From an uncultured Bacteroidota bacterium (GTDB taxonomy: Bacteria > Bacteroidota > Bacteroidia > AKYH767-A > OLB10): 52,641 nucleotides of DNA. The notes under the pieces were generated by a model that searched no databases, was not told the origin of the DNA, and worked only from the letters and a program-made list of their open reading frames with translations. This document shows, piece by piece, positions 1-52,641 of this stretch; position 1 is the first letter of the stretch; every line of letters starts with the position of its first letter. The DNA lies in NCBI GenBank assembly GCA_900696575.1, contig CAADHD010000005.1, positions 1 through 52,641 of the forward strand, read 5' to 3'. A program made the position numbers and the translations under genes.

Positions 1-106
1 GTAACCTGAAAATTTTTCGCATCCTTTCGGAACGCTACCGTAACCGCAGAAACCGTTTTGAATTACGAATCAATTTAATCTCAGCTATTTATAACTATGA
101 ATTACA

Positions 107-1492
107 ATGATTTATGCAAGAGGTCTATTGAGAAGTTTATTTCTTTTACTAATTCTTTTCTATCTTATTGTTGGTTCAACAACTGGACAACCAAACACAT
201 TTTTTAAAGTCTATTATTCAACACCAACACTTGGGGCGGCTTCAAGTGTAATTGAAGCTGACAATGGAAATTATATCATAACTATGCCCGGACGAAGTAC
301 CCCGTTGATTAATGAGAAATTGTTTTTAACAGACAGTATCGGGGACACAATTTTAACAAAGACATATTGCAGCGGTGGAGCAACCAGTATTTTTAAGGCA
401 GCGGATGGTAATTATTTATATATCACTACCACCACCCCACCTTGTATTAATGTTACAACCATGGCAGATTTCAAAGTAGTGTAGGTTACACCCGCACTCG
501 ACACTGTCTGGACACGAGTTTATCCATCACCATCCAACAGCACTGAATTAGGAGGATTTATTCGACAATTGAAAGACGGAAATTACTTGATAGGAGGTTA
601 TCAGGATTTTTCCGACAATCTTTATAAGATAGACACAGCCGGCAATGTAATCTGGCAGCGGTTTATTGTGATGGATATAATCTATTCCGTAATTGAAGAT
701 TATGACGGCAGCTTAGTGATGGCAGGAGAGATATACGGGCCGCTGAATTCGTGGTCGGTCATAAAAACCGATTCATCAGGTCAGAATGTTTTATGGGCGA
801 AGTAATACGGTAACACAGGCGGCAATGGCGATGCCGGTTTTCATGATATTGTTCTGTTGCCGGACAGTAATTATTTGCTGGGGGGTGATTCTTATACAGC
901 ATCAGGATTTAAGTTCATGAAAATCAACAAAAGCACAGGCGATTCGATTTGGTCAGATAAAAGTGTTGGGACAATTTCATCATTTGATTTTACTGCTGAT
1001 GGAAAAATTATAGCAGCAGGAGGCGGTAGAATGTATTTATTAAATGATACAGGAGGGGTAATATGGTATCAATACATCTTCAATACAGTAATCAATTGCA
1101 TCCGCTCCACCTTTGATGGTGATTTTATTGCAGCGGGGTATTATTATCAAGGCTTATCACAACAGCAATTGCCTATGCTCCTTAAAACCGATAGCCTCGG
1201 CAACTTTACTGCCGGCATTGAAGACTTTAATATTCAGGTGCAGGACTACAGCATCATACCAAACCCTGTAACGGAGCAAAGCCAGTTACTCTTTGGCAAT
1301 GCAAGAGGCGATGAGCATGAGTTTATGCTGTTTGATTTAACAGGAAGAGTAGTAGAGAAACAGCGAACGCATGGCAACAACATAACGCTTACCAGATCAA
1401 ACCACACGGCAGGGATGTATATTTTTCAATTACAAAATACTGTAACCGGAGAAGTGATAAACGGGAAGGTGGTGATGCTTGCCTACCGGTAG
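107..1492 (+). pseudogene. T9SS type A sorting-domain protein with two in-frame stops
   Basis: One reading frame runs through the whole interval (461 codons before the final stop) but is interrupted by TAG at 482-484 (codon 126) and TAA at 803-805 (codon 233); there is no frameshift. It starts with a signal peptide (hydrophobic residues about 8-27). The middle holds repeated units of the kind DGNYLIGG / KIDTAGNVIW, as in secreted propeller-like proteins, and these repeats continue smoothly across both stops. The C-terminus from about residue 380 has the PNP motif and the FDLTGRVV and GMYIFQL strands of a T9SS type A sorting domain, so an intact product would be exported to the cell surface. 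The last residues come from a 12-bp palindrome. I read it as a recently inactivated gene; sequencing error or readthrough is possible. Confidence 0.8.
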
Positions 1493-1832
1493 GTGGTGAG
1501 TGATGTATATGCGAATTGCGAATCCACCGTAGGCGAACAGGTCTGTACGAATTTACGAATAGAAAAAGCTCAATAATTCTATTGTTCGAATGCTCTATTA
1601 TTCAACTTCTCTGCCGGTTGTATAAACTTCAAAAAGTCTCTGTTTACAAATATCAATACCACTTGCACTATGACAAGTAATTAAGTAACGGATCAAAGAA
1701 ATTATAAATAACAGTGTCTCCTTAAATTTGTGTAACTAAGCACAATCAGGAGATACATTTTAATAACTCTATTTAATTCAGAGCTTCTCCATCCTTCCAA
1801 AACCTTATTTTCGTCCCCGAAATTATTCAACT
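1493..1832. other. Gene-free stretch with decayed repeat-like DNA
   Basis: No coding frame is convincing here. A palindrome, CCTACCGGTAGG, straddles the end of the preceding pseudogene and is partly mirrored by CCACCGTAGG about 45 nt later. Near 1545 there is a short ACGAATTTACGAAT repeat. At about 1712-1755 the arms TGTCTCCT and AGGAGATACA flank an A/T-rich loop that recalls the end of an insertion sequence, but no transposase is present. The right end carries the probable mlaD promoter element. Confidence 0.4.
1806..1813 (+). promoter_or_regulatory. Candidate -7 element TATTTTCG before mlaD
   Basis: TATTTTCG differs by one base from the Bacteroidota -7 consensus TAnnTTTG and lies 20 nt before the GTG start of the MlaD gene. 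The same octamer sits before etfB and the SRP RNA gene. No good -33 TTG is seen at the usual spacing. Confidence 0.4.
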
Positions 1833-2783
1833 GTGAAACTTTCCAATGAAGTAAAAACCGGTATCGTTGTCAGTATTGCTATAGCTTCTGCCATCTGGGG
1901 ATTTAATTTCCTTAAAGGAACTGACCTATTTACCACTAACAAAACCTGTTACGCTGTTTACAATAACATTGATGGTCTTGCCGCCTCGAATCGTGTTGTC
2001 ATGAACGGGTATGCGGTTGGCCTGGTGAAGAAAATCCGTTTTGCCGAAGACCGTTCAGGAAAAATGGTCGTAACTATGCAGGTGAAGAACGATATTTTTA
2101 TACCCGATAATTCCGTAGCGCAGATTGTAAGCTCTGATTTTTTTGGTGGTAAAGCCATTGAAATTATCATGGGCAACAGCCCCAATTCCATTAATAATAA
2201 AGACACGCTTCGCAGCGATTTGAAAAGTGGAATTGAACAGCAACTCGGCCCCATAAAAGACAAAACAGAGCGATTGATTGTATCTCTTGATTCTTTGTCG
2301 CAATCACTTAACCTGCTGCTTGATGACAAGAACCGTAAAAATCTCACTGCTTCTTTTGAAAATCTCAGCCATCTCACTGCAAACCTTGAACGCACTACCG
2401 CTTCGCTTGACAGGATGATAACTCAACCCGATGGAAAGCTGAATCGTACCATCAGCAACACCGAAGCTGTTTCGTCAACCTTAAAAGACAATCAGAAAAA
2501 AATAGGTGAAATCATTTCCCAGACCGAACAATTAACTGATTCATTGGCCAATGCTAACCTGACTTCATCCATCAACAATCTGAACGCTTCGCTTGCAGAA
2601 CTGAATGAAATCCTGAAAAAAATAAATCAGGGTGATGGCTCAGCAGGGCTTCTGGTGAATGACAAACAATTATATCAGAAACTGACATCGGCCACCGATA
2701 ATCTTGATAAGCTCTTAGCTGATATGAAAGCCAATCCCAAACGATATGTCCATTTTTCCTTATTCGGTAAAAAGCAGAAATGA
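1833..2783 (+). CDS. MCE/MlaD family lipid-transport protein
   Basis: This 316-residue protein is a periplasmic MlaD-like substrate-binding component of an MCE lipid-transport ABC system, thought to shuttle phospholipids between inner and outer membrane. An N-terminal membrane anchor (about residues 8-25) is followed by the MCE domain (about 36-113, including NGYAVGLVKKI and FFGGKAIEI). The rest is a long helical coiled-coil with repeated LERTTASLDRM-type heptads. The start is GTG at 1833, just upstream of the conserved start MKLSNEVKTG. It is 41 nt upstream of the Fe-S protein and probably co-transcribed. The permease and ATPase subunits are not in the window. Identity is firm; the substrate is inferred. 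Confidence 0.88.
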   Translation: MKLSNEVKTGIVVSIAIASAIWGFNFLKGTDLFTTNKTCYAVYNNIDGLAASNRVVMNGYAVGLVKKIRFAEDRSGKMVVTMQVKNDIFIPDNSVAQIVSSDFFGGKAIEIIMGNSPNSINNKDTLRSDLKSGIEQQLGPIKDKTERLIVSLDSLSQSLNLLLDDKNRKNLTASFENLSHLTANLERTTASLDRMITQPDGKLNRTISNTEAVSSTLKDNQKKIGEIISQTEQLTDSLANANLTSSINNLNASLAELNEILKKINQGDGSAGLLVNDKQLYQKLTSATDNLDKLLADMKANPKRYVHFSLFGKKQK

Positions 2784-2824
2784 TGGATGAGGATGTTTTC
2801 TAACTTATTGCCTTGCGTTGAACC

Positions 2825-4132
2825 ATGATAGCCTCTGTCATTTTTGTTTTGCTGCTCGCTGCCGGAATTTATTTTTTCAGCCGGAGTATTCGTAAAGTAA
2901 TCAGAAATATCCGGCTCGGTAAACCAATGCCTCCTGTCAGCCATAAGAAAGCCCGCTGGATGCAAATGGTTAAAGTTGCCTTAGGACAATCGAAAATGGT
3001 AACACGGCCTGTTGCCGGTATCATGCACATTTTTATTTACGTTGGGTTCATCATTATCAATATTGAAGTGCTTGAAATTATTGTGGATGGAATCTTCGGT
3101 ACTCACCGAGTATTTGCCCCGCTAGGTTTGTTTTATGATTTTCTGATTGGCAGTTTTGAAATGCTTGCTGCCCTGGTGCTTGTTGCCTGTATTGTTTTTC
3201 TTGTTAGAAGAAATGTGTTAAAGCTTAAGCGGTTTCATCAGCGCGAAATGACATCATGGCCACGCAGCGATGCCAACATCATCCTCATCACAGAAATTAT
3301 TCTGATGAGTTTGTTCCTCACCATGAATGCTGCTGATTTTTTACTGCAAGGGCGCGAAGTTGAACATTACAACCGTGCCGGCAGTTTTCCCGTGAGCAGT
3401 CTGCTGGCCGGTATGTTCAATGGATTTTCGGACAGCCAGTTGATTTTTACAGAACGTTTCTGCTGGTGGTTTCACATCATCGGCATTCTCGCTTTTTTGA
3501 ATTACGTTCCGTTTTCAAAACACTTTCACATTTTTATTTCCTTTCCCAATACATGGTATGCATCTTTTGATGCTAAAGGAAAATTCAGCAATATGGAGCA
3601 GGTAACAAACGAAGTAAAACTGATGCTCGATCCTTCGGCCCCTGTTTCTCAGCCTTCTGCTGAACCTCAGCGATTCGGAGCCAAAGATGTTTTTGACCTT
3701 TCGCAGAAACAATTGATGGATGCCTATTCCTGCACCGAATGCGGCCGCTGCACCTCGCAATGTCCGGCAAACATGACAGGTAAACTTCTTTCTCCCAGAA
3801 AAATTATGATGGATACGCGCGACAGGCTGGAAGAGGTGGGGAAAAACATAGATGCTAATGGTGAGTTTAAAGTTGATGGAAAATCACTGTTGAATGACTA
3901 CATCACTCCTGAAGAACTCTGGGCATGTACCACTTGCAATGCCTGTGTCGAAGCCTGTCCCGTGCTTATTAATCCGCTCAGCATTATTATTGACATGCGC
4001 AGGTATCTGGTGATGGAAGAAAGTGCAGCGCCTGCCGAACTCAACGGCATGTTTACACGGCTCGAAAACAATGGTGCGCCCTGGCAATTCTCTCCGGCTG
4101 ACCGCTTAAAGTGGAGCGAACAGAATTTCTAA
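2825..4132 (+). CDS. Membrane-bound (Fe-S)-binding protein, heterodisulfide-reductase-like
   Basis: A 435-residue membrane protein with several N-terminal helices (about residues 1-20, 64-85, 100-130, 150-170, 215-235) and a cytoplasmic ferredoxin-like domain. Two 4Fe-4S motifs are visible: CTECGRCTSQCP from residue 303 and CTTCNACVEACP from residue 368. The family resembles HdrC/GlpC-type electron carriers and probably passes electrons between the quinone pool and a partner reductase. The C-terminus NNGAPWQFSPADR looks complete. In many Bacteroidota the next gene encodes a CCG-domain (HdrB-like) partner; here the next gene is convergent, 6 nt away, and unrelated. The true reaction is unknown. 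Confidence 0.85.
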   Translation: MIASVIFVLLLAAGIYFFSRSIRKVIRNIRLGKPMPPVSHKKARWMQMVKVALGQSKMVTRPVAGIMHIFIYVGFIIINIEVLEIIVDGIFGTHRVFAPLGLFYDFLIGSFEMLAALVLVACIVFLVRRNVLKLKRFHQREMTSWPRSDANIILITEIILMSLFLTMNAADFLLQGREVEHYNRAGSFPVSSLLAGMFNGFSDSQLIFTERFCWWFHIIGILAFLNYVPFSKHFHIFISFPNTWYASFDAKGKFSNMEQVTNEVKLMLDPSAPVSQPSAEPQRFGAKDVFDLSQKQLMDAYSCTECGRCTSQCPANMTGKLLSPRKIMMDTRDRLEEVGKNIDANGEFKVDGKSLLNDYITPEELWACTTCNACVEACPVLINPLSIIIDMRRYLVMEESAAPAELNGMFTRLENNGAPWQFSPADRLKWSEQNF

Positions 4133-4138
4133 AACGAA

Positions 4139-5260
4139 CTATTCAGTTTTCAATTGCTCATAGAAGGCAATTATTTCGTTGCTGAACCGGCTCCATGATA
4201 AATCGTTTTTCAATTGTACAAAGCCGCTTTTAAACGCATCTGTGTTTTCCTGAGAAAAAAACTGAACAATGCATTTAGCAACGGAATCGGCAGTAAAATC
4301 ATCAGCCACCAATCCGACTTTGTACTTCTCCACCTGCTCATACAATCCTCCTGCACGTGTTACAATTAAGGGCACTTCATAATGCATGGCAATAGCAGCT
4401 ACTCCGCTTTGCGTGGCATGAAGGTAGGTGAGGGTACAAGCATCGGCTGCCGAGAATAACAGTCTGGTTTCTTCACTGCCAATGTACCGGTTAAGTAATG
4501 TAACTCTGTTCTGATACGGCTTAATCTTCTCTTCAAATGCTGATGAATTTTCATACCATTCACCGGCAAGAATCAGGTGAAAACTTTGGTCAAGTTTTGA
4601 AAAAGAATCAAACAATAAGTCAAGCCCTTTATATTTTCTCACAAAGCCATAGTATAGCAAGATTTTTTTCTTTTCATCAATGCCGAGCAAACGGCAGGCT
4701 TCTGCCCGTGGAATTTTCTTTTCAAAATGATCGTAAAGCGGGTGAGGGCAGAGGATGAAACGGGCTGAGGGTTTTAATTTTTTTAAATCGTCAGCAACCT
4801 GCCGGCTCATCACTACAAATCCGTCATGTTTATTTAGAAAATATTTTGTGAAAGGCACATCAAAAAATCGTTTTTCATGAGGTACTACATTATCAAGTAC
4901 CGCTGTTTTTACGATTGAGTTATTCATACAGCCTGCCACATACCCGAATGCCGGCCCGAAAAAAGGCATCCATAGCCGTGAAAGAAACAAGTCAGGTTGA
5001 AACGCTGAAATTTTTTTAGCTGTTTTGTACCATGTTAATGGATTGACAGAGTCAAGCGTTTGCTCATTTGGAATCGGGTCAGCATGATCATCAGCCGTTA
5101 CCAATTGAGTTTTACCCGGAAATAAAAAGCCGGGATATTGCCGTGAAAAATTAAATGCCTTTACTTCCTGCTGCTTCTCTAACTCGCGGAATAATCTTCC
5201 GCTGAACTGTGCAATTCCACCGCGGTACGGATGGAATACCGAAAGCATGGCAATTTTCAT
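4139..5260 (-). CDS. Glycosyltransferase family 4 (GT-B fold)
   Basis: A 373-residue GT-B glycosyltransferase, likely moving a sugar from a nucleotide donor to an envelope glycan or lipid. The N-terminus has the glycine-rich acceptor loop (PYRGGIAQFSGRL, residues 11-23). The C-terminal half is Rossmann-like (KILLYYGFVRKYKGLDLL, then RLLFSAADACTLTYL) and ends with the donor-site segment VPLIVTRAGGLYEQV. No membrane segments are seen. It lies 12 nt downstream of the aminotransferase gene on the same strand, so the two are probably co-transcribed. Its 3' end is 6 nt from the convergent Fe-S protein gene. Donor and acceptor cannot be deduced. Confidence 0.85.
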   Translation of the reverse strand: MKIAMLSVFHPYRGGIAQFSGRLFRELEKQQEVKAFNFSRQYPGFLFPGKTQLVTADDHADPIPNEQTLDSVNPLTWYKTAKKISAFQPDLFLSRLWMPFFGPAFGYVAGCMNNSIVKTAVLDNVVPHEKRFFDVPFTKYFLNKHDGFVVMSRQVADDLKKLKPSARFILCPHPLYDHFEKKIPRAEACRLLGIDEKKKILLYYGFVRKYKGLDLLFDSFSKLDQSFHLILAGEWYENSSAFEEKIKPYQNRVTLLNRYIGSEETRLLFSAADACTLTYLHATQSGVAAIAMHYEVPLIVTRAGGLYEQVEKYKVGLVADDFTADSVAKCIVQFFSQENTDAFKSGFVQLKNDLSWSRFSNEIIAFYEQLKTE

Positions 5261-5272
5261 AGGAGCGTCTGT

Positions 5273-6496
5273 TTACGCTTCCGCTACTTTTGTTACAGAT
5301 ACAGCTTTGCCCGGATAAACTTTTAAAGCTTCCTCAAGGCACTTCATGGCATTTTTCAAATCATCAAGATTTAATACATAAGCAAGCCGCACTTGTTGTT
5401 TGCCCGGTTCGGGATGACTGTAAAACCCGGTTGCCGGTGCTAACATGACGGTTTGCTTCTGATAACTGAATTTTTCGAGCAGCCATTGGCAGAAATTATC
5501 CGAATCATCAATAGGCAATTGAGCAATGCAATAGAAAGCACCGCTGGGTTTTGGGCAGAAAACGCCTTCCATTTTATTAAGCGCATCCACCAGAAAATTT
5601 CTTCGGGCAGTGTATTCGGCTTTTACATTTTCGAAATAAGAGTCAGGAGTATCAATGGCCGCTTCGGCAGCTACCTGTCCGAAAGTCGGAGGGCTTAAAC
5701 GAGCCTGAGCAAACCGCAGCGCATGATCCATCACTTCTTTGTTTTTTGAAATCAATGCTCCTATACGCGCCCCGCATGCGCTGTATCGTTTTGAAATACT
5801 GTCGAGCAGTACAACATTCTGTTCAATGCCTTTCAGATGCATGATGGAAACATATTCTTTTCCATCGTAACAAAACTCACGGTAAACTTCATCGGCAAAC
5901 AGCCATAAATCATATTTCAAAGCAAGCTCCTTCAATAGTTCCAGTTCATCTCTTGAATAAAGATAACCGGTAGGGTTACTTGGATTGCAAATCATAATTC
6001 CTCGTGTTTTAGGGGTAATCACTTTTTTAAATTCACTTACATCGGGAAGTGCAAAACCATTTTCTATGGAAGATAGTACCGGAACTACTTTGATTCCTGC
6101 CTGTGTAGAAAATCCATTGTAATTCGCATAAAACGGTTCAGGAATGATGATTTCTTCTCCTTCATTCATACAGGTCATCATGGCAATTTCAATGGCTTCA
6201 CTTCCACCGGTGGTAACCATGATTTCGGAATAATCAAGATTGATGTTATACTTATTGTAATAGCTGCACAGTTTTTTGCGGTATGATTCAATACCTGCAG
6301 AGTGACTGTATTCTATCACATTCATCGGAAAGTGATGAATGGCATTGAGCATGGTTTGAGGAGTTTCAATATCGGGCTGGCCGATATTCAGATGATACAC
6401 TTTGATTCCACTCTTTTTAGCCGTTTCGGCATAAGGAACTAATTTACGGATTGGCGAAGGGGGCATTTCCCTTCCTTTGTTTGAAATTTCTGGCAT
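5273..6496 (-). CDS. Pyridoxal-phosphate aminotransferase, class I/II
   Basis: A fold-type I PLP aminotransferase of the aspartate/aromatic family, acting in the cytoplasm. It shows the substrate-loop segment LNIGQPDIETP, the cofactor-binding NPSNPTGYLYS, FADEVYREF, and the Schiff-base lysine in SISKRYSACGARIG (Lys236 from the ATG at 6496). An in-frame ATG at 6523 would add nine residues. I prefer 6496 because MPEISNKGREMPPSPIRKL looks like the usual family start and because a probable -7 element at 6538-6545 would leave almost no leader for the upstream ATG. It leads an operon with the GT4 gene. Amino-acid specificity is not clear. Confidence 0.87.
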   Translation of the reverse strand: MPEISNKGREMPPSPIRKLVPYAETAKKSGIKVYHLNIGQPDIETPQTMLNAIHHFPMNVIEYSHSAGIESYRKKLCSYYNKYNINLDYSEIMVTTGGSEAIEIAMMTCMNEGEEIIIPEPFYANYNGFSTQAGIKVVPVLSSIENGFALPDVSEFKKVITPKTRGIMICNPSNPTGYLYSRDELELLKELALKYDLWLFADEVYREFCYDGKEYVSIMHLKGIEQNVVLLDSISKRYSACGARIGALISKNKEVMDHALRFAQARLSPPTFGQVAAEAAIDTPDSYFENVKAEYTARRNFLVDALNKMEGVFCPKPSGAFYCIAQLPIDDSDNFCQWLLEKFSYQKQTVMLAPATGFYSHPEPGKQQVRLAYVLNLDDLKNAMKCLEEALKVYPGKAVSVTKVAEA

Positions 6497-6537
6497 AGGC
6501 TTTAAATAAGTATCCCCCTGCATTTGGCAGAGGGATA

Positions 6538-6545
6538 CAAAACTA
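6538..6545 (-). promoter_or_regulatory. Candidate -7 element TAGTTTTG before the aminotransferase
   Basis: Read on the minus strand the octamer is TAGTTTTG, a full match to TAnnTTTG. It lies about 42 nt before the preferred ATG. No clear -33 TTG is found at 19-21 nt spacing. Confidence 0.4.
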
Positions 6546-6556
6546 TGGATATTGAG

Positions 6557-6991
6557 TTAATTGGTTTTTAGGCCTTCGGAAGGTGCCGGAGGAACTTCAA
6601 CATTTCCTTTAATGTGAAGCACTACAGGATTAGTTGATGCATTTGAATTAATCGTTACAGTTTTATCTTGCATGCCTTGTTTGCCTGCCGAGTTGAAGGT
6701 AACTTTTATTTTTCCTTTTTCACCTTTCTTGATGGGTTCTTTCGGCCATTCAGGAACAGTGCAACCGCACGAGCCGTTAGCACTTGAAATAATCAAGGGT
6801 TCTTTACCTATATTAGTAAAAACAAATTCGTAATCAACCTTATCACCTTGTTTTATGGTTCCGTAGTTAAACTCCATCTGTTCAAATTTGAACTCAGCTT
6901 TGTTACCATCAGAGGCTGCAGACCTGGTGTCCTGCGCATTTACTGTCCATGCAAATCCTGTTGCCAATATGGCAATGATGATTTTTTTCAT
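6557..6991 (-). CDS. DUF1573 domain secreted protein (second of a tandem pair)
   Basis: A 144-residue exported protein with a signal peptide (residues 1-19, ending AQD). The remainder is one DUF1573 domain, an immunoglobulin-like fold, with the typical strings EFVFTNIGKEPLIISSANGSCGCTVPEW and KIKVTFNSAGKQG given here as family hallmarks near residues 56-105. It is a close paralogue of the upstream gene, from which it is separated by 11 nt. The two are likely co-transcribed. The molecular function of DUF1573 proteins is not established; a role in the periplasm or at the surface is inferred from the signal peptide only. Confidence 0.85.
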   Translation of the reverse strand: MKKIIIAILATGFAWTVNAQDTRSAASDGNKAEFKFEQMEFNYGTIKQGDKVDYEFVFTNIGKEPLIISSANGSCGCTVPEWPKEPIKKGEKGKIKVTFNSAGKQGMQDKTVTINSNASTNPVVLHIKGNVEVPPAPSEGLKTN

Positions 6992-7002
6992 GTTCTGCTT
7001 TC

Positions 7003-7506
7003 TTAATTTACCTTTTTAAGTGGTGAGGGAGCGTTTTCTACAGGAGCACCTGATTTATCAGACTTTTTAAGGGGCATCTGATTTTCAGTTTCTTCCTGCG
7101 ACATCACAGTGCCTTTAATGGTCAACACTTTTGAGGGGGTTTTTGCATTTGAGTTTACTGTAACAGTTTTTGTAAAAGCGCCAACCCTTTTTGTATCGTA
7201 ACTCACTTTAATCACAGCACTTTCTCCTCTGCGGATAGGCTCTTTCGGATGGCTCGGTACGGTACAACCGCATGAACCTGTGGCACTGGAAATTATCAGC
7301 GGGCTTTTGCCGGTGTTGGTGAATTTGAATTCTACATTTCCATTGCCGCCATATTCCATGGTGCCGAAATCGTGAACTTCTTTTTCAAACGTAATTTCCG
7401 GAGCATTGGGATCAACTGTTTCTGCTCCGGTAGTTGTTTTGGCATCTTGTGCATTCAGCGCCAAAATGCTTAGGAAAAATGCTGTGGTAAAAAGTGCTTT
7501 TCTCAT
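7003..7506 (-). CDS. DUF1573 domain secreted protein (first of a tandem pair)
   Basis: A 167-residue exported protein with a signal peptide (residues 1-19, ALNAQD) and one DUF1573 domain (about 34-140). It shares the GSCGCTVP motif and the KxPLIISSAxGSCG core with its downstream neighbour, which points to local duplication. It has an extra charged, proline-containing tail (about 140-167). A TAGTTTTG promoter element lies about 50 nt upstream. Function unknown. Confidence 0.85.
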   Translation of the reverse strand: MRKALFTTAFFLSILALNAQDAKTTTGAETVDPNAPEITFEKEVHDFGTMEYGGNGNVEFKFTNTGKSPLIISSATGSCGCTVPSHPKEPIRRGESAVIKVSYDTKRVGAFTKTVTVNSNAKTPSKVLTIKGTVMSQEETENQMPLKKSDKSGAPVENAPSPLKKVN

Positions 7507-7550
7507 AATTAGTTTTTTTGTTGTTTACGGTGTTTGTTTAATCTCGTTGC

Positions 7551-7558
7551 CAAAACTA
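7551..7558 (-). promoter_or_regulatory. Candidate -7 element TAGTTTTG before the DUF1573 pair
   Basis: On the minus strand this reads TAGTTTTG, a perfect TAnnTTTG match, 45 nt upstream of the ATG at 7506. At the 19-nt spacing the upstream trinucleotide is ATG rather than TTG. Confidence 0.45.
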
Positions 7559-7684
7559 TCCGTCCTGCTATGAAATTCATGTGAATCAAAAAGAAAATAC
7601 TAACCTGTACAAAAGAATAATGAAATTCTACATTCGCCCTTAATGCAGTTTATGCGGATTCCATGGCAAATAAAAAAAATCGTG

Positions 7685-7692
7685 TAGGTTTG
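7685..7692 (+). promoter_or_regulatory. Candidate -7 element TAGGTTTG before valS
   Basis: TAGGTTTG matches TAnnTTTG and lies 17 nt before the ATG at 7709. A start site about 7 nt downstream would put the GTG at 7697 at or before the transcript 5' end, which favours the ATG. Confidence 0.45.
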
Positions 7693-7708
7693 AACGGTGA
7701 AATTTGAT

Positions 7709-10345
7709 ATGAAAAGAGAGATAGATAAAATCTATTCGCCATCCGGTACAGAAAGTAAGTGGTATGCGTTCTGGATGAAACAGGGATACTTTAATTCTAC
7801 ACCTGATGAGAGGGAGCCTTATACTATTGTTATTCCGCCACCCAATGTAACCGGTGTGCTTCACATGGGGCACATGCTGAACAACACCATTCAGGATGTA
7901 CTGATACGCAGGGCAAGAATGCTCGGAAAAAATGCCTGCTGGGTTCCGGGTACCGATCATGCCAGTATTGCTACCGAGGCAAGGGTGGTAGCCATGCTCC
8001 GCGAAAAGGGGATAAAAAAAAGCGACCTGTCGCGTGATGATTTTCTGAAACATGCCTGGGAGTGGAAAGAAAAATATGGAGGCATCATTCTCGAACAATT
8101 AAAAAAGCTCGGAGCAAGCTGCGACTGGAAGCGTACCCGTTTTACAATGGATGAGCAGTATTACGATGATGTGGTTTCTGTTTTTATTGACCTGCATAAA
8201 AAAGGCTGTATCTATCGCGGCTTACGGATGGTAAACTGGGATCCTGTGGCTAAAACTGCCGTAAGCGATGAGGAGGTAATTTTTAAAGAAGTAAACAGTA
8301 AGTTGGTCTATGTGAAATATAAGTATGAAAAGGGTGATGGTTATCTGACAGTGGCTACTGTAAGGCCCGAAACAATAATGGGCGATGTAGCAGTGGCTGT
8401 ACATCCTGATGATGAACGATACAAACATCTGCACGGAAAAAATGTCATTGTTCCTTTGGTTAACCGGCCTGTTCCTGTAGTTGCGGATGAAGCTATTGAT
8501 AAAGAATTCGGAACCGGTTGTCTTAAAGTTACGCCAGCTCATGATACCGTGGATTATGAAATCGGTTTGCGCCATAATCTGCCTGTGATTGATACTTTAA
8601 ACGAAGACGGAACCATTTCAGAAGCCGGACAGGTATTTGTCGGTATGGATCGCTTTGTTGCAAGAAAAGCTGCATTGAAAAAGTTAGAAGAAGATGGATT
8701 AATAGAAAAAACGGAGGAATACAGAAATCAGGTTGGCCACAGCGAAAGAACCAATGCGGTAATAGAGCCAAGGCTGAGTATGCAATGGTTTTTACGTATG
8801 AAAGACATCAGTCAGCCTGCATTGGAAGCTGTCATGAATGGGGAAGTGAATCTGATTCCCGGAAAGTTTGTAAACACCTACCGCCACTGGATGGAAAATG
8901 TAAAAGACTGGTGTCTCTCACGGCAATTATGGTGGGGACATCGCATCCCGGCATGGTACGATTGTAAAGGAAACATTGCTGTTTGCAAAACGAAAGAAGA
9001 GGCCCTTGCAATTCTGAAGAAAGAAAATAAGGAGGTTACTATTGATGAAATAAAACAGGATGAAGATGTACTGGATACCTGGGCATCGTCATGGTTATGG
9101 CCCATCAGTGTTTTCAATGGTTATTCCGAACCGGATAATAAAGACATACGGTATTACTATCCTACCAATGATTTGGTAACTGCTCCCGAGATTTTATTCT
9201 TCTGGGTGGCAAGGATGATCATTGCCGGATATGAATACAGAAAAGAGAAACCATTTACTAATGTTTATCTCACCGGAATAGTTCGTGATAAGCAGGGTAG
9301 GAAAATGTCAAAGTCGTTGGGTAATTCGCCTGAACCTCTTGAATTAATTGAAAAGTATGGTGCTGATGGTGTAAGGGTAGGGATGCTGCTATGCTCCCCG
9401 GCAGGAAATGATTTGCTGTTTGATGAAAGTTATTGTGAACAGGGAAGAAATTTTGCCAATAAAATCTGGAATGCATTCCGGTTGATTTATGGATGGAAGG
9501 TGGAAGAGAAGCAAACACCGGAGCGTAATAAAACGGCCATGAATTGGTTTCAGGCAAAGCTTCAGGCCGAACTCCGCGAGATAAATGATCAATTTTCAAA
9601 ATACAGAATTTCGGAAGCGCTGATGTCCGTTTACAAATTGATTTGGGACGATTTCTGCTCATGGTATCTCGAAATGGTGAAACCTGATTTTGTGAATGGC
9701 GAAGTATCGTCAGCAGACAAAATGACCTACGACACGACAGTTGAGTTTTTCAATCAATTATTAATAATACTTCATCCTTTTATGCCTTTCATTACCGAAG
9801 AAATATGGCAAACCTTGAATCATAAAGATGAACTTGATTCAATCATGGTACAGCCATGGCCGGTTTTAAAGGAATCGGATCAATCGTTTCTTTCAGGTTT
9901 TGATACGGCTTCGGGGTTAATCATGCAGATAAGGAATATCCGGAAACAGAAAAACATACCGTTCAAAAAGGAATTGCCACTGGTATTGATGAATGTTCAG
10001 AAACAAACCGATAACAGGTTTAATGAAATCATCAAAAGGCTAGGTAATATCTCCTCCATCAGCTTTTCAGACTCGAAGCCTGAAAACTCAATAGGGTTTA
10101 TTTCTAAGGATATTCAGTCTTTTCTGATTGTTGAACAGGAAATTGACAGCGATGAAGAGCGGAAACGGATTTTATCGGAGCTTGATTACCAGAAAGGTTT
10201 CCTTCAATCTGTCCTGAAAAAACTGAACAATCCTTCTTTTGTATCCAAAGCAAAGCCTGAAGTAATTGCATCAGAGGAAAAGAAAAAATCAGATGCAGAA
10301 AGCAAGATCAATGCGTTGCAGGAGCAATTAGACAGCCTGCACTGA
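7709..10345 (+). CDS. valS: Valine--tRNA ligase
   Basis: Class I aminoacyl-tRNA synthetase of 878 residues that charges tRNA-Val in the cytoplasm. The HIGH-type motif is HMGH at residues 52-55 within PPPNVTGVLHMGHML, and the KMSKS motif is at 532-536 in GRKMSKSLGNSP. The editing (CP1) domain with GTGCLKVTPAHDTVDYEIG lies between them. The C-terminal arm ends in a ValRS-type coiled coil (LDYQKGFLQSVLKKLNNPSF). A GTG at 7697 would add four residues; the ATG is preferred because of the promoter position. The 3' end is 6 nt from convergent proS. Confidence 0.97.
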   Translation: MKREIDKIYSPSGTESKWYAFWMKQGYFNSTPDEREPYTIVIPPPNVTGVLHMGHMLNNTIQDVLIRRARMLGKNACWVPGTDHASIATEARVVAMLREKGIKKSDLSRDDFLKHAWEWKEKYGGIILEQLKKLGASCDWKRTRFTMDEQYYDDVVSVFIDLHKKGCIYRGLRMVNWDPVAKTAVSDEEVIFKEVNSKLVYVKYKYEKGDGYLTVATVRPETIMGDVAVAVHPDDERYKHLHGKNVIVPLVNRPVPVVADEAIDKEFGTGCLKVTPAHDTVDYEIGLRHNLPVIDTLNEDGTISEAGQVFVGMDRFVARKAALKKLEEDGLIEKTEEYRNQVGHSERTNAVIEPRLSMQWFLRMKDISQPALEAVMNGEVNLIPGKFVNTYRHWMENVKDWCLSRQLWWGHRIPAWYDCKGNIAVCKTKEEALAILKKENKEVTIDEIKQDEDVLDTWASSWLWPISVFNGYSEPDNKDIRYYYPTNDLVTAPEILFFWVARMIIAGYEYRKEKPFTNVYLTGIVRDKQGRKMSKSLGNSPEPLELIEKYGADGVRVGMLLCSPAGNDLLFDESYCEQGRNFANKIWNAFRLIYGWKVEEKQTPERNKTAMNWFQAKLQAELREINDQFSKYRISEALMSVYKLIWDDFCSWYLEMVKPDFVNGEVSSADKMTYDTTVEFFNQLLIILHPFMPFITEEIWQTLNHKDELDSIMVQPWPVLKESDQSFLSGFDTASGLIMQIRNIRKQKNIPFKKELPLVLMNVQKQTDNRFNEIIKRLGNISSISFSDSKPENSIGFISKDIQSFLIVEQEIDSDEERKRILSELDYQKGFLQSVLKKLNNPSFVSKAKPEVIASEEKKKSDAESKINALQEQLDSLH

Positions 10346-10351
10346 CAGCGG

Positions 10352-11827
10352 TTAATAAGCTCTTGAAAAAATTACGCGCTCTTTTGAAGGTTTGCCGGTA
10401 AGAATGCATTGGCCTTCTTCCTTAGGATTGTTCAGCGGAATACAACGTATGGTGGCTTTGGTTATCTCTTTAATTTTTGCTTCGGTTTCGGCTGTGCCAT
10501 CCCAATGGGCATACACAAATCCACCGGTGTTGTCTAAAATGGAAATAAGTTTTTCTATGCTGTCGGCATGCCAGGTATTGCTTTCACGGAAACTCAAGGC
10601 TTTGCTGTAAATGTTCTGCTGAATGTTATCTAATAAGTGCTCGATCTTTAAATCAAGATCGGTAAACTGATAAACGGCTTTTTCTTTTGTATCCCGTCTT
10701 GCTACTTCAACGGTTTTGTTTTCAAGATCGCGCGGTCCTATGGCAATGCGTACCGGCACGCCTTTCAATTCGTATTCGGCAAATTTGAAACCGGGTTTCT
10801 GTGTATCGCGGCTGTCATACTTAACTGAAATGCCTTTTTTCTCTATCATGTTTTTAATACTCGCTGCATATTCAGAGATTGCATGAAGTTGATCCTCGTT
10901 TTTATAAATAGGAACTATCACCACTTGAATCGGAGCTAATTTTGGAGGAAGCACTAAGCCATCATCGTCTGCATGAGCCATAACCAAAGCGCCCATCAGC
11001 CGTGTGCTTACCCCCCAGGAGGTAGCCCAAACAAGATCCTGATTTCCTGCTTTGGTAGTAAATTTTACATCAAACGCTTTTGCAAAATTCTGTCCTAAGA
11101 AATGAGAAGTTCCGGCCTGAAGCGCTTTACCATCCTGCATCAGGGCTTCAATGCAATATGTATCTACTGCACCGGCAAACCTTTCGCTTTCGGTTTTTAC
11201 TCCTTTTATAACCGGTAAAGCCAGAAATTCAACCGCAAATTTTTCATAAACGTCAAGCATTCTGCGGGTTTCTTCAACGGCTTCTTCACTGGTTGCATGT
11301 GCCGTATGTCCTTCCTGCCAGAGAAATTCTGCGGTACGCAGAAATAACCGGGTACGCATCTCCCACCTGACGACATTTGCCCATTGATTAACCAGAATAG
11401 GCAAATCGCGGTAGCTTTGAATCCAACCACGATATGTATTCCAGATGATGGTTTCGGAAGTAGGACGGACAATCAGTTCTTCTTCCAGCCGCGCTTCATC
11501 ATCCACTACAATCCCTTTTCCATCCGGTGAATTTTTCAAACGGTAATGAGTAACTACTGCACACTCTTTGGCAAACCCTTCAATGTGTGCAGCTTCTTTG
11601 CTGAAAAAAGATTTAGGAATGAATAACGGGAAGTAGGCATTCACATGGCCGGTATCTTTAAACATTTTATCAAGCGCCTGCTGCATTTTTTCCCAGATGG
11701 CATAGCCGTACGGTTTGATGACCATGCATCCGCGCACTGCAGATGTTTCTGCCAGATCTGCTTTAATTACCAAATCCTGATACCACTGTGCATAATCCTG
11801 CGATCGCGGTGTTATTTCTTTTGCCAT
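10352..11827 (-). CDS. proS: Proline--tRNA ligase
   Basis: Class II synthetase of 491 residues, the short eukaryote/archaea-like ProRS form without the large editing insertion of the E. coli type. Motif 2 is visible as [21 protein letters not shown] (residues about 151-171), and the anticodon-binding domain follows (VVIVPIYK, then [16 protein letters not shown]). The protein ends with the family tail [14 protein letters not shown], whose terminal tyrosine is typical. It is divergent from the Tyr-rich lipoprotein gene and convergent with valS. A TATATTTG promoter element lies about 100 nt upstream. Confidence 0.97.
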
Positions 11828-11928
11828 AATGAAGATGAAGAGAGTTGTTTAAATGTTGCTGGCATCATTCACTCTAATTTCACTGCATGTTCAGCCGGTG
11901 GTATTAAGTTTGACTGCCATAACGGAGG

Positions 11929-11936
11929 CAAATATA
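11929..11936 (-). promoter_or_regulatory. Candidate -7 element TATATTTG before proS
   Basis: On the minus strand this reads TATATTTG, a perfect TAnnTTTG. It implies a leader of about 95 nt before the proS ATG. No TTG at 19 nt spacing is seen. Confidence 0.45.
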
Positions 11937-12002
11937 GACTTCATACAAATCGTAAGTAAACCAATGAGAAAATCTTCTGTCCAAAAAATAAAATTAAGCG
12001 TT

Positions 12003-13505
12003 ATGAAAAACTCCATCGCCATATCACTGCTGCTAATAACAGCGTTTGCTATTTCTTCCTGCTCCTCGTCTCAACCGGCAAGCAATGCCTCTTATGATGA
12101 TGTTTATTTTTCATCCACTCCTAAACAACAGGCTCCGGCTGTGAATACTTCGCAGAACCAGACGCAATCAAAACCTGCAGATTATTCTTCTGCTCAAAGC
12201 AATGAAAAGCCATCACGTTTTGATTATACCGAAAATCAACCGGCTTCTTCAACCACCAAAACAGATCAGGATGGAAATACCTACATCACTAATAATTACT
12301 ATTACGATCCGGATGATTATTATGACTATGCATACACGGCAAGGCTGAGAAGGTTTTATCGTCCTTTTCAAGGATGGGGTTATTATGACAGTTATTACAC
12401 CAATAGTTACTGGTACGATTACAACCCTGCCTCATGGGGTGTAAGTATTTACATGGGATATAACTGGTGGGCACCATCTTATTATTATGGAAGCCCGTTC
12501 AGTTGGGGATTCAGCATTTCGTACGGCTGGCCCAGTTATCATTGCTGGGGTCAACCTTACTGGTATTGGAACTATCCGTATTATTACCACTCACCTTATC
12601 ACGCTTATTGGAGCGGATATAATCAGGGTTACTGGAATGGCTATTGGAATGGTTACTACAGCGGGCTTTACAACAACCCTTATTATTATAACAGCTATGA
12701 TTACAACAGCTACAATAATTATTATTACGGCCCGCGCAGAACAAGGACTGGAGGTGGCTCATCAGTTCCACGCGCCTCCTTGGCATCGTTATATCAGAAG
12801 AGTGTTGACAATGACCGCCCGCGCACACCGGTTATCAGCACTGTCAGTTCCGAACCAAGGCCTATGGCGCCTGCATCGGTTACTCCGGTTAAACCCGGCA
12901 AAAACAATGCTTCTGAGAATGCTCCTGCAATCATTGACAATGCTGTTAAGCCCGGTAAGAACCCGGTAGTCTCCGAGCCGCGCCCTGCTGTAAATCCGGC
13001 TGTGGAATCTGCACCGGTCAAACCAGGCAAGGATAACACCACACGTCCTGATGATTACACTCCTGCACCTGCCATTAAGAATCCGCCTGCCCATTCTGAC
13101 CCGCGTCCGAATTACAATCAACAGATGGATAACAATGATAATCCTCCTCAGCCTTCGGTAAAACCGGGAAGGGATGATAACTATAACAATCCGCCTCCGC
13201 GGCCAAAGCAGGAATATCAGTGGGAAAGTAATCCTCACCCCAATCAGCAGTATCAGTACGAGAATAATCCACGGCCGCAGAAACCATTGGAATACGAGAG
13301 TGCGCCAAAACCGAAGATTGAATACCAGCCGGAGCCGCGTCCTTCTTATCAGCAACCTAAGTATGACAGGCCTAAGATGGAATCCCGTCCGCAGCAAAGT
13401 AATCCGAGGCCAGGTTATACTCCTTCAGAGCCCAGAAGCAATCCGGCACCGGCAAGCCAGCCTCAGCAAAGGGATAATTCTTCGAAAGAGAATAAAAGGA
13501 GATAA
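12003..13505 (+). CDS. Tyr/Trp-rich, proline-rich lipoprotein of unknown function
   Basis: A 500-residue predicted lipoprotein. The start at 12003 gives a signal peptide ending in a lipobox (AISSC, Cys about residue 19); the longer upstream frame has no such feature. Residues about 90-245 are extremely rich in Tyr, Trp, Gly and Asn (repeated YYxxYW patterns). The C-terminal half is low complexity, rich in Pro, Asn, Gln and Arg, with repeated VKPGK(N/D) and SEPRP/DPRP motifs. Such composition suggests an extended, possibly adhesive or cell-wall-associated surface protein, but no known domain is recognised. A terminator-like hairpin follows at 13570. Confidence 0.7.
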   Translation: MKNSIAISLLLITAFAISSCSSSQPASNASYDDVYFSSTPKQQAPAVNTSQNQTQSKPADYSSAQSNEKPSRFDYTENQPASSTTKTDQDGNTYITNNYYYDPDDYYDYAYTARLRRFYRPFQGWGYYDSYYTNSYWYDYNPASWGVSIYMGYNWWAPSYYYGSPFSWGFSISYGWPSYHCWGQPYWYWNYPYYYHSPYHAYWSGYNQGYWNGYWNGYYSGLYNNPYYYNSYDYNSYNNYYYGPRRTRTGGGSSVPRASLASLYQKSVDNDRPRTPVISTVSSEPRPMAPASVTPVKPGKNNASENAPAIIDNAVKPGKNPVVSEPRPAVNPAVESAPVKPGKDNTTRPDDYTPAPAIKNPPAHSDPRPNYNQQMDNNDNPPQPSVKPGRDDNYNNPPPRPKQEYQWESNPHPNQQYQYENNPRPQKPLEYESAPKPKIEYQPEPRPSYQQPKYDRPKMESRPQQSNPRPGYTPSEPRSNPAPASQPQQRDNSSKENKRR

Positions 13506-13569
13506 TGTTAATTCCTGATTAAGAATTCACATCTCACGATTGGCAATACTGCGTAACGCCTGATTAACT

Positions 13570-13616
13570 AAGAGGATTGGTTTGAATAAATAAATCAATC
13601 AATCCTCTTTTCTTTG
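13570..13616 (+). terminator. Probable intrinsic terminator after the lipoprotein gene
   Basis: Inverted arms AAGAGGATTG (13570-13579) and CAATCCTCTT (13600-13609) are perfectly complementary, with a 20-nt A/T-rich loop that can pair further. The second arm runs into TTTTCTTTG. It lies 65 nt after the lipoprotein stop. Confidence 0.55.
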
Positions 13617-13654
13617 ATAAGATAAATTTAAAAAAGCAATTCAGAAAAACAGTT

Positions 13655-15166
13655 ATGAAACAATTCCTCATCAGCACTGCAATATTGGCAGGCATGTTGG
13701 CCTCAACCGCTGTAAATGCGCAATCCGATATGGATGCCATCCGGTTTAGTCATTTTAATCCTTCCTCAACTGCACGCTCATTGAGCATGGGCGGAGCTTT
13801 TGGCGCTTTAGGCGCAGATTTTTCTGCATTGAGCGGTAATCCAGCAGGGTTGGGTTTATTCAGGAAATCGGAATTTACGTTCACTCCTTCTTTTGGCAGC
13901 AATGTAACGGATGCTGCATATCTCGGAAAATCATCAAGCGATACCAAGTTTAATTTCAGCATGGGTAACCTTGGGTTGGTCTATGCTTATCCGAAAGAGG
14001 ACGAAAGCTCTTCATGGAAAGGATGGGCTTTTGCCATTGGCTATAACCGCCTGAATAATTATCATTCAAGAAGTATTTATGAAGGAGTAAATCCTAATTC
14101 TTCACTGTTGAATTCCTATGTAGAAACTGCCAACGGAACCAATTATAATAGTTTGAATGAGTTTTATGAAAATCTTGCTTTTCAGACTTATCTGATAGAT
14201 ACACTTCCGTTTACTTCTTCACAGTACTTCAACGCTGTTCCCGAAGGTGGAGCTTTGCAGCGGGGCATAAATGAAACCAGAGGCTCGCTGGGCGATATTT
14301 CCTTTGCTTTCGGAGGTAATTATGAAAACAGAATTTTCTGGGGCTTTGCCGTTGGTATTCCTTACCTGCGTTACTCCGAAGATTTTCTTTACGAAGAGAT
14401 TGATGAGAAGAATACCATCTTTCAAACTACACCGGGAATAGACTCTGTTTATGCCGCTACTTACAATTTCAAATCATTTTCGCTAACTCAAAATCTGAGG
14501 ACAACCGGAACCGGAGTGAATGTAAAATTCGGTTTGATTTTCCGACCGAATGACATGCTGCGATTCGGTGCAGCTATTCATTCTCCTACGTATTATTCCA
14601 TGCACGATGAATATGCTTCGAGCATGAGCGCTAAATTTGAATCAGGGCAGTTGCCGCTTGCCGAATCTCCGATCGGTATTTATGATTACAACTTAACCAC
14701 CCCGTTCCGTGCTATTTTCAGCGCTGCAGCTTTAATTCAGCAACAGGGAATTTTGAGTTTTGACTATGAAATTACAGATTACTCATCAGCACGTCTCAGT
14801 GCAGATGATTATGGATTTACACAAGAGAATGCAATAACACGTTCTACTTACACACAGGCTCATTTTTTACGGGCAGGTGCCGAATGGAAATACGGAATTT
14901 TTGCTTTTCGTGGCGGTTTAGGTTACCGTACCGGTATTTTTAAAGCAGGTTTGGCCGACAGTAAGTCTGATCAGCATCAGATAACTTATTCCGGTGGTTT
15001 CGGAATACGTGAAGAAAATTATTTCGTTGATTTTGGTTATTCATTAGCCAATGGAAATTACTTCTACCGTCCGTATGAAGTAGCAAGTACACCGGAAAGC
15101 GAACCGGGTGTATTTTTCAAAACACGTGAGCATAAGCTGCTCGTAACGGTTGGTTTCAGGTTTTAA
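13655..15166 (+). CDS. Outer membrane beta-barrel protein, OMPP1/FadL/TodX-like
   Basis: A 503-residue outer membrane protein with a signal peptide (residues 1-22, NAQ). The N-terminal region has the family segment RSLSMGGAFGALGADFSALSGNPAGLG (residues about 42-68), characteristic of OMPP1/FadL-like transporters for hydrophobic compounds and often labelled hemin receptor in Bacteroidota. The rest alternates amphipathic strands and ends with LLVTVGFRF, an aromatic C-terminal barrel strand. Its stop codon overlaps the convergent glycosylase gene by 4 nt. The transported substrate is unknown. Confidence 0.82.
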   Translation: MKQFLISTAILAGMLASTAVNAQSDMDAIRFSHFNPSSTARSLSMGGAFGALGADFSALSGNPAGLGLFRKSEFTFTPSFGSNVTDAAYLGKSSSDTKFNFSMGNLGLVYAYPKEDESSSWKGWAFAIGYNRLNNYHSRSIYEGVNPNSSLLNSYVETANGTNYNSLNEFYENLAFQTYLIDTLPFTSSQYFNAVPEGGALQRGINETRGSLGDISFAFGGNYENRIFWGFAVGIPYLRYSEDFLYEEIDEKNTIFQTTPGIDSVYAATYNFKSFSLTQNLRTTGTGVNVKFGLIFRPNDMLRFGAAIHSPTYYSMHDEYASSMSAKFESGQLPLAESPIGIYDYNLTTPFRAIFSAAALIQQQGILSFDYEITDYSSARLSADDYGFTQENAITRSTYTQAHFLRAGAEWKYGIFAFRGGLGYRTGIFKAGLADSKSDQHQITYSGGFGIREENYFVDFGYSLANGNYFYRPYEVASTPESEPGVFFKTREHKLLVTVGFRF

Positions 15167-15846
15167 TCAACAGTTGAATTGCTCATTTCCGACTTAAATT
15201 TCTCCACAAATTCATTTGTTGATTTTCTTCGGTACTGCATAATCCATCGCGGATGGGGTAGCGGAGTGATTTTATTAAACCATTGATATTGCTCATTCAG
15301 TTTATTCAGAAAAGAAAAATTTTTTCCTTCACCCCAACAATAACACACTTGCTTATTCACTCCGAAGCAGAGTTGTTTTTGAATGGATTCAATCATAATT
15401 GGAGTCATCAATTGTTCTAATCTTTTATCATCATAATAATTCAGGTTTTTGTTTTCGCGGATAAATCCCAACGGGCAAACAGCCGTGATGTAAAAATTAC
15501 GATAGAATCTTTTAACTCCGCCTAAAGAATCAATCAGGCGATAAACAAACAGTGATGACAATTCATGCTGTTGCGAAATGTTATTTTTAATTCCGCATTT
15601 GACATGAAGGTTGACGGGATCAGTAAACGGAATTCCCGTAACGCCTGCTCCGAAACGTCCGGGATTTATTCCGAAAATAAACGTTCGCTGGTTCGGATCA
15701 CTGTAGTATTTTCGGTAAAAAGTTTCTGTTAGTTGAAGGATACTTTGGTTATTGTAAGGCTGCAGTAACTCAATACCTTTAGGTAATTCGAATGCCGAAG
15801 GCAATTGAATAATAAAACGGATAACCTGCTCTCCAAACGTTAGCAT
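15163..15846 (-). CDS. SMUG2-like uracil-DNA glycosylase (DUF4918 family)
   Basis: A 227-residue protein of the uracil-DNA glycosylase superfamily, predicted to remove uracil or related damaged bases in base excision repair. Motif 1 is FIFGINPGRFGAGVTGIPF (residues about 55-73), with the Asn that corresponds to the catalytic residue of SMUG1. The second motif is PHPRWIMQYRR near residue 206, replacing the HPSPR of SMUG1, as in SMUG2-like proteins. There is no signal peptide. It overlaps the OMPP1-like gene tail to tail. Family assignment is from motif memory. Confidence 0.78.
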   Translation of the reverse strand: MLTFGEQVIRFIIQLPSAFELPKGIELLQPYNNQSILQLTETFYRKYYSDPNQRTFIFGINPGRFGAGVTGIPFTDPVNLHVKCGIKNNISQQHELSSLFVYRLIDSLGGVKRFYRNFYITAVCPLGFIRENKNLNYYDDKRLEQLMTPIMIESIQKQLCFGVNKQVCYCWGEGKNFSFLNKLNEQYQWFNKITPLPHPRWIMQYRRKSTNEFVEKFKSEMSNSTVD

Positions 15847-15900
15847 TCAGCAAATAAAATCAATCCTGCTCCGTTCCATTGCTTCTATTGATAGTTTTGC

Positions 15901-16641
15901 ATGATGAAATTGAATACAGGATTGCTGACGGCCTTTTTAATCTTACCGGTTTTTATTGTTTCTGCTCAGGAGAAAGTACTGACTGCTGGCGTGCAGGTGC
16001 GCCCGTTTTTTTCTAATAAGTTTTTCAAGACCGGCCCCCAGTTAAAAGACAGCAGCAATGTTTCCTTCATGGTTACTCCGAAAGGTGGTTACAGTGCTGG
16101 AGGAATAATCCGTTATGGAATCAACAATACATTATCATTTGAAACCGGAATCAATTTTATTAAACGGCCGCATGATTTAACCCTGAATAAGACGACAGAT
16201 GGCAGCATCGTAAACACGGTGAATACCGATTTTTCGGCCATTAGCTATGAAATGCCGGCAAACATGCTGGTGTTTATTCAGCTGGGCGAAAAGCTTTTTA
16301 TGGATGTTGCCCTGGGAGTTTCTCTTGATTTTTATCCTTCCAATCTGAATACACGCGGTGAGTATTTTAATCATTACAGCATCCGTAAAAACTGGATGTT
16401 TCCGGCCGTGAATGCCAGCATTGGTTATGAATGGCGTACCGAGAAAAGCGGATACTTTTATTTAGGTTCATCCTATCACAATCCGTTAAATGATATTTAC
16501 ATCACTACCATTGGCTATTACGAAGATGGCCGCTATCAGACAGGGCAGCAGTTTCTGCTTTCAGGAAATTATCTTTCTGTTGACTTTCGTTATTTTTTCC
16601 ATCAGTATCCGCTTAAAAAGCAGAAAGAAAAGAAGAACTGA
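15901..16641 (+). CDS. Predicted outer membrane beta-barrel protein
   Basis: A 246-residue protein with a signal peptide (residues 1-22, VSAQE) and alternating aromatic strands typical of a small outer-membrane barrel (ISYEMPANMLVFIQLGEKLFMDVALGVSLDFYPS). The last barrel strand, LSVDFRYFF, is followed by a short basic tail. ATG codons occur at 15901 and 15904. A TAGTTTTG string ends one base before the first ATG and may be fortuitous. It lies 46 nt upstream of the ECF sigma gene, so it may belong to the same transcript. No specific function is recognised. Confidence 0.7.
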   Translation: MMKLNTGLLTAFLILPVFIVSAQEKVLTAGVQVRPFFSNKFFKTGPQLKDSSNVSFMVTPKGGYSAGGIIRYGINNTLSFETGINFIKRPHDLTLNKTTDGSIVNTVNTDFSAISYEMPANMLVFIQLGEKLFMDVALGVSLDFYPSNLNTRGEYFNHYSIRKNWMFPAVNASIGYEWRTEKSGYFYLGSSYHNPLNDIYITTIGYYEDGRYQTGQQFLLSGNYLSVDFRYFFHQYPLKKQKEKKN

Positions 16642-16687
16642 TGTGTGGAATTGGGATGAAAACAGCATCTAAGAGCTGAACTTAAGT

Positions 16688-17281
16688 ATGTTTTTCAAGC
16701 CACGCAAGCAATCACAGCAGTTTGAGGATGCAGAAATCATTCGTCTTTACAAAGAGACCTGCGATAACATGTATGTTGGAATTCTGTTCGAGCGGTATTC
16801 GCATCTGGCCTTTGCGGTTTGCCTTAAATACCTGAAGAATGAAGAAGCCAGCCGCGATGCCGTAATTAAAATTTTTGAAGACCTGATTCATGATTTACTG
16901 AAGTTCAATGTGAAAAATTTTCCTGCATGGCTTCACAGCGTGGCTAAGAATCACTGCCTCATGATTTTAAGAAAGAAAAGGCTTGAGTATAATGATGAAT
17001 ATGGAATTACACAGGCTGAATCTACCCTTGCAATTACTCCTGAAGACATGCTTTTTATAAGGGAAGATTTGACAGATAAACATCTGGATCATCTGGACGA
17101 AGCAATTAACCTTCTTGGTATGGAACAGCAGGTATGCATCCGATTATTTTTTCTGAAGGATAAAAGCTATCAGGAAATATCGGAAGAAACCGGGTATGAG
17201 ATTAACATGGTTAAAAGTTACATACAGAATGGAAAAAGAAACCTGAAAAATTATTTGCTAAAAAAAATTGCCGATGGATAA
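16688..17281 (+). CDS. ECF-type RNA polymerase sigma factor
   Basis: A 197-residue sigma-70 family factor of the extracytoplasmic type. Region 2 spans about residues 20-95 (LFERYSHLAFAVCLKYLKNEEASRDAVIKIFEDL, FPAWLHSVAKNHCLMILRKKR) and region 4 about 135-195 (LGMEQQVCIRLFFLKDKSYQEISEETGYEINMVKSYIQNGKRNLK). It directs RNA polymerase to a regulon that is not known. Its stop overlaps the start of the anti-sigma gene by 8 nt (ATGGATAA), indicating translational coupling and partnership. Confidence 0.9.
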   Translation: MFFKPRKQSQQFEDAEIIRLYKETCDNMYVGILFERYSHLAFAVCLKYLKNEEASRDAVIKIFEDLIHDLLKFNVKNFPAWLHSVAKNHCLMILRKKRLEYNDEYGITQAESTLAITPEDMLFIREDLTDKHLDHLDEAINLLGMEQQVCIRLFFLKDKSYQEISEETGYEINMVKSYIQNGKRNLKNYLLKKIADG

Positions 17282-18383
17282 TAACATCAACAAAATATTT
17301 AAAAAGCGTACCTGCCTTTCGGAAACCGAGCTGGAAGGCTATGTACGTAATACACTGAAAGCGCGTGAACGTAATCAGGTAGAACGTCATTTGCTCGATT
17401 GCGAATTGTGCAGCGAAGCGCTGGATGGATTTGTCGAATCAGGAAAAGAAATCAACCTGGTACGGGTGAAATCAGCGCTGGCACACCGTTTTATTTCTGA
17501 AAATTCATTGGGTAGAAGCGGAGTTAGAAAGAACAATGGTTGGATTTGGGCGGCAGCCGCTGTAGTTTGTTTAGCCTTGGTTTCGGGATTAGTGTGGAAG
17601 TTTAATCAGAAACAGAATAATGATCTGGCCGTAATGCAGGTGAAAGACAGTATTCAGGAAGAAGTAGAATCTATGTCTCCGGTAAAGGAAGAATCTGATG
17701 TTTCCGCAAAATCATCCACCCTGGTTTCAGAACCTGAAGTTATTGAGCCTAATAAACGAATAGAAAGTCAAAAATCAGAAAGCCTTTCTGATGCAGCAAA
17801 AATTTCTGTTTACGGTGAAGAACGATCACATAATGTACGGGAAGATAAAACTGTTTATGAGACGACTGATGACTTAAAAGCCGATGACAAACAAGCCGAA
17901 TCACAGCCTGTTGCTCCTGAAATATATGACAATGCATACAAACCCTCATCAGACGATAATAATGTTACTGTATTAACTCAGGCTGCCTTAAAAAAGAAAA
18001 GTGAAGCAGCCAGCAGAATGACCGGTAACAAAGAGTTGTCAATTTCATGGAACGAAATTTTCAAACTTGCTGAGCATGGACAATATCAAAGGGCGTTGCT
18101 TTCTGTGGAACAATTGCAACATGAAAAAGACGAATTGAAAAAATCATATTACAAGGGCTTTTATCTGTATAAACTGGAACGTTACACGGAAGCGATTTTG
18201 CAGTTTGAAAAACTGAGAAAGGAAATTTCGCACTCCAATTACCACGATGCTCAGTTTTACCGTGCCATGTCGCTTATCAGCACCGGAAAAAACAAAGAAG
18301 GAAAGGAAATTTTAACACGTATTGCTAAGGAGAAATTACCGCATTATGAGCATGCGGTTGAAACGCTCAGGTTTCTAGACTGA
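17274..18383 (+). CDS. Putative anti-sigma factor: zinc-finger head, TM helix, TPR-like tail
   Basis: A 369-residue membrane protein. The cytoplasmic N-terminus carries a zinc-finger-like HxxxCxxC motif (RHLLDCELC, about residues 38-46) as in zf-HC2 anti-sigma factors. One membrane helix follows at about 85-104 (IWAAAAVVCLALVSGLVW). The periplasmic part has a charged linker and, from about residue 260, helical TPR-like repeats (FKLAEHGQYQRALLSVEQL, YLYKLERYTEAILQFEKL). It is translationally coupled to the upstream sigma gene. The ATG at 17274 is chosen over a TTG at 17268. Probably it holds the sigma factor at the membrane; the sensed signal is unknown. It overlaps the convergent kinase gene by 17 nt. 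Confidence 0.8.
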   Translation: MDNNINKIFKKRTCLSETELEGYVRNTLKARERNQVERHLLDCELCSEALDGFVESGKEINLVRVKSALAHRFISENSLGRSGVRKNNGWIWAAAAVVCLALVSGLVWKFNQKQNNDLAVMQVKDSIQEEVESMSPVKEESDVSAKSSTLVSEPEVIEPNKRIESQKSESLSDAAKISVYGEERSHNVREDKTVYETTDDLKADDKQAESQPVAPEIYDNAYKPSSDDNNVTVLTQAALKKKSEAASRMTGNKELSISWNEIFKLAEHGQYQRALLSVEQLQHEKDELKKSYYKGFYLYKLERYTEAILQFEKLRKEISHSNYHDAQFYRAMSLISTGKNKEGKEILTRIAKEKLPHYEHAVETLRFLD

Positions 18384-20928
18384 TTTTCAGTTTTTCCAGA
18401 TCGGATTTTAACTGATCCATCGCTGTTTGCAATTCACGTATAAACTGATTTACAGTTTCAGGTAAGTTTGCCACATCTGTCAATTCATCGGCATGTTCTT
18501 CAATTTCCGAAACTCTTTTCAGGAGATTGGAATTCCCAAAGAGGCCAACGGTAGATTTCAGTTTATGAGCATGTTCAGCCAAAACTTTCCATTTTTCCTG
18601 CTGTGCTGCTTTTTCAAGTTTGGTGCAAAGCATGGGTGTTTGTTTCAAAATCATTTCTGCCAGTTCAATCACATCCTTTATACTGCCTCCCATGCGCTGA
18701 TTTAGCGAAGCAAGAATGCCTTGCATCTCAAATTTTTCTGTTTTGATATTCTTCCGGATAACAGCCAGCAGTTCGGAAGGGTTGTATGGCTTGGTCAGGT
18801 AATCGTTCATTCCTGCACGAAAAGCATTTTCCATCTCATGTTCCGAAGCATAGGCGGTAAGTGCAATAACAGGAATCGAATTAAGAGGTGCAGACAATTC
18901 AGTCCGTATTAGCCGTGTAAGCTCATAACCGTTCATACCGGGCAACTGGACATCCATTAATACCAGATCAAATTTTTGCGTATTAATTTTTTTCAATGCT
19001 TCTTCGGCATCTCCGGCCAAAGTTACCTTGCAATTGAGTTTGCTGAGCAATTGTTTGCCGAGAAATTGATTCACTTTATTATCTTCTACAAGCAGAATTT
19101 CAAGTTGTTTTTCTTTCTTGGGAATAGAAGCGGCAGCACTTTTTTGTTTTTTTGTTTCAGCTTCCTGAAAATAATCATACTGCATTTCCATTTTTACCAC
19201 TGTTCCCAGTTCGGGCATACTGTTTATGGAAATAGATCCTCCTTGTTTTTCTACCAAACTTTTTACAATGGAAAGACCAAGACCGGCACCTGATTGAGGA
19301 TGAGTCAGCAATTCGGGATAAGCATAGCTTTCAAAAACAAAAGGAATTAACTCCGGCTTAATGCCGCAGCCGGTGTCACTAACAGAAAAAAGTAACTGAG
19401 CACGACTTTCATTTTTATTCAACAGTTTGACTTCTAAAATTACGCTTCCTTTATCGGTAAACTTAATTCCGTTTACAATAAGATTATTCAGAATTTGTGA
19501 GAGGCGCTGTGCATCACCTGAAACCGTTAATGGCAGATCATCATCCAATTTAAGAAGAAGATTAATTTTTTTATCGGAGGCGCGAGAAATGTTTTCGGAA
19601 ACGATTTCAGCAATTTTATCTTTAAGCCTGAAGGTAACCGTATTCAATGCAAACTGTCCCTGATTGATTTGCGAATAATCAATCAGGTCGTTGATGATGG
19701 TGAGCAGGTTGGAAGATGAAAAACGGATAGTCTTTACATATTCGGCTTGCTCAGGGGTGAGCTGCGTTTGCGCGAGTAACTCAATCATTCCGAAAATACC
19801 ATTCAAAGGAGTACGCAGTTCATGACTGATGCCGGAGATGAACCGGTCTTTTATTTTTATTGATTTTTCGGCAATCTCTTTTTCCTGTTTTACCTTGTTG
19901 ATTTCAGAACGTAATTCAAGCTCGGTAATCTTCAATGCAATCTGTTCATTATTGATTTTCCGGCACAAGTCAAGGTATTGTTTGTGATGGATGAGTGCAT
20001 TTTCAAAATCACCAACCTTTTCATAGGCTTCGGAAAGAAAACCATGAATCAGGTTGATGGGATAAATGGTTCCCAGTTCATTGCCAAGTTCCAGAGCATT
20101 CTGAAGCACATCGATGGCACGGTCGTACTGTCCGAGATCAATGTAAAGTTTTCCGAAACTTTTTTTCAGATTAACCCGAAGGTCGATATCGTTAAAAATT
20201 TTAGCCAATCCAATGCTTTGATGAAAATAATCAACAGCTTTTACATAATCTTTTTTCTTATTCAGTAATATGGCTAAGCTTCCTAATGGATGGGCTCTGA
20301 GTTTGGGGTCACCGCTTTGCTCTGCTAACTCAAGAGCATTTTGCAGGTGCATTTCAGCAAGCTCGAGTTCATTGATCCAGTTACAGCAGTTGCCTATAAA
20401 AAAATGAGTGCGGCTAAGCTGTTTCAGATTGTTCTGCTTTTCAAAAATTTCCAATGCTTTGCGGTGATGCTCAAGTGCCTTGCTGTAGTTTGTATGAAAC
20501 TTATACAGTTCGCCAAGTTTATTGTGCGCTTCGGCAATAATGTTCTCATCCTTAAGAGAAACAGCCGTTTCTAAAATAATGCTGCGGTGTTCAATGGCAA
20601 TTTCATAGTTACCCGTCAGGAAGTGAACATTTGCAAAAGAATCATGCACCTGCATTTTCTGTTCTGAACTTCCATTATGATCACTTATACGGTTCAGTTC
20701 GTTAATGAGGAGTAAGGCTCTTTTAAATTCTTTGAGATGAATAAAGTAATTGGAAATTTCTACTAAGACCGCAAAAAGGTTTTCATCATCAAATTCAACT
20801 TTAGCCAATTCAACCGCTTTATCGAAAAACTCAATGGCCTTGCCGGAATCTTTATTTATTAAACTGACAGCTTTATCTATCAGCTTACCGGCTTCGTATT
20901 TTTTGCTTTCTGAAATCCGCTTTTTCAC
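18367..20928 (-). CDS. Soluble TPR hybrid histidine kinase with receiver and Hpt domains
   Basis: An 853-residue phosphorelay protein. Residues about 1-320 are TPR repeats (for example IAEAHNKLGELYKFHTNYSKALEHHRKALEIF). HisKA has His369 in FISGISHELRTPLNG. The HATPase shows the N box NNLIVNGIKF and the G boxes DTGCGI and GAGLGLSIV. The receiver has phospho-acceptor Asp659 in LVLMDVQLPGMNGYEL, and a C-terminal Hpt domain carries His788 in EHAHKLKSTVGLFGN. No membrane segment is seen, so the signal is probably cytoplasmic or protein-borne. The output partner is not encoded nearby. The start is GTG. The 3' end overlaps the anti-sigma gene. Confidence 0.93.
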   Translation of the reverse strand: MKKRISESKKYEAGKLIDKAVSLINKDSGKAIEFFDKAVELAKVEFDDENLFAVLVEISNYFIHLKEFKRALLLINELNRISDHNGSSEQKMQVHDSFANVHFLTGNYEIAIEHRSIILETAVSLKDENIIAEAHNKLGELYKFHTNYSKALEHHRKALEIFEKQNNLKQLSRTHFFIGNCCNWINELELAEMHLQNALELAEQSGDPKLRAHPLGSLAILLNKKKDYVKAVDYFHQSIGLAKIFNDIDLRVNLKKSFGKLYIDLGQYDRAIDVLQNALELGNELGTIYPINLIHGFLSEAYEKVGDFENALIHHKQYLDLCRKINNEQIALKITELELRSEINKVKQEKEIAEKSIKIKDRFISGISHELRTPLNGIFGMIELLAQTQLTPEQAEYVKTIRFSSSNLLTIINDLIDYSQINQGQFALNTVTFRLKDKIAEIVSENISRASDKKINLLLKLDDDLPLTVSGDAQRLSQILNNLIVNGIKFTDKGSVILEVKLLNKNESRAQLLFSVSDTGCGIKPELIPFVFESYAYPELLTHPQSGAGLGLSIVKSLVEKQGGSISINSMPELGTVVKMEMQYDYFQEAETKKQKSAAASIPKKEKQLEILLVEDNKVNQFLGKQLLSKLNCKVTLAGDAEEALKKINTQKFDLVLMDVQLPGMNGYELTRLIRTELSAPLNSIPVIALTAYASEHEMENAFRAGMNDYLTKPYNPSELLAVIRKNIKTEKFEMQGILASLNQRMGGSIKDVIELAEMILKQTPMLCTKLEKAAQQEKWKVLAEHAHKLKSTVGLFGNSNLLKRVSEIEEHADELTDVANLPETVNQFIRELQTAMDQLKSDLEKLKISLET

Positions 20929-20959
20929 TACAGAGTGATTAGATCAAAAATTAAGTTGC

Positions 20960-20991
20960 CAAATATAGGTTGACTGCAAGCCCTGTTACAA
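20960..20991 (-). promoter_or_regulatory. Candidate promoter of the hybrid kinase gene
   Basis: On the minus strand TTG is followed after 21 nt by TATATTTG, a perfect -7 element. It lies about 32 nt before the GTG start at 20928. Confidence 0.5.
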
Positions 20992-21010
20992 TGAAATTGA
21001 TAAGAATATC

Positions 21011-22612
21011 TTACCTTATCAACACGATGCTGCCGGATATTTTCCGGTTTCGCAGCTTACCTTCTTCATCAATGTAAGTATAGGAAGTTTGATGGATATA
21101 CATTCCTTCCGGTATATTTTTACCATCCCACGGATTGCTTTGTGATTCGAAAATCAAGGCACCCCAGCGGTTAAAAATCCTGATGGTGTAACTTTCAATC
21201 CCTGTTGCCTCAACCATCAATCGGTCATTAATTCCATCACCATTGGGGGTAAAAGCTTTCGGTACATACACCACAGGCTCACAAACTTCTTTTATCTCCA
21301 CTTCGGCTGTGCGGGTGCAGCCATTGGCATATTCTTTAATCACAGAATAGACGCCTCCATTTGTAATTGCTATTGAAGAGGTAGTTTGATTGCCCGGCAT
21401 CCATTGATATAACGTACCGTCATTCCCTGCGTCAAGGGTTATGGTCTGATAGATAAGCGGACATAAAATCATTCCTTCCTGAAAGGTTACTTCGGGCGCA
21501 TTCAGAACTGTGAGATAAAATGTATCGCGGTTGGCGCAACCGCCATTATGAACGGCAACCATATAAATACCCGTTGTATTTACCGTGATGGATGAGGTAG
21601 TTGCTCCTGTTGTCCATTGATAGGTTGAGTTTGGATTATAAGCATCAAGCGTAATGGAATTGCCTTCACATATCGTGGCATTGTGTCCTAAGTTAATTAC
21701 TGGCGGATCAATTACTTCGATAGTGATGGATGCCTGTGTAAGCATTCCGTTGAAATAATAAGTAGTTGTTGTTTGCGGGCTAACCGTAAGCAGTGCCAGA
21801 TTTGAAATAGGTGTTTGCGGATTTGCTTGTGTTGACCACCATCCTGTGGTATTGGTAATCCCTGTAAGCGTAACAGGAACTCCGGGGCAGGTAACCTGTG
21901 GCCCGGTAATGGATAATGTTTCTGTAATTTTTACAACGCTTACATCATCAATATAATAGTAAGCGCCTTGAATGGTACACGGATTTCCCGAGCTTCCAAT
22001 CAGCACAGACCCGGATGTATTATCATCCCTGAAATTTCCTATGGTGATATTGTTTTCTCCACCGGTGGCAAGGATAAATCCTTCCAGAATAACCCATTGA
22101 TTGCTTACATTAAGCACTCCCTGGTTTTCGACCTGCGCTGGAAAACCAAGTGGCAAAGTTCCGGTTTGTGTTAAAGCACCTGATGATAATGTCATGCCTA
22201 TGGAAGCAACAGCATGAGTACAGTTTGATGCTTTGCGAAGCCAGGCAGTTACTTTATAAATTTCTCCTGATTGTAAAGGCTGAATTAACGGAGCCTGCAT
22301 GTATTCTCGGTAATTGCTGTTCGAAGCTGAATAAGCCGTGAATCCTGCATAGCTGTTTCCATTATGTGCTGAAACGCTTCCGGCAAAATTTTCAGGAACA
22401 TTAACCGATTGACAATTACCAATTGAACCTGCACATGAACTGAACAAATCTGCCGAAGCATTTAAGGTATCCCAGGGGGAGGCAAGATAGAGTTGTCCCG
22501 GCTGATTCGGACATGTGGCGGTGGACTCAAATCCTCCGTTTGGAACTAAGTTCTGAGCCATTAAATTTCCACTTACAGCAACCAGCAATGCGGTTTGGAT
22601 AAGGCATTTCAT
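21011..22612 (-). CDS. Secreted multi-domain protein with T9SS type B sorting domain
   Basis: A 533-residue surface or secreted protein. The signal peptide is residues 1-19 (GNLMAQ). The N-terminal part (about 20-225) resembles a carbohydrate-binding-like beta-sandwich (LVPNGGFESTATCPNQPGQ, GAYYYIDDVSVVKI). Two or three Ig/PKD-like repeats follow, with the pattern GxYxVxVxNGGCxxxDTF. The C-terminus from about residue 450 is the gliding-motility-type CHU_C domain (VPKAFTPNGDGINDRLMV, IRIFNRWGALIFES, WDGKN, ending GSIVLIR), which targets it to the type IX secretion system as type B cargo. Ligand unknown. Confidence 0.87.
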   Translation of the reverse strand: MKCLIQTALLVAVSGNLMAQNLVPNGGFESTATCPNQPGQLYLASPWDTLNASADLFSSCAGSIGNCQSVNVPENFAGSVSAHNGNSYAGFTAYSASNSNYREYMQAPLIQPLQSGEIYKVTAWLRKASNCTHAVASIGMTLSSGALTQTGTLPLGFPAQVENQGVLNVSNQWVILEGFILATGGENNITIGNFRDDNTSGSVLIGSSGNPCTIQGAYYYIDDVSVVKITETLSITGPQVTCPGVPVTLTGITNTTGWWSTQANPQTPISNLALLTVSPQTTTTYYFNGMLTQASITIEVIDPPVINLGHNATICEGNSITLDAYNPNSTYQWTTGATTSSITVNTTGIYMVAVHNGGCANRDTFYLTVLNAPEVTFQEGMILCPLIYQTITLDAGNDGTLYQWMPGNQTTSSIAITNGGVYSVIKEYANGCTRTAEVEIKEVCEPVVYVPKAFTPNGDGINDRLMVEATGIESYTIRIFNRWGALIFESQSNPWDGKNIPEGMYIHQTSYTYIDEEGKLRNRKISGSIVLIR

Positions 22613-22909
22613 GGTAGCAGCTCTTACGTAATTAATCTCTGGAAGGTTTTATTCCGAAAAGGTTAATCAACAATTTGAATTGGTGTGGAGGGCAAGCACC
22701 CTTTAGGGCCACGGGTGCGCGCAGGCATTCATGATTTTAAATCGGGATTATTTATCAAAATTTATAGCCACAATGCACGAATGTATTCATGTTTTTAAGC
22801 TTGCCTCAGCAAGATTAATGTTGTTAAAAACAGATCTGAAACAACCTTCTTTTGATGATGCTAATCCTTATTTTCGCACCGCTTAACCTTTAAGAAACAC
22901 CATTTTTTC
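22613..22909. other. Intergenic region with a diverged direct repeat
   Basis: No gene is seen between the type B T9SS gene and etfB, which are divergent. Two related segments, 22709-22742 and 22768-22799, share CCAC, TGC, ATTCATG and TTTTAA in the same order. Arms GCACCC (22696-22701) and GGGTGC (22713-22718) can form a small hairpin overlapping the first copy. The right end carries the etfB promoter candidate. Confidence 0.4.
22869..22876 (+). promoter_or_regulatory. Candidate -7 element TATTTTCG before etfB
   Basis: TATTTTCG, one base off TAnnTTTG, lies 33 nt before the etfB ATG. The same octamer occurs before mlaD and the SRP RNA gene. Confidence 0.4.
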
Positions 22910-23647
22910 ATGAAAGTTCTAGTTTGTATCAGCAGTGTGCCCGACACTACTACCAAAATCAATTTTACCCCCGACAATAAAAGTTTCGTAACCCAAGGCG
23001 TTCAGTTCATCATCAATCCTTATGATGAAATTGCATTAACCCGCGCATTGGAGCTTACCGAAAAAGATGGAGGAACTGTTACCGTAATCAATGTAGGCGA
23101 TGCCACTACAGAGCCGGTCATACGTAAAGCACTGGCTGTTGGAGCTACAGATGCTGTAAGGGTAAATGCTGGTCCTCGCGATGCATTTTTTGTTGCCAGG
23201 CAAATTGCCGGTTATGCCTCAAATCAGAACTTTGATCTTATATTGTGTGGCCGCGAATCCATTGATTACAATGGCGCTCAGGTACCGGCTATGATTGCCG
23301 AATTGCTTGGCATTCCATCAGTAAGTGTCTGTAAAAAATTAGAAATTGCAGGAAAGACCGCTATTGCCGAACGCGAAATTGAAGGCGGAAAAGAAATAGT
23401 GGAATGCCCGTTGCCAATGGTTGTCAGCGCCAGCGAAGGAATGGCAGAGCCTCGCATTCCTAACATGCGCGGTATCATGAGCGCACGTACTAAGCCGCTT
23501 GCTGTAGTTGAGCCGGTTGACACACCTAAAAACATTGAGGTAATTATTTACGATAAGCCAAAACCCCGCAGTGAAGTAAAACTGATTGCTCCTGATAAAG
23601 TGGAGGAATTGGTTGACTTGCTGCATACTCAGGCAAGGGTAATATAA
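22910..23647 (+). CDS. etfB: Electron transfer flavoprotein subunit beta
   Basis: The 245-residue beta (FixA-like) subunit of the soluble electron-transfer flavoprotein. It pairs with EtfA to carry electrons from acyl-CoA and other dehydrogenases to the quinone pool. The family start MKVLVCISSVPDTTTKI and the AMP-binding-domain signature (LALxxGATDAVRV, ILCGRESIDYNGAQVPAMIAELLG) are visible, followed by the recognition-loop type segment EGMAEPRIPNMRGIMSARTKPL. It is 35 nt upstream of etfA. Its presence fits the phenylacetate and beta-oxidation capacity suggested by the paa genes. Confidence 0.95.
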   Translation: MKVLVCISSVPDTTTKINFTPDNKSFVTQGVQFIINPYDEIALTRALELTEKDGGTVTVINVGDATTEPVIRKALAVGATDAVRVNAGPRDAFFVARQIAGYASNQNFDLILCGRESIDYNGAQVPAMIAELLGIPSVSVCKKLEIAGKTAIAEREIEGGKEIVECPLPMVVSASEGMAEPRIPNMRGIMSARTKPLAVVEPVDTPKNIEVIIYDKPKPRSEVKLIAPDKVEELVDLLHTQARVI

Positions 23648-23682
23648 TAGAGTCAATTCATATCAAATAAAAACTATTTACA

Positions 23683-24657
23683 ATGTCGGTACTTGTATTT
23701 ATAGAGCATGCAGGAGGTAAGATTAAAAAATCTTCTTTAGAAGCCCTTACTTATGGAAATGACCTTGCCGGTTTATTGGGAATGCCATGCATTGCCGTTG
23801 CCGGAGGTAAGATAACAAACGATGCATTGGAGGAATCTGCCGCTTATGGCGCTTCCAAAATCATACATCTGAATAATGAAAAGCTGCATACATTCAATGT
23901 ACAGGCTTATACAAGTGCTCTTGCCGCTGTTGCCGGTGAGCAGAATGCAAAAGCGATTGTTATGTCTGCATCCTTTTCAGCCAAAGGAATGGCCCCGCGC
24001 CTTGCTGTTAAACTTAATGCCGCCTTGGCTGATGGCGTTATTTCACTGCCCGATGTCAGTTCAGGATTCAAAGTACGCAAAGGCGCTTTCAGCGGAAAAG
24101 CTTTTGCCGATTTGTCATTAAGCAGCGATGTAAAAGTGCTTACCCTTTCTCCCAATTCTTATAAAATTGTAAAGAAGGATGGTAAGGCTTCGGTTGAGGT
24201 AAATAATTATTCACCATCTGATTCCGATTTAAAAATAACCGTTAAGGAAATTATTCAGGCAACAGATAAAGTTTCATTACCCGAAGCTGAATTGGTTGTT
24301 TCTGCCGGGCGTGGAATGAAAGGACCTGAAAACTGGGGAATGATAGAAGAATTAGCCAATGTACTCGGAGCAGCCACTGCCTGCAGCAAACCGGTTTCTG
24401 ATGCGGGCTGGAGACCTCACAACGAGCACGTTGGCCAGACGGGAATTGCCATCAGTCCGAATTTATACATAGCTGTCGGAATTTCAGGAGCAATTCAACA
24501 TTTAGCCGGGGTGAGTTCTTCAAAAACTATTGTAGTGATAAACAAAGATGCCGAAGCTCCTTTTTTCAAAGCTGCCGATTACGGAATTGTGGGCGATGCT
24601 TTTGAAGTTATTCCAAAACTTACCGAAGCCATAAAGAAGTTCAAAGCTGCGCATTGA
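23683..24657 (+). CDS. etfA: Electron transfer flavoprotein subunit alpha
   Basis: The 324-residue alpha subunit, which binds FAD. The C-terminal FAD domain carries the expected strings VSAGRGMKGPENWGMIEELA (residues about 206-225), GQTGIAISPNLYIAVGISGAIQHLAG and VVINKDAEAPFFKAADYGIVGD. The N-terminal half is the variable ETF domain. It follows etfB by 35 nt and is followed after 36 nt by the bifunctional nuclease gene on the same strand. Confidence 0.96.
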   Translation: MSVLVFIEHAGGKIKKSSLEALTYGNDLAGLLGMPCIAVAGGKITNDALEESAAYGASKIIHLNNEKLHTFNVQAYTSALAAVAGEQNAKAIVMSASFSAKGMAPRLAVKLNAALADGVISLPDVSSGFKVRKGAFSGKAFADLSLSSDVKVLTLSPNSYKIVKKDGKASVEVNNYSPSDSDLKITVKEIIQATDKVSLPEAELVVSAGRGMKGPENWGMIEELANVLGAATACSKPVSDAGWRPHNEHVGQTGIAISPNLYIAVGISGAIQHLAGVSSSKTIVVINKDAEAPFFKAADYGIVGDAFEVIPKLTEAIKKFKAAH

Positions 24658-24693
24658 TTCAACTTTTAAAATAATTTTACCTTTACCCGACCT

Positions 24694-25296
24694 ATGAAAA
24701 AGAAAAGGCTCGAATTGCTTAACCTCACCTTAAGCCAGTCGCAGTCGGGCGCATACACCCTTGTACTTGGAGAAGCAGACGGAAAACGCAGGCTGCCAAT
24801 CATCATCGGAAATTTTGAAGCCCAGGCCATCATCATTGAGCTGGAGAACATGACTCCAAACCGCCCGCTAACACATGACCTTTTTAAAAACTTCGCCATG
24901 TCTTTTGAAATAAACATTGATGAAGTGGTGATTTACAAACTGCATGAAGGAATTTTCTTTTCCAAACTGATTTGCAGTAATCAGGAAAAGCAAATAGAGA
25001 TTGATGCACGCACCTCTGATGCCGTGGCTATGGCCGTACGATTCAATTGCCCTATTTACACATACGAAGCCATTCTTGCTCAGGCAGGAGTTTTGTTTGA
25101 AGAAGAGAGCGCTCCCTCAGAGTCAAAACCTGTCAAAGAAAAAAAGGCAGGCACAAGACAATCGAAAGATAAGGACATTACCTCCCTCTCAACAGATGAA
25201 TTGCAGGAGTTGCTTCAACGGGCTATCGAAGATGAGGCGTATGAAAAAGCTTCGCAGATCAGGGATGAACTGAACAAACGAAAAAAATCTTCCTGA
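24694..25296 (+). CDS. Bifunctional nuclease family protein (DUF151) with UVR motif
   Basis: A 200-residue cytoplasmic protein. Residues about 1-135 form the bifunctional-nuclease/DUF151 domain (LLNLTLSQSQSGAYTLVLGEADGKRRLPIIIGNFEAQAI, IDARTSDAVAMAVRFNCPIYT). A charged linker leads to a C-terminal UvrB/UvrC-type helical hairpin (LLQRAIEDEAYEKASQIRDELNKRK, about 172-197). Members of this family have been linked to DNase/RNase activity, but the role in this organism is unknown. It sits between etfA and the nucleoside transporter, 9 nt before the latter. Confidence 0.85.
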   Translation: MKKKRLELLNLTLSQSQSGAYTLVLGEADGKRRLPIIIGNFEAQAIIIELENMTPNRPLTHDLFKNFAMSFEINIDEVVIYKLHEGIFFSKLICSNQEKQIEIDARTSDAVAMAVRFNCPIYTYEAILAQAGVLFEEESAPSESKPVKEKKAGTRQSKDKDITSLSTDELQELLQRAIEDEAYEKASQIRDELNKRKKSS

Positions 25297-25305
25297 GCAT
25301 TTTTT

Positions 25306-27123
25306 ATGATGGCAAAGAGAATCATCAGGCTAATTCTTTTGCTGTTCATATTAGCTTCCTGTTCTAAAAAGCAGGATTTGCCTCTTTCAGAAAGAATAGT
25401 CCGTAACTGGAAGTATGTTTCTGTAAATAATACTGACGGGCAGGTTTTCAGAAAGGTTGGCAACGATGATTTTCTGATTCTGGAAAAATCCAATCTTGGC
25501 AACCGGTTTAAGTATGATTTGAAACTCGAAGGAATTCATGCTTCCGGCAATTGGGAACTGAATGACTCTATTCTTCAACTGACTTACGATGCTGAGCCTT
25601 TTACCGCTACTGCCGATTCGTCTGTTATTGAAGTGGACGACAACAATGCGGTTCTGGCAATTTACAAAGACGGAAAAAGAACGGCTGAGTACCGAAACAA
25701 TCAACTGTTGCCCGAAAGAAAGAAGCGTGCATTTCAAATAGCGGAGTGTACGGATAATCGTCTTGTTTTTACAGAACAAGGAATTAATTTCACTTTCAGT
25801 TACACACAACCTGTTATTGAAGGAAGTATTTCATTTCATTCCGTTTTTCGCGGCTTGCTTGGCCTTGCATCCTTGATTTTAATTCTGTTGCTTTTAAGTT
25901 CACACCGCAGCAAAGTAAACTGGAAACTGGTTTTTTCCGGTATAGTTATGCAAATTGTATTTGCATTCCTGATCCTTAAGGTGGAGGTTGTAAAAAATGT
26001 GTTTGAAGCCATGGGTAATTTTTTTGTGTTGATACTTGATTTTACCAAGGCCGGTTCCTCTTTCGTTTTCGGAAATCTTGTAAGTAATCCTCAATCACTC
26101 GGATTTGTTTTTGCTTTTCAGATTCTTCCAACTATTCTGTTCTTCTCAGCACTTACCAGTTTACTATTTTATCTTGGTGTGTTGCAAAAAGTTGTTTATG
26201 CATTTGCATGGCTGATGAGTAAAACCATGCGCATGTCTGGCGCAGAAAGTTTATCGGCTGCCGGAAATATCTTTTTAGGACAAACAGAATCGCCTTTGCT
26301 TATCCGGCCATACTTAGACAGAATGAGTCGTTCCGAAATGCTTTGCATCATGTGCGGAGGCATGGCAACTATTGCCGGTGGTGTAATGGCAGCCTACATC
26401 GGATTCCTTGGAGGCGATGACCCTGTTATGCGTTTGTTTTATGCAAAGCACCTGCTGGCAGCTTCTATCATGTCAGCCCCTGCTGCCATTGTAGCCGCAA
26501 AAATTCTTCTGCCGCAAACCGAAGCAATTGATCGCACCCTGCATGTAAGCAAAGAGAGATTAGGAGGGAACTTCCTTGAAGCATTGGCCAACGGAACAAC
26601 CGATGGATTACGCCTTGCTGTTAATGTTGGTGCTATGCTTATTGTGTTTATTGCCATGATTGCCATGGTTAATTTTATATTGAATGACTGGATTGGTTCA
26701 TGGACAGGATTGAATGCTGCCATTGCTGCTATGACGCATGGAAGGTATGAAGTATTTTCACTTCAGTTTATCTTGGGATATATCGGAGCGCCCTTAGCCT
26801 GGCTTATGGGAACCTGTAAAGAAGATATGGTATTGGTAGGACAGCTGCTTGGCGAAAAAACTATCCTTAATGAATTTGTAGCGTACACTACCTTGGGAAG
26901 TTTAAAAACAGCCGGTGCATTTACCGAGCAGAAATCAGTCATTATAGCCACCTATATTCTTTGCGGCTTCGCCAACTTTGCTTCCATCGGAATACAGATT
27001 GGGGGTATTGGCGCACTGGCTCCTGAACAGAAACCGGTACTTGCCAAACTTGGTTTTAAAGCCTTAATTGGCGGAACGGCTGCTTCACTTTTTACCGCAG
27101 TAATTGTTGGGGCTATTATTTAA
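25306..27123 (+). CDS. CNT-family nucleoside transporter with lipoprotein-like N-terminal domain
   Basis: A 605-residue inner membrane protein. From about residue 180 it is a concentrative nucleoside transporter (NupC type): Nucleos_tra2_N (VNWKLVFSGIVMQIVFAFLIL), gate domain and C-terminal domain (GQTESPLLIRPYLDRMSRSEM, GAPLAWLMGTCKEDM, IQIGGIGALAPEQ). It imports nucleosides, probably with a cation gradient. Residues 1-19 look like a lipoprotein signal with lipobox LASC (Cys19), followed by a beta-rich domain of about 140 residues. It is the last gene of the plus-strand run starting with etfB, and ends 14 nt from convergent ftsY. Confidence 0.88.
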   Translation: MMAKRIIRLILLLFILASCSKKQDLPLSERIVRNWKYVSVNNTDGQVFRKVGNDDFLILEKSNLGNRFKYDLKLEGIHASGNWELNDSILQLTYDAEPFTATADSSVIEVDDNNAVLAIYKDGKRTAEYRNNQLLPERKKRAFQIAECTDNRLVFTEQGINFTFSYTQPVIEGSISFHSVFRGLLGLASLILILLLLSSHRSKVNWKLVFSGIVMQIVFAFLILKVEVVKNVFEAMGNFFVLILDFTKAGSSFVFGNLVSNPQSLGFVFAFQILPTILFFSALTSLLFYLGVLQKVVYAFAWLMSKTMRMSGAESLSAAGNIFLGQTESPLLIRPYLDRMSRSEMLCIMCGGMATIAGGVMAAYIGFLGGDDPVMRLFYAKHLLAASIMSAPAAIVAAKILLPQTEAIDRTLHVSKERLGGNFLEALANGTTDGLRLAVNVGAMLIVFIAMIAMVNFILNDWIGSWTGLNAAIAAMTHGRYEVFSLQFILGYIGAPLAWLMGTCKEDMVLVGQLLGEKTILNEFVAYTTLGSLKTAGAFTEQKSVIIATYILCGFANFASIGIQIGGIGALAPEQKPVLAKLGFKALIGGTAASLFTAVIVGAII

Positions 27124-27137
27124 AAGCTTTTTTGGAA

Positions 27138-28103
27138 TTACAAAAGCACCGAGCTTCCGAACAGCGAATCAACAAATTCCTTTTTATCAAAAAGCTGAAG
27201 GTCTTCTTTCTTTTCACCAACTCCGATATACTTAACCGGAATCTGAAACTGGTCAGATAATCCTATCACCACTCCTCCTTTGGCTGTTCCATCAAGTTTG
27301 GTTAGGGCAAGTGCATTTACTTCGGTAACGGCAGTAAATTGTTTTGCCTGCTCAATAGCATTTTGTCCGGTAGTAGCATCAAGAACCAGCAATACTTCAT
27401 GAGGCGCATCAGGAATTACTTTCTGCATTACTCTTTTAATTTTTGATAATTCATTCATCAGGTTTACCTTATTGTGAAGGCGGCCGGCTGTGTCAATAAT
27501 GATGACATCTGCACCCTGGGCTACACCGGATTTAACAGTATCAAAAGCAACGGAAGCAGGGTCTGCGCCCATTCCTTGCGAAATCAAGGGAACATCAGCT
27601 CTCTGGCTCCACACGGTAAGCTGGTCAACGGCAGCAGCACGAAAAGTATCAGCTGCTCCAAGTAACACTTTTTTACCGGCTTGTTTTAATTGATAGGAAA
27701 GTTTACCGATAGTGGTTGTCTTTCCAACTCCATTTACGCCTACCACCATAATTACATAAGGTTTTACCGAAGTATCAAACGGATTTTGAAGCTTGCCTGT
27801 TGATTCCTGTCCTGCCATCAGGTTCATCACTTCTTCTTTAAGCAGGCTTTGAAGCCCTTCCATACCGAAGTATTTATCTTTTGAAACACGTTTTTGAAGC
27901 CGGTCAATAATTTTAAGTGTAGTACTTACCCCTACATCAGAGCTCAGCAATACTTCTTCGAGGTTATCCAACACCTCATCATCTACAGAAGATTTTCCTG
28001 CAATGGCTTTTGCCAATCGCGAAAAAAAACCGGTGCGTGTCTTTTCAAGTCCTTTATCAAGACTTTCTTTTTTTTCTTTTGAGAACAGTCCGAAAAATGC
28101 CAT
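27138..28103 (-). CDS. ftsY: Signal recognition particle receptor FtsY
   Basis: A 321-residue SRP receptor GTPase that docks ribosome-nascent-chain-SRP complexes at the membrane. N domain helices are at about 15-90. The G domain has the P-loop GVNGVGKTTTIGKLS (about 124-138), DTFRAAAVDQL, DTAGRLHNK, TKLDGTAKGG and GVGEKKEDLQLFD. The acidic A domain is essentially missing, as in many Bacteroidota. It is downstream of rpmG-DUF4295, but a strong terminator-like hairpin lies between, ending 14 nt before the ATG. The SRP RNA gene is also in this window. Confidence 0.95.
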   Translation of the reverse strand: MAFFGLFSKEKKESLDKGLEKTRTGFFSRLAKAIAGKSSVDDEVLDNLEEVLLSSDVGVSTTLKIIDRLQKRVSKDKYFGMEGLQSLLKEEVMNLMAGQESTGKLQNPFDTSVKPYVIMVVGVNGVGKTTTIGKLSYQLKQAGKKVLLGAADTFRAAAVDQLTVWSQRADVPLISQGMGADPASVAFDTVKSGVAQGADVIIIDTAGRLHNKVNLMNELSKIKRVMQKVIPDAPHEVLLVLDATTGQNAIEQAKQFTAVTEVNALALTKLDGTAKGGVVIGLSDQFQIPVKYIGVGEKKEDLQLFDKKEFVDSLFGSSVLL

Positions 28104-28116
28104 AGTTCATATCGTT

Positions 28117-28155
28117 AAAAACAAAAGAGCCTCCTTCCGTAAGGGAAAGAAGCTC
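28117..28155 (-). terminator. Strong intrinsic terminator/attenuator between DUF4295 and ftsY
   Basis: On the minus strand the arms GAGCTTCTTTCC and GGAAGGAGGCTC pair over 12 positions (two G-T wobbles), with loop CTTAC, followed at once by TTTTGTTTTT. It begins about 20 nt after the DUF4295 stop and ends 14 nt before the ftsY ATG. The layout suggests partial termination ahead of ftsY. Confidence 0.75.
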
Positions 28156-28175
28156 AATTGGTATGGAAAACGCAA

Positions 28176-28331
28176 TTATTTCTGGTTGAGATAATCTTTG
28201 ATATGATCGTTATGAACCACTTCTTCCTTGAAAGAGTAGGAACCTGTAGCTTCATTTTTAACCATTTTAATGACCTTGGAAAACTCTTTACCTTTTCCTG
28301 TTTTTAAAGTTGCAACTACCTTTTTTGCCAT
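28176..28331 (-). CDS. DUF4295 small basic protein
   Basis: A 51-residue lysine-rich protein, beginning MAKKVVATLKTGKGK and ending DHIKDYLNQK. It matches in length and sequence the DUF4295 family, which in Bacteroidota sits right after the L33 gene. It lies 20 nt downstream of rpmG and before ftsY. A ribosome-related role is suspected from size, charge and position only. Confidence 0.85.
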   Translation of the reverse strand: MAKKVVATLKTGKGKEFSKVIKMVKNEATGSYSFKEEVVHNDHIKDYLNQK

Positions 28332-28351
28332 GATTCAGCGTGTTTAAATGG

Positions 28352-28534
28352 TTATTTAATTTCTTTATGAACCGTCATTTTCTTCAGGATAGGATTGTAC
28401 TTTTTTAATTCCAGCCTGTCGGTTGTATTCTTTTTGTTTTTGGTGGTGATGTACCTTGATGTACCCGGCATGCCACTGGCTTTATGCTCAGTACATTCAA
28501 GGATTACCTGCACCCTGTTACCTTTCTTAGCCAT
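28352..28534 (-). CDS. rpmG: 50S ribosomal protein L33
   Basis: A 60-residue ribosomal protein of the large subunit. It starts at [17 protein letters not shown] and has the L33 pattern [24 protein letters not shown] single Cys (Cys14) is left, so it is the zinc-free type. A longer in-frame ATG at 28585 lies on top of the promoter and is rejected. Its own promoter at 28564-28593 separates it transcriptionally from the upstream peptidase gene. Confidence 0.96.
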
Positions 28535-28563
28535 GATTTTTAGAAATTTTTGAAAACGGAGCG

Positions 28564-28593
28564 CAAATATAGTTTTAAGGCTCAAAAAAGCAA
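28564..28593 (-). promoter_or_regulatory. Promoter of rpmG: TTG-N19-TATATTTG
   Basis: On the minus strand TTG (28593-28591) and TATATTTG (28571-28564) are separated by exactly 19 nt, the Bacteroidota -33/-7 arrangement. It lies 30 nt before the rpmG ATG and just after the peptidase stop at 28607. Confidence 0.7.
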
Positions 28594-28606
28594 CCTGCCG
28601 GCCTGC

Positions 28607-30106
28607 TTAATTTTTATGAAGCTCATTAAAAAGACTTTCCTGAGCCATTAAAGCTTCAATTTCTTCTGTAGTCTTGGGTATGCAGGCAGAGAGGTTTATC
28701 GGATCACTTTCAGTAATCAGTATATCATCTTCAATTCTGATTCCTATGTCCCACCATTTAGGGTCGCATGGTGAGCCTTTCTTAATGTAGATTCCCGGCT
28801 CAACGGTAATGACGCTGTTAGGCTGAAGCGGGCCGTAAGTACCCGGGTCATGAACATCAAGTCCGAGGTAATGCGAAGTGCCGTGCATGAAGTACTTGCG
28901 TACTTGGTCTTCTTTTTTGATGATTCCCAGTTTAATCAAACCATCAGCAATTATTTTAGTAGCAACCTTATGCGGTTCATTGAATGGAGTGCCTGGTTTA
29001 CAAACAGAAATTCCGGCCTCCTGAGCTTTAAGTACTAAATCATAAAGCAGTTTCTGTTCCTTCGAAAACTTACCATTTATGGGGAAGGAGCGTGTTACAT
29101 CAGCCGTGTAGCCATGGTATTCAGCACCCATGTCCATAACCACAAAATCGCCATCAACAAGTTTTTTTCTGTTCTTTTCGTAATGTAATACGCAGGCGTT
29201 ATGGCCTCCTCCAACTATGGATGGATAACCGGCATATTCAGCACCTCCATAATACCAGAAATACTCATTGATGGTTTGAAGCTGTTGCTCGGTCATGCCC
29301 GGTTTTGCTGCTTTAATAACTTCAATAAAGCCTCTGCAAGTCAAGTCAATAGCCTTTTTCATTAAGTCAATTTCTTCTGAAGTTTTTACCTCTCGAAGCA
29401 AGGAATTTATTTTAAGCATACCGGCCCTGTCAACCTTTTCAGAGATGCCGGAAGTTTGTTCTTTAAACTTTGCAGCCATCCAGCCTGTACTGCCTTTCTC
29501 AATAGTATTGTAATTAAGATTGACTGCTGTTTTAAGGTAAATTTTTTCAAACTGGTTCCAGTTAATTCCGGCACTATCGAAGCCGGTGTTGATGGCCACA
29601 GATCTAATTCCTGAGGAATTACGAACATCTTCAGCCGAAGGGACTTTACCTGTCCATGTTTCCATCATTTCATCGTTTTCCTGTATAAAAATAAACTCAT
29701 TGGCTGTTTGGCCATTGATGGTTACAGGTTCTTTTAAAATAAGGAGTAAGGCATCGGGATGACGGTAGCCTGTGTAGTAGTAAAAATCAGGATTCTGATG
29801 GTATTTATAATCTACATCATTGGAGCGGTTTCGAACGGGTGCGGCAATGAATACGGCTGCAGCATGATCAGCCATTTTCTCCCTGAAAAGCTTTCTTCTT
29901 TCTGTATGAAAGGATGCCGGTAGCAGGTCGGTATCGTACAGGTTTTCAGAATTGTCAATTTGCTTTTTCTGAATATTTTCCTGAGAATAAAGAAAACCGG
30001 GGAGCAGGATGAGCAAAAAAAAGATCCCGGCAAGAAATAACTTTCGTGCCGGGAGGATATGAGTGTATTGATTCTTCAAATCAGATGTTACCTTTTTTGA
30101 TGGCAT
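28607..30106 (-). CDS. Aminopeptidase P family (M24) protein, exported
   Basis: A metallopeptidase of about 499 residues that removes N-terminal residues preceding proline. Metal ligands of the M24 fold are visible: VVMDMGAEYHGYTADVTRSFP (two Asp), HGTSHYLGLDVHD (His), VTVEPGIYI (Glu) and GIRIEDDILIT (Glu). An N-terminal hydrophobic segment (KLFLAGIFFLLILLPGFLYSQ) predicts export to the periplasm. The ATG at 30106 overlaps the rpmB end by 26 nt; a TTG at 30079, just after the rpmB stop, would give a tighter signal peptide. A longer frame to 30274 runs inside rpmB and is rejected. It lies between rpmB and rpmG. Confidence 0.88.
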   Translation of the reverse strand: MPSKKVTSDLKNQYTHILPARKLFLAGIFFLLILLPGFLYSQENIQKKQIDNSENLYDTDLLPASFHTERRKLFREKMADHAAAVFIAAPVRNRSNDVDYKYHQNPDFYYYTGYRHPDALLLILKEPVTINGQTANEFIFIQENDEMMETWTGKVPSAEDVRNSSGIRSVAINTGFDSAGINWNQFEKIYLKTAVNLNYNTIEKGSTGWMAAKFKEQTSGISEKVDRAGMLKINSLLREVKTSEEIDLMKKAIDLTCRGFIEVIKAAKPGMTEQQLQTINEYFWYYGGAEYAGYPSIVGGGHNACVLHYEKNRKKLVDGDFVVMDMGAEYHGYTADVTRSFPINGKFSKEQKLLYDLVLKAQEAGISVCKPGTPFNEPHKVATKIIADGLIKLGIIKKEDQVRKYFMHGTSHYLGLDVHDPGTYGPLQPNSVITVEPGIYIKKGSPCDPKWWDIGIRIEDDILITESDPINLSACIPKTTEEIEALMAQESLFNELHKN

Positions 30107-30314
30107 CAATAATGGTTTTGGTGATGCCTTTTTTATTGATGGTACGAATGGCTGAGGTTGAAACTTTAAGGGTAACCCATTCACCTGTTTCGGGCAGGTA
30201 GAATTTCTTTTTCTGAAGATTCGGATGGAATCTGCGCTTTGTCTTCTTGTTGGAAAAGGAAACATTGTGGCCAACCATTGATTTCTTTCCGGTGATATCG
30301 CAAATGCGTGACAT
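30081..30314 (-). CDS. rpmB: 50S ribosomal protein L28
   Basis: A 77-residue large-subunit ribosomal protein with the L28 start MSRICDITGKKSMVGHNVSFSNKKTKRRFHPNL and TLKVSTSAIRTINKKG near the C-terminus. In most Bacteroidota it is followed directly by rpmG; here the aminopeptidase P gene is between them and overlaps its 3' end. A -33/-7 promoter lies 35-65 nt upstream. Confidence 0.96.
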   Translation of the reverse strand: MSRICDITGKKSMVGHNVSFSNKKTKRRFHPNLQKKKFYLPETGEWVTLKVSTSAIRTINKKGITKTIIDAIKKGNI

Positions 30315-30348
30315 GTGAGTAAGTTTTAAATTGTGGTAAAAAGGGGCG

Positions 30349-30378
30349 CAAATATGAAATTTTCATTTCTTAAAGCAA
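30349..30378 (-). promoter_or_regulatory. Promoter of rpmB: TTTG-N19-CATATTTG
   Basis: On the minus strand TTG (30378-30376, part of TTTTG) and CATATTTG (30356-30349) are 19 nt apart; the -7 octamer has one mismatch to TAnnTTTG. It lies 35 nt before the rpmB ATG. Confidence 0.65.
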
Positions 30379-30441
30379 AATAATCAGAGAAAATGTAACC
30401 CCAACTAGCTTTTAACAGTATTTAACCGGCAAACCATTGAC

Positions 30442-30747
30442 ATGAAACGCAAACATTTCCGTACTTTTCAAAGACAAAGTCAGCGCGTACGGTTTCGATT
30501 AAATCGTACTGCTGTTGCTTTAAGTTTAATTATCGTTTTTGGCGGTGGCACATTGTTTTTTTACCTCAATACAGGCAATGTGCAAACCTCTAAAGCAGCC
30601 GAGGCAGATGTTGTAATTGTTTCAGATCCGCAAGCCGAAACCGGTCTTGAGGTTTCCGGTTTACAACGCATTTCTGCCTCTGATCGGTATGCTAGCCGGT
30701 CTTCTCAGAATAATGATAACTCTGTATTTGTTCGAAGCCTAAAATAA
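30442..30747 (+). CDS. Small single-pass membrane protein, unknown
   Basis: A 101-residue protein that I do not recognise. A strongly basic N-terminus (MKRKHFRTFQRQSQRVRFRLNR) is followed by one membrane helix (about residues 25-44) and a Ser/Asp-rich tail. This predicts an inner-membrane protein with the tail outside, or an uncleaved signal. It lies 29 nt upstream of the giant T9SS surface protein on the same strand, and so may be co-expressed with it. Confidence 0.55.
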   Translation: MKRKHFRTFQRQSQRVRFRLNRTAVALSLIIVFGGGTLFFYLNTGNVQTSKAAEADVVIVSDPQAETGLEVSGLQRISASDRYASRSSQNNDNSVFVRSLK

Positions 30748-30776
30748 ATCTATGCGAACACTTTTCAAATTTTACC

Positions 30777-33700
30777 ATGATAAAACCTTTAAAAGTAGTA
30801 AACTTTGCTGCTTATGTTATTGTATCATTTTCGATTAACACCCATGCAGCTACTAAAACTTCAATAACATCAGGCAACTGGGGTACCGCTTCAGTATGGT
30901 CGCCTTCCGGGGTTCCTGTTGCCGGTGATAATGTAATTATTGCTTCGGGGCATAGTATTAATTTAAACAACAACTATTCAATAACCAATGTTACGGTAAA
31001 TACCGGAGGTAAGCTCCAATTTACTTCAGGCCGTACTTTAACCATGTCTGGACATCTGACGGTTAACGGAACGGTAACCATGTCAAATGGAAATATCTCT
31101 TTTGCTTCAGGTAAAAATTTTGTGATTGGCAGTTCAGGTAAATTTACCTGGGAGCCGGGCACCAATACTGCCGCATGGGCAACGTTATTTACCAATGGTG
31201 TGGAGAGTTTTGATGCAACATCAACTTTAATAATTAAGAAGTGGTATAGTTTCACAGTGCCGATAGGCTCAGTGGTAAGCAGTAACTTCGGAAATCTTGA
31301 GCTGAACTCTTTTAATTCGCCATTTATCTACGAATGGAATCAGAATAACTGGTTTCAAACCAGGCAAATTCTGGGTGAACTTACCATTGACCAGGGCTGG
31401 ATTGTGCTCGATAAATCGTCTTCCATTACGGCAACCACCATCGGAAAAATCAGATTGAAAAGTGCCAATTCGTATCTCGATTTTCACGGAGGATCACATA
31501 CTTCCTCCTTTCAGGTTACCACTACCTCAATAAACATTGCAGGCGGTATGATGAACGGTATTTATAATGGCAATGGCAATGTAACGCTTTATGTAACCAG
31601 CGATTTTAATAACAGCGCTACTTTTTATGGTATTTACAATTCGGGTGCTGCAGGAGTGGGTAATGGAAATTTTACGATGACTGTAAACGGAAACTTTAAT
31701 CAAACAGCCGGAGATTTCAGGGGAAATTATAATCTCACTACTTACATGGCCGGAACCACTTATATCCGAATCGGCAGTTTGAATTTCTCGGGTGGAATCT
31801 GGATGGGACAGTATGGATGCCATCCCGGAGGACAAACCTGTACAATCATTATTGACGGTGACCTGAATATCAATTTTAGTTCTTCTTCAAATATTTTCAG
31901 GGGCGTAGGTCTTTCATTACTGGGGTCAACCTACAACACCCCCGCCTTTGCTTTTAGTGTGGGGGGCAAGCTTACCATTTCGGGAAATGCGTCTGCACAA
32001 TGGATTTCCAATGCTGCCACCGGAACCGAAACCACTACCATTGCAGGGACTACGTCCATTTCGGGTGGTACAAACAATTTTAATTATGGTTCCAATGGTA
32101 TTGACCATCAGACTAACATTACCTTTTCAGGCAATGTAACCGTTAGTGGAGGTACTACGAATCTGTCTGCATTCGGAAATTCTTCTTTTGCCGATTTACA
32201 GCAAAATCTGAATGTGAGTAATGGTACTCTTATTCTTAAAGGGGGTAATGGTCTTATGTCAACCACCATTGCAGGCAATTATGTTCAAAGCGGTGGTAGT
32301 CTGATTCTTTACAGCAATGCTGTTACACATAACACTCAGTCGGTAGTCATGCAGGTTAACAGCAATTTTGAACAAAGCGGTGGTACTATTAACTTTAATA
32401 CAAACACCAATGCCGCCTCGGCTACACACATGATCAACCTTAATGGAAGTAATTACACGATTTCAGGTAACGGGCAAATGACGCATGCAGGTGCCGGCAC
32501 AGGATCCGTTTTCGGAATGCTTAACTTTAACCGAAACGGTACTATCAGTTTTTCGCGTTCCGGATCACATAATATACAGCAGGTGAAACAGAATGTAAAA
32601 AACGGATGCACCTTGCTGGTGAACTCCGGCAACATTCAGATAGCTTCTCATTCTTCCTCAGCACATCAGAATCTTTTCAGAATTGAAAATGGCGGCATGG
32701 TGAATCTTTACCTGAACCAGATGTACAGCAATGCTCTGCAAGCAAATTCTTCAGTTTATAATGAAAACAATGGTACACTCATTCTTGCGCGAACTCAGGG
32801 TTTGTATGATGCAACGGCCAATGGTGCTATTGCTTCAACCGGCAACATGACTTTTTACCTTGAACCAAATTCTGTTGTTGAATACAACGGATCCGATAAT
32901 CAGGTTATTACAGGAACAGGAATCGGAACGGCAACAACCAATAATCAGAAATATGGAATGCTGCGTGTAAATTTTAACGGAACCCCCGATGCTGAGTATG
33001 TTTATCCGGTAGCCAACAATGTCTTTGTCAGAACACAACTTAACCTTGAGCAAGGTGAGTTTTATTTAAACAATTATAAGCTCACCATAGAGTCAGGCTT
33101 GCCAACAGCCGTTGTTCGTACCCTAGGATATATTAAAAGCGAAACCATGGCGGCAGTGAATAATGGCATTGTAAGATGGGAAAATATGGGTACAGATATT
33201 TATACATTTCCCTTCAGTTTTAATTCTTCCACTTATCTGCCTGTAATTTTTTCTTCTGCTTCTTATGGATGGATGGAGGTTTCTACGCGCAGAACCACCA
33301 TGACCAACAATACCCCCTGGACAGGATTAAGCCATGTTGCTCCGGTAACCAACATGTATCAGGATTATGTAGATGTTTCCGTTCCAAATGTAATTGACCG
33401 TTGGTGGGTAATCTATGCTCCGGGCATGACAGGCTCATTAAAATTAACTTATGACGGTGATGAGAATACTACCGATGCTTCTCTAAGAACTGGTTTGTTT
33501 TCTATTCAGGCATGGAACGGAGTACAATGGTTGCCTCCGCAGGGAAGCGGTACAGGCGTAACTTCAGGAACCGGAACGGTATCTGCTTCTTCGTTCAGCG
33601 ATTTTCTGCCTATGGTACTGGTGTCAACTCCAAGTCCTTTGCCTGTGCAACTGATAAGTTTTAATGCAAAAAAACTGAATTATGTAGTAGATACCGAATG

Positions 33701-34205
33701 GGTAACGGCCTCTGAGAAGAACAACAGCCACTTTCTTGTAGAGCGCTCAGCCGATGGAAAGAAATTCGAAACCCTTGGCCGCGTTAACGGAGCCGGCAAT
33801 TCAACCGTAATGAATCAATACCGTTTTACGGATGATAAACCCTTGCCGGGAACATCTTATTACCGCCTTAAACAGTTTGATTTTGACGGTAAGTTCAGCT
33901 TTTCAAAAATTGAAAAGGTAGAATTTGAAGGCAGTTCCGGAATGAACGAAATTGAAGTACTCTCTTTAGAACCTAATCCGTTTAATGAAACCCTGAATGC
34001 AGTTTATAATCTGCCGGCTGACGGTGAAACCTTGGTGCGCATAATGGATGCAAAAGGTAAAACCGTGTATTCCGAAAATGAATTCCGGAATTCAGGTGCC
34101 AATCAATTTTCTTACTTGGATGGAAGTAAACTTAAAAGCGGCATTTATTTTCTGCTGATCAATCAAGGCAATTACCGTACTTCCAAACGCATTGTGAAGC
34201 AGTAA
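30777..34205 (+). CDS. Giant surface protein with G8-like head and T9SS type A sorting domain
   Basis: A 1142-residue secreted protein. The signal peptide is residues 1-25 (INTHAA). Near 30-80 the sequence TSITSGNWGTASVWSPSGVPVAGDNV begins a G8-like/parallel beta-helix stretch that continues to about residue 650, with repeated VNGNF, ISGG and TINFN strands. From about 950 there is a segment common in such proteins (LPVQLISFNAKKL, VDTEWVTASEKNNSHFLVERSADGKKF, PGTSYYRLKQFDFDGKFSFS). The last 80 residues form the T9SS type A sorting domain (LEPNPFNETLNAVYNL, SGIYFLLINQGNYRTSKRIVKQ). It ends one nt from the convergent gene. Probably an adhesin-like or glycan-binding cell-surface protein. Confidence 0.85.
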   Translation: MIKPLKVVNFAAYVIVSFSINTHAATKTSITSGNWGTASVWSPSGVPVAGDNVIIASGHSINLNNNYSITNVTVNTGGKLQFTSGRTLTMSGHLTVNGTVTMSNGNISFASGKNFVIGSSGKFTWEPGTNTAAWATLFTNGVESFDATSTLIIKKWYSFTVPIGSVVSSNFGNLELNSFNSPFIYEWNQNNWFQTRQILGELTIDQGWIVLDKSSSITATTIGKIRLKSANSYLDFHGGSHTSSFQVTTTSINIAGGMMNGIYNGNGNVTLYVTSDFNNSATFYGIYNSGAAGVGNGNFTMTVNGNFNQTAGDFRGNYNLTTYMAGTTYIRIGSLNFSGGIWMGQYGCHPGGQTCTIIIDGDLNINFSSSSNIFRGVGLSLLGSTYNTPAFAFSVGGKLTISGNASAQWISNAATGTETTTIAGTTSISGGTNNFNYGSNGIDHQTNITFSGNVTVSGGTTNLSAFGNSSFADLQQNLNVSNGTLILKGGNGLMSTTIAGNYVQSGGSLILYSNAVTHNTQSVVMQVNSNFEQSGGTINFNTNTNAASATHMINLNGSNYTISGNGQMTHAGAGTGSVFGMLNFNRNGTISFSRSGSHNIQQVKQNVKNGCTLLVNSGNIQIASHSSSAHQNLFRIENGGMVNLYLNQMYSNALQANSSVYNENNGTLILARTQGLYDATANGAIASTGNMTFYLEPNSVVEYNGSDNQVITGTGIGTATTNNQKYGMLRVNFNGTPDAEYVYPVANNVFVRTQLNLEQGEFYLNNYKLTIESGLPTAVVRTLGYIKSETMAAVNNGIVRWENMGTDIYTFPFSFNSSTYLPVIFSSASYGWMEVSTRRTTMTNNTPWTGLSHVAPVTNMYQDYVDVSVPNVIDRWWVIYAPGMTGSLKLTYDGDENTTDASLRTGLFSIQAWNGVQWLPPQGSGTGVTSGTGTVSASSFSDFLPMVLVSTPSPLPVQLISFNAKKLNYVVDTEWVTASEKNNSHFLVERSADGKKFETLGRVNGAGNSTVMNQYRFTDDKPLPGTSYYRLKQFDFDGKFSFSKIEKVEFEGSSGMNEIEVLSLEPNPFNETLNAVYNLPADGETLVRIMDAKGKTVYSENEFRNSGANQFSYLDGSKLKSGIYFLLINQGNYRTSKRIVKQ

Positions 34206-34206
34206 G

Positions 34207-35028
34207 CTATTCCAGCCGGACAATTTTCTGATGATACACTTCTCCGGCACTTTCGGCTTTTAAAAGATAAATTCCATTAGTCAGCCCGGGTACTTCCATA
34301 TTTATGATTCCACTTTCCGACACATGCGGTTTGCTTTCATAAATTGTTTTTGCATGCAAATCAATTATAGAAATCTTAACCGGACCCACTGCAGATTCAG
34401 GCAGAATAAAATTTAATGCATGGCTGAAAGGGTTGGGGAAAATTGAAAATATTTTTTCAGTTAAATTTTCATTGACATCAACTGATGAAAGACAAACTGA
34501 TACATCATCGAGAAAATTTCCAACACTTGGCAAACCCAATGCTGCGAATATCGAATTAAAACGTAATGAATAATAATTACCCATATTAGGAACCGTTAAG
34601 TAAACAGTATAATATCCCCAAGCAGTGGAATCGGCATAAACACCCAGTAGATTATACGGCCTGCCTACCGGACCGAACGTAACGCTCATGGTGTCTATTC
34701 CGGCTCTGCCTCTGTGTGCAAAGCTTATAGCTAAATCGGTTCCGGGATTTACGTAAAAATCCTGATAAACTGTAGAAACAAAGTTTGCATTTAATTCAAG
34801 ATGCTGATTTCCTGAATAAGAAAATACACCCCAATAGCCACTGGACCATAATTCTACTAATCCATCAGGAGCAGTTGTTTACCAGCATTGAGTACTTGCA
34901 TACGGAATAAGACCAATGGAGGGTGATACATTTGGTGTCTCGAAACTCTCATTGCAAATAAAACTACAATGTTGAGCTGAAACTGACACCAGTTTCAAAA
35001 ATAATCCGACAGTTAAAACTATTCCCAT
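34207..35028 (-). pseudogene. T9SS type A sorting-domain protein with an in-frame stop at codon 50
   Basis: The reading frame from the ATG at 35028 (signal peptide about residues 1-18, VSVSAQ) is interrupted by TAA at 34879-34881 (codon 50), inside the string STQCW-stop-TTAPDGLVELW. It then stays open to the stop at 34207, giving 272 codons plus one internal stop. The beta-sandwich region (YWGVFSYSGNQHLELNANF, VYQDFYVNPGTDLAISFAHRGRAG) and the C-terminal T9SS sorting domain (IFPNPFSHALNFILP, GIYLLKAESAGEVYHQKIVRLE) are well preserved, so inactivation would be recent. An internal ATG at 34689 would give only a truncated product without a signal peptide. Confidence 0.8.
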
Positions 35029-35049
35029 TTTTTTCAAAAGTATGAACTA

Positions 35050-36462
35050 TTATTGAAACTTAATCTTCCTTGCAGCAAACAGGCACATGCGTAGCAAAAT
35101 CAATCCGTGTTTAAAGCGTGAGATGTTGGTGCTGCCATAAGTGCGGTCGCGGTAGCGAATGGGAAGTTCAACAATTTTCAGGTTGAGTTTGTATGCTCCG
35201 AAAATCAGATCATAATCGCCAAACGGATCAAACTCTCCGAAAAATTTCCGGTTGGTAACTAATTTCTCATAATCACTGCGTAATATCACTTTGGTTCCGC
35301 ACAGGGTGTCTTTAAACGGCTGTTCAAGCAACCAGGAGAAGGCACGGCTGAAAAATTTATTTCCGAGCATATTGAGAAAACGCATGGCCTGCTTTTCCAT
35401 CGGATAAACTAACCGTGAGCCATTGATAAAATCGCCTTTTCCGGAAGCTATGGCATGGTAAAATTTCGGCAGGTCTTCAGGCGGTACGGTCAGGTCGGCA
35501 TCCAGAATCATCAGTACATCACCTTCAGCTATGGAGAATCCTTTTCTTACGGCATCCGCTTTTCCTTTGCCATCCTGCTTTGCAATTTTAATGCGATAAC
35601 TGCCGGTATATTTTTCTTTTACCTGCCTGATTTTTTCCCAGGTATCATCTGTTGAATTGCCTTCCACAAAAATTATTTCCTGCCATTTACCGAATTCCGG
35701 AATTCGAAGTAAACCGTTTTCAATGTTGCCGCTTTCGTTGCGTGCCGGTATTACAATGCTTACGGAGTGCTTATTAGTGGTATTTTCTTCTAAGGCTGCA
35801 CTAAACGGGCGTGCAAAGGCATAACCGGTTATGGCGAAGTATTTAAAAAACGGCAGCTTGCCAATAAATTTATTCAGAAAAGGGGAGAGCAGAGGTATGT
35901 TGACAGGGAAAATCATTCTCCCTGTTTGCCGGTAGCAATCAAATCCGGCTAACATGAGCAGATTTTTCATGTCGTCTTTTGTAAGCCAGTTCTGAACAGG
36001 TGATTTGGTCTTTAATCCTGCCCGTTCGGCCATTTTTAAAACAGGTTCCCACACATGATTGTGATAAGTTATTATAATTTTAGTCCGCTCATGACAAACT
36101 TTGTGAAGCTGTTCTAAAACTATCTGAATGTCGCTTACATAACCAATCAGGTTCGAAAGAATAATAAGGTCGTATTGCTGCTCCAGCCTGATATCTTCGG
36201 CAGCCATTACCCTTAAATCAAGATTCGGGAATTGTTTTCCGGCCTGCTCAATCATTGCCGGGCTGAAATCAATGCCTGTCTTTACACGGCCTTTGATTTC
36301 ATTAAGCAATTCGCCTGTTCCGCAACCTACTTCAAGAACGGATAGTGTTTCGTGCGAAAAATAATTGCAGAAGTAAGTTATGTCATTCCAATAGTATGCA
36401 TGCTTTTTACGGATGCGAATACGCCCGGGTGCCAGCTTTTCAAAATACTCAAGGTACTGCAC
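35050..36462 (-). CDS. Fusion of SAM methyltransferase and GT2 glycosyltransferase
   Basis: A 470-residue two-domain protein. Residues about 20-205 are a class I methyltransferase with motif I VLEVGCGTGEL (42-52) and a FSPAMIEQA motif. From about residue 232 a family 2 glycosyltransferase follows (SVSIVIPARNESGNIENGLL), with the DAD metal/nucleotide motif at 321-323 in LDADLTVPPEDL, and the polyprenyl-phosphate-glycosyltransferase-like C-terminal segment IVELPIRYRDRTYGSTNISRFKHG. It probably methylates and transfers a sugar on a lipid-linked or envelope glycan. GTG start, 4 nt after the upstream methyltransferase gene. Confidence 0.85.
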   Translation of the reverse strand: MQYLEYFEKLAPGRIRIRKKHAYYWNDITYFCNYFSHETLSVLEVGCGTGELLNEIKGRVKTGIDFSPAMIEQAGKQFPNLDLRVMAAEDIRLEQQYDLIILSNLIGYVSDIQIVLEQLHKVCHERTKIIITYHNHVWEPVLKMAERAGLKTKSPVQNWLTKDDMKNLLMLAGFDCYRQTGRMIFPVNIPLLSPFLNKFIGKLPFFKYFAITGYAFARPFSAALEENTTNKHSVSIVIPARNESGNIENGLLRIPEFGKWQEIIFVEGNSTDDTWEKIRQVKEKYTGSYRIKIAKQDGKGKADAVRKGFSIAEGDVLMILDADLTVPPEDLPKFYHAIASGKGDFINGSRLVYPMEKQAMRFLNMLGNKFFSRAFSWLLEQPFKDTLCGTKVILRSDYEKLVTNRKFFGEFDPFGDYDLIFGAYKLNLKIVELPIRYRDRTYGSTNISRFKHGLILLRMCLFAARKIKFQ

Positions 36463-36466
36463 AGAA

Positions 36467-37192
36467 TTATTTTTCAGCGTAAATTATTACTGATCCTGCA
36501 ATTTCGCGCAGCAGAGGAACTTTTTCAATCATGCGGCCAATACCATCAACGGCCGGAATTAAAAATTTCGGAGTAACCGGATGCAGGAAGTCGTAAGGGA
36601 ATATGCTCACATTGGTAAAACCGGTTTGCTCCAGAAGCTTTTTGTATTTCCATCTTACAATGGCTGTTTCATCAGGCGAATCGCCCATCCATTTTTTGAT
36701 GAAAGGGATATTTTTCTGAATGAAAATCTGCGGATTGAGCATGTTGGGTTCGGCAAAAACCATTCGGCCTCCGGGTTTCAATACGCGGTAAATTTCTTCG
36801 GCTGATTTTTTAAGACTAAGGTGATGCAGAATGGAACTTCCGATAACCACATCAAAAGATTCATTGCCGAATTGCATATTCATGGCATCGTCTCTGATAA
36901 AATTTCCGGCAGGAAATTTCTCACGTGCTTCTTCCAGCAAATCTTCCGATAAATCGGTAGCTGTAATTTTGGCCTTTGTTTTCTGATAAACCAAGCGGGT
37001 AAATAAGCCGGTACCGCAGCCTATTTCAAGAACAGAATCTGTAGCAGAAATTTTTCCTGTTATTGATAAAAGGTCAGCTCTTTTGTCTGCTCTTATTTTC
37101 CCGGCAGGAGTTGACCAATTCCAGATTACTTCCGCCCCTTCCCTCCTCAGTTTTTTTCCATGACTAATTTCATGGTCAATACGCGATTCCAT
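36467..37192 (-). CDS. Class I SAM-dependent methyltransferase
   Basis: A 241-residue cytoplasmic methyltransferase with motif I VLEIGCGTGLFTRL (residues 54-67), the post-I acidic ATDLSEDLLEEA, and the motif GSSILHHL / VLKPGGRMVFAEPN of small-molecule or glycan methyltransferases. The ATG at 37192 is one nt after the stop of the upstream membrane protein gene. A longer frame to 37279 lies inside that gene and is rejected. It belongs to a minus-strand operon with the GT-C protein and the methyltransferase-GT2 fusion. Substrate unknown. Confidence 0.85.
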   Translation of the reverse strand: MESRIDHEISHGKKLRREGAEVIWNWSTPAGKIRADKRADLLSITGKISATDSVLEIGCGTGLFTRLVYQKTKAKITATDLSEDLLEEAREKFPAGNFIRDDAMNMQFGNESFDVVIGSSILHHLSLKKSAEEIYRVLKPGGRMVFAEPNMLNPQIFIQKNIPFIKKWMGDSPDETAIVRWKYKKLLEQTGFTNVSIFPYDFLHPVTPKFLIPAVDGIGRMIEKVPLLREIAGSVIIYAEK

Positions 37193-37193
37193 T

Positions 37194-38861
37194 TCAGTAA
37201 TTGAATTTATATAGGTAAGCAGGTTCTGATTCCCCGATTTGTTTAACAAATGAGACCTTATCAGGATATTTCTGAACAACCGGTTGCAGCAGGCGATGCA
37301 TGGTATTAATTATGTATCCATCTTGTTTTTTTGGATTTCTGCGTAGGCTTGCAAGTATGATGTGTGTAACTTGATCCTTCTTAAAAGTATTTAAAATTGA
37401 ATCCGGATCAGTACTGAATACATGATAAACAGGATAAAATGATTTACCGTTTGCATAAATGAATGACATAGGGGCCTTGCGTGATGCCACATAACTTTCA
37501 GCAGGTAAACTATCAGCACACCATTTACTCATCTTTAAAAAATTTTGCCAATCGGTAGTATATCCGTAATATCGGTCGCCTTTCAGGTTCTCTTTTACAA
37601 TGGGGTAATTTGCAATGGATTTCTTTGTGCTTGAAATGAAACTACTCAATAAAATTATGGAACATGGAATAAGAACAGCAAATATAAATCCTGTAGAATT
37701 TCTTTTCGATACGGAGTACAATCCATAAAAAATAACCATCAAAATAAAAGGAACGCATACCAAAACGAAACGAGGTTGATCCCATCGGGTTTGAAGAACA
37801 AAGAAGGTTAGTCCGCAGAAAATCAAAGAGTATAAACCCGCAAAAAGTAAAGTTTGGTTATTTTTCCTGAAGGTAATAAATAAGCCAAGGCAGAATAATA
37901 TGATGACCAAAACACTTAAGCTTGTTTTAGTAATAATAGAGTCATCAGAAGTAAATCCCAGAATCTGGAAAAACCGCTTTGAAAGGTATAAATCCGTATT
38001 GGTCGTTAACCTTCCAAGAAAACCTGACAAATCGTCAATTCCCTTTGAAGCATCATATGGATCTTTCTGTCTTAAAATATCTATCTGGCTTGCAAACTGT
38101 GAATTCCCTCCCCAAACGGCTTTACGTAAAAACTCAAATCCGATTCTGAAAATTCCGAAAGAGGAAATAGCAAAAAGCATTGCTTTAAAATTTTTCTGAA
38201 ACAAAAAGAACAGTAAAACAGCCGGTAAAGCCGCTATTGCAATGTTTCTTGTCAGGGTTAACAGAAACAACAGAAATCCGAAAAGCAGCCAGTTCTTAAT
38301 TTCTGATTTTCCCGTAGAAAAGTTTTTTTCGTAAAGTTGGCGAAAGAAATAGAAAAACAGAGCAAGCAGAAATAGAAAAAACGATTCAGAATATGTTTGA
38401 CTTGCGAAATATTGAAAATAATCATTGACTGATATAAACAGCAAGGTGAAAAACAGAATGAGGTTTGGAATAAGCTTTCTGAATGCAGCATAAAGAAAAA
38501 TAATTTGCAGTAATTGAAAGATTACAGACAGTGATTTCAGTATCGGAATTTTAATGCCAAAAAATTTTACAGGAACACTTAGTATGATAGGGTAGAGAGG
38601 GGCTTTGCTGTTAAAATAGCTTTCAGCGTTTCGGGCAAATTTGTAAGCGCCTTCAATATATTCAGAGTCATCATTGCCTTCGCTCATTTTTATATCAAAC
38701 ATGAGAAAGGAAAAAATCAAGCTGATGCCTAAGGTTATTATGAGTAACGATTTACTCCTTTTCTCCAACCAACTCTCCAGCTTTTCAGCCAGCGTTTTAT
38801 TCTGAACACCGGCCTGGGCAGCTTTTTTAGGCGGAGGTCCTGCAGTTTTTTTAATTTTCAT
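37194..38861 (-). CDS. Polytopic GT-C-like glycosyltransferase / dolichyl-phosphate-mannose transferase-like
   Basis: A 555-residue membrane protein with about 11 hydrophobic segments (first at about 37-53). The first extracytoplasmic loop carries an acidic motif (MSEGNDDSEYIEGAYKFA), as in GT-C enzymes, followed by a PLYPIIL segment. The C-terminal 120 residues are soluble and probably periplasmic. A lysine- and alanine-rich cytoplasmic head occupies residues 1-34. GT-C enzymes take sugars from polyprenyl-phosphate donors such as those made by GT2 proteins, which suits the fusion protein downstream. Exact acceptor unknown. It lies 9 nt downstream of the aldolase gene. Confidence 0.72.
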   Translation of the reverse strand: MKIKKTAGPPPKKAAQAGVQNKTLAEKLESWLEKRSKSLLIITLGISLIFSFLMFDIKMSEGNDDSEYIEGAYKFARNAESYFNSKAPLYPIILSVPVKFFGIKIPILKSLSVIFQLLQIIFLYAAFRKLIPNLILFFTLLFISVNDYFQYFASQTYSESFFLFLLALFFYFFRQLYEKNFSTGKSEIKNWLLFGFLLFLLTLTRNIAIAALPAVLLFFLFQKNFKAMLFAISSFGIFRIGFEFLRKAVWGGNSQFASQIDILRQKDPYDASKGIDDLSGFLGRLTTNTDLYLSKRFFQILGFTSDDSIITKTSLSVLVIILFCLGLFITFRKNNQTLLFAGLYSLIFCGLTFFVLQTRWDQPRFVLVCVPFILMVIFYGLYSVSKRNSTGFIFAVLIPCSIILLSSFISSTKKSIANYPIVKENLKGDRYYGYTTDWQNFLKMSKWCADSLPAESYVASRKAPMSFIYANGKSFYPVYHVFSTDPDSILNTFKKDQVTHIILASLRRNPKKQDGYIINTMHRLLQPVVQKYPDKVSFVKQIGESEPAYLYKFNY

Positions 38862-38870
38862 AAACTGAAA

Positions 38871-39518
38871 TTACTTCTTTGCGTCAGCAAGAAATTTTTC
38901 AAGGCCAATGTCGGTAAGCGGATGCTTCAGCAAATCAAGAATGGCGCTCAGCGGACAGGTGGCAACATCAGCGCCAAGGCGGGCGCAGTCAATAATGTGC
39001 ATGGCATGACGGATGGATGCAGCCAGTATCTGCGTTTCAAATCCGTAGTTGTCATAAATCAGGCGCATGTCGGCAATCAGTTGTATGCCATCGCTGCTTA
39101 CATCATCAATCCTTCCTATAAATGGAGAAACATACGTTGCTCCGGCTTTGGCAGCCAGCAATGCCTGGCCGGGCGAGAATACTAATGTGCAATTGGTGCG
39201 AATGCCTTTATCAGTAAAATACCGCAGCGCTTTTACACCGTCTTTGATCATCGGTACTTTTACTACAATGTTTTCATGTAAGGAAGCAAGCATTTCGCCT
39301 TCTTCAACTATGCCTTTAAAATCGGTGGCAATAACTTCTGCACTTACATCGCCATCCACTATGTGGCAGATATCAACATAATGTTTCAGGATGTTGTCTT
39401 TTCCTTTTATGCCTTCTTTGGCCATCAGCGAAGGATTGGTAGTTACGCCATCAAGTACGCCAAGGTCGGCAGCTTCTTTTATTTGAGCGAGATTGGCTGT
39501 GTCAATAAAGAATTTCAT
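38871..39518 (-). CDS. Transaldolase / fructose-6-phosphate aldolase family protein
   Basis: A 215-residue TIM-barrel aldolase (TalC/FSA subfamily). The Schiff-base lysine is Lys87 in VVKVPMIKDG, with DTANLAQIKEAADLGVLDGVTTNPSL at the N-terminus. The residue that is Tyr131 in E. coli FSA is Phe133 here (YVSPFIGRID), as in small transaldolases. I therefore favour a transaldolase of the non-oxidative pentose phosphate pathway over FSA activity. It is first in the minus-strand operon with the GT-C protein and two methyltransferases, 9 nt apart. Confidence 0.88.
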   Translation of the reverse strand: MKFFIDTANLAQIKEAADLGVLDGVTTNPSLMAKEGIKGKDNILKHYVDICHIVDGDVSAEVIATDFKGIVEEGEMLASLHENIVVKVPMIKDGVKALRYFTDKGIRTNCTLVFSPGQALLAAKAGATYVSPFIGRIDDVSSDGIQLIADMRLIYDNYGFETQILAASIRHAMHIIDCARLGADVATCPLSAILDLLKHPLTDIGLEKFLADAKK

Positions 39519-39627
39519 GAGGGATTGTTCTGGTTTTCGGGGAGCAAAGGTGGCAAACGGTAGTGCAATTTAAAAATGCCGATACTTCTTTGACTGCCTT
39601 TTCGGTCTCCTGTATAGCAACAAAAAA

Positions 39628-39724
39628 CGGGTAAGCCCCTTGCATCGCACCGCTACAACCATTTATCCTTGCTGCCTTCCGGCCCTGGGGAGGTTCACGG
39701 GAGCTGGTCGTACAAGACTTACCC
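39628..39724 (-). ncRNA. ffs: Signal recognition particle RNA, small bacterial type
   Basis: On the minus strand the RNA contains CCAGGGCCGGAAGGCAGCAAGG-like core bases, the conserved SRP domain IV (GGCCGGAAGGCAGC, GNAR-type tetraloop GGAA). Its ends, GGGTAAG (from 39724) and CTTACCC (to 39629), pair as the closing stem. The 3' end runs into TTTTTT at 39627-39621. The length of about 97 nt fits 4.5S RNA. It is the partner of FtsY, encoded 11 kb away. Ends are from base pairing only. Confidence 0.9.
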
Positions 39725-39728
39725 GGGG

Positions 39729-39736
39729 CGAAAATA
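39729..39736 (-). promoter_or_regulatory. Candidate -7 element TATTTTCG of the SRP RNA gene
   Basis: On the minus strand TATTTTCG lies just before the inferred 5' GGG of the RNA at 39724, the correct distance for a -7 element. TTG is found 22 nt upstream of it. Confidence 0.5.
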
Positions 39737-39854
39737 GGAAATCGGATGAAAGATGAATCAACATAGGGAAAACCCTACCTGCATTTTATAGGGAAAACAC
39801 GGTAGCGGAATAACAATTTGTTATTGAATTTTGTCTTCATAAAAAATAATCATT

Positions 39855-40802
39855 ATGGCTAAAATCAAAATTGCATCTTTCAACTGCGAAAACCTTTTTA
39901 TCAGGTACAAATTCAGCAGCAAACTTTCTGACAAGAAAAAAGAAGAAGCCGTTAAAAACGGTTTTATTATTGATACTTTTATGTTTGAGAGGATCACCGA
40001 TAAGGAAAAGGCGATTACGGCTAAAGCCATTAAAGAAACCAAGGCAGACATCATTGGTCTGATTGAAGTAGAAAACATGGATACCCTGAAAAATTTCTGC
40101 ACTCAGTATCTTAAGGAATACAAATACAAGGCATTAATTGATGGCAATGATCCGCGGTTGATTGATGTGGCATTGATCAGCAAAATTCCTTTTGATAACA
40201 TTGTTACCCACCAAACCATGAAACTTGAGGGTCAAAGCAAGCCTGTTTTTTCACGCGATTGTCTTGAAGTTAATTTTACCATTTCCGGTAAACCGTTTAC
40301 CGTTTTTGTAAACCATTTTAAATCCATGCTCGACAAGAAAGCAAAAACTTCTGCAGAGGGACGTGCCAATACAGCACCGAAAAGAAAAAGCCAGTGCAAA
40401 GCCATGCTTAAGATATTGAAGGATAAGTACAGCGGCAGCCCGGGCAATCATCCATGGATTGTGCTGGGCGATTTAAATGATTACAACGATGCAAAAACTT
40501 CACTCAGTGCATTGTATCAGTCTCCCTGGATGGTTAATCTTCTTGAAAAAGAATTACCGGCAGTCGAAAACTGGACACATTACTGGGATTCAGCCAAAGT
40601 ACCGGTTGCAGAACGCTACAAACAGATTGATTACTTATTCCCTTCTAAAAGTTTATACAAAAAATTGATTGGCAAACCGGAGATTGTCAGAAAAGGGATT
40701 ATTACAAAAGCCACAAAATACCAAGGGCCGCGATTTCCAGATGTAACTGACAAGATAGGAGCCTCTGACCATTGTCCGATTTCAGCTGTTTTTAATCTTT
40801 AA
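39855..40802 (+). CDS. Endonuclease/exonuclease/phosphatase family protein
   Basis: A 315-residue metal-dependent phosphodiesterase-fold protein without signal peptide. It has the EEP signature residues: IASFNCENLF (Asn), IGLIEVENMDTL (catalytic Glu), VNHFKSM (His), VLGDLNDYND (Asp and Asn) and SDHCPISAVF (Asp-His). Family members cleave phosphodiester bonds in DNA, RNA or signalling molecules; the substrate here is not clear. It is 11 nt upstream of the DUF5675 frame and probably co-transcribed with it. Confidence 0.85.
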   Translation: MAKIKIASFNCENLFIRYKFSSKLSDKKKEEAVKNGFIIDTFMFERITDKEKAITAKAIKETKADIIGLIEVENMDTLKNFCTQYLKEYKYKALIDGNDPRLIDVALISKIPFDNIVTHQTMKLEGQSKPVFSRDCLEVNFTISGKPFTVFVNHFKSMLDKKAKTSAEGRANTAPKRKSQCKAMLKILKDKYSGSPGNHPWIVLGDLNDYNDAKTSLSALYQSPWMVNLLEKELPAVENWTHYWDSAKVPVAERYKQIDYLFPSKSLYKKLIGKPEIVRKGIITKATKYQGPRFPDVTDKIGASDHCPISAVFNL

Positions 40803-40813
40803 CATAAATCAAT

Positions 40814-41248
40814 ATGGAAATCATCTTAAAACGAACAAACCGTAAACCTGAATTTACCATTGGAGAATTAAAGGTAGATGGAAACTTTCACTCCTATATT
40901 CTTGAAGATGCAGACAGGGCATTGCATTCCGGAATGTCGCTCTAAGAAATTGCTTCTATTAAAATACCTGCAGCAACAGCTATCCCTTCAGGACGTTACG
41001 AGATAGTGATGAATTTCAGCAAACGCTTTCAGAAACAGTTGCCATTACTGCTTGATGTTCCCGGGTTTGCCGGTGTCAGAATTCATTCGGGAAATACAAC
41101 TGCACATACCGAAGGCTGCCTGCTTCCCGGCAATAAAAGAAACCTTTCAAAAGGTGAAGTTTACGAAAGCCGCGATGCAACCAACAGGTTGATAAGTTTA
41201 ATTAAGGCGGCTGTAAAAAAGGAAAAGGTGTTTATCACTATTAGTTAA
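40814..41248 (+). pseudogene. DUF5675 family protein gene with in-frame TAA at codon 44
   Basis: The frame opened by the ATG at 40814 (MEIILKRTNRKPEFTIGELK) carries TAA at 40943-40945 (codon 44), inside SGMSL-stop-EIASIKIPAATAIPSGRYEI, then remains open to 41248 (144 codons in all). The region after the stop, with LLDVPGFAGVRIHSGNTTAHTEGCLLPG, is well conserved in DUF5675, a family frequent near phage- and toxin-related genes whose function is unknown. It is a point nonsense mutation, a sequencing error, or a recoded codon. An internal ATG at 41006 would encode only an 80-residue C-terminal piece. Confidence 0.8.
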
Positions 41249-41274
41249 GGATTGGCGAATTATTAAGAATGCCA

Positions 41275-43245
41275 CTATCCGGCATAATCTGCAAACTCTT
41301 TGGCTTTTTCAAAATCATCGGGCCTTCCTAATGCAATCAGAATATCACCGGCATGAACAACATATTCTGCCGAAGGATTGTAAATGACAGTATCGCCATG
41401 TTCTACTGCTATGACATTAATGCCGAATTCTTTTCTCAGGTTAATGTCTTTCAGGCTATTGTCATTCCACGAGGTGCCCGGCTTTACTTTTAACTTGATA
41501 ACTTCAAGCTGCGATATAAATGGCTGCTCGCCTTGGCTGCGAGGCATCCGCATAGAACGGAACATGCGGTAATTCTCACTTCTTATTTCTTCAATAAAAG
41601 AATTGATATCATCTTCGGGAACAAGATAATGTTTCATCACGCGTGAAAAAATTTCAATTGAAGTTTCAAACTCTTCAGGGATTACCTCATCTGCACCTAA
41701 TTTCATCAGCACTTCGGTTTCGTGCAGAAAGCGTGTTCGTACAATAATGCGGACCTGATGGCATTGTTTGCGAATTGCCGAAACAATCATTTCGGTTGCA
41801 ATGGGGTCGTGTGTAGCCACTACTGCCAAACGCGCATTTTTTGCTGAAGCTCTTTCTAATGTTTCGGCATTGGAACCATCGCCATAAATAAAATGTTCCC
41901 GGTGTTTGGTTTCCTTCCGGTAGGTTTCAGGATTGTAATCAATAATCACATGCGGAATTCCTGCTTTTTGTGCCGCCCGCGCTACATTTCTTCCGTTTAT
42001 TCCGAATCCTACAATCAGCAAATGGTCTTTCAGCTTTATTTTAGTTTTTTCTGCCGAACTTCCTGACCTGCTGATTTTCTCCGCGCCACGGGTAAATCTT
42101 AAAATTAAACCGGCAATGCGGGGCGAGGCATGAATGATAAACGGGGATATACCCATGGTGATGACGGAAACTGCTAAAAACATTTGCGCTACATGAGCAT
42201 CCATTAAGCTGTGTTGAGCGCCCTGTTGCGAAAGAATAAATGCAAACTCGCCTACCTGGCAAAGGGCTAATGCGGAAATCCATAAGGCCCTGCGCGGCAT
42301 CCGCATAAGCCAGCCTGCCAGAACAACCACAAAAATTTTAATGGCCAGTACAAGCAAAACCAATCCAAGTACTTCGAATGGATTTCTGAAAACATCCATA
42401 AAATTCAACAACATCCCGATGGAGATAAAGAAAATACTGGTGAATACTTTCTTAAGCGGCAGGATACTGCTCATGGCTTCGAGGCTGTATTCCGATTCGG
42501 AAATAATCAACCCCGCAAGAAAAGCGCCTAAGGCTAATGATAAACCAATCTGATGGGTCAGCAGTGCCGTTAAGAAACAAACGGTAATGATGAATAACAG
42601 AAACAATTCGCGGTTGCGGGTGTGTACAATGTGTTCAATTAAGCGCGGCATATACTTGCGAGATACCACAAGTATGAAAGCTACCAAGGCTATACCTGCA
42701 CTCAGCCTGATAATGTCGGTTGAAGCAAACTGCTCCCCCGCAATCCAGGGAAGAATCAAAATAAGCGGTACTATGGCTATGTCCTGAAAAATGAGGATGG
42801 AAAGCGACACTCTTCCATGATAGGATTCTATCTGATTTGTTTCCTGAAATAACTGAAGTACGATAGCAGTGCTGCTCAGCGAAAACAGAAATCCGGTAAA
42901 CAGCGCCTTATTCCATTCCATACCGGCCAGGTAATGCGATATGAAAGTAAAGGCAATAATGGTAAATACCATCTGCAGCGAACCTCCCAGAAAAATATAC
43001 CGCTTGGAGCTGATAAGTTTTTCAAGCGAAAATTCAATACCGATGGTAAACAACAGCAGCAAAACTCCCACCTCGGCCAGCTTTTCTACGTTTTCCACAT
43101 CCGAAACCAATCCGAAACCATGCGGCCCGGCTATCATTCCGGCTATAAGAAAAGCTACAATAGCAGGTATTTTAATTTTAAGGCAGAGGTATAATGCAAC
43201 TGCCGAAATGGCCAGCACAATGGTGATATCAACGAGTATATTCAT
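41275..43245 (-). CDS. CPA2-type cation:proton antiporter with RCK/TrkA domains
   Basis: A 656-residue inner-membrane protein, Kef/YbaL-like. The first about 380 residues contain some 12 hydrophobic segments with the family strings AGMIAGPHGFGLV, LLLFTIGIEFSLEKL and SLSSTAIVLQLF. A TrkA-N (RCK) nucleotide-binding domain follows at about 405-520 (LLIVGFGINGRNVARAAQKAG, GxGxxG type), and a TrkA-C domain occupies the last about 80 residues. It probably exchanges K+ or Na+ for protons under nucleotide or ligand control. Ion specificity cannot be told from sequence. Confidence 0.9.
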   Translation of the reverse strand: MNILVDITIVLAISAVALYLCLKIKIPAIVAFLIAGMIAGPHGFGLVSDVENVEKLAEVGVLLLLFTIGIEFSLEKLISSKRYIFLGGSLQMVFTIIAFTFISHYLAGMEWNKALFTGFLFSLSSTAIVLQLFQETNQIESYHGRVSLSILIFQDIAIVPLILILPWIAGEQFASTDIIRLSAGIALVAFILVVSRKYMPRLIEHIVHTRNRELFLLFIITVCFLTALLTHQIGLSLALGAFLAGLIISESEYSLEAMSSILPLKKVFTSIFFISIGMLLNFMDVFRNPFEVLGLVLLVLAIKIFVVVLAGWLMRMPRRALWISALALCQVGEFAFILSQQGAQHSLMDAHVAQMFLAVSVITMGISPFIIHASPRIAGLILRFTRGAEKISRSGSSAEKTKIKLKDHLLIVGFGINGRNVARAAQKAGIPHVIIDYNPETYRKETKHREHFIYGDGSNAETLERASAKNARLAVVATHDPIATEMIVSAIRKQCHQVRIIVRTRFLHETEVLMKLGADEVIPEEFETSIEIFSRVMKHYLVPEDDINSFIEEIRSENYRMFRSMRMPRSQGEQPFISQLEVIKLKVKPGTSWNDNSLKDINLRKEFGINVIAVEHGDTVIYNPSAEYVVHAGDILIALGRPDDFEKAKEFADYAG

Positions 43246-43408
43246 ACTTTAACGGCATAAAAGTAAAAAGGCAAGGCCGCTCATCAGGGTAAGGGTGCCG
43301 GATGTTTTAAAGTTCCTCCGTTGAAAAAAACTGTATGTTTTTACATTTCCTTCAGGTAGCACACATGCAATGGCCCATATTTTTGAGCATTACTGTAAAC
43401 AGAATTTT

Positions 43409-46060
43409 ATGATCAGAAAAATTGTTAGTGCTCTTGCCATCTTTATCGGCCTGCTCCTTCTCTCCGCCATTTTAATCCCTCTGTTATTTAAAGGAAAGAT
43501 AACTGCGCTTGTTAAAGAAGAAATAAATAAGAATCTGGAAGCTACGGTTGACTTCAGCAGCGTAAACCTCAGCTTTTTTAAAAAGTTTCCATCGCTCAGC
43601 TTAACCATCAATGATCTTTCTGTTGCCGGTAAAGAAGAATTTGAAAAGGATACGCTTGCCGCGTTAAAAGAAATTACTGTTGGCGTGAACTTCTGGACGG
43701 TGATTACCGGAAATCAAATCAGTATCAATTCTATTTTTATTGATAAGCCACGCATCAGCATTATTGTACTCGAAAACGGAAAAGCCAACTACCTGATTAC
43801 AAAAGAAGACACATCGGCAACAGGTACAGAAGAACCGGCTGCATTTAAAATAAATCTGAAAGAGTATTCCGTAAAAGACGGATGGCTCAGTTATGACGAC
43901 CGCTCCCTTAGTTTTAAAATGAAACTTGAAAACCTTCAGCATAAAGGCAGCGGAGATTTTACGGCTGATTTTTTTACACTTAATACCAGCACCGCCTCCA
44001 TTACTGATTTATGGTACACCGGAATTAAATACCTCTCATCTGTCAAAACCGATATTAAAGCCAACCTTGATATGGACATGAAGAACATGCGGTTTACTTT
44101 CAGGCAAAATGAAATCAAACTCAATGAGCTCGTTTTCGGGTTAGACGGATGGCTTTCCATGCCCGAAGAACCCATCAATATGGATTTGAAATACGAAGCC
44201 CGCAAAAGCGAATTCGCTCATTTCATCTCACTGATTCCCGGTATGTACACCGATAACTTTAAAGACCTTAAATCATCAGGCACGCTTGAAGCCAAAGGTT
44301 TTGTAAAAGGCATTTACAGCGAAAACTCCATGCCCGGTTTCGGGGTGGATTTGAAAATTAACAATGGCATGTTTCAGTATCCTTCACTCCCTGAAACAGT
44401 GAAGAGCGTTAATGTAGATCTGTCTATTGTTAATTCAACCGGCCATCCTGACAACACAGAAATTAATCTCCGTAAACTGTATGCTGAAATCGGCCCGCAT
44501 CCGGTGGAGGCAGTGCTGACAGTTAAAAACCCTGTAAGCGATGCCGCTTTTAATATGATGCTGAAAGGCAAAGTGGATTTTGCCGCCATCACACGCATTG
44601 TGCCGCTTGAAAAGGGAACGGAACTTTCAGGTTTGCTCATTGCCGATTTTAAAACAGCAGGACGCATGAGTGCTGTTGAGCAGAAAAAATTTGAACAGGT
44701 GCAGGCTGACGGCAATTTATCCCTTAGTAATTTCAGATTTAAAAATGCCGGACTGAAAGAAGCTGTCATGATTAACGATTGCCGGGTAACGCTGTCGCCT
44801 AAGAACATTTCACTTCTTGCTTTTGACATGAAAACAGGAGGTACGGATGTCAATGCTACCGGTACCATCGAAAACCCTGCCGGTTATTTTTTCAGAAACG
44901 ATCTGCTTAAAGGAAGTTTCAATGTACAATCCAATCAGATTGACTTAAGGCCTTACATGACAGAAGCCACATCAACTGCTTCGCCAACCGAAACGGCTGC
45001 ACTTGACATTCCGGCCAACATTGATTTCACCATGGTATTCAATGCCGGTCAAGTGTTGTACGATAACCTCATGCTTGCTTCGCTGAAAGGCAATGTTTCC
45101 GTTCGTGAAAAGACAGCCGGACTAAACAACCTTTCTTTTGGTTTGCTTGACGGAACTGTACTGATGAACGGATTGTATTCTTCAAAAGACATATCGAAAC
45201 CCTCCATCAGTTTTGATCTTGATATTCAGAAGATGGACATTAAGCGCACGTTTGAACATTTCAATTCCGTTCAGAAACTTGCCCCAATAGCCGGCAAAAT
45301 GAGCGGACGGTTTTCAACCACCTTCGGCATCAAAGGAAACCTGAATGAAAAAATGGAACCTGATTACCATTCGCTGAATGGCGAAGGCCGCCTGCAAACA
45401 CATAATGCATCGGTTGACAATTTTGAACCGCTTGTTAAAGTGGCCGATGCGCTTAAACTGGATCAGTTTAAAAAAGCAACCTTGAGCGATGCCAACCTTT
45501 CTTTCCGGATTAAGGGCGGACGTGTTTATGTTAAACCTTATGAACAAATTATTGCCGGATATAAAGTAAGAATTGAAGGCAGTAACGGCATAGACCAAAC
45601 GATTGACTACACCTGGGGCGTTCAGATTCCGACAAAGAATATTCCGGCAGCAGCTACAGGTGCCATCAATTCATTGCTTGCCAAAGCCAACAGTGCAGGG
45701 GCAAACCTAAGTATGGGCGAAACGGTTAATGTTAATGTAAAAATAGGAGGAACCGTAACACAGCCGCGAATTGAAACGAGTATGATAGATGCCGTTAAAG
45801 GCGCAGCCGATGATTTAAAAACAAAAGCTCAGGAAGAACTCGAACGCAGAAAAAAGGAACTGGAAGATAAAGCAAGATCCGAAGCGGACCGTTTAAAAAA
45901 AGAGGCCGAAGACAAAGCGAAAGCCGAAGCCGAACGTCTTAAAAAAGAAGCGGAAGACAAAGCTAAGGCCGAAGCCGAACGTTTAAAGAAAGAAGCAGAA
46001 GAAAAAGCAAAGAAAGAAGCCGAAAAGCAGTTGAAGAATCTGTTTAATAGGCCGAAGTAG
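43409..46060 (+). CDS. AsmA-family protein with charged repeat tail
   Basis: An 883-residue protein anchored by one N-terminal membrane helix (about residues 4-24), then a long periplasmic AsmA/DUF748-like beta structure (SLSFFKKFPSLSLTINDLSVAG near 52-74, repeated beta strands after it). AsmA-like proteins are thought to act as bridges in lipid traffic to the outer membrane. The C-terminal about 75 residues are a helix of charged repeats; four 15-residue units are at 45857-46036. The ATG at 43409 is chosen over 43370 because it starts directly at the membrane anchor. It is divergent from the antiporter gene. Confidence 0.82.
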   Translation: MIRKIVSALAIFIGLLLLSAILIPLLFKGKITALVKEEINKNLEATVDFSSVNLSFFKKFPSLSLTINDLSVAGKEEFEKDTLAALKEITVGVNFWTVITGNQISINSIFIDKPRISIIVLENGKANYLITKEDTSATGTEEPAAFKINLKEYSVKDGWLSYDDRSLSFKMKLENLQHKGSGDFTADFFTLNTSTASITDLWYTGIKYLSSVKTDIKANLDMDMKNMRFTFRQNEIKLNELVFGLDGWLSMPEEPINMDLKYEARKSEFAHFISLIPGMYTDNFKDLKSSGTLEAKGFVKGIYSENSMPGFGVDLKINNGMFQYPSLPETVKSVNVDLSIVNSTGHPDNTEINLRKLYAEIGPHPVEAVLTVKNPVSDAAFNMMLKGKVDFAAITRIVPLEKGTELSGLLIADFKTAGRMSAVEQKKFEQVQADGNLSLSNFRFKNAGLKEAVMINDCRVTLSPKNISLLAFDMKTGGTDVNATGTIENPAGYFFRNDLLKGSFNVQSNQIDLRPYMTEATSTASPTETAALDIPANIDFTMVFNAGQVLYDNLMLASLKGNVSVREKTAGLNNLSFGLLDGTVLMNGLYSSKDISKPSISFDLDIQKMDIKRTFEHFNSVQKLAPIAGKMSGRFSTTFGIKGNLNEKMEPDYHSLNGEGRLQTHNASVDNFEPLVKVADALKLDQFKKATLSDANLSFRIKGGRVYVKPYEQIIAGYKVRIEGSNGIDQTIDYTWGVQIPTKNIPAAATGAINSLLAKANSAGANLSMGETVNVNVKIGGTVTQPRIETSMIDAVKGAADDLKTKAQEELERRKKELEDKARSEADRLKKEAEDKAKAEAERLKKEAEDKAKAEAERLKKEAEEKAKKEAEKQLKNLFNRPK
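45857..46036 (+). repeat. Four tandem 45-nt units encoding a charged helix
   Basis: Four units (45857, 45902, 45947, 45992) encode ELEDKARSEADRLKK, EAEDKAKAEAERLKK twice, and EAEEKAKKEAEKQLK. The two middle units have the same protein sequence but differ at synonymous sites, so the repeat is under protein-level constraint and is not very recent. Confidence 0.85.
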
Positions 46061-46103
46061 GAATAAAAAGAATTAATTCAGAATACGCAATTCGTTGAAT
46101 CTG

Positions 46104-46766
46104 TTAACCCGATAATTCCTTTTTCAATCTTTGAATTACATCTTCCTTTATTTCATGCTTCCCTTCAAACCGCAAGGGTTTGAAACGGATGTTATGCGAG
46201 CGCAGGCGATCCATCTGCTGTTCAAATAATTCTTCTTCAATAAACTCATCTTTATCACTGTAAACATACCGTATATCCGCACGTTCGGAAAATTCGCGCA
46301 CAAGGTTTTCATCAAGGTCGTTTGGAAATTCGCTGGAATGAACAATAAGATGATCCACTTTTTTATTGGTCATCACCGCCCATCGGGAAGCAGCGGCTCC
46401 GCCCTGAGAATAACCCAGAACAATTATTTTTTCAGGATTGCAATTCAAACGGGTTACAACATCCTCATATACCAAATCAAGATAACGGATGTAGTCGTTA
46501 ATGTCGCTCATACGCTCCACTTTAGTCATCCACGATGCGCCCACATTGCCAAAGTAACCCTTCACATAAAACCGCGAAAGCCCTTCGGGAGCTACCACAA
46601 GGTTAGCTGCATCAGAAATACCAATAAACCGTTGAATGAAGTCAGAAGCTAAATGAGAATAGCCATGCAGCACAAACCAGATATTTTTAACAGCAGCATT
46701 GGTTGGCCCTGAAATAAAATACCTTGCTGTTTTAGGAACTTCAATGCTGAAGGAATGAATGTTCAT
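46104..46766 (-). CDS. Alpha/beta hydrolase, phospholipase/carboxylesterase type
   Basis: A 220-residue hydrolase with the nucleophile elbow GYSQGG (Ser119 region, IIVLGYSQGGAAASRWAV), an oxyanion segment VLHGYSHLASDFIQRF, and the C-terminal His in FEGKHEI. It has no signal peptide. It belongs to the YpfH/carboxylesterase group that cleaves acyl esters; the substrate is unknown. It lies 12 nt downstream of the ECF sigma gene and is the last gene of the GT2-sigma-hydrolase run. Confidence 0.83.
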   Translation of the reverse strand: MNIHSFSIEVPKTARYFISGPTNAAVKNIWFVLHGYSHLASDFIQRFIGISDAANLVVAPEGLSRFYVKGYFGNVGASWMTKVERMSDINDYIRYLDLVYEDVVTRLNCNPEKIIVLGYSQGGAAASRWAVMTNKKVDHLIVHSSEFPNDLDENLVREFSERADIRYVYSDKDEFIEEELFEQQMDRLRSHNIRFKPLRFEGKHEIKEDVIQRLKKELSG

Positions 46767-46778
46767 AGAAAATGAACA

Positions 46779-47426
46779 TCAGATTTCATCAGGCTTTTTG
46801 GCAATGATCTGATACAGAAATTCGCGGGCGCGGAATAACTGTGCTTTCACGGTACCCAGCGGAAGATTCATCATATCGCTGATTTCTTCGTAAGAATACT
46901 CCTTGTAATAACGCAGCTCCACCAACTCGCGGTAGCGGGGTTTAAGCTGGTCAACCACTTCGCGCATTATTTGCTCTTTCTGCTGCCTGATGAATACCTC
47001 TTCAGGAGTTGGTTTTTCCGATTTTACTTCTATCACAATTTCGCTGCCGTCATTTACGGTGATGGTGCGATCATAGGCTACAAGCATTTTCTTTTTCTTT
47101 CGGATAAAGTCAATGCAGTTATTGGTGGCAATTTTAAAAAGCCAGGTACTGAATGCGTAATCAGGGGTGTATTGTTTCAGTTTTTTAAATGCTTTGCCGA
47201 AGGCTTCAATGGTAAGATCATCGGCATCATCGCGGTTGTTAATCATTTTAAGCAGCATGTAATAAATGGAATCCTTGTAGCGGTCCATCAGTTCGGCATA
47301 AGCGCTCTGGTCGCCTTTTTTAAGCGCGCGCTGTATGAGTTGATAATCATAAGCCGCTTTTTCCGAAGGTTGAGGCTTGGTTTTTTCAGCAGTTTTTTTC
47401 GGAGCAGCTTTCTTTTTCACTTCCAT
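46779..47426 (-). CDS. ECF-type sigma factor with basic N-terminal tail
   Basis: A 215-residue sigma-70 family factor. Residues 1-25 are Lys/Ala/Pro-rich (MEVKKKAAPKKTAEKTKPQ), like a histone-type tail. Region 2 spans about 30-110 (YAELMDRYKDSIYYMLLKMINNRDDADDLTIEAFGKAF, FSTWLFKIATNNCIDFIRKKKK) and region 4 about 150-210 (LKPRYRELVELRYYKEYSYEEISDMMNLPLGTVKAQLFRAREFL). It overlaps the upstream glycosyltransferase gene by 10 nt (start inside its 3' end), implying translational coupling. No anti-sigma gene is adjacent. Confidence 0.92.
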   Translation of the reverse strand: MEVKKKAAPKKTAEKTKPQPSEKAAYDYQLIQRALKKGDQSAYAELMDRYKDSIYYMLLKMINNRDDADDLTIEAFGKAFKKLKQYTPDYAFSTWLFKIATNNCIDFIRKKKKMLVAYDRTITVNDGSEIVIEVKSEKPTPEEVFIRQQKEQIMREVVDQLKPRYRELVELRYYKEYSYEEISDMMNLPLGTVKAQLFRAREFLYQIIAKKPDEI

Positions 47427-48544
47427 GTATGTTTTTTGTTAAACAGGTTGATGATTGCCAAAATAGGGTAGAGGAGGGTTACGAAAATGTCGAAGAACAA
47501 AGTAAATATCAACAATCCTTTTTCTTTAAGTTTTGAAAACGCCATAGCCATTACCGGCCATGTAAACATCAGGCGGAAAAGGAAAACAGCAGCCACAAGT
47601 CGGTAATCAGTTTTCAACAACAATAAAGCGATGATCGAAGCATAAAACAATATCTGCGATGCGTAAAACCCGCCTAACAGAATCCGGTGAATGAACCGGT
47701 AATGCGATGATGCGCTCATGTGCCGCCTTTTCTGTTTAAGCCATCCTGCAAAAGTCTTTTCTGAAATGGAACAGGTAAATGAATCGGGATGCAGTTCAAC
47801 AACAGTATTTTTTTTATTGGCAACGGCATTGATAAACAAATCATCATCGCCCGAAAGAATATGCTGGTGTTTGGCAAATCCTTTGTTTTTGAAAAACAAC
47901 TCACGGGAGTATGCTAAATTTCTTCCTGTTCCCATGTAGGGTATTCCTGCCATTGCGTACGACAGGTATTGCATGGCATTGAAGGCTGTATCAAACCGTA
48001 TCCAGGCATTAAGCAATCCTTTTTCCTTCTGATAGGCACCATAGCCAATCACAATTTCCTTTTTATTCTTCAGGCACGAAGCCATCATGGCTGCCCATTG
48101 CGGTGATGCCGGGCGGCAATCGGCATCGGTAAATACAAGTTTATCAAATTCAGCCCCTTTAATACCGATAGCCAGAGCAAACTTTTTTCCGTGACGGTAT
48201 TTTTCCTGTTCAATCAGTGTAGTGATTTTCAGATGGGGATAAACTCCGGCAAATTCTTCCAGTACTTTCTCAGTGGAGTCCCATGAGCAGTCATTTACCA
48301 CCACCACCTGGTACTTCGGATGTTTCTGTTCAAGGATGTCTTTAAGAAAATGGCTAAGGTTCTTCGCCTCATTCTTGGCTGCTATAACAATGCTGAACGG
48401 ATCTTCGCTAATAACAGGCTGCTTCGGTTTATGAAATGCAAGTCTTGAATAAATGAACAGGTAATATAAAACCTGAACAAATGCAGCACCGGCAGCAATC
48501 AATAAAACAATCCGTACAAGTGGTTCTTCAGGCAGAAATTCCAT
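47417..48544 (-). CDS. Glycosyltransferase family 2 with membrane anchors
   Basis: A 375-residue membrane glycosyltransferase. One hydrophobic segment at the N-terminus is followed by the GT2 domain (PFSIVIAAKNEAKNL, VVVNDCSWDST, FTDADCRPASPQW with the DAD motif, and KQKRRH near residue 262). About three hydrophobic segments follow. This layout is typical of processive or polyprenyl-linked GT2 enzymes. The ATG at 48544 is chosen over a TTG at 48565 because the TTG overlaps a TAGTTTTG promoter element. It heads the GT2-sigma-hydrolase operon. Its product sugar is unknown. Confidence 0.85.
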   Translation of the reverse strand: MEFLPEEPLVRIVLLIAAGAAFVQVLYYLFIYSRLAFHKPKQPVISEDPFSIVIAAKNEAKNLSHFLKDILEQKHPKYQVVVVNDCSWDSTEKVLEEFAGVYPHLKITTLIEQEKYRHGKKFALAIGIKGAEFDKLVFTDADCRPASPQWAAMMASCLKNKKEIVIGYGAYQKEKGLLNAWIRFDTAFNAMQYLSYAMAGIPYMGTGRNLAYSRELFFKNKGFAKHQHILSGDDDLFINAVANKKNTVVELHPDSFTCSISEKTFAGWLKQKRRHMSASSHYRFIHRILLGGFYASQILFYASIIALLLLKTDYRLVAAVFLFRLMFTWPVMAMAFSKLKEKGLLIFTLFFDIFVTLLYPILAIINLFNKKHTWK

Positions 48545-48562
48545 CGGGGTAAATACAAATGC

Positions 48563-48570
48563 CAAAACTA
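48563..48570 (-). promoter_or_regulatory. Candidate -7 element TAGTTTTG before the GT2 gene
   Basis: A perfect TAnnTTTG on the minus strand, 19 nt before the ATG at 48544. Its TTG is the alternative start codon of the longer frame, which makes that start unlikely. Confidence 0.5.
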
Positions 48571-48596
48571 TAAGGGAGGCAGTGGGGGTGGCTTCC

Positions 48597-48604
48597 TACT
48601 TTTG
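48597..48604 (+). promoter_or_regulatory. Candidate -7 element TACTTTTG before tgt
   Basis: A perfect TAnnTTTG, 32 nt before the ATG at 48636. It lies inside the region of an alternative GTG-started extension, which would then not be transcribed. It forms a divergent pair with the GT2 promoter. Confidence 0.5.
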
Positions 48605-48635
48605 GCGAAATATCAACAACACCTTTTTATTAACC

Positions 48636-49766
48636 ATGCACTTTAAAGTTGAAGCGATTGACAGCCATTCAAAAGCGCGCGCCTGCAGTTTATCACTGGC
48701 TCATGGCAAGGTACATACTCCGGTTTTTATGCCGGTTGGAACAGCCGGAACAGTAAAAAGTATTGATCAGCAAGATTTGATTCATGACGTAAAAGCACAA
48801 ATCATACTTGGAAATACTTATCATCTCATGTTGCGACCGGGCACAGAGGTGTTGCAAAAAGCAGGAGGGCTGCATGGTTTTATGAACTGGAATAAACCCA
48901 TCCTTACCGACAGTGGCGGTTACCAGGTTTTCTCTTTGAGTGAAACCAGAAAGATTACTGAGGATGGCGTAAAATTCAATTCGCATATTGACGGTTCAAA
49001 ACATATTCTCTCTCCCGAATCAGCCATAGACATTCAGCGGATCATAGGGGCTGACATTATCATGGCTTTTGATGAATGTACTCCGCATCCCTGTACCCAT
49101 CATCAGGCGCGTAAAAGCATGGAGCTTACACACCGGTGGCTTACCCGTTGCTGCATTCATTTTGACAGTACCGAACCATTGTATGGTTTTGAACAGGTAA
49201 TGTTCCCCATTGTGCAGGGAAGTGTTTACAGCGACCTTAGAAAGGAATCTGCTCAGTTTATTGCTGATCTGGATCGTGATGGAAATGCCATTGGCGGGCT
49301 TTCCGTTGGCGAACCGGCTGAAGCTATGTATGAAATGACGGAATTAGTCTCCAACATTCTTCCTCATGATAAACCCCGTTACCTGATGGGAGTCGGAACG
49401 CCCGTAAACATTCTCGAAAGCATTGCACTGGGGGTGGATATGTTTGATTGTGTAATGCCAACCCGCAATGCACGCAACGGAATGCTATTTACCCGCAACG
49501 GCATCATCAACATCCGCAACGAAAAATGGAAAGAAGATTTTTCGCCCATTGAAGCAGGAGGCGCTTCCTTTGTGGATGAGTACTACTCCAAAGCCTATCT
49601 GCGTCATTTGTTTGTAAGCAAAGAAATGCTGGCTGCCCGTATAGCCACGCTGCATAACCTTGCCTTTTACCTGTGGCTTGTTACCGAAGCGCGGAAACAA
49701 ATCATTCATGGAACATTTAAGGAATGGAAAGATAAAATAGTTCCTGAATTAGGAAGAAGAATATGA
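48636..49766 (+). CDS. tgt: tRNA-guanine(34) transglycosylase
   Basis: A 376-residue TIM-barrel enzyme that replaces G34 by a queuine precursor in tRNAs for Asp, Asn, His and Tyr. Catalytic Asp92 is in TDSGGYQVFS and the nucleophile Asp271 is in DMFDCVMPTRNARNG. The zinc site of the canonical enzyme (CxCxxC plus His) is absent: at the aligned positions are Gly309, Ser311 and Asp314, while His340 (LHNL) is kept. The ATG at 48636 is preferred to a GTG at 48582, which lies upstream of the promoter element. It is divergent from the GT2 gene. Confidence 0.95.
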   Translation: MHFKVEAIDSHSKARACSLSLAHGKVHTPVFMPVGTAGTVKSIDQQDLIHDVKAQIILGNTYHLMLRPGTEVLQKAGGLHGFMNWNKPILTDSGGYQVFSLSETRKITEDGVKFNSHIDGSKHILSPESAIDIQRIIGADIIMAFDECTPHPCTHHQARKSMELTHRWLTRCCIHFDSTEPLYGFEQVMFPIVQGSVYSDLRKESAQFIADLDRDGNAIGGLSVGEPAEAMYEMTELVSNILPHDKPRYLMGVGTPVNILESIALGVDMFDCVMPTRNARNGMLFTRNGIINIRNEKWKEDFSPIEAGGASFVDEYYSKAYLRHLFVSKEMLAARIATLHNLAFYLWLVTEARKQIIHGTFKEWKDKIVPELGRRI

Positions 49767-49813
49767 CCCCGGTACTGACCAAACTCATAAACCTTCATCC
49801 CCGCAAACTGTTT

Positions 49814-49821
49814 TAACTTTG
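49814..49821 (+). promoter_or_regulatory. Candidate -7 element TAACTTTG before paaA
   Basis: A perfect TAnnTTTG, 23 nt before the paaA ATG. No matching TTG is seen at 19 nt spacing. It would make paaABCD a unit separate from tgt. Confidence 0.45.
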
Positions 49822-49843
49822 AGCGCACAAAATCTAAATCACT

Positions 49844-50773
49844 ATGCAGGATACCCTCAGCAAAGAGCAGGCTTTTGAAGATAAAATTGCCCGCGGGCAG
49901 GTAATTGAACCCAAAGACTGGATGCCTGAACGTTACCGCAAACAACTCATCCGCATGATGTCGCAGCATGCTCACAGCGAAGTGGTAGGTATGCTGCCCG
50001 AAGGAAACTGGATTACACGCGCACCCAGCCTTGAACGTAAACTGGTGCTGCTTGCCAAAGTGCAGGACGAAGCAGGGCATGGCCTTTATATTTACTCTGC
50101 AACAGAAACCCTGGGCGCTGACCGCAAAGAATTGATTGATCAACTGCTTGCGGGAAAAGCGAAGTACTCTTCCATTTTTAATTACCCGACAACAAACTGG
50201 GCCGACATTGGCGCCATAGGCTGGTTGGTAGATGGTGCTGCCATTGTTAATCAAACGGCATTGGCAAAATGTTCATACGGCCCCTATTCACGTGCCATGC
50301 TGCGTATCTGTAAAGAAGAAAATTTTCACAATAAGCAAGGCTATCAAATCATGGCGAGGATGATGCGCGGCACCAAACAACAACAGGAAATGGCTCAGGA
50401 TGCCATGAACCGCTGGTGGTGGCCTGCTTTGATGATGTTCGGCCCATCCGATAAAAACTCCCCCAACAGCGAAGACCTCATGCGATGGAAAGTGAAACTT
50501 TATTCGAATGACGACTTGCGCCAGCGTTTTATTGACCGCACCGTTCCGCAGGCAGAAGCCATCGGATTAACCATTCCTGACAAGGAGTTAAAGTGGAATG
50601 ATAAAACACGACATTACGAACATGGTGAAATCAATTGGGAAGAGTTTAATGCCGTAATAAGCGGAAATGGTCCTTGTAATAAACAGCGAATGAATCAACG
50701 CATTAAAGCGCATGAAGACGGAAAGTGGGTTCGGCAGGCGGCTGAAGCCTATGCTGCCAAACATTATAACTGA
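49844..50773 (+). CDS. paaA: 1,2-phenylacetyl-CoA epoxidase catalytic subunit PaaA
   Basis: The 309-residue catalytic diiron subunit of the phenylacetyl-CoA epoxygenase, which oxidises the aromatic ring of phenylacetyl-CoA. Both EXXH diiron motifs are visible: Glu76-His79 in QDEAGHGLY and Glu159-His162 in [28 protein letters not shown] is typical of the family. It leads paaABCD with 57 nt to paaB. Confidence 0.96.
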
Positions 50774-50830
50774 TCTCCGTCATCTGTAAATTTTACTTCA
50801 ACCTTATTATTTGCCAGCTATCTATTCATC

Positions 50831-51127
50831 ATGCAAAACAATAACGATACTCAATGGATGCTCTGGGAAGTTTTTACCCAGGAAAAACCGGGAGCTCCTT
50901 TTGAACATGCCGGCAGCCTTCGCGCACCGGATAAAGAATTAGCCCTGCTTAATGCACGCGATGTGTATTCGCGCAGAAATGAAGCCATCAACATCTGGGT
51001 AGTTCCGGCTGATGCCATCACCGCTTCCACCCCTGATGACGAAGGACCGTTTTTCGATCCTTCCAATGACAAAGCATACCGTCATCCCAATTTTTACAAA
51101 ACTCCGGCAGGCATTAAACAGATATGA
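50831..51127 (+). CDS. paaB: 1,2-phenylacetyl-CoA epoxidase subunit PaaB
   Basis: A 98-residue small subunit of the epoxygenase complex, thought to bridge catalytic dimers. It matches the family by WEVFTQEKPGAPFEHAGSLRAPDKELALLNARDVYSRR and IWVVPADAI. Its stop overlaps the paaC start by 4 nt, which is common for subunits of one complex. Confidence 0.95.
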   Translation: MQNNNDTQWMLWEVFTQEKPGAPFEHAGSLRAPDKELALLNARDVYSRRNEAINIWVVPADAITASTPDDEGPFFDPSNDKAYRHPNFYKTPAGIKQI

Positions 51128-51885
51128 CAAAACAACACGCCTTAACCGATTTCTGCCTTCAGCTTGGTGATACTGCACTTATTCACGGCCAGCGGCTGGG
51201 CGAACTTTGCGGTCATGCTCCCATTCTTGAAGAAGACATTGCCCTAACCAACATTTCGCTCGACCTCATTGGGCAGGCACGCATCATGCTTGCTTATGCA
51301 GGCAAACTGGAAGGGCAAAACCGCGATGAAGACCAACTGGCTTTTCACCGCGATGCATGGCTTTTCAGAAATGTATTGATGGCCGAGCTTCCCAATGGCG
51401 ATTTCGGGTTTACCATCGGAAAGATTTTCTTCCTCAGTATTTACATGAAACATCTTTACCGATTGCTCAGCCAGGCAAAAGATGAAACCATAAAGGCGTT
51501 TGCAGAAAAATCGCTCAAGGAAGTCGTCTATCATGCACGTCATGCTTCCGATTGGGTAATTCGTCTTGGTGACGGCACTGTCGAAAGCCATCAGCGCATG
51601 CAGAATACCATGGATGATTTGTCGCTTTACACGGATGATCTTTTTGAAACAACAGATGCTGAAGCGTATCTTGTTAAAGAAAACATCATTCCCGGTTTGG
51701 CTGAAATAAAAAAAGCATGGATGGATGATGTGATTTCAGTTTTGAACGAAGCCAAACTTACACTTCCTGCAGCGAATAGTTTCTTACGCAAAGGCGGAAA
51801 GCGCGGACTGCATACCGAACATCTCGGTCATATACTGGCCGAAATGCAATTCCTTCCTCGTGCTTATCCCGATGCCAAATGGTAA
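51124..51885 (+). CDS. paaC: 1,2-phenylacetyl-CoA epoxidase structural subunit PaaC
   Basis: The 253-residue structural partner of PaaA in the epoxygenase. It shows LGDTALIHGQRLGELCGHAPILEEDIALTNISLDLIGQAR near the N-terminus and KRGLHTEHLGHILAEMQFLPRAYPDAKW at the end, typical of PaaC (this ferritin-like subunit lacks the full diiron site of PaaA). It overlaps paaB by 4 nt and is closely followed by paaD. Confidence 0.95.
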   Translation: MTKQHALTDFCLQLGDTALIHGQRLGELCGHAPILEEDIALTNISLDLIGQARIMLAYAGKLEGQNRDEDQLAFHRDAWLFRNVLMAELPNGDFGFTIGKIFFLSIYMKHLYRLLSQAKDETIKAFAEKSLKEVVYHARHASDWVIRLGDGTVESHQRMQNTMDDLSLYTDDLFETTDAEAYLVKENIIPGLAEIKKAWMDDVISVLNEAKLTLPAANSFLRKGGKRGLHTEHLGHILAEMQFLPRAYPDAKW

Positions 51886-51889
51886 TGCC

Positions 51890-52402
51890 ATGAACGCTGC
51901 CGGAATAAAATCTTTTACACCCGAATCAATCCGTACCATCCTTCAGGAAGTAAAAGACCCTGAAGTGCCTGTGCTGAGTATTGAAGAACTTGGTGTTTTG
52001 TGTGACGTAAAATTAACTGACGGACAATTTGAAATCATCATTACCCCAACCTATTCGGGATGCCCTGCCATGCATGCCATTATGGAGGACATAAAATCAG
52101 TTATGGAAAAGCATGGGATTCATAATTTCCAAATCAAAATGATTTACTCACCGGCATGGACTACCGACCGGATGAGTGAAACAGCCCGCGAAAAACTCCG
52201 TGAGTATGGTATTGCCCCTCCATCTCAATCAACAACTTCGCATCTGGAAGTATTACACAGCGGAAAATCAAAACCCGTTACATGCCCGTATTGCGGAAGC
52301 ACAGAAACCAAACTTACCAGTGCATTCGGCAGCACAGCCTGCAAAGCCCTCCATTACTGCAATCATTGCCGGCAGCCGTTTGAAGAGTTTAAGTGCCATT
52401 GA
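51890..52402 (+). CDS. paaD: PaaD, DUF59 / Fe-S maturation-like protein of the paa operon
   Basis: A 170-residue protein with an N-terminal DUF59 (MIP18-like) domain (VKDPEVPVLSIEELGVL, TYSGCPAMHAIMEDIK) and a C-terminal zinc/Fe-S type cysteine cluster (CPYCGSTETKL, ACKALHYCNHCRQPFEEFKCH). PaaD is needed for activity of the epoxygenase, probably in cluster assembly for the reductase subunit PaaE. The ATG at 51890 lies 4 nt after the paaC stop; upstream starts at 51860 and 51872 would overlap paaC. No paaE follows in the window. Confidence 0.93.
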   Translation: MNAAGIKSFTPESIRTILQEVKDPEVPVLSIEELGVLCDVKLTDGQFEIIITPTYSGCPAMHAIMEDIKSVMEKHGIHNFQIKMIYSPAWTTDRMSETAREKLREYGIAPPSQSTTSHLEVLHSGKSKPVTCPYCGSTETKLTSAFGSTACKALHYCNHCRQPFEEFKCH

Positions 52403-52431
52403 GGTGTTTCATTATTCATATACTTATTTGA

Positions 52432-52465
52432 ATGCCGCACCCGGCATGCCTGCCTTTTCTTTTTT
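52432..52465 (+). terminator. Possible weak terminator after paaD
   Basis: Arms ATGCCG (52432-52437) and CGGCAT (52442-52447) with loop CACC, and a T-rich tract (TTTTCTTTTTT) about 7 nt further. The gap between stem and T tract weakens the call. Confidence 0.35.
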
Positions 52466-52514
52466 ACAGGAAGTAACGAGGCTTTCTCCCTGACGACTAT
52501 AAAAATCAGTTAAT

Positions 52515-52553
52515 AAAAAAATCCCGTCTCGTTATTCATAACGAGACGGGATT
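52515..52553 (-). terminator. Strong intrinsic terminator for a minus-strand gene to the right
   Basis: Perfect 16-bp inverted repeat, AATCCCGTCTCGTTAT (52520-52535) and its complement (52538-52553), with a 2-nt loop. On the minus strand the stem runs into seven T residues; on the plus strand no T tract follows. It probably ends a minus-strand gene starting beyond the window, and may also stop the paa transcript. Confidence 0.7.
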
Positions 52554-52641
52554 AAGAGGCTGCGATGCCTGCTCAGCGCATGAGGCTTACGGCATCTCCG
52601 TTTCGGTTTGGCTTTACGATGCTATAGCCTCTGCAATTTCA

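Follow-up and report, generated by a model that had tools for sequence, protein, structure and literature searches.

The window analyzed here is a stretch of 52,641 nt from an uncultured Bacteroidota bacterium (contig CAADHD010000005.1, positions 1 to 52,641), and the locus of interest lies on its minus strand. In the direction of transcription, the genes are rpmG (28352..28534; Pfam PF00471), encoding the 60-aa ribosomal protein bL33; a DUF4295 gene of 51 aa (28176..28331; Pfam PF14128); and ftsY (27138..28103; Pfam SRP54 and SRP54_N), which encodes the 321-aa SRP receptor GTPase. The DUF4295 product matches both the chain named '50S ribosomal protein L38' of PDB entry 7jil and a chain of 9i5t labelled 'DUF4295 domain-containing protein', and the match to the L38 chain identifies DUF4295 as bL38, a Bacteroidota ribosomal protein.

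The space between bL38 and ftsY is occupied by a terminator hairpin (28127..28155, minus strand) with a 12-bp stem and a 5-nt loop, which reads GAGCTTCTTTCC-CTTAC-GGAAGGAGGCTC on the minus strand from 28155 to 28127, two of the 12 pairs being G-U. In the window, the hairpin lies 20 nt past the bL38 stop codon and is followed directly by a U tract, TTTTGTTTTT (28117..28126, minus strand), after which a 13-nt spacer without a promoter-like box (28104..28116, minus strand) leads to the ftsY ATG at 28103; the start codon is thereby 13 nt from the end of the U tract and 23 nt from the end of the stem. As is typical of intrinsic terminators, a stable, G+C-containing hairpin and an immediately adjoining U tract occur together on the transcribed strand. 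The corresponding 49 nt of the minus strand fold at -21.6 kcal/mol (z = -6.10), a value equaled by none of 200 dinucleotide shuffles. A terminator scan of positions 26000-31500 returned nine candidates against 6.4 +/- 2.4 expected, a count that is not clearly above chance on its own, and the bL38-ftsY hairpin possessed the longest stem of the nine. The plus strand of the window carries no T run past the stem, and the signal is thus directed at ftsY only. An Rfam search of 27500-28800 yielded nothing up to E = 1, leaving the hairpin without a match to a known RNA family or riboswitch.

Further upstream on the minus strand, an aminopeptidase P-like gene (Peptidase_M24, AMP_N; 28607-30274, start approximate) lies between rpmB (30314-30081) and rpmG. 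Within the order to which the source organism belongs, rpmB was seen 16-45 nt upstream of rpmG in 5 of 37 genomes and was absent from the flank of up to 1.5 kb in the rest. A promoter-like TTTG-N19-CATATTTG, read by eye and one base off the consensus, precedes rpmB in the window at about 30340-30375 (minus strand).

Conservation of the hairpin and the gene order

A bL38 search of 41 genomes (the source genome and 40 relatives) located the gene in 37, namely the source genome and 36 relatives; the four without a match (G006, G021, G024, and G034) were left out, and locus L001 was dropped from the counts as a duplicate of L002. Every one of these 37 genomes has the gene order bL33-bL38-hairpin-ftsY, and in each the hairpin is accompanied by its U tract. 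The terminator score was positive in 36 of the 37, the exception (L033) having a bulged stem that falls outside the scorer's model; in one further locus (L013), the arm sequence is clearly divergent. The spacer between bL38 and ftsY measures 66-174 nt across the 37 loci, with a short stem-to-ATG distance (median 35 nt). In the order, the arms take the form AGCTTCTTTC-loop-GAARGRAGCT, and the loop varies in the alignment both in sequence and in length, from 3 to 7 nt. Eleven consensus pairs make up the aligned hairpin, in five of which both partners have changed in one or more sequences.

This conservation settles that the hairpin before ftsY is real. An earlier, sequence-only reading of the window had placed a strong terminator with a 12-bp stem and a U tract between DUF4295 and ftsY, and both the fold (z -6.1) and the presence of the hairpin in 37 of 37 genomes bear it out; a lack of conservation among relatives, which that reading had said would speak against it, was not what was found. 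Its placement of the terminator just before ftsY likewise holds, with the distance corrected from 14 nt to 13 nt, counted from the U tract.

In a wider sample of 148 genomes of the phylum, bL38 was found in 36 genomes belonging to other orders within the class, and ftsY was the next gene in 35 of these. The terminator score was positive in 33 of the 35 spacers, and the remaining two (L105 and L107) fold into a bulged hairpin ahead of a T run. Named records contributed 80 loci, with bL38 beside ftsY in 62 and a positive terminator score in 56; in Pedobacter (L249), for example, the stem-to-ATG distance is 26 nt. Outside the class, the phylum gave 43 bL38 matches, of which 13 were fetched; among these 13, ftsY adjoined bL38 in none and bL33 was also missing in three.

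The window also contains an SRP RNA gene (RF04183, 97.3 bits; 39625-39731, minus strand), which shares its strand with ftsY and lies 11.5 kb upstream of it. SRP RNA matches were present in 19 of 20 other relatives, on a contig different from that of bL38-ftsY wherever both were known. A clustering of SRP genes was rejected on these grounds, with some room for linkage given that the contigs are short, and the closeness of the two genes in the window is probably incidental.

Promoters and the supply of ftsY mRNA

The housekeeping promoter of Bacteroidota has been described as TAnnTTTG at -7 with TTTG near -33 (PMC7366714). Promoters were scored here with this housekeeping consensus only, as TTG-N18-21-TAnnTTTG with a cut-off of p <= 0.05. 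In the window, the bL33-bL38 unit is preceded by a perfect consensus match, TTG-N19-TATATTTG (28564..28593, minus strand), the likely source of readthrough into ftsY, and a consensus promoter occurs upstream of bL33 in 27 of the 37 order genomes. In contrast, not one of the 37 possesses a housekeeping-consensus match above chance in the 95 nt before ftsY, hairpin included, and exact TAnnTTTG is absent from the 175 nt up to the bL38 stop in all 37. Within 60 nt past the stem, where such a box marks Flavobacteriaceae-type loci, the exact sequence was likewise missing from all 37 order loci (1.2 expected). Near-boxes are seen in single loci of the order, as in L028 (TATTTTTG, 8/9, p 0.07). As a separate observation, GC and a run rich in C, e.g., TATCTTTGCAACCC, come after the -7 box of bL33 in nearly all cases (L002-L038) and may represent an extended start-site motif.

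Elsewhere in the class, the picture is more varied. Exact TAnnTTTG was found within 60 nt past the stem in 12 of 16 loci of families f8 and f9 (1.4 expected), demonstrating that the box test is able to detect a promoter where one is present, and in 1 of 19 loci of the other class families (0.7 expected). Among the named records, 21 of the 56 terminator loci carry the box, comprising 3 of 18 with a stem-to-ATG distance of 45 nt or less and 18 of 38 with a longer one; boxes were also seen in Barnesiella, Mediterranea, Lentimicrobium, and Runella, as well as in named Flavobacterium and Chryseobacterium loci. Judged by shared sequence, the f9 hairpin type would correspond to Flavobacterium and related genera, and the f8 hairpin type to Chryseobacterium. 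A -7 box comes after the terminator in Flavobacteriaceae, Weeksellaceae, and part of the Bacteroidales and Cytophagales, and it probably gives ftsY a promoter of its own there.

For the order, the reading that we favor, with a probability of roughly 0.6, is that the intrinsic terminator of bL33-bL38 is partial and intra-operonic, and that readthrough gives most of the ftsY mRNA. Specifically, RNA polymerase would initiate at the consensus promoter before bL33, the majority of bL33-bL38 transcripts would stop in the U tract, and the fraction reading through would supply ftsY mRNA, holding SRP receptor output low and fixed relative to the ribosomal proteins; we infer the occurrence of this readthrough, its amount, and its role as the main source. 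Loci with a long spacer often provide ftsY with its own promoter; in the order, the short spacer and the lack of a consensus promoter point to readthrough as the main source of ftsY mRNA, barring a promoter of a different type.

Part of this had been proposed from the window alone. The earlier claim that no room is left for a separate promoter after the terminator agrees with the 13-nt spacer and its lack of a promoter-like box. The accompanying proposal, that ftsY would depend on readthrough and that the hairpin could set the FtsY-to-ribosomal-protein ratio, appears to be the best-supported reading (0/37 consensus promoters), and its further suggestion of regulation finds no backing in the Rfam search (no match) or in an antiterminator pairing (17/37, below). 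The other option that had been raised, a promoter overlapping the hairpin, is unsupported in the order as far as the housekeeping consensus goes (0/37) but comes close to describing Flavobacteriaceae/Weeksellaceae-type loci, in which the -7 box lies past the U tract.

A different explanation, which we consider unlikely, is that the terminator is a full one and that ftsY has its own promoter overlapping the hairpin or the spacer; such a promoter would be of a non-housekeeping kind (degenerate or ECF-type) and would uncouple ftsY from the ribosomal proteins. The total absence of consensus matches above chance and of exact boxes in the 37 order genomes argues against it, as do the 13 nt between U tract and ATG in the window, but the explanation gains some weight from the TAnnTTTG boxes that follow the terminator in 12/16 f8/f9 loci and in 21/56 named loci, and from near-boxes in single order loci such as that of L028. 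Furthermore, 5' UTRs are short in Bacteroides thetaiotaomicron, with a reported median of 32 nt (PMC7366714), and short 5' UTRs in Bacteroidota would leave geometric room for a cryptic promoter within the hairpin region in many of these 37 genomes.

Constraint on the 5' arm and terminator strength

As controls, we used the terminators that follow rplT, rpsT, rplI, and groEL in these relatives. Each control gene was matched in 36 to 40 genomes, from which 30 loci were taken (for groEL, 29 could be used). The comparison of arm identity left out loci with a score of zero or less (3/30 for rplT, 4/30 for rpsT, 10/30 for rplI, and 1/29 for groEL), as well as one groEL locus without a hairpin. In shared genomes, the 5' arm of the ftsY hairpin reaches an identity of 0.77-0.78, relative to 0.443 for rplT, 0.579 for rpsT, 0.483 for rplI, and 0.463 for groEL; the 3' arm reaches 0.65-0.66, with controls at 0.453-0.555. 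An arm-pair pattern gave six matches in 21 genomes, all six at the bL38-ftsY locus, with the window copy missing the strict pattern. Similarly, a covariance model, trained on these very sequences, ranked the bL38-ftsY locus top in 37/37 genomes and scored no more than 37.8 bits elsewhere. A repeated genomic terminator element was rejected on the pattern (6/6 here) and on the covariance search, whose training set consisted of the same loci, and the confinement of the best matches to bL38-ftsY makes the constraint specific to this locus.

The two arms have also changed unequally: on a quick FtsY tree in which 15 of 34 inner branches are weak, parsimony assigned 8 changes to 5'-arm columns 7-15 and 37 to their partner columns. 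Since U-G wobbles with U on the 5' side are common to all five terminator sets (51:2, 18:0, 15:3, 11:3, and 13:10), this asymmetry is partly generic, and it was set aside as strong evidence given both the general terminator habit and the weak tree. A DNA operator formed by palindromic arms was rejected as well; the loop varies from 3 to 7 nt and the changes in the 3' arm keep RNA wobble pairs instead of a DNA palindrome, making a constraint at the RNA level the likelier one. Likewise rejected was mimicry of a Shine-Dalgarno sequence by the 3' arm (GAAAGGAG in some genomes, GGAAGGAGG in the window), an arm that is not conserved as such; the reported absence of Shine-Dalgarno use by Bacteroidia ribosomes (PMC9976891) also counts against it. 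Terminators of this kind are already known, but this one stands out by the unusual conservation of its sequence, with an unexplained constraint on its 5' arm.

It is tempting to invoke regulated attenuation, in which readthrough would be switched with the state of secretion or of the ribosome, either by a factor acting in trans (ribosomal protein, RNA-binding protein, or small RNA) or by an antiterminator formed with the bL38 message, but we regard this as doubtful. A 5'-arm identity beyond what structure accounts for (0.77-0.78 against 0.44-0.58 in controls) and the 8-versus-37 count of changes would fit such a scheme, and in 17 of 37 genomes the best-pairing site for the 5' arm does lie at positions -50 to -54 relative to the bL38 stop codon, e.g., GGAAGAAGT. 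This pairing is absent in the other 20, including all of genera g5 and g6, in which the best partner is elsewhere or weak, so that the antiterminator falls short of a conserved pairing and was rejected; moreover, the pairing site encodes K-E-E-V of bL38, and protein constraint alone can account for it. A trans factor fares little better, given that the loop varies in length and sequence, unlike a protein target, that U-over-G wobbles with the U in the 5' arm are habitual in terminators here, and that no Rfam family was matched (27500-28800, E up to 1). Pairing with SRP RNA was rejected as being at chance level, its longest run of 9 being reached by 49 of 200 shuffles. Equally hard to credit at present is the more specific proposal that the hairpin is a dedicated cis-regulatory RNA, whose near-invariant pyrimidine 5' arm, AGCUUCUUUC, would be recognized in sequence by a trans factor that adjusts readthrough, be it a ribosomal protein, an RRM-type RNA-binding protein, or a small RNA. 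If true, SRP receptor synthesis would track ribosome or export demand, providing a direct transcriptional link from ribosome supply to membrane-protein targeting.

How strong the terminator is bears on the favored reading, partial termination with readthrough. Wobble pairs account for 14.2% in the ftsY hairpin versus 5.4-9.4% in the four controls, and the median terminator score, which was built for E. coli and not for Bacteroidota, is 21.2 for ftsY relative to 35.6 for rplT, 30.7 for rpsT, 36.3 for groEL, and 12.0 for rplI. Paired by genome, the difference between ftsY and rpsT is not significant (p 0.12), and with rplI scoring below ftsY, the support for a signal short of full terminator strength is only moderate. 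Strength also tracks promoter presence uncleanly, as class families without a downstream box (median 17.2) are not stronger than the order (21.2), and f8/f9 loci with boxes have a median of 27.6. A leaky ftsY terminator is nonetheless plausible on these scores. That the hairpin is an ordinary, full end-of-unit terminator, placed before ftsY only as a remnant of gene order, and that ftsY draws its transcripts from a distant or antisense-independent source that escaped notice, is very improbable, as ftsY is an essential gene that some transcription must reach and the gene order is kept in 37/37 order genomes and 35/36 other class loci, even though anatomy alone cannot tell full from partial termination and the 20-nt spacing from the stop codon resembles that of control terminators.

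Related systems and significance

In the rpsU-dnaG-rpoD operon of E. coli, a terminator after a ribosomal-protein gene lowers expression of the next gene; bL38-ftsY shares this layout of a terminator past a ribosomal-protein gene and differs in genes and phylum. A further parallel is the rplL-rpoB spacer of the E. coli rplKAJL-rpoBC cluster, where a terminator/attenuator is reported to decouple ribosomal-protein genes from a downstream gene of lower need (PMC4670729). In both cases, the terminator follows ribosomal-protein genes and precedes a gene needed in smaller amounts; here, too, the hairpin sits between co-directional genes with bL33 and bL38 upstream, and the downstream gene is without a strong promoter of its own by the housekeeping consensus (0/37 for ftsY vs 27/37 for bL33). 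The differences are that other genes and another phylum are involved, that the present case is known from sequence only, and that its hairpin sequence is conserved across genera. In the archaeon Methanococcus maripaludis, internal termination within ribosomal protein-RNA polymerase operons is likewise reported to lower the downstream gene, with removal being harmful to growth (PMC10450193). The likeness again is internal termination after ribosomal-protein genes, and the difference lies in archaeal termination and in the genes concerned. Finally, partial termination has been reported for 67 '3'-PT' regions in Flavobacterium psychrophilum (PMC9723704).

If the favored reading of partial termination is correct, it would show that the balance between SRP receptor and ribosome is set in one lineage of Bacteroidia through readthrough of a conserved terminator and in others through a promoter placed right after it, and these two natural layouts allow the costs and benefits of coupling to be tested. 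In addition, an unexplained constraint in a plain-looking terminator offers a lead to a regulatory factor, in a phylum with few known RNA regulators.

A search of the literature on bL38/DUF4295, on rpmG and ftsY, and on ftsY terminators or transcription start sites, with supplements outside its scope, found no description of the bL38-ftsY terminator, and the portions of PMC5395568 and PMC10994844 available contained no information on ftsY. The only related statement found concerns F. psychrophilum, in which a structured 5' element upstream of ftsY is described as conserved in Flavobacteriaceae, without an Rfam match, and probably cis-regulatory (PMC9723704); ftsY leaders of the phylum have thus been noticed before. 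That element shares gene and phylum with the hairpin studied here and differs in belonging to the transcribed 5' region of ftsY. In the Flavobacterium loci L216, L218, L224, L231, and L245, the terminator is followed by a -7 box (not exact in L224) and then by a stem-to-ATG distance of 67-272 nt. Judging from this arrangement and from the published description as far as it was available, the F. psychrophilum element is probably a leader downstream of terminator and -7 box, distinct from the hairpin of the order. In two f9 loci with a long bL38-ftsY spacer, this spacer also contains a match to Flavo-1 RNA (RF01705; L114:1302-1379 and L119:1318-1388, both on the plus strand), which by its coordinates is antisense to ftsY.
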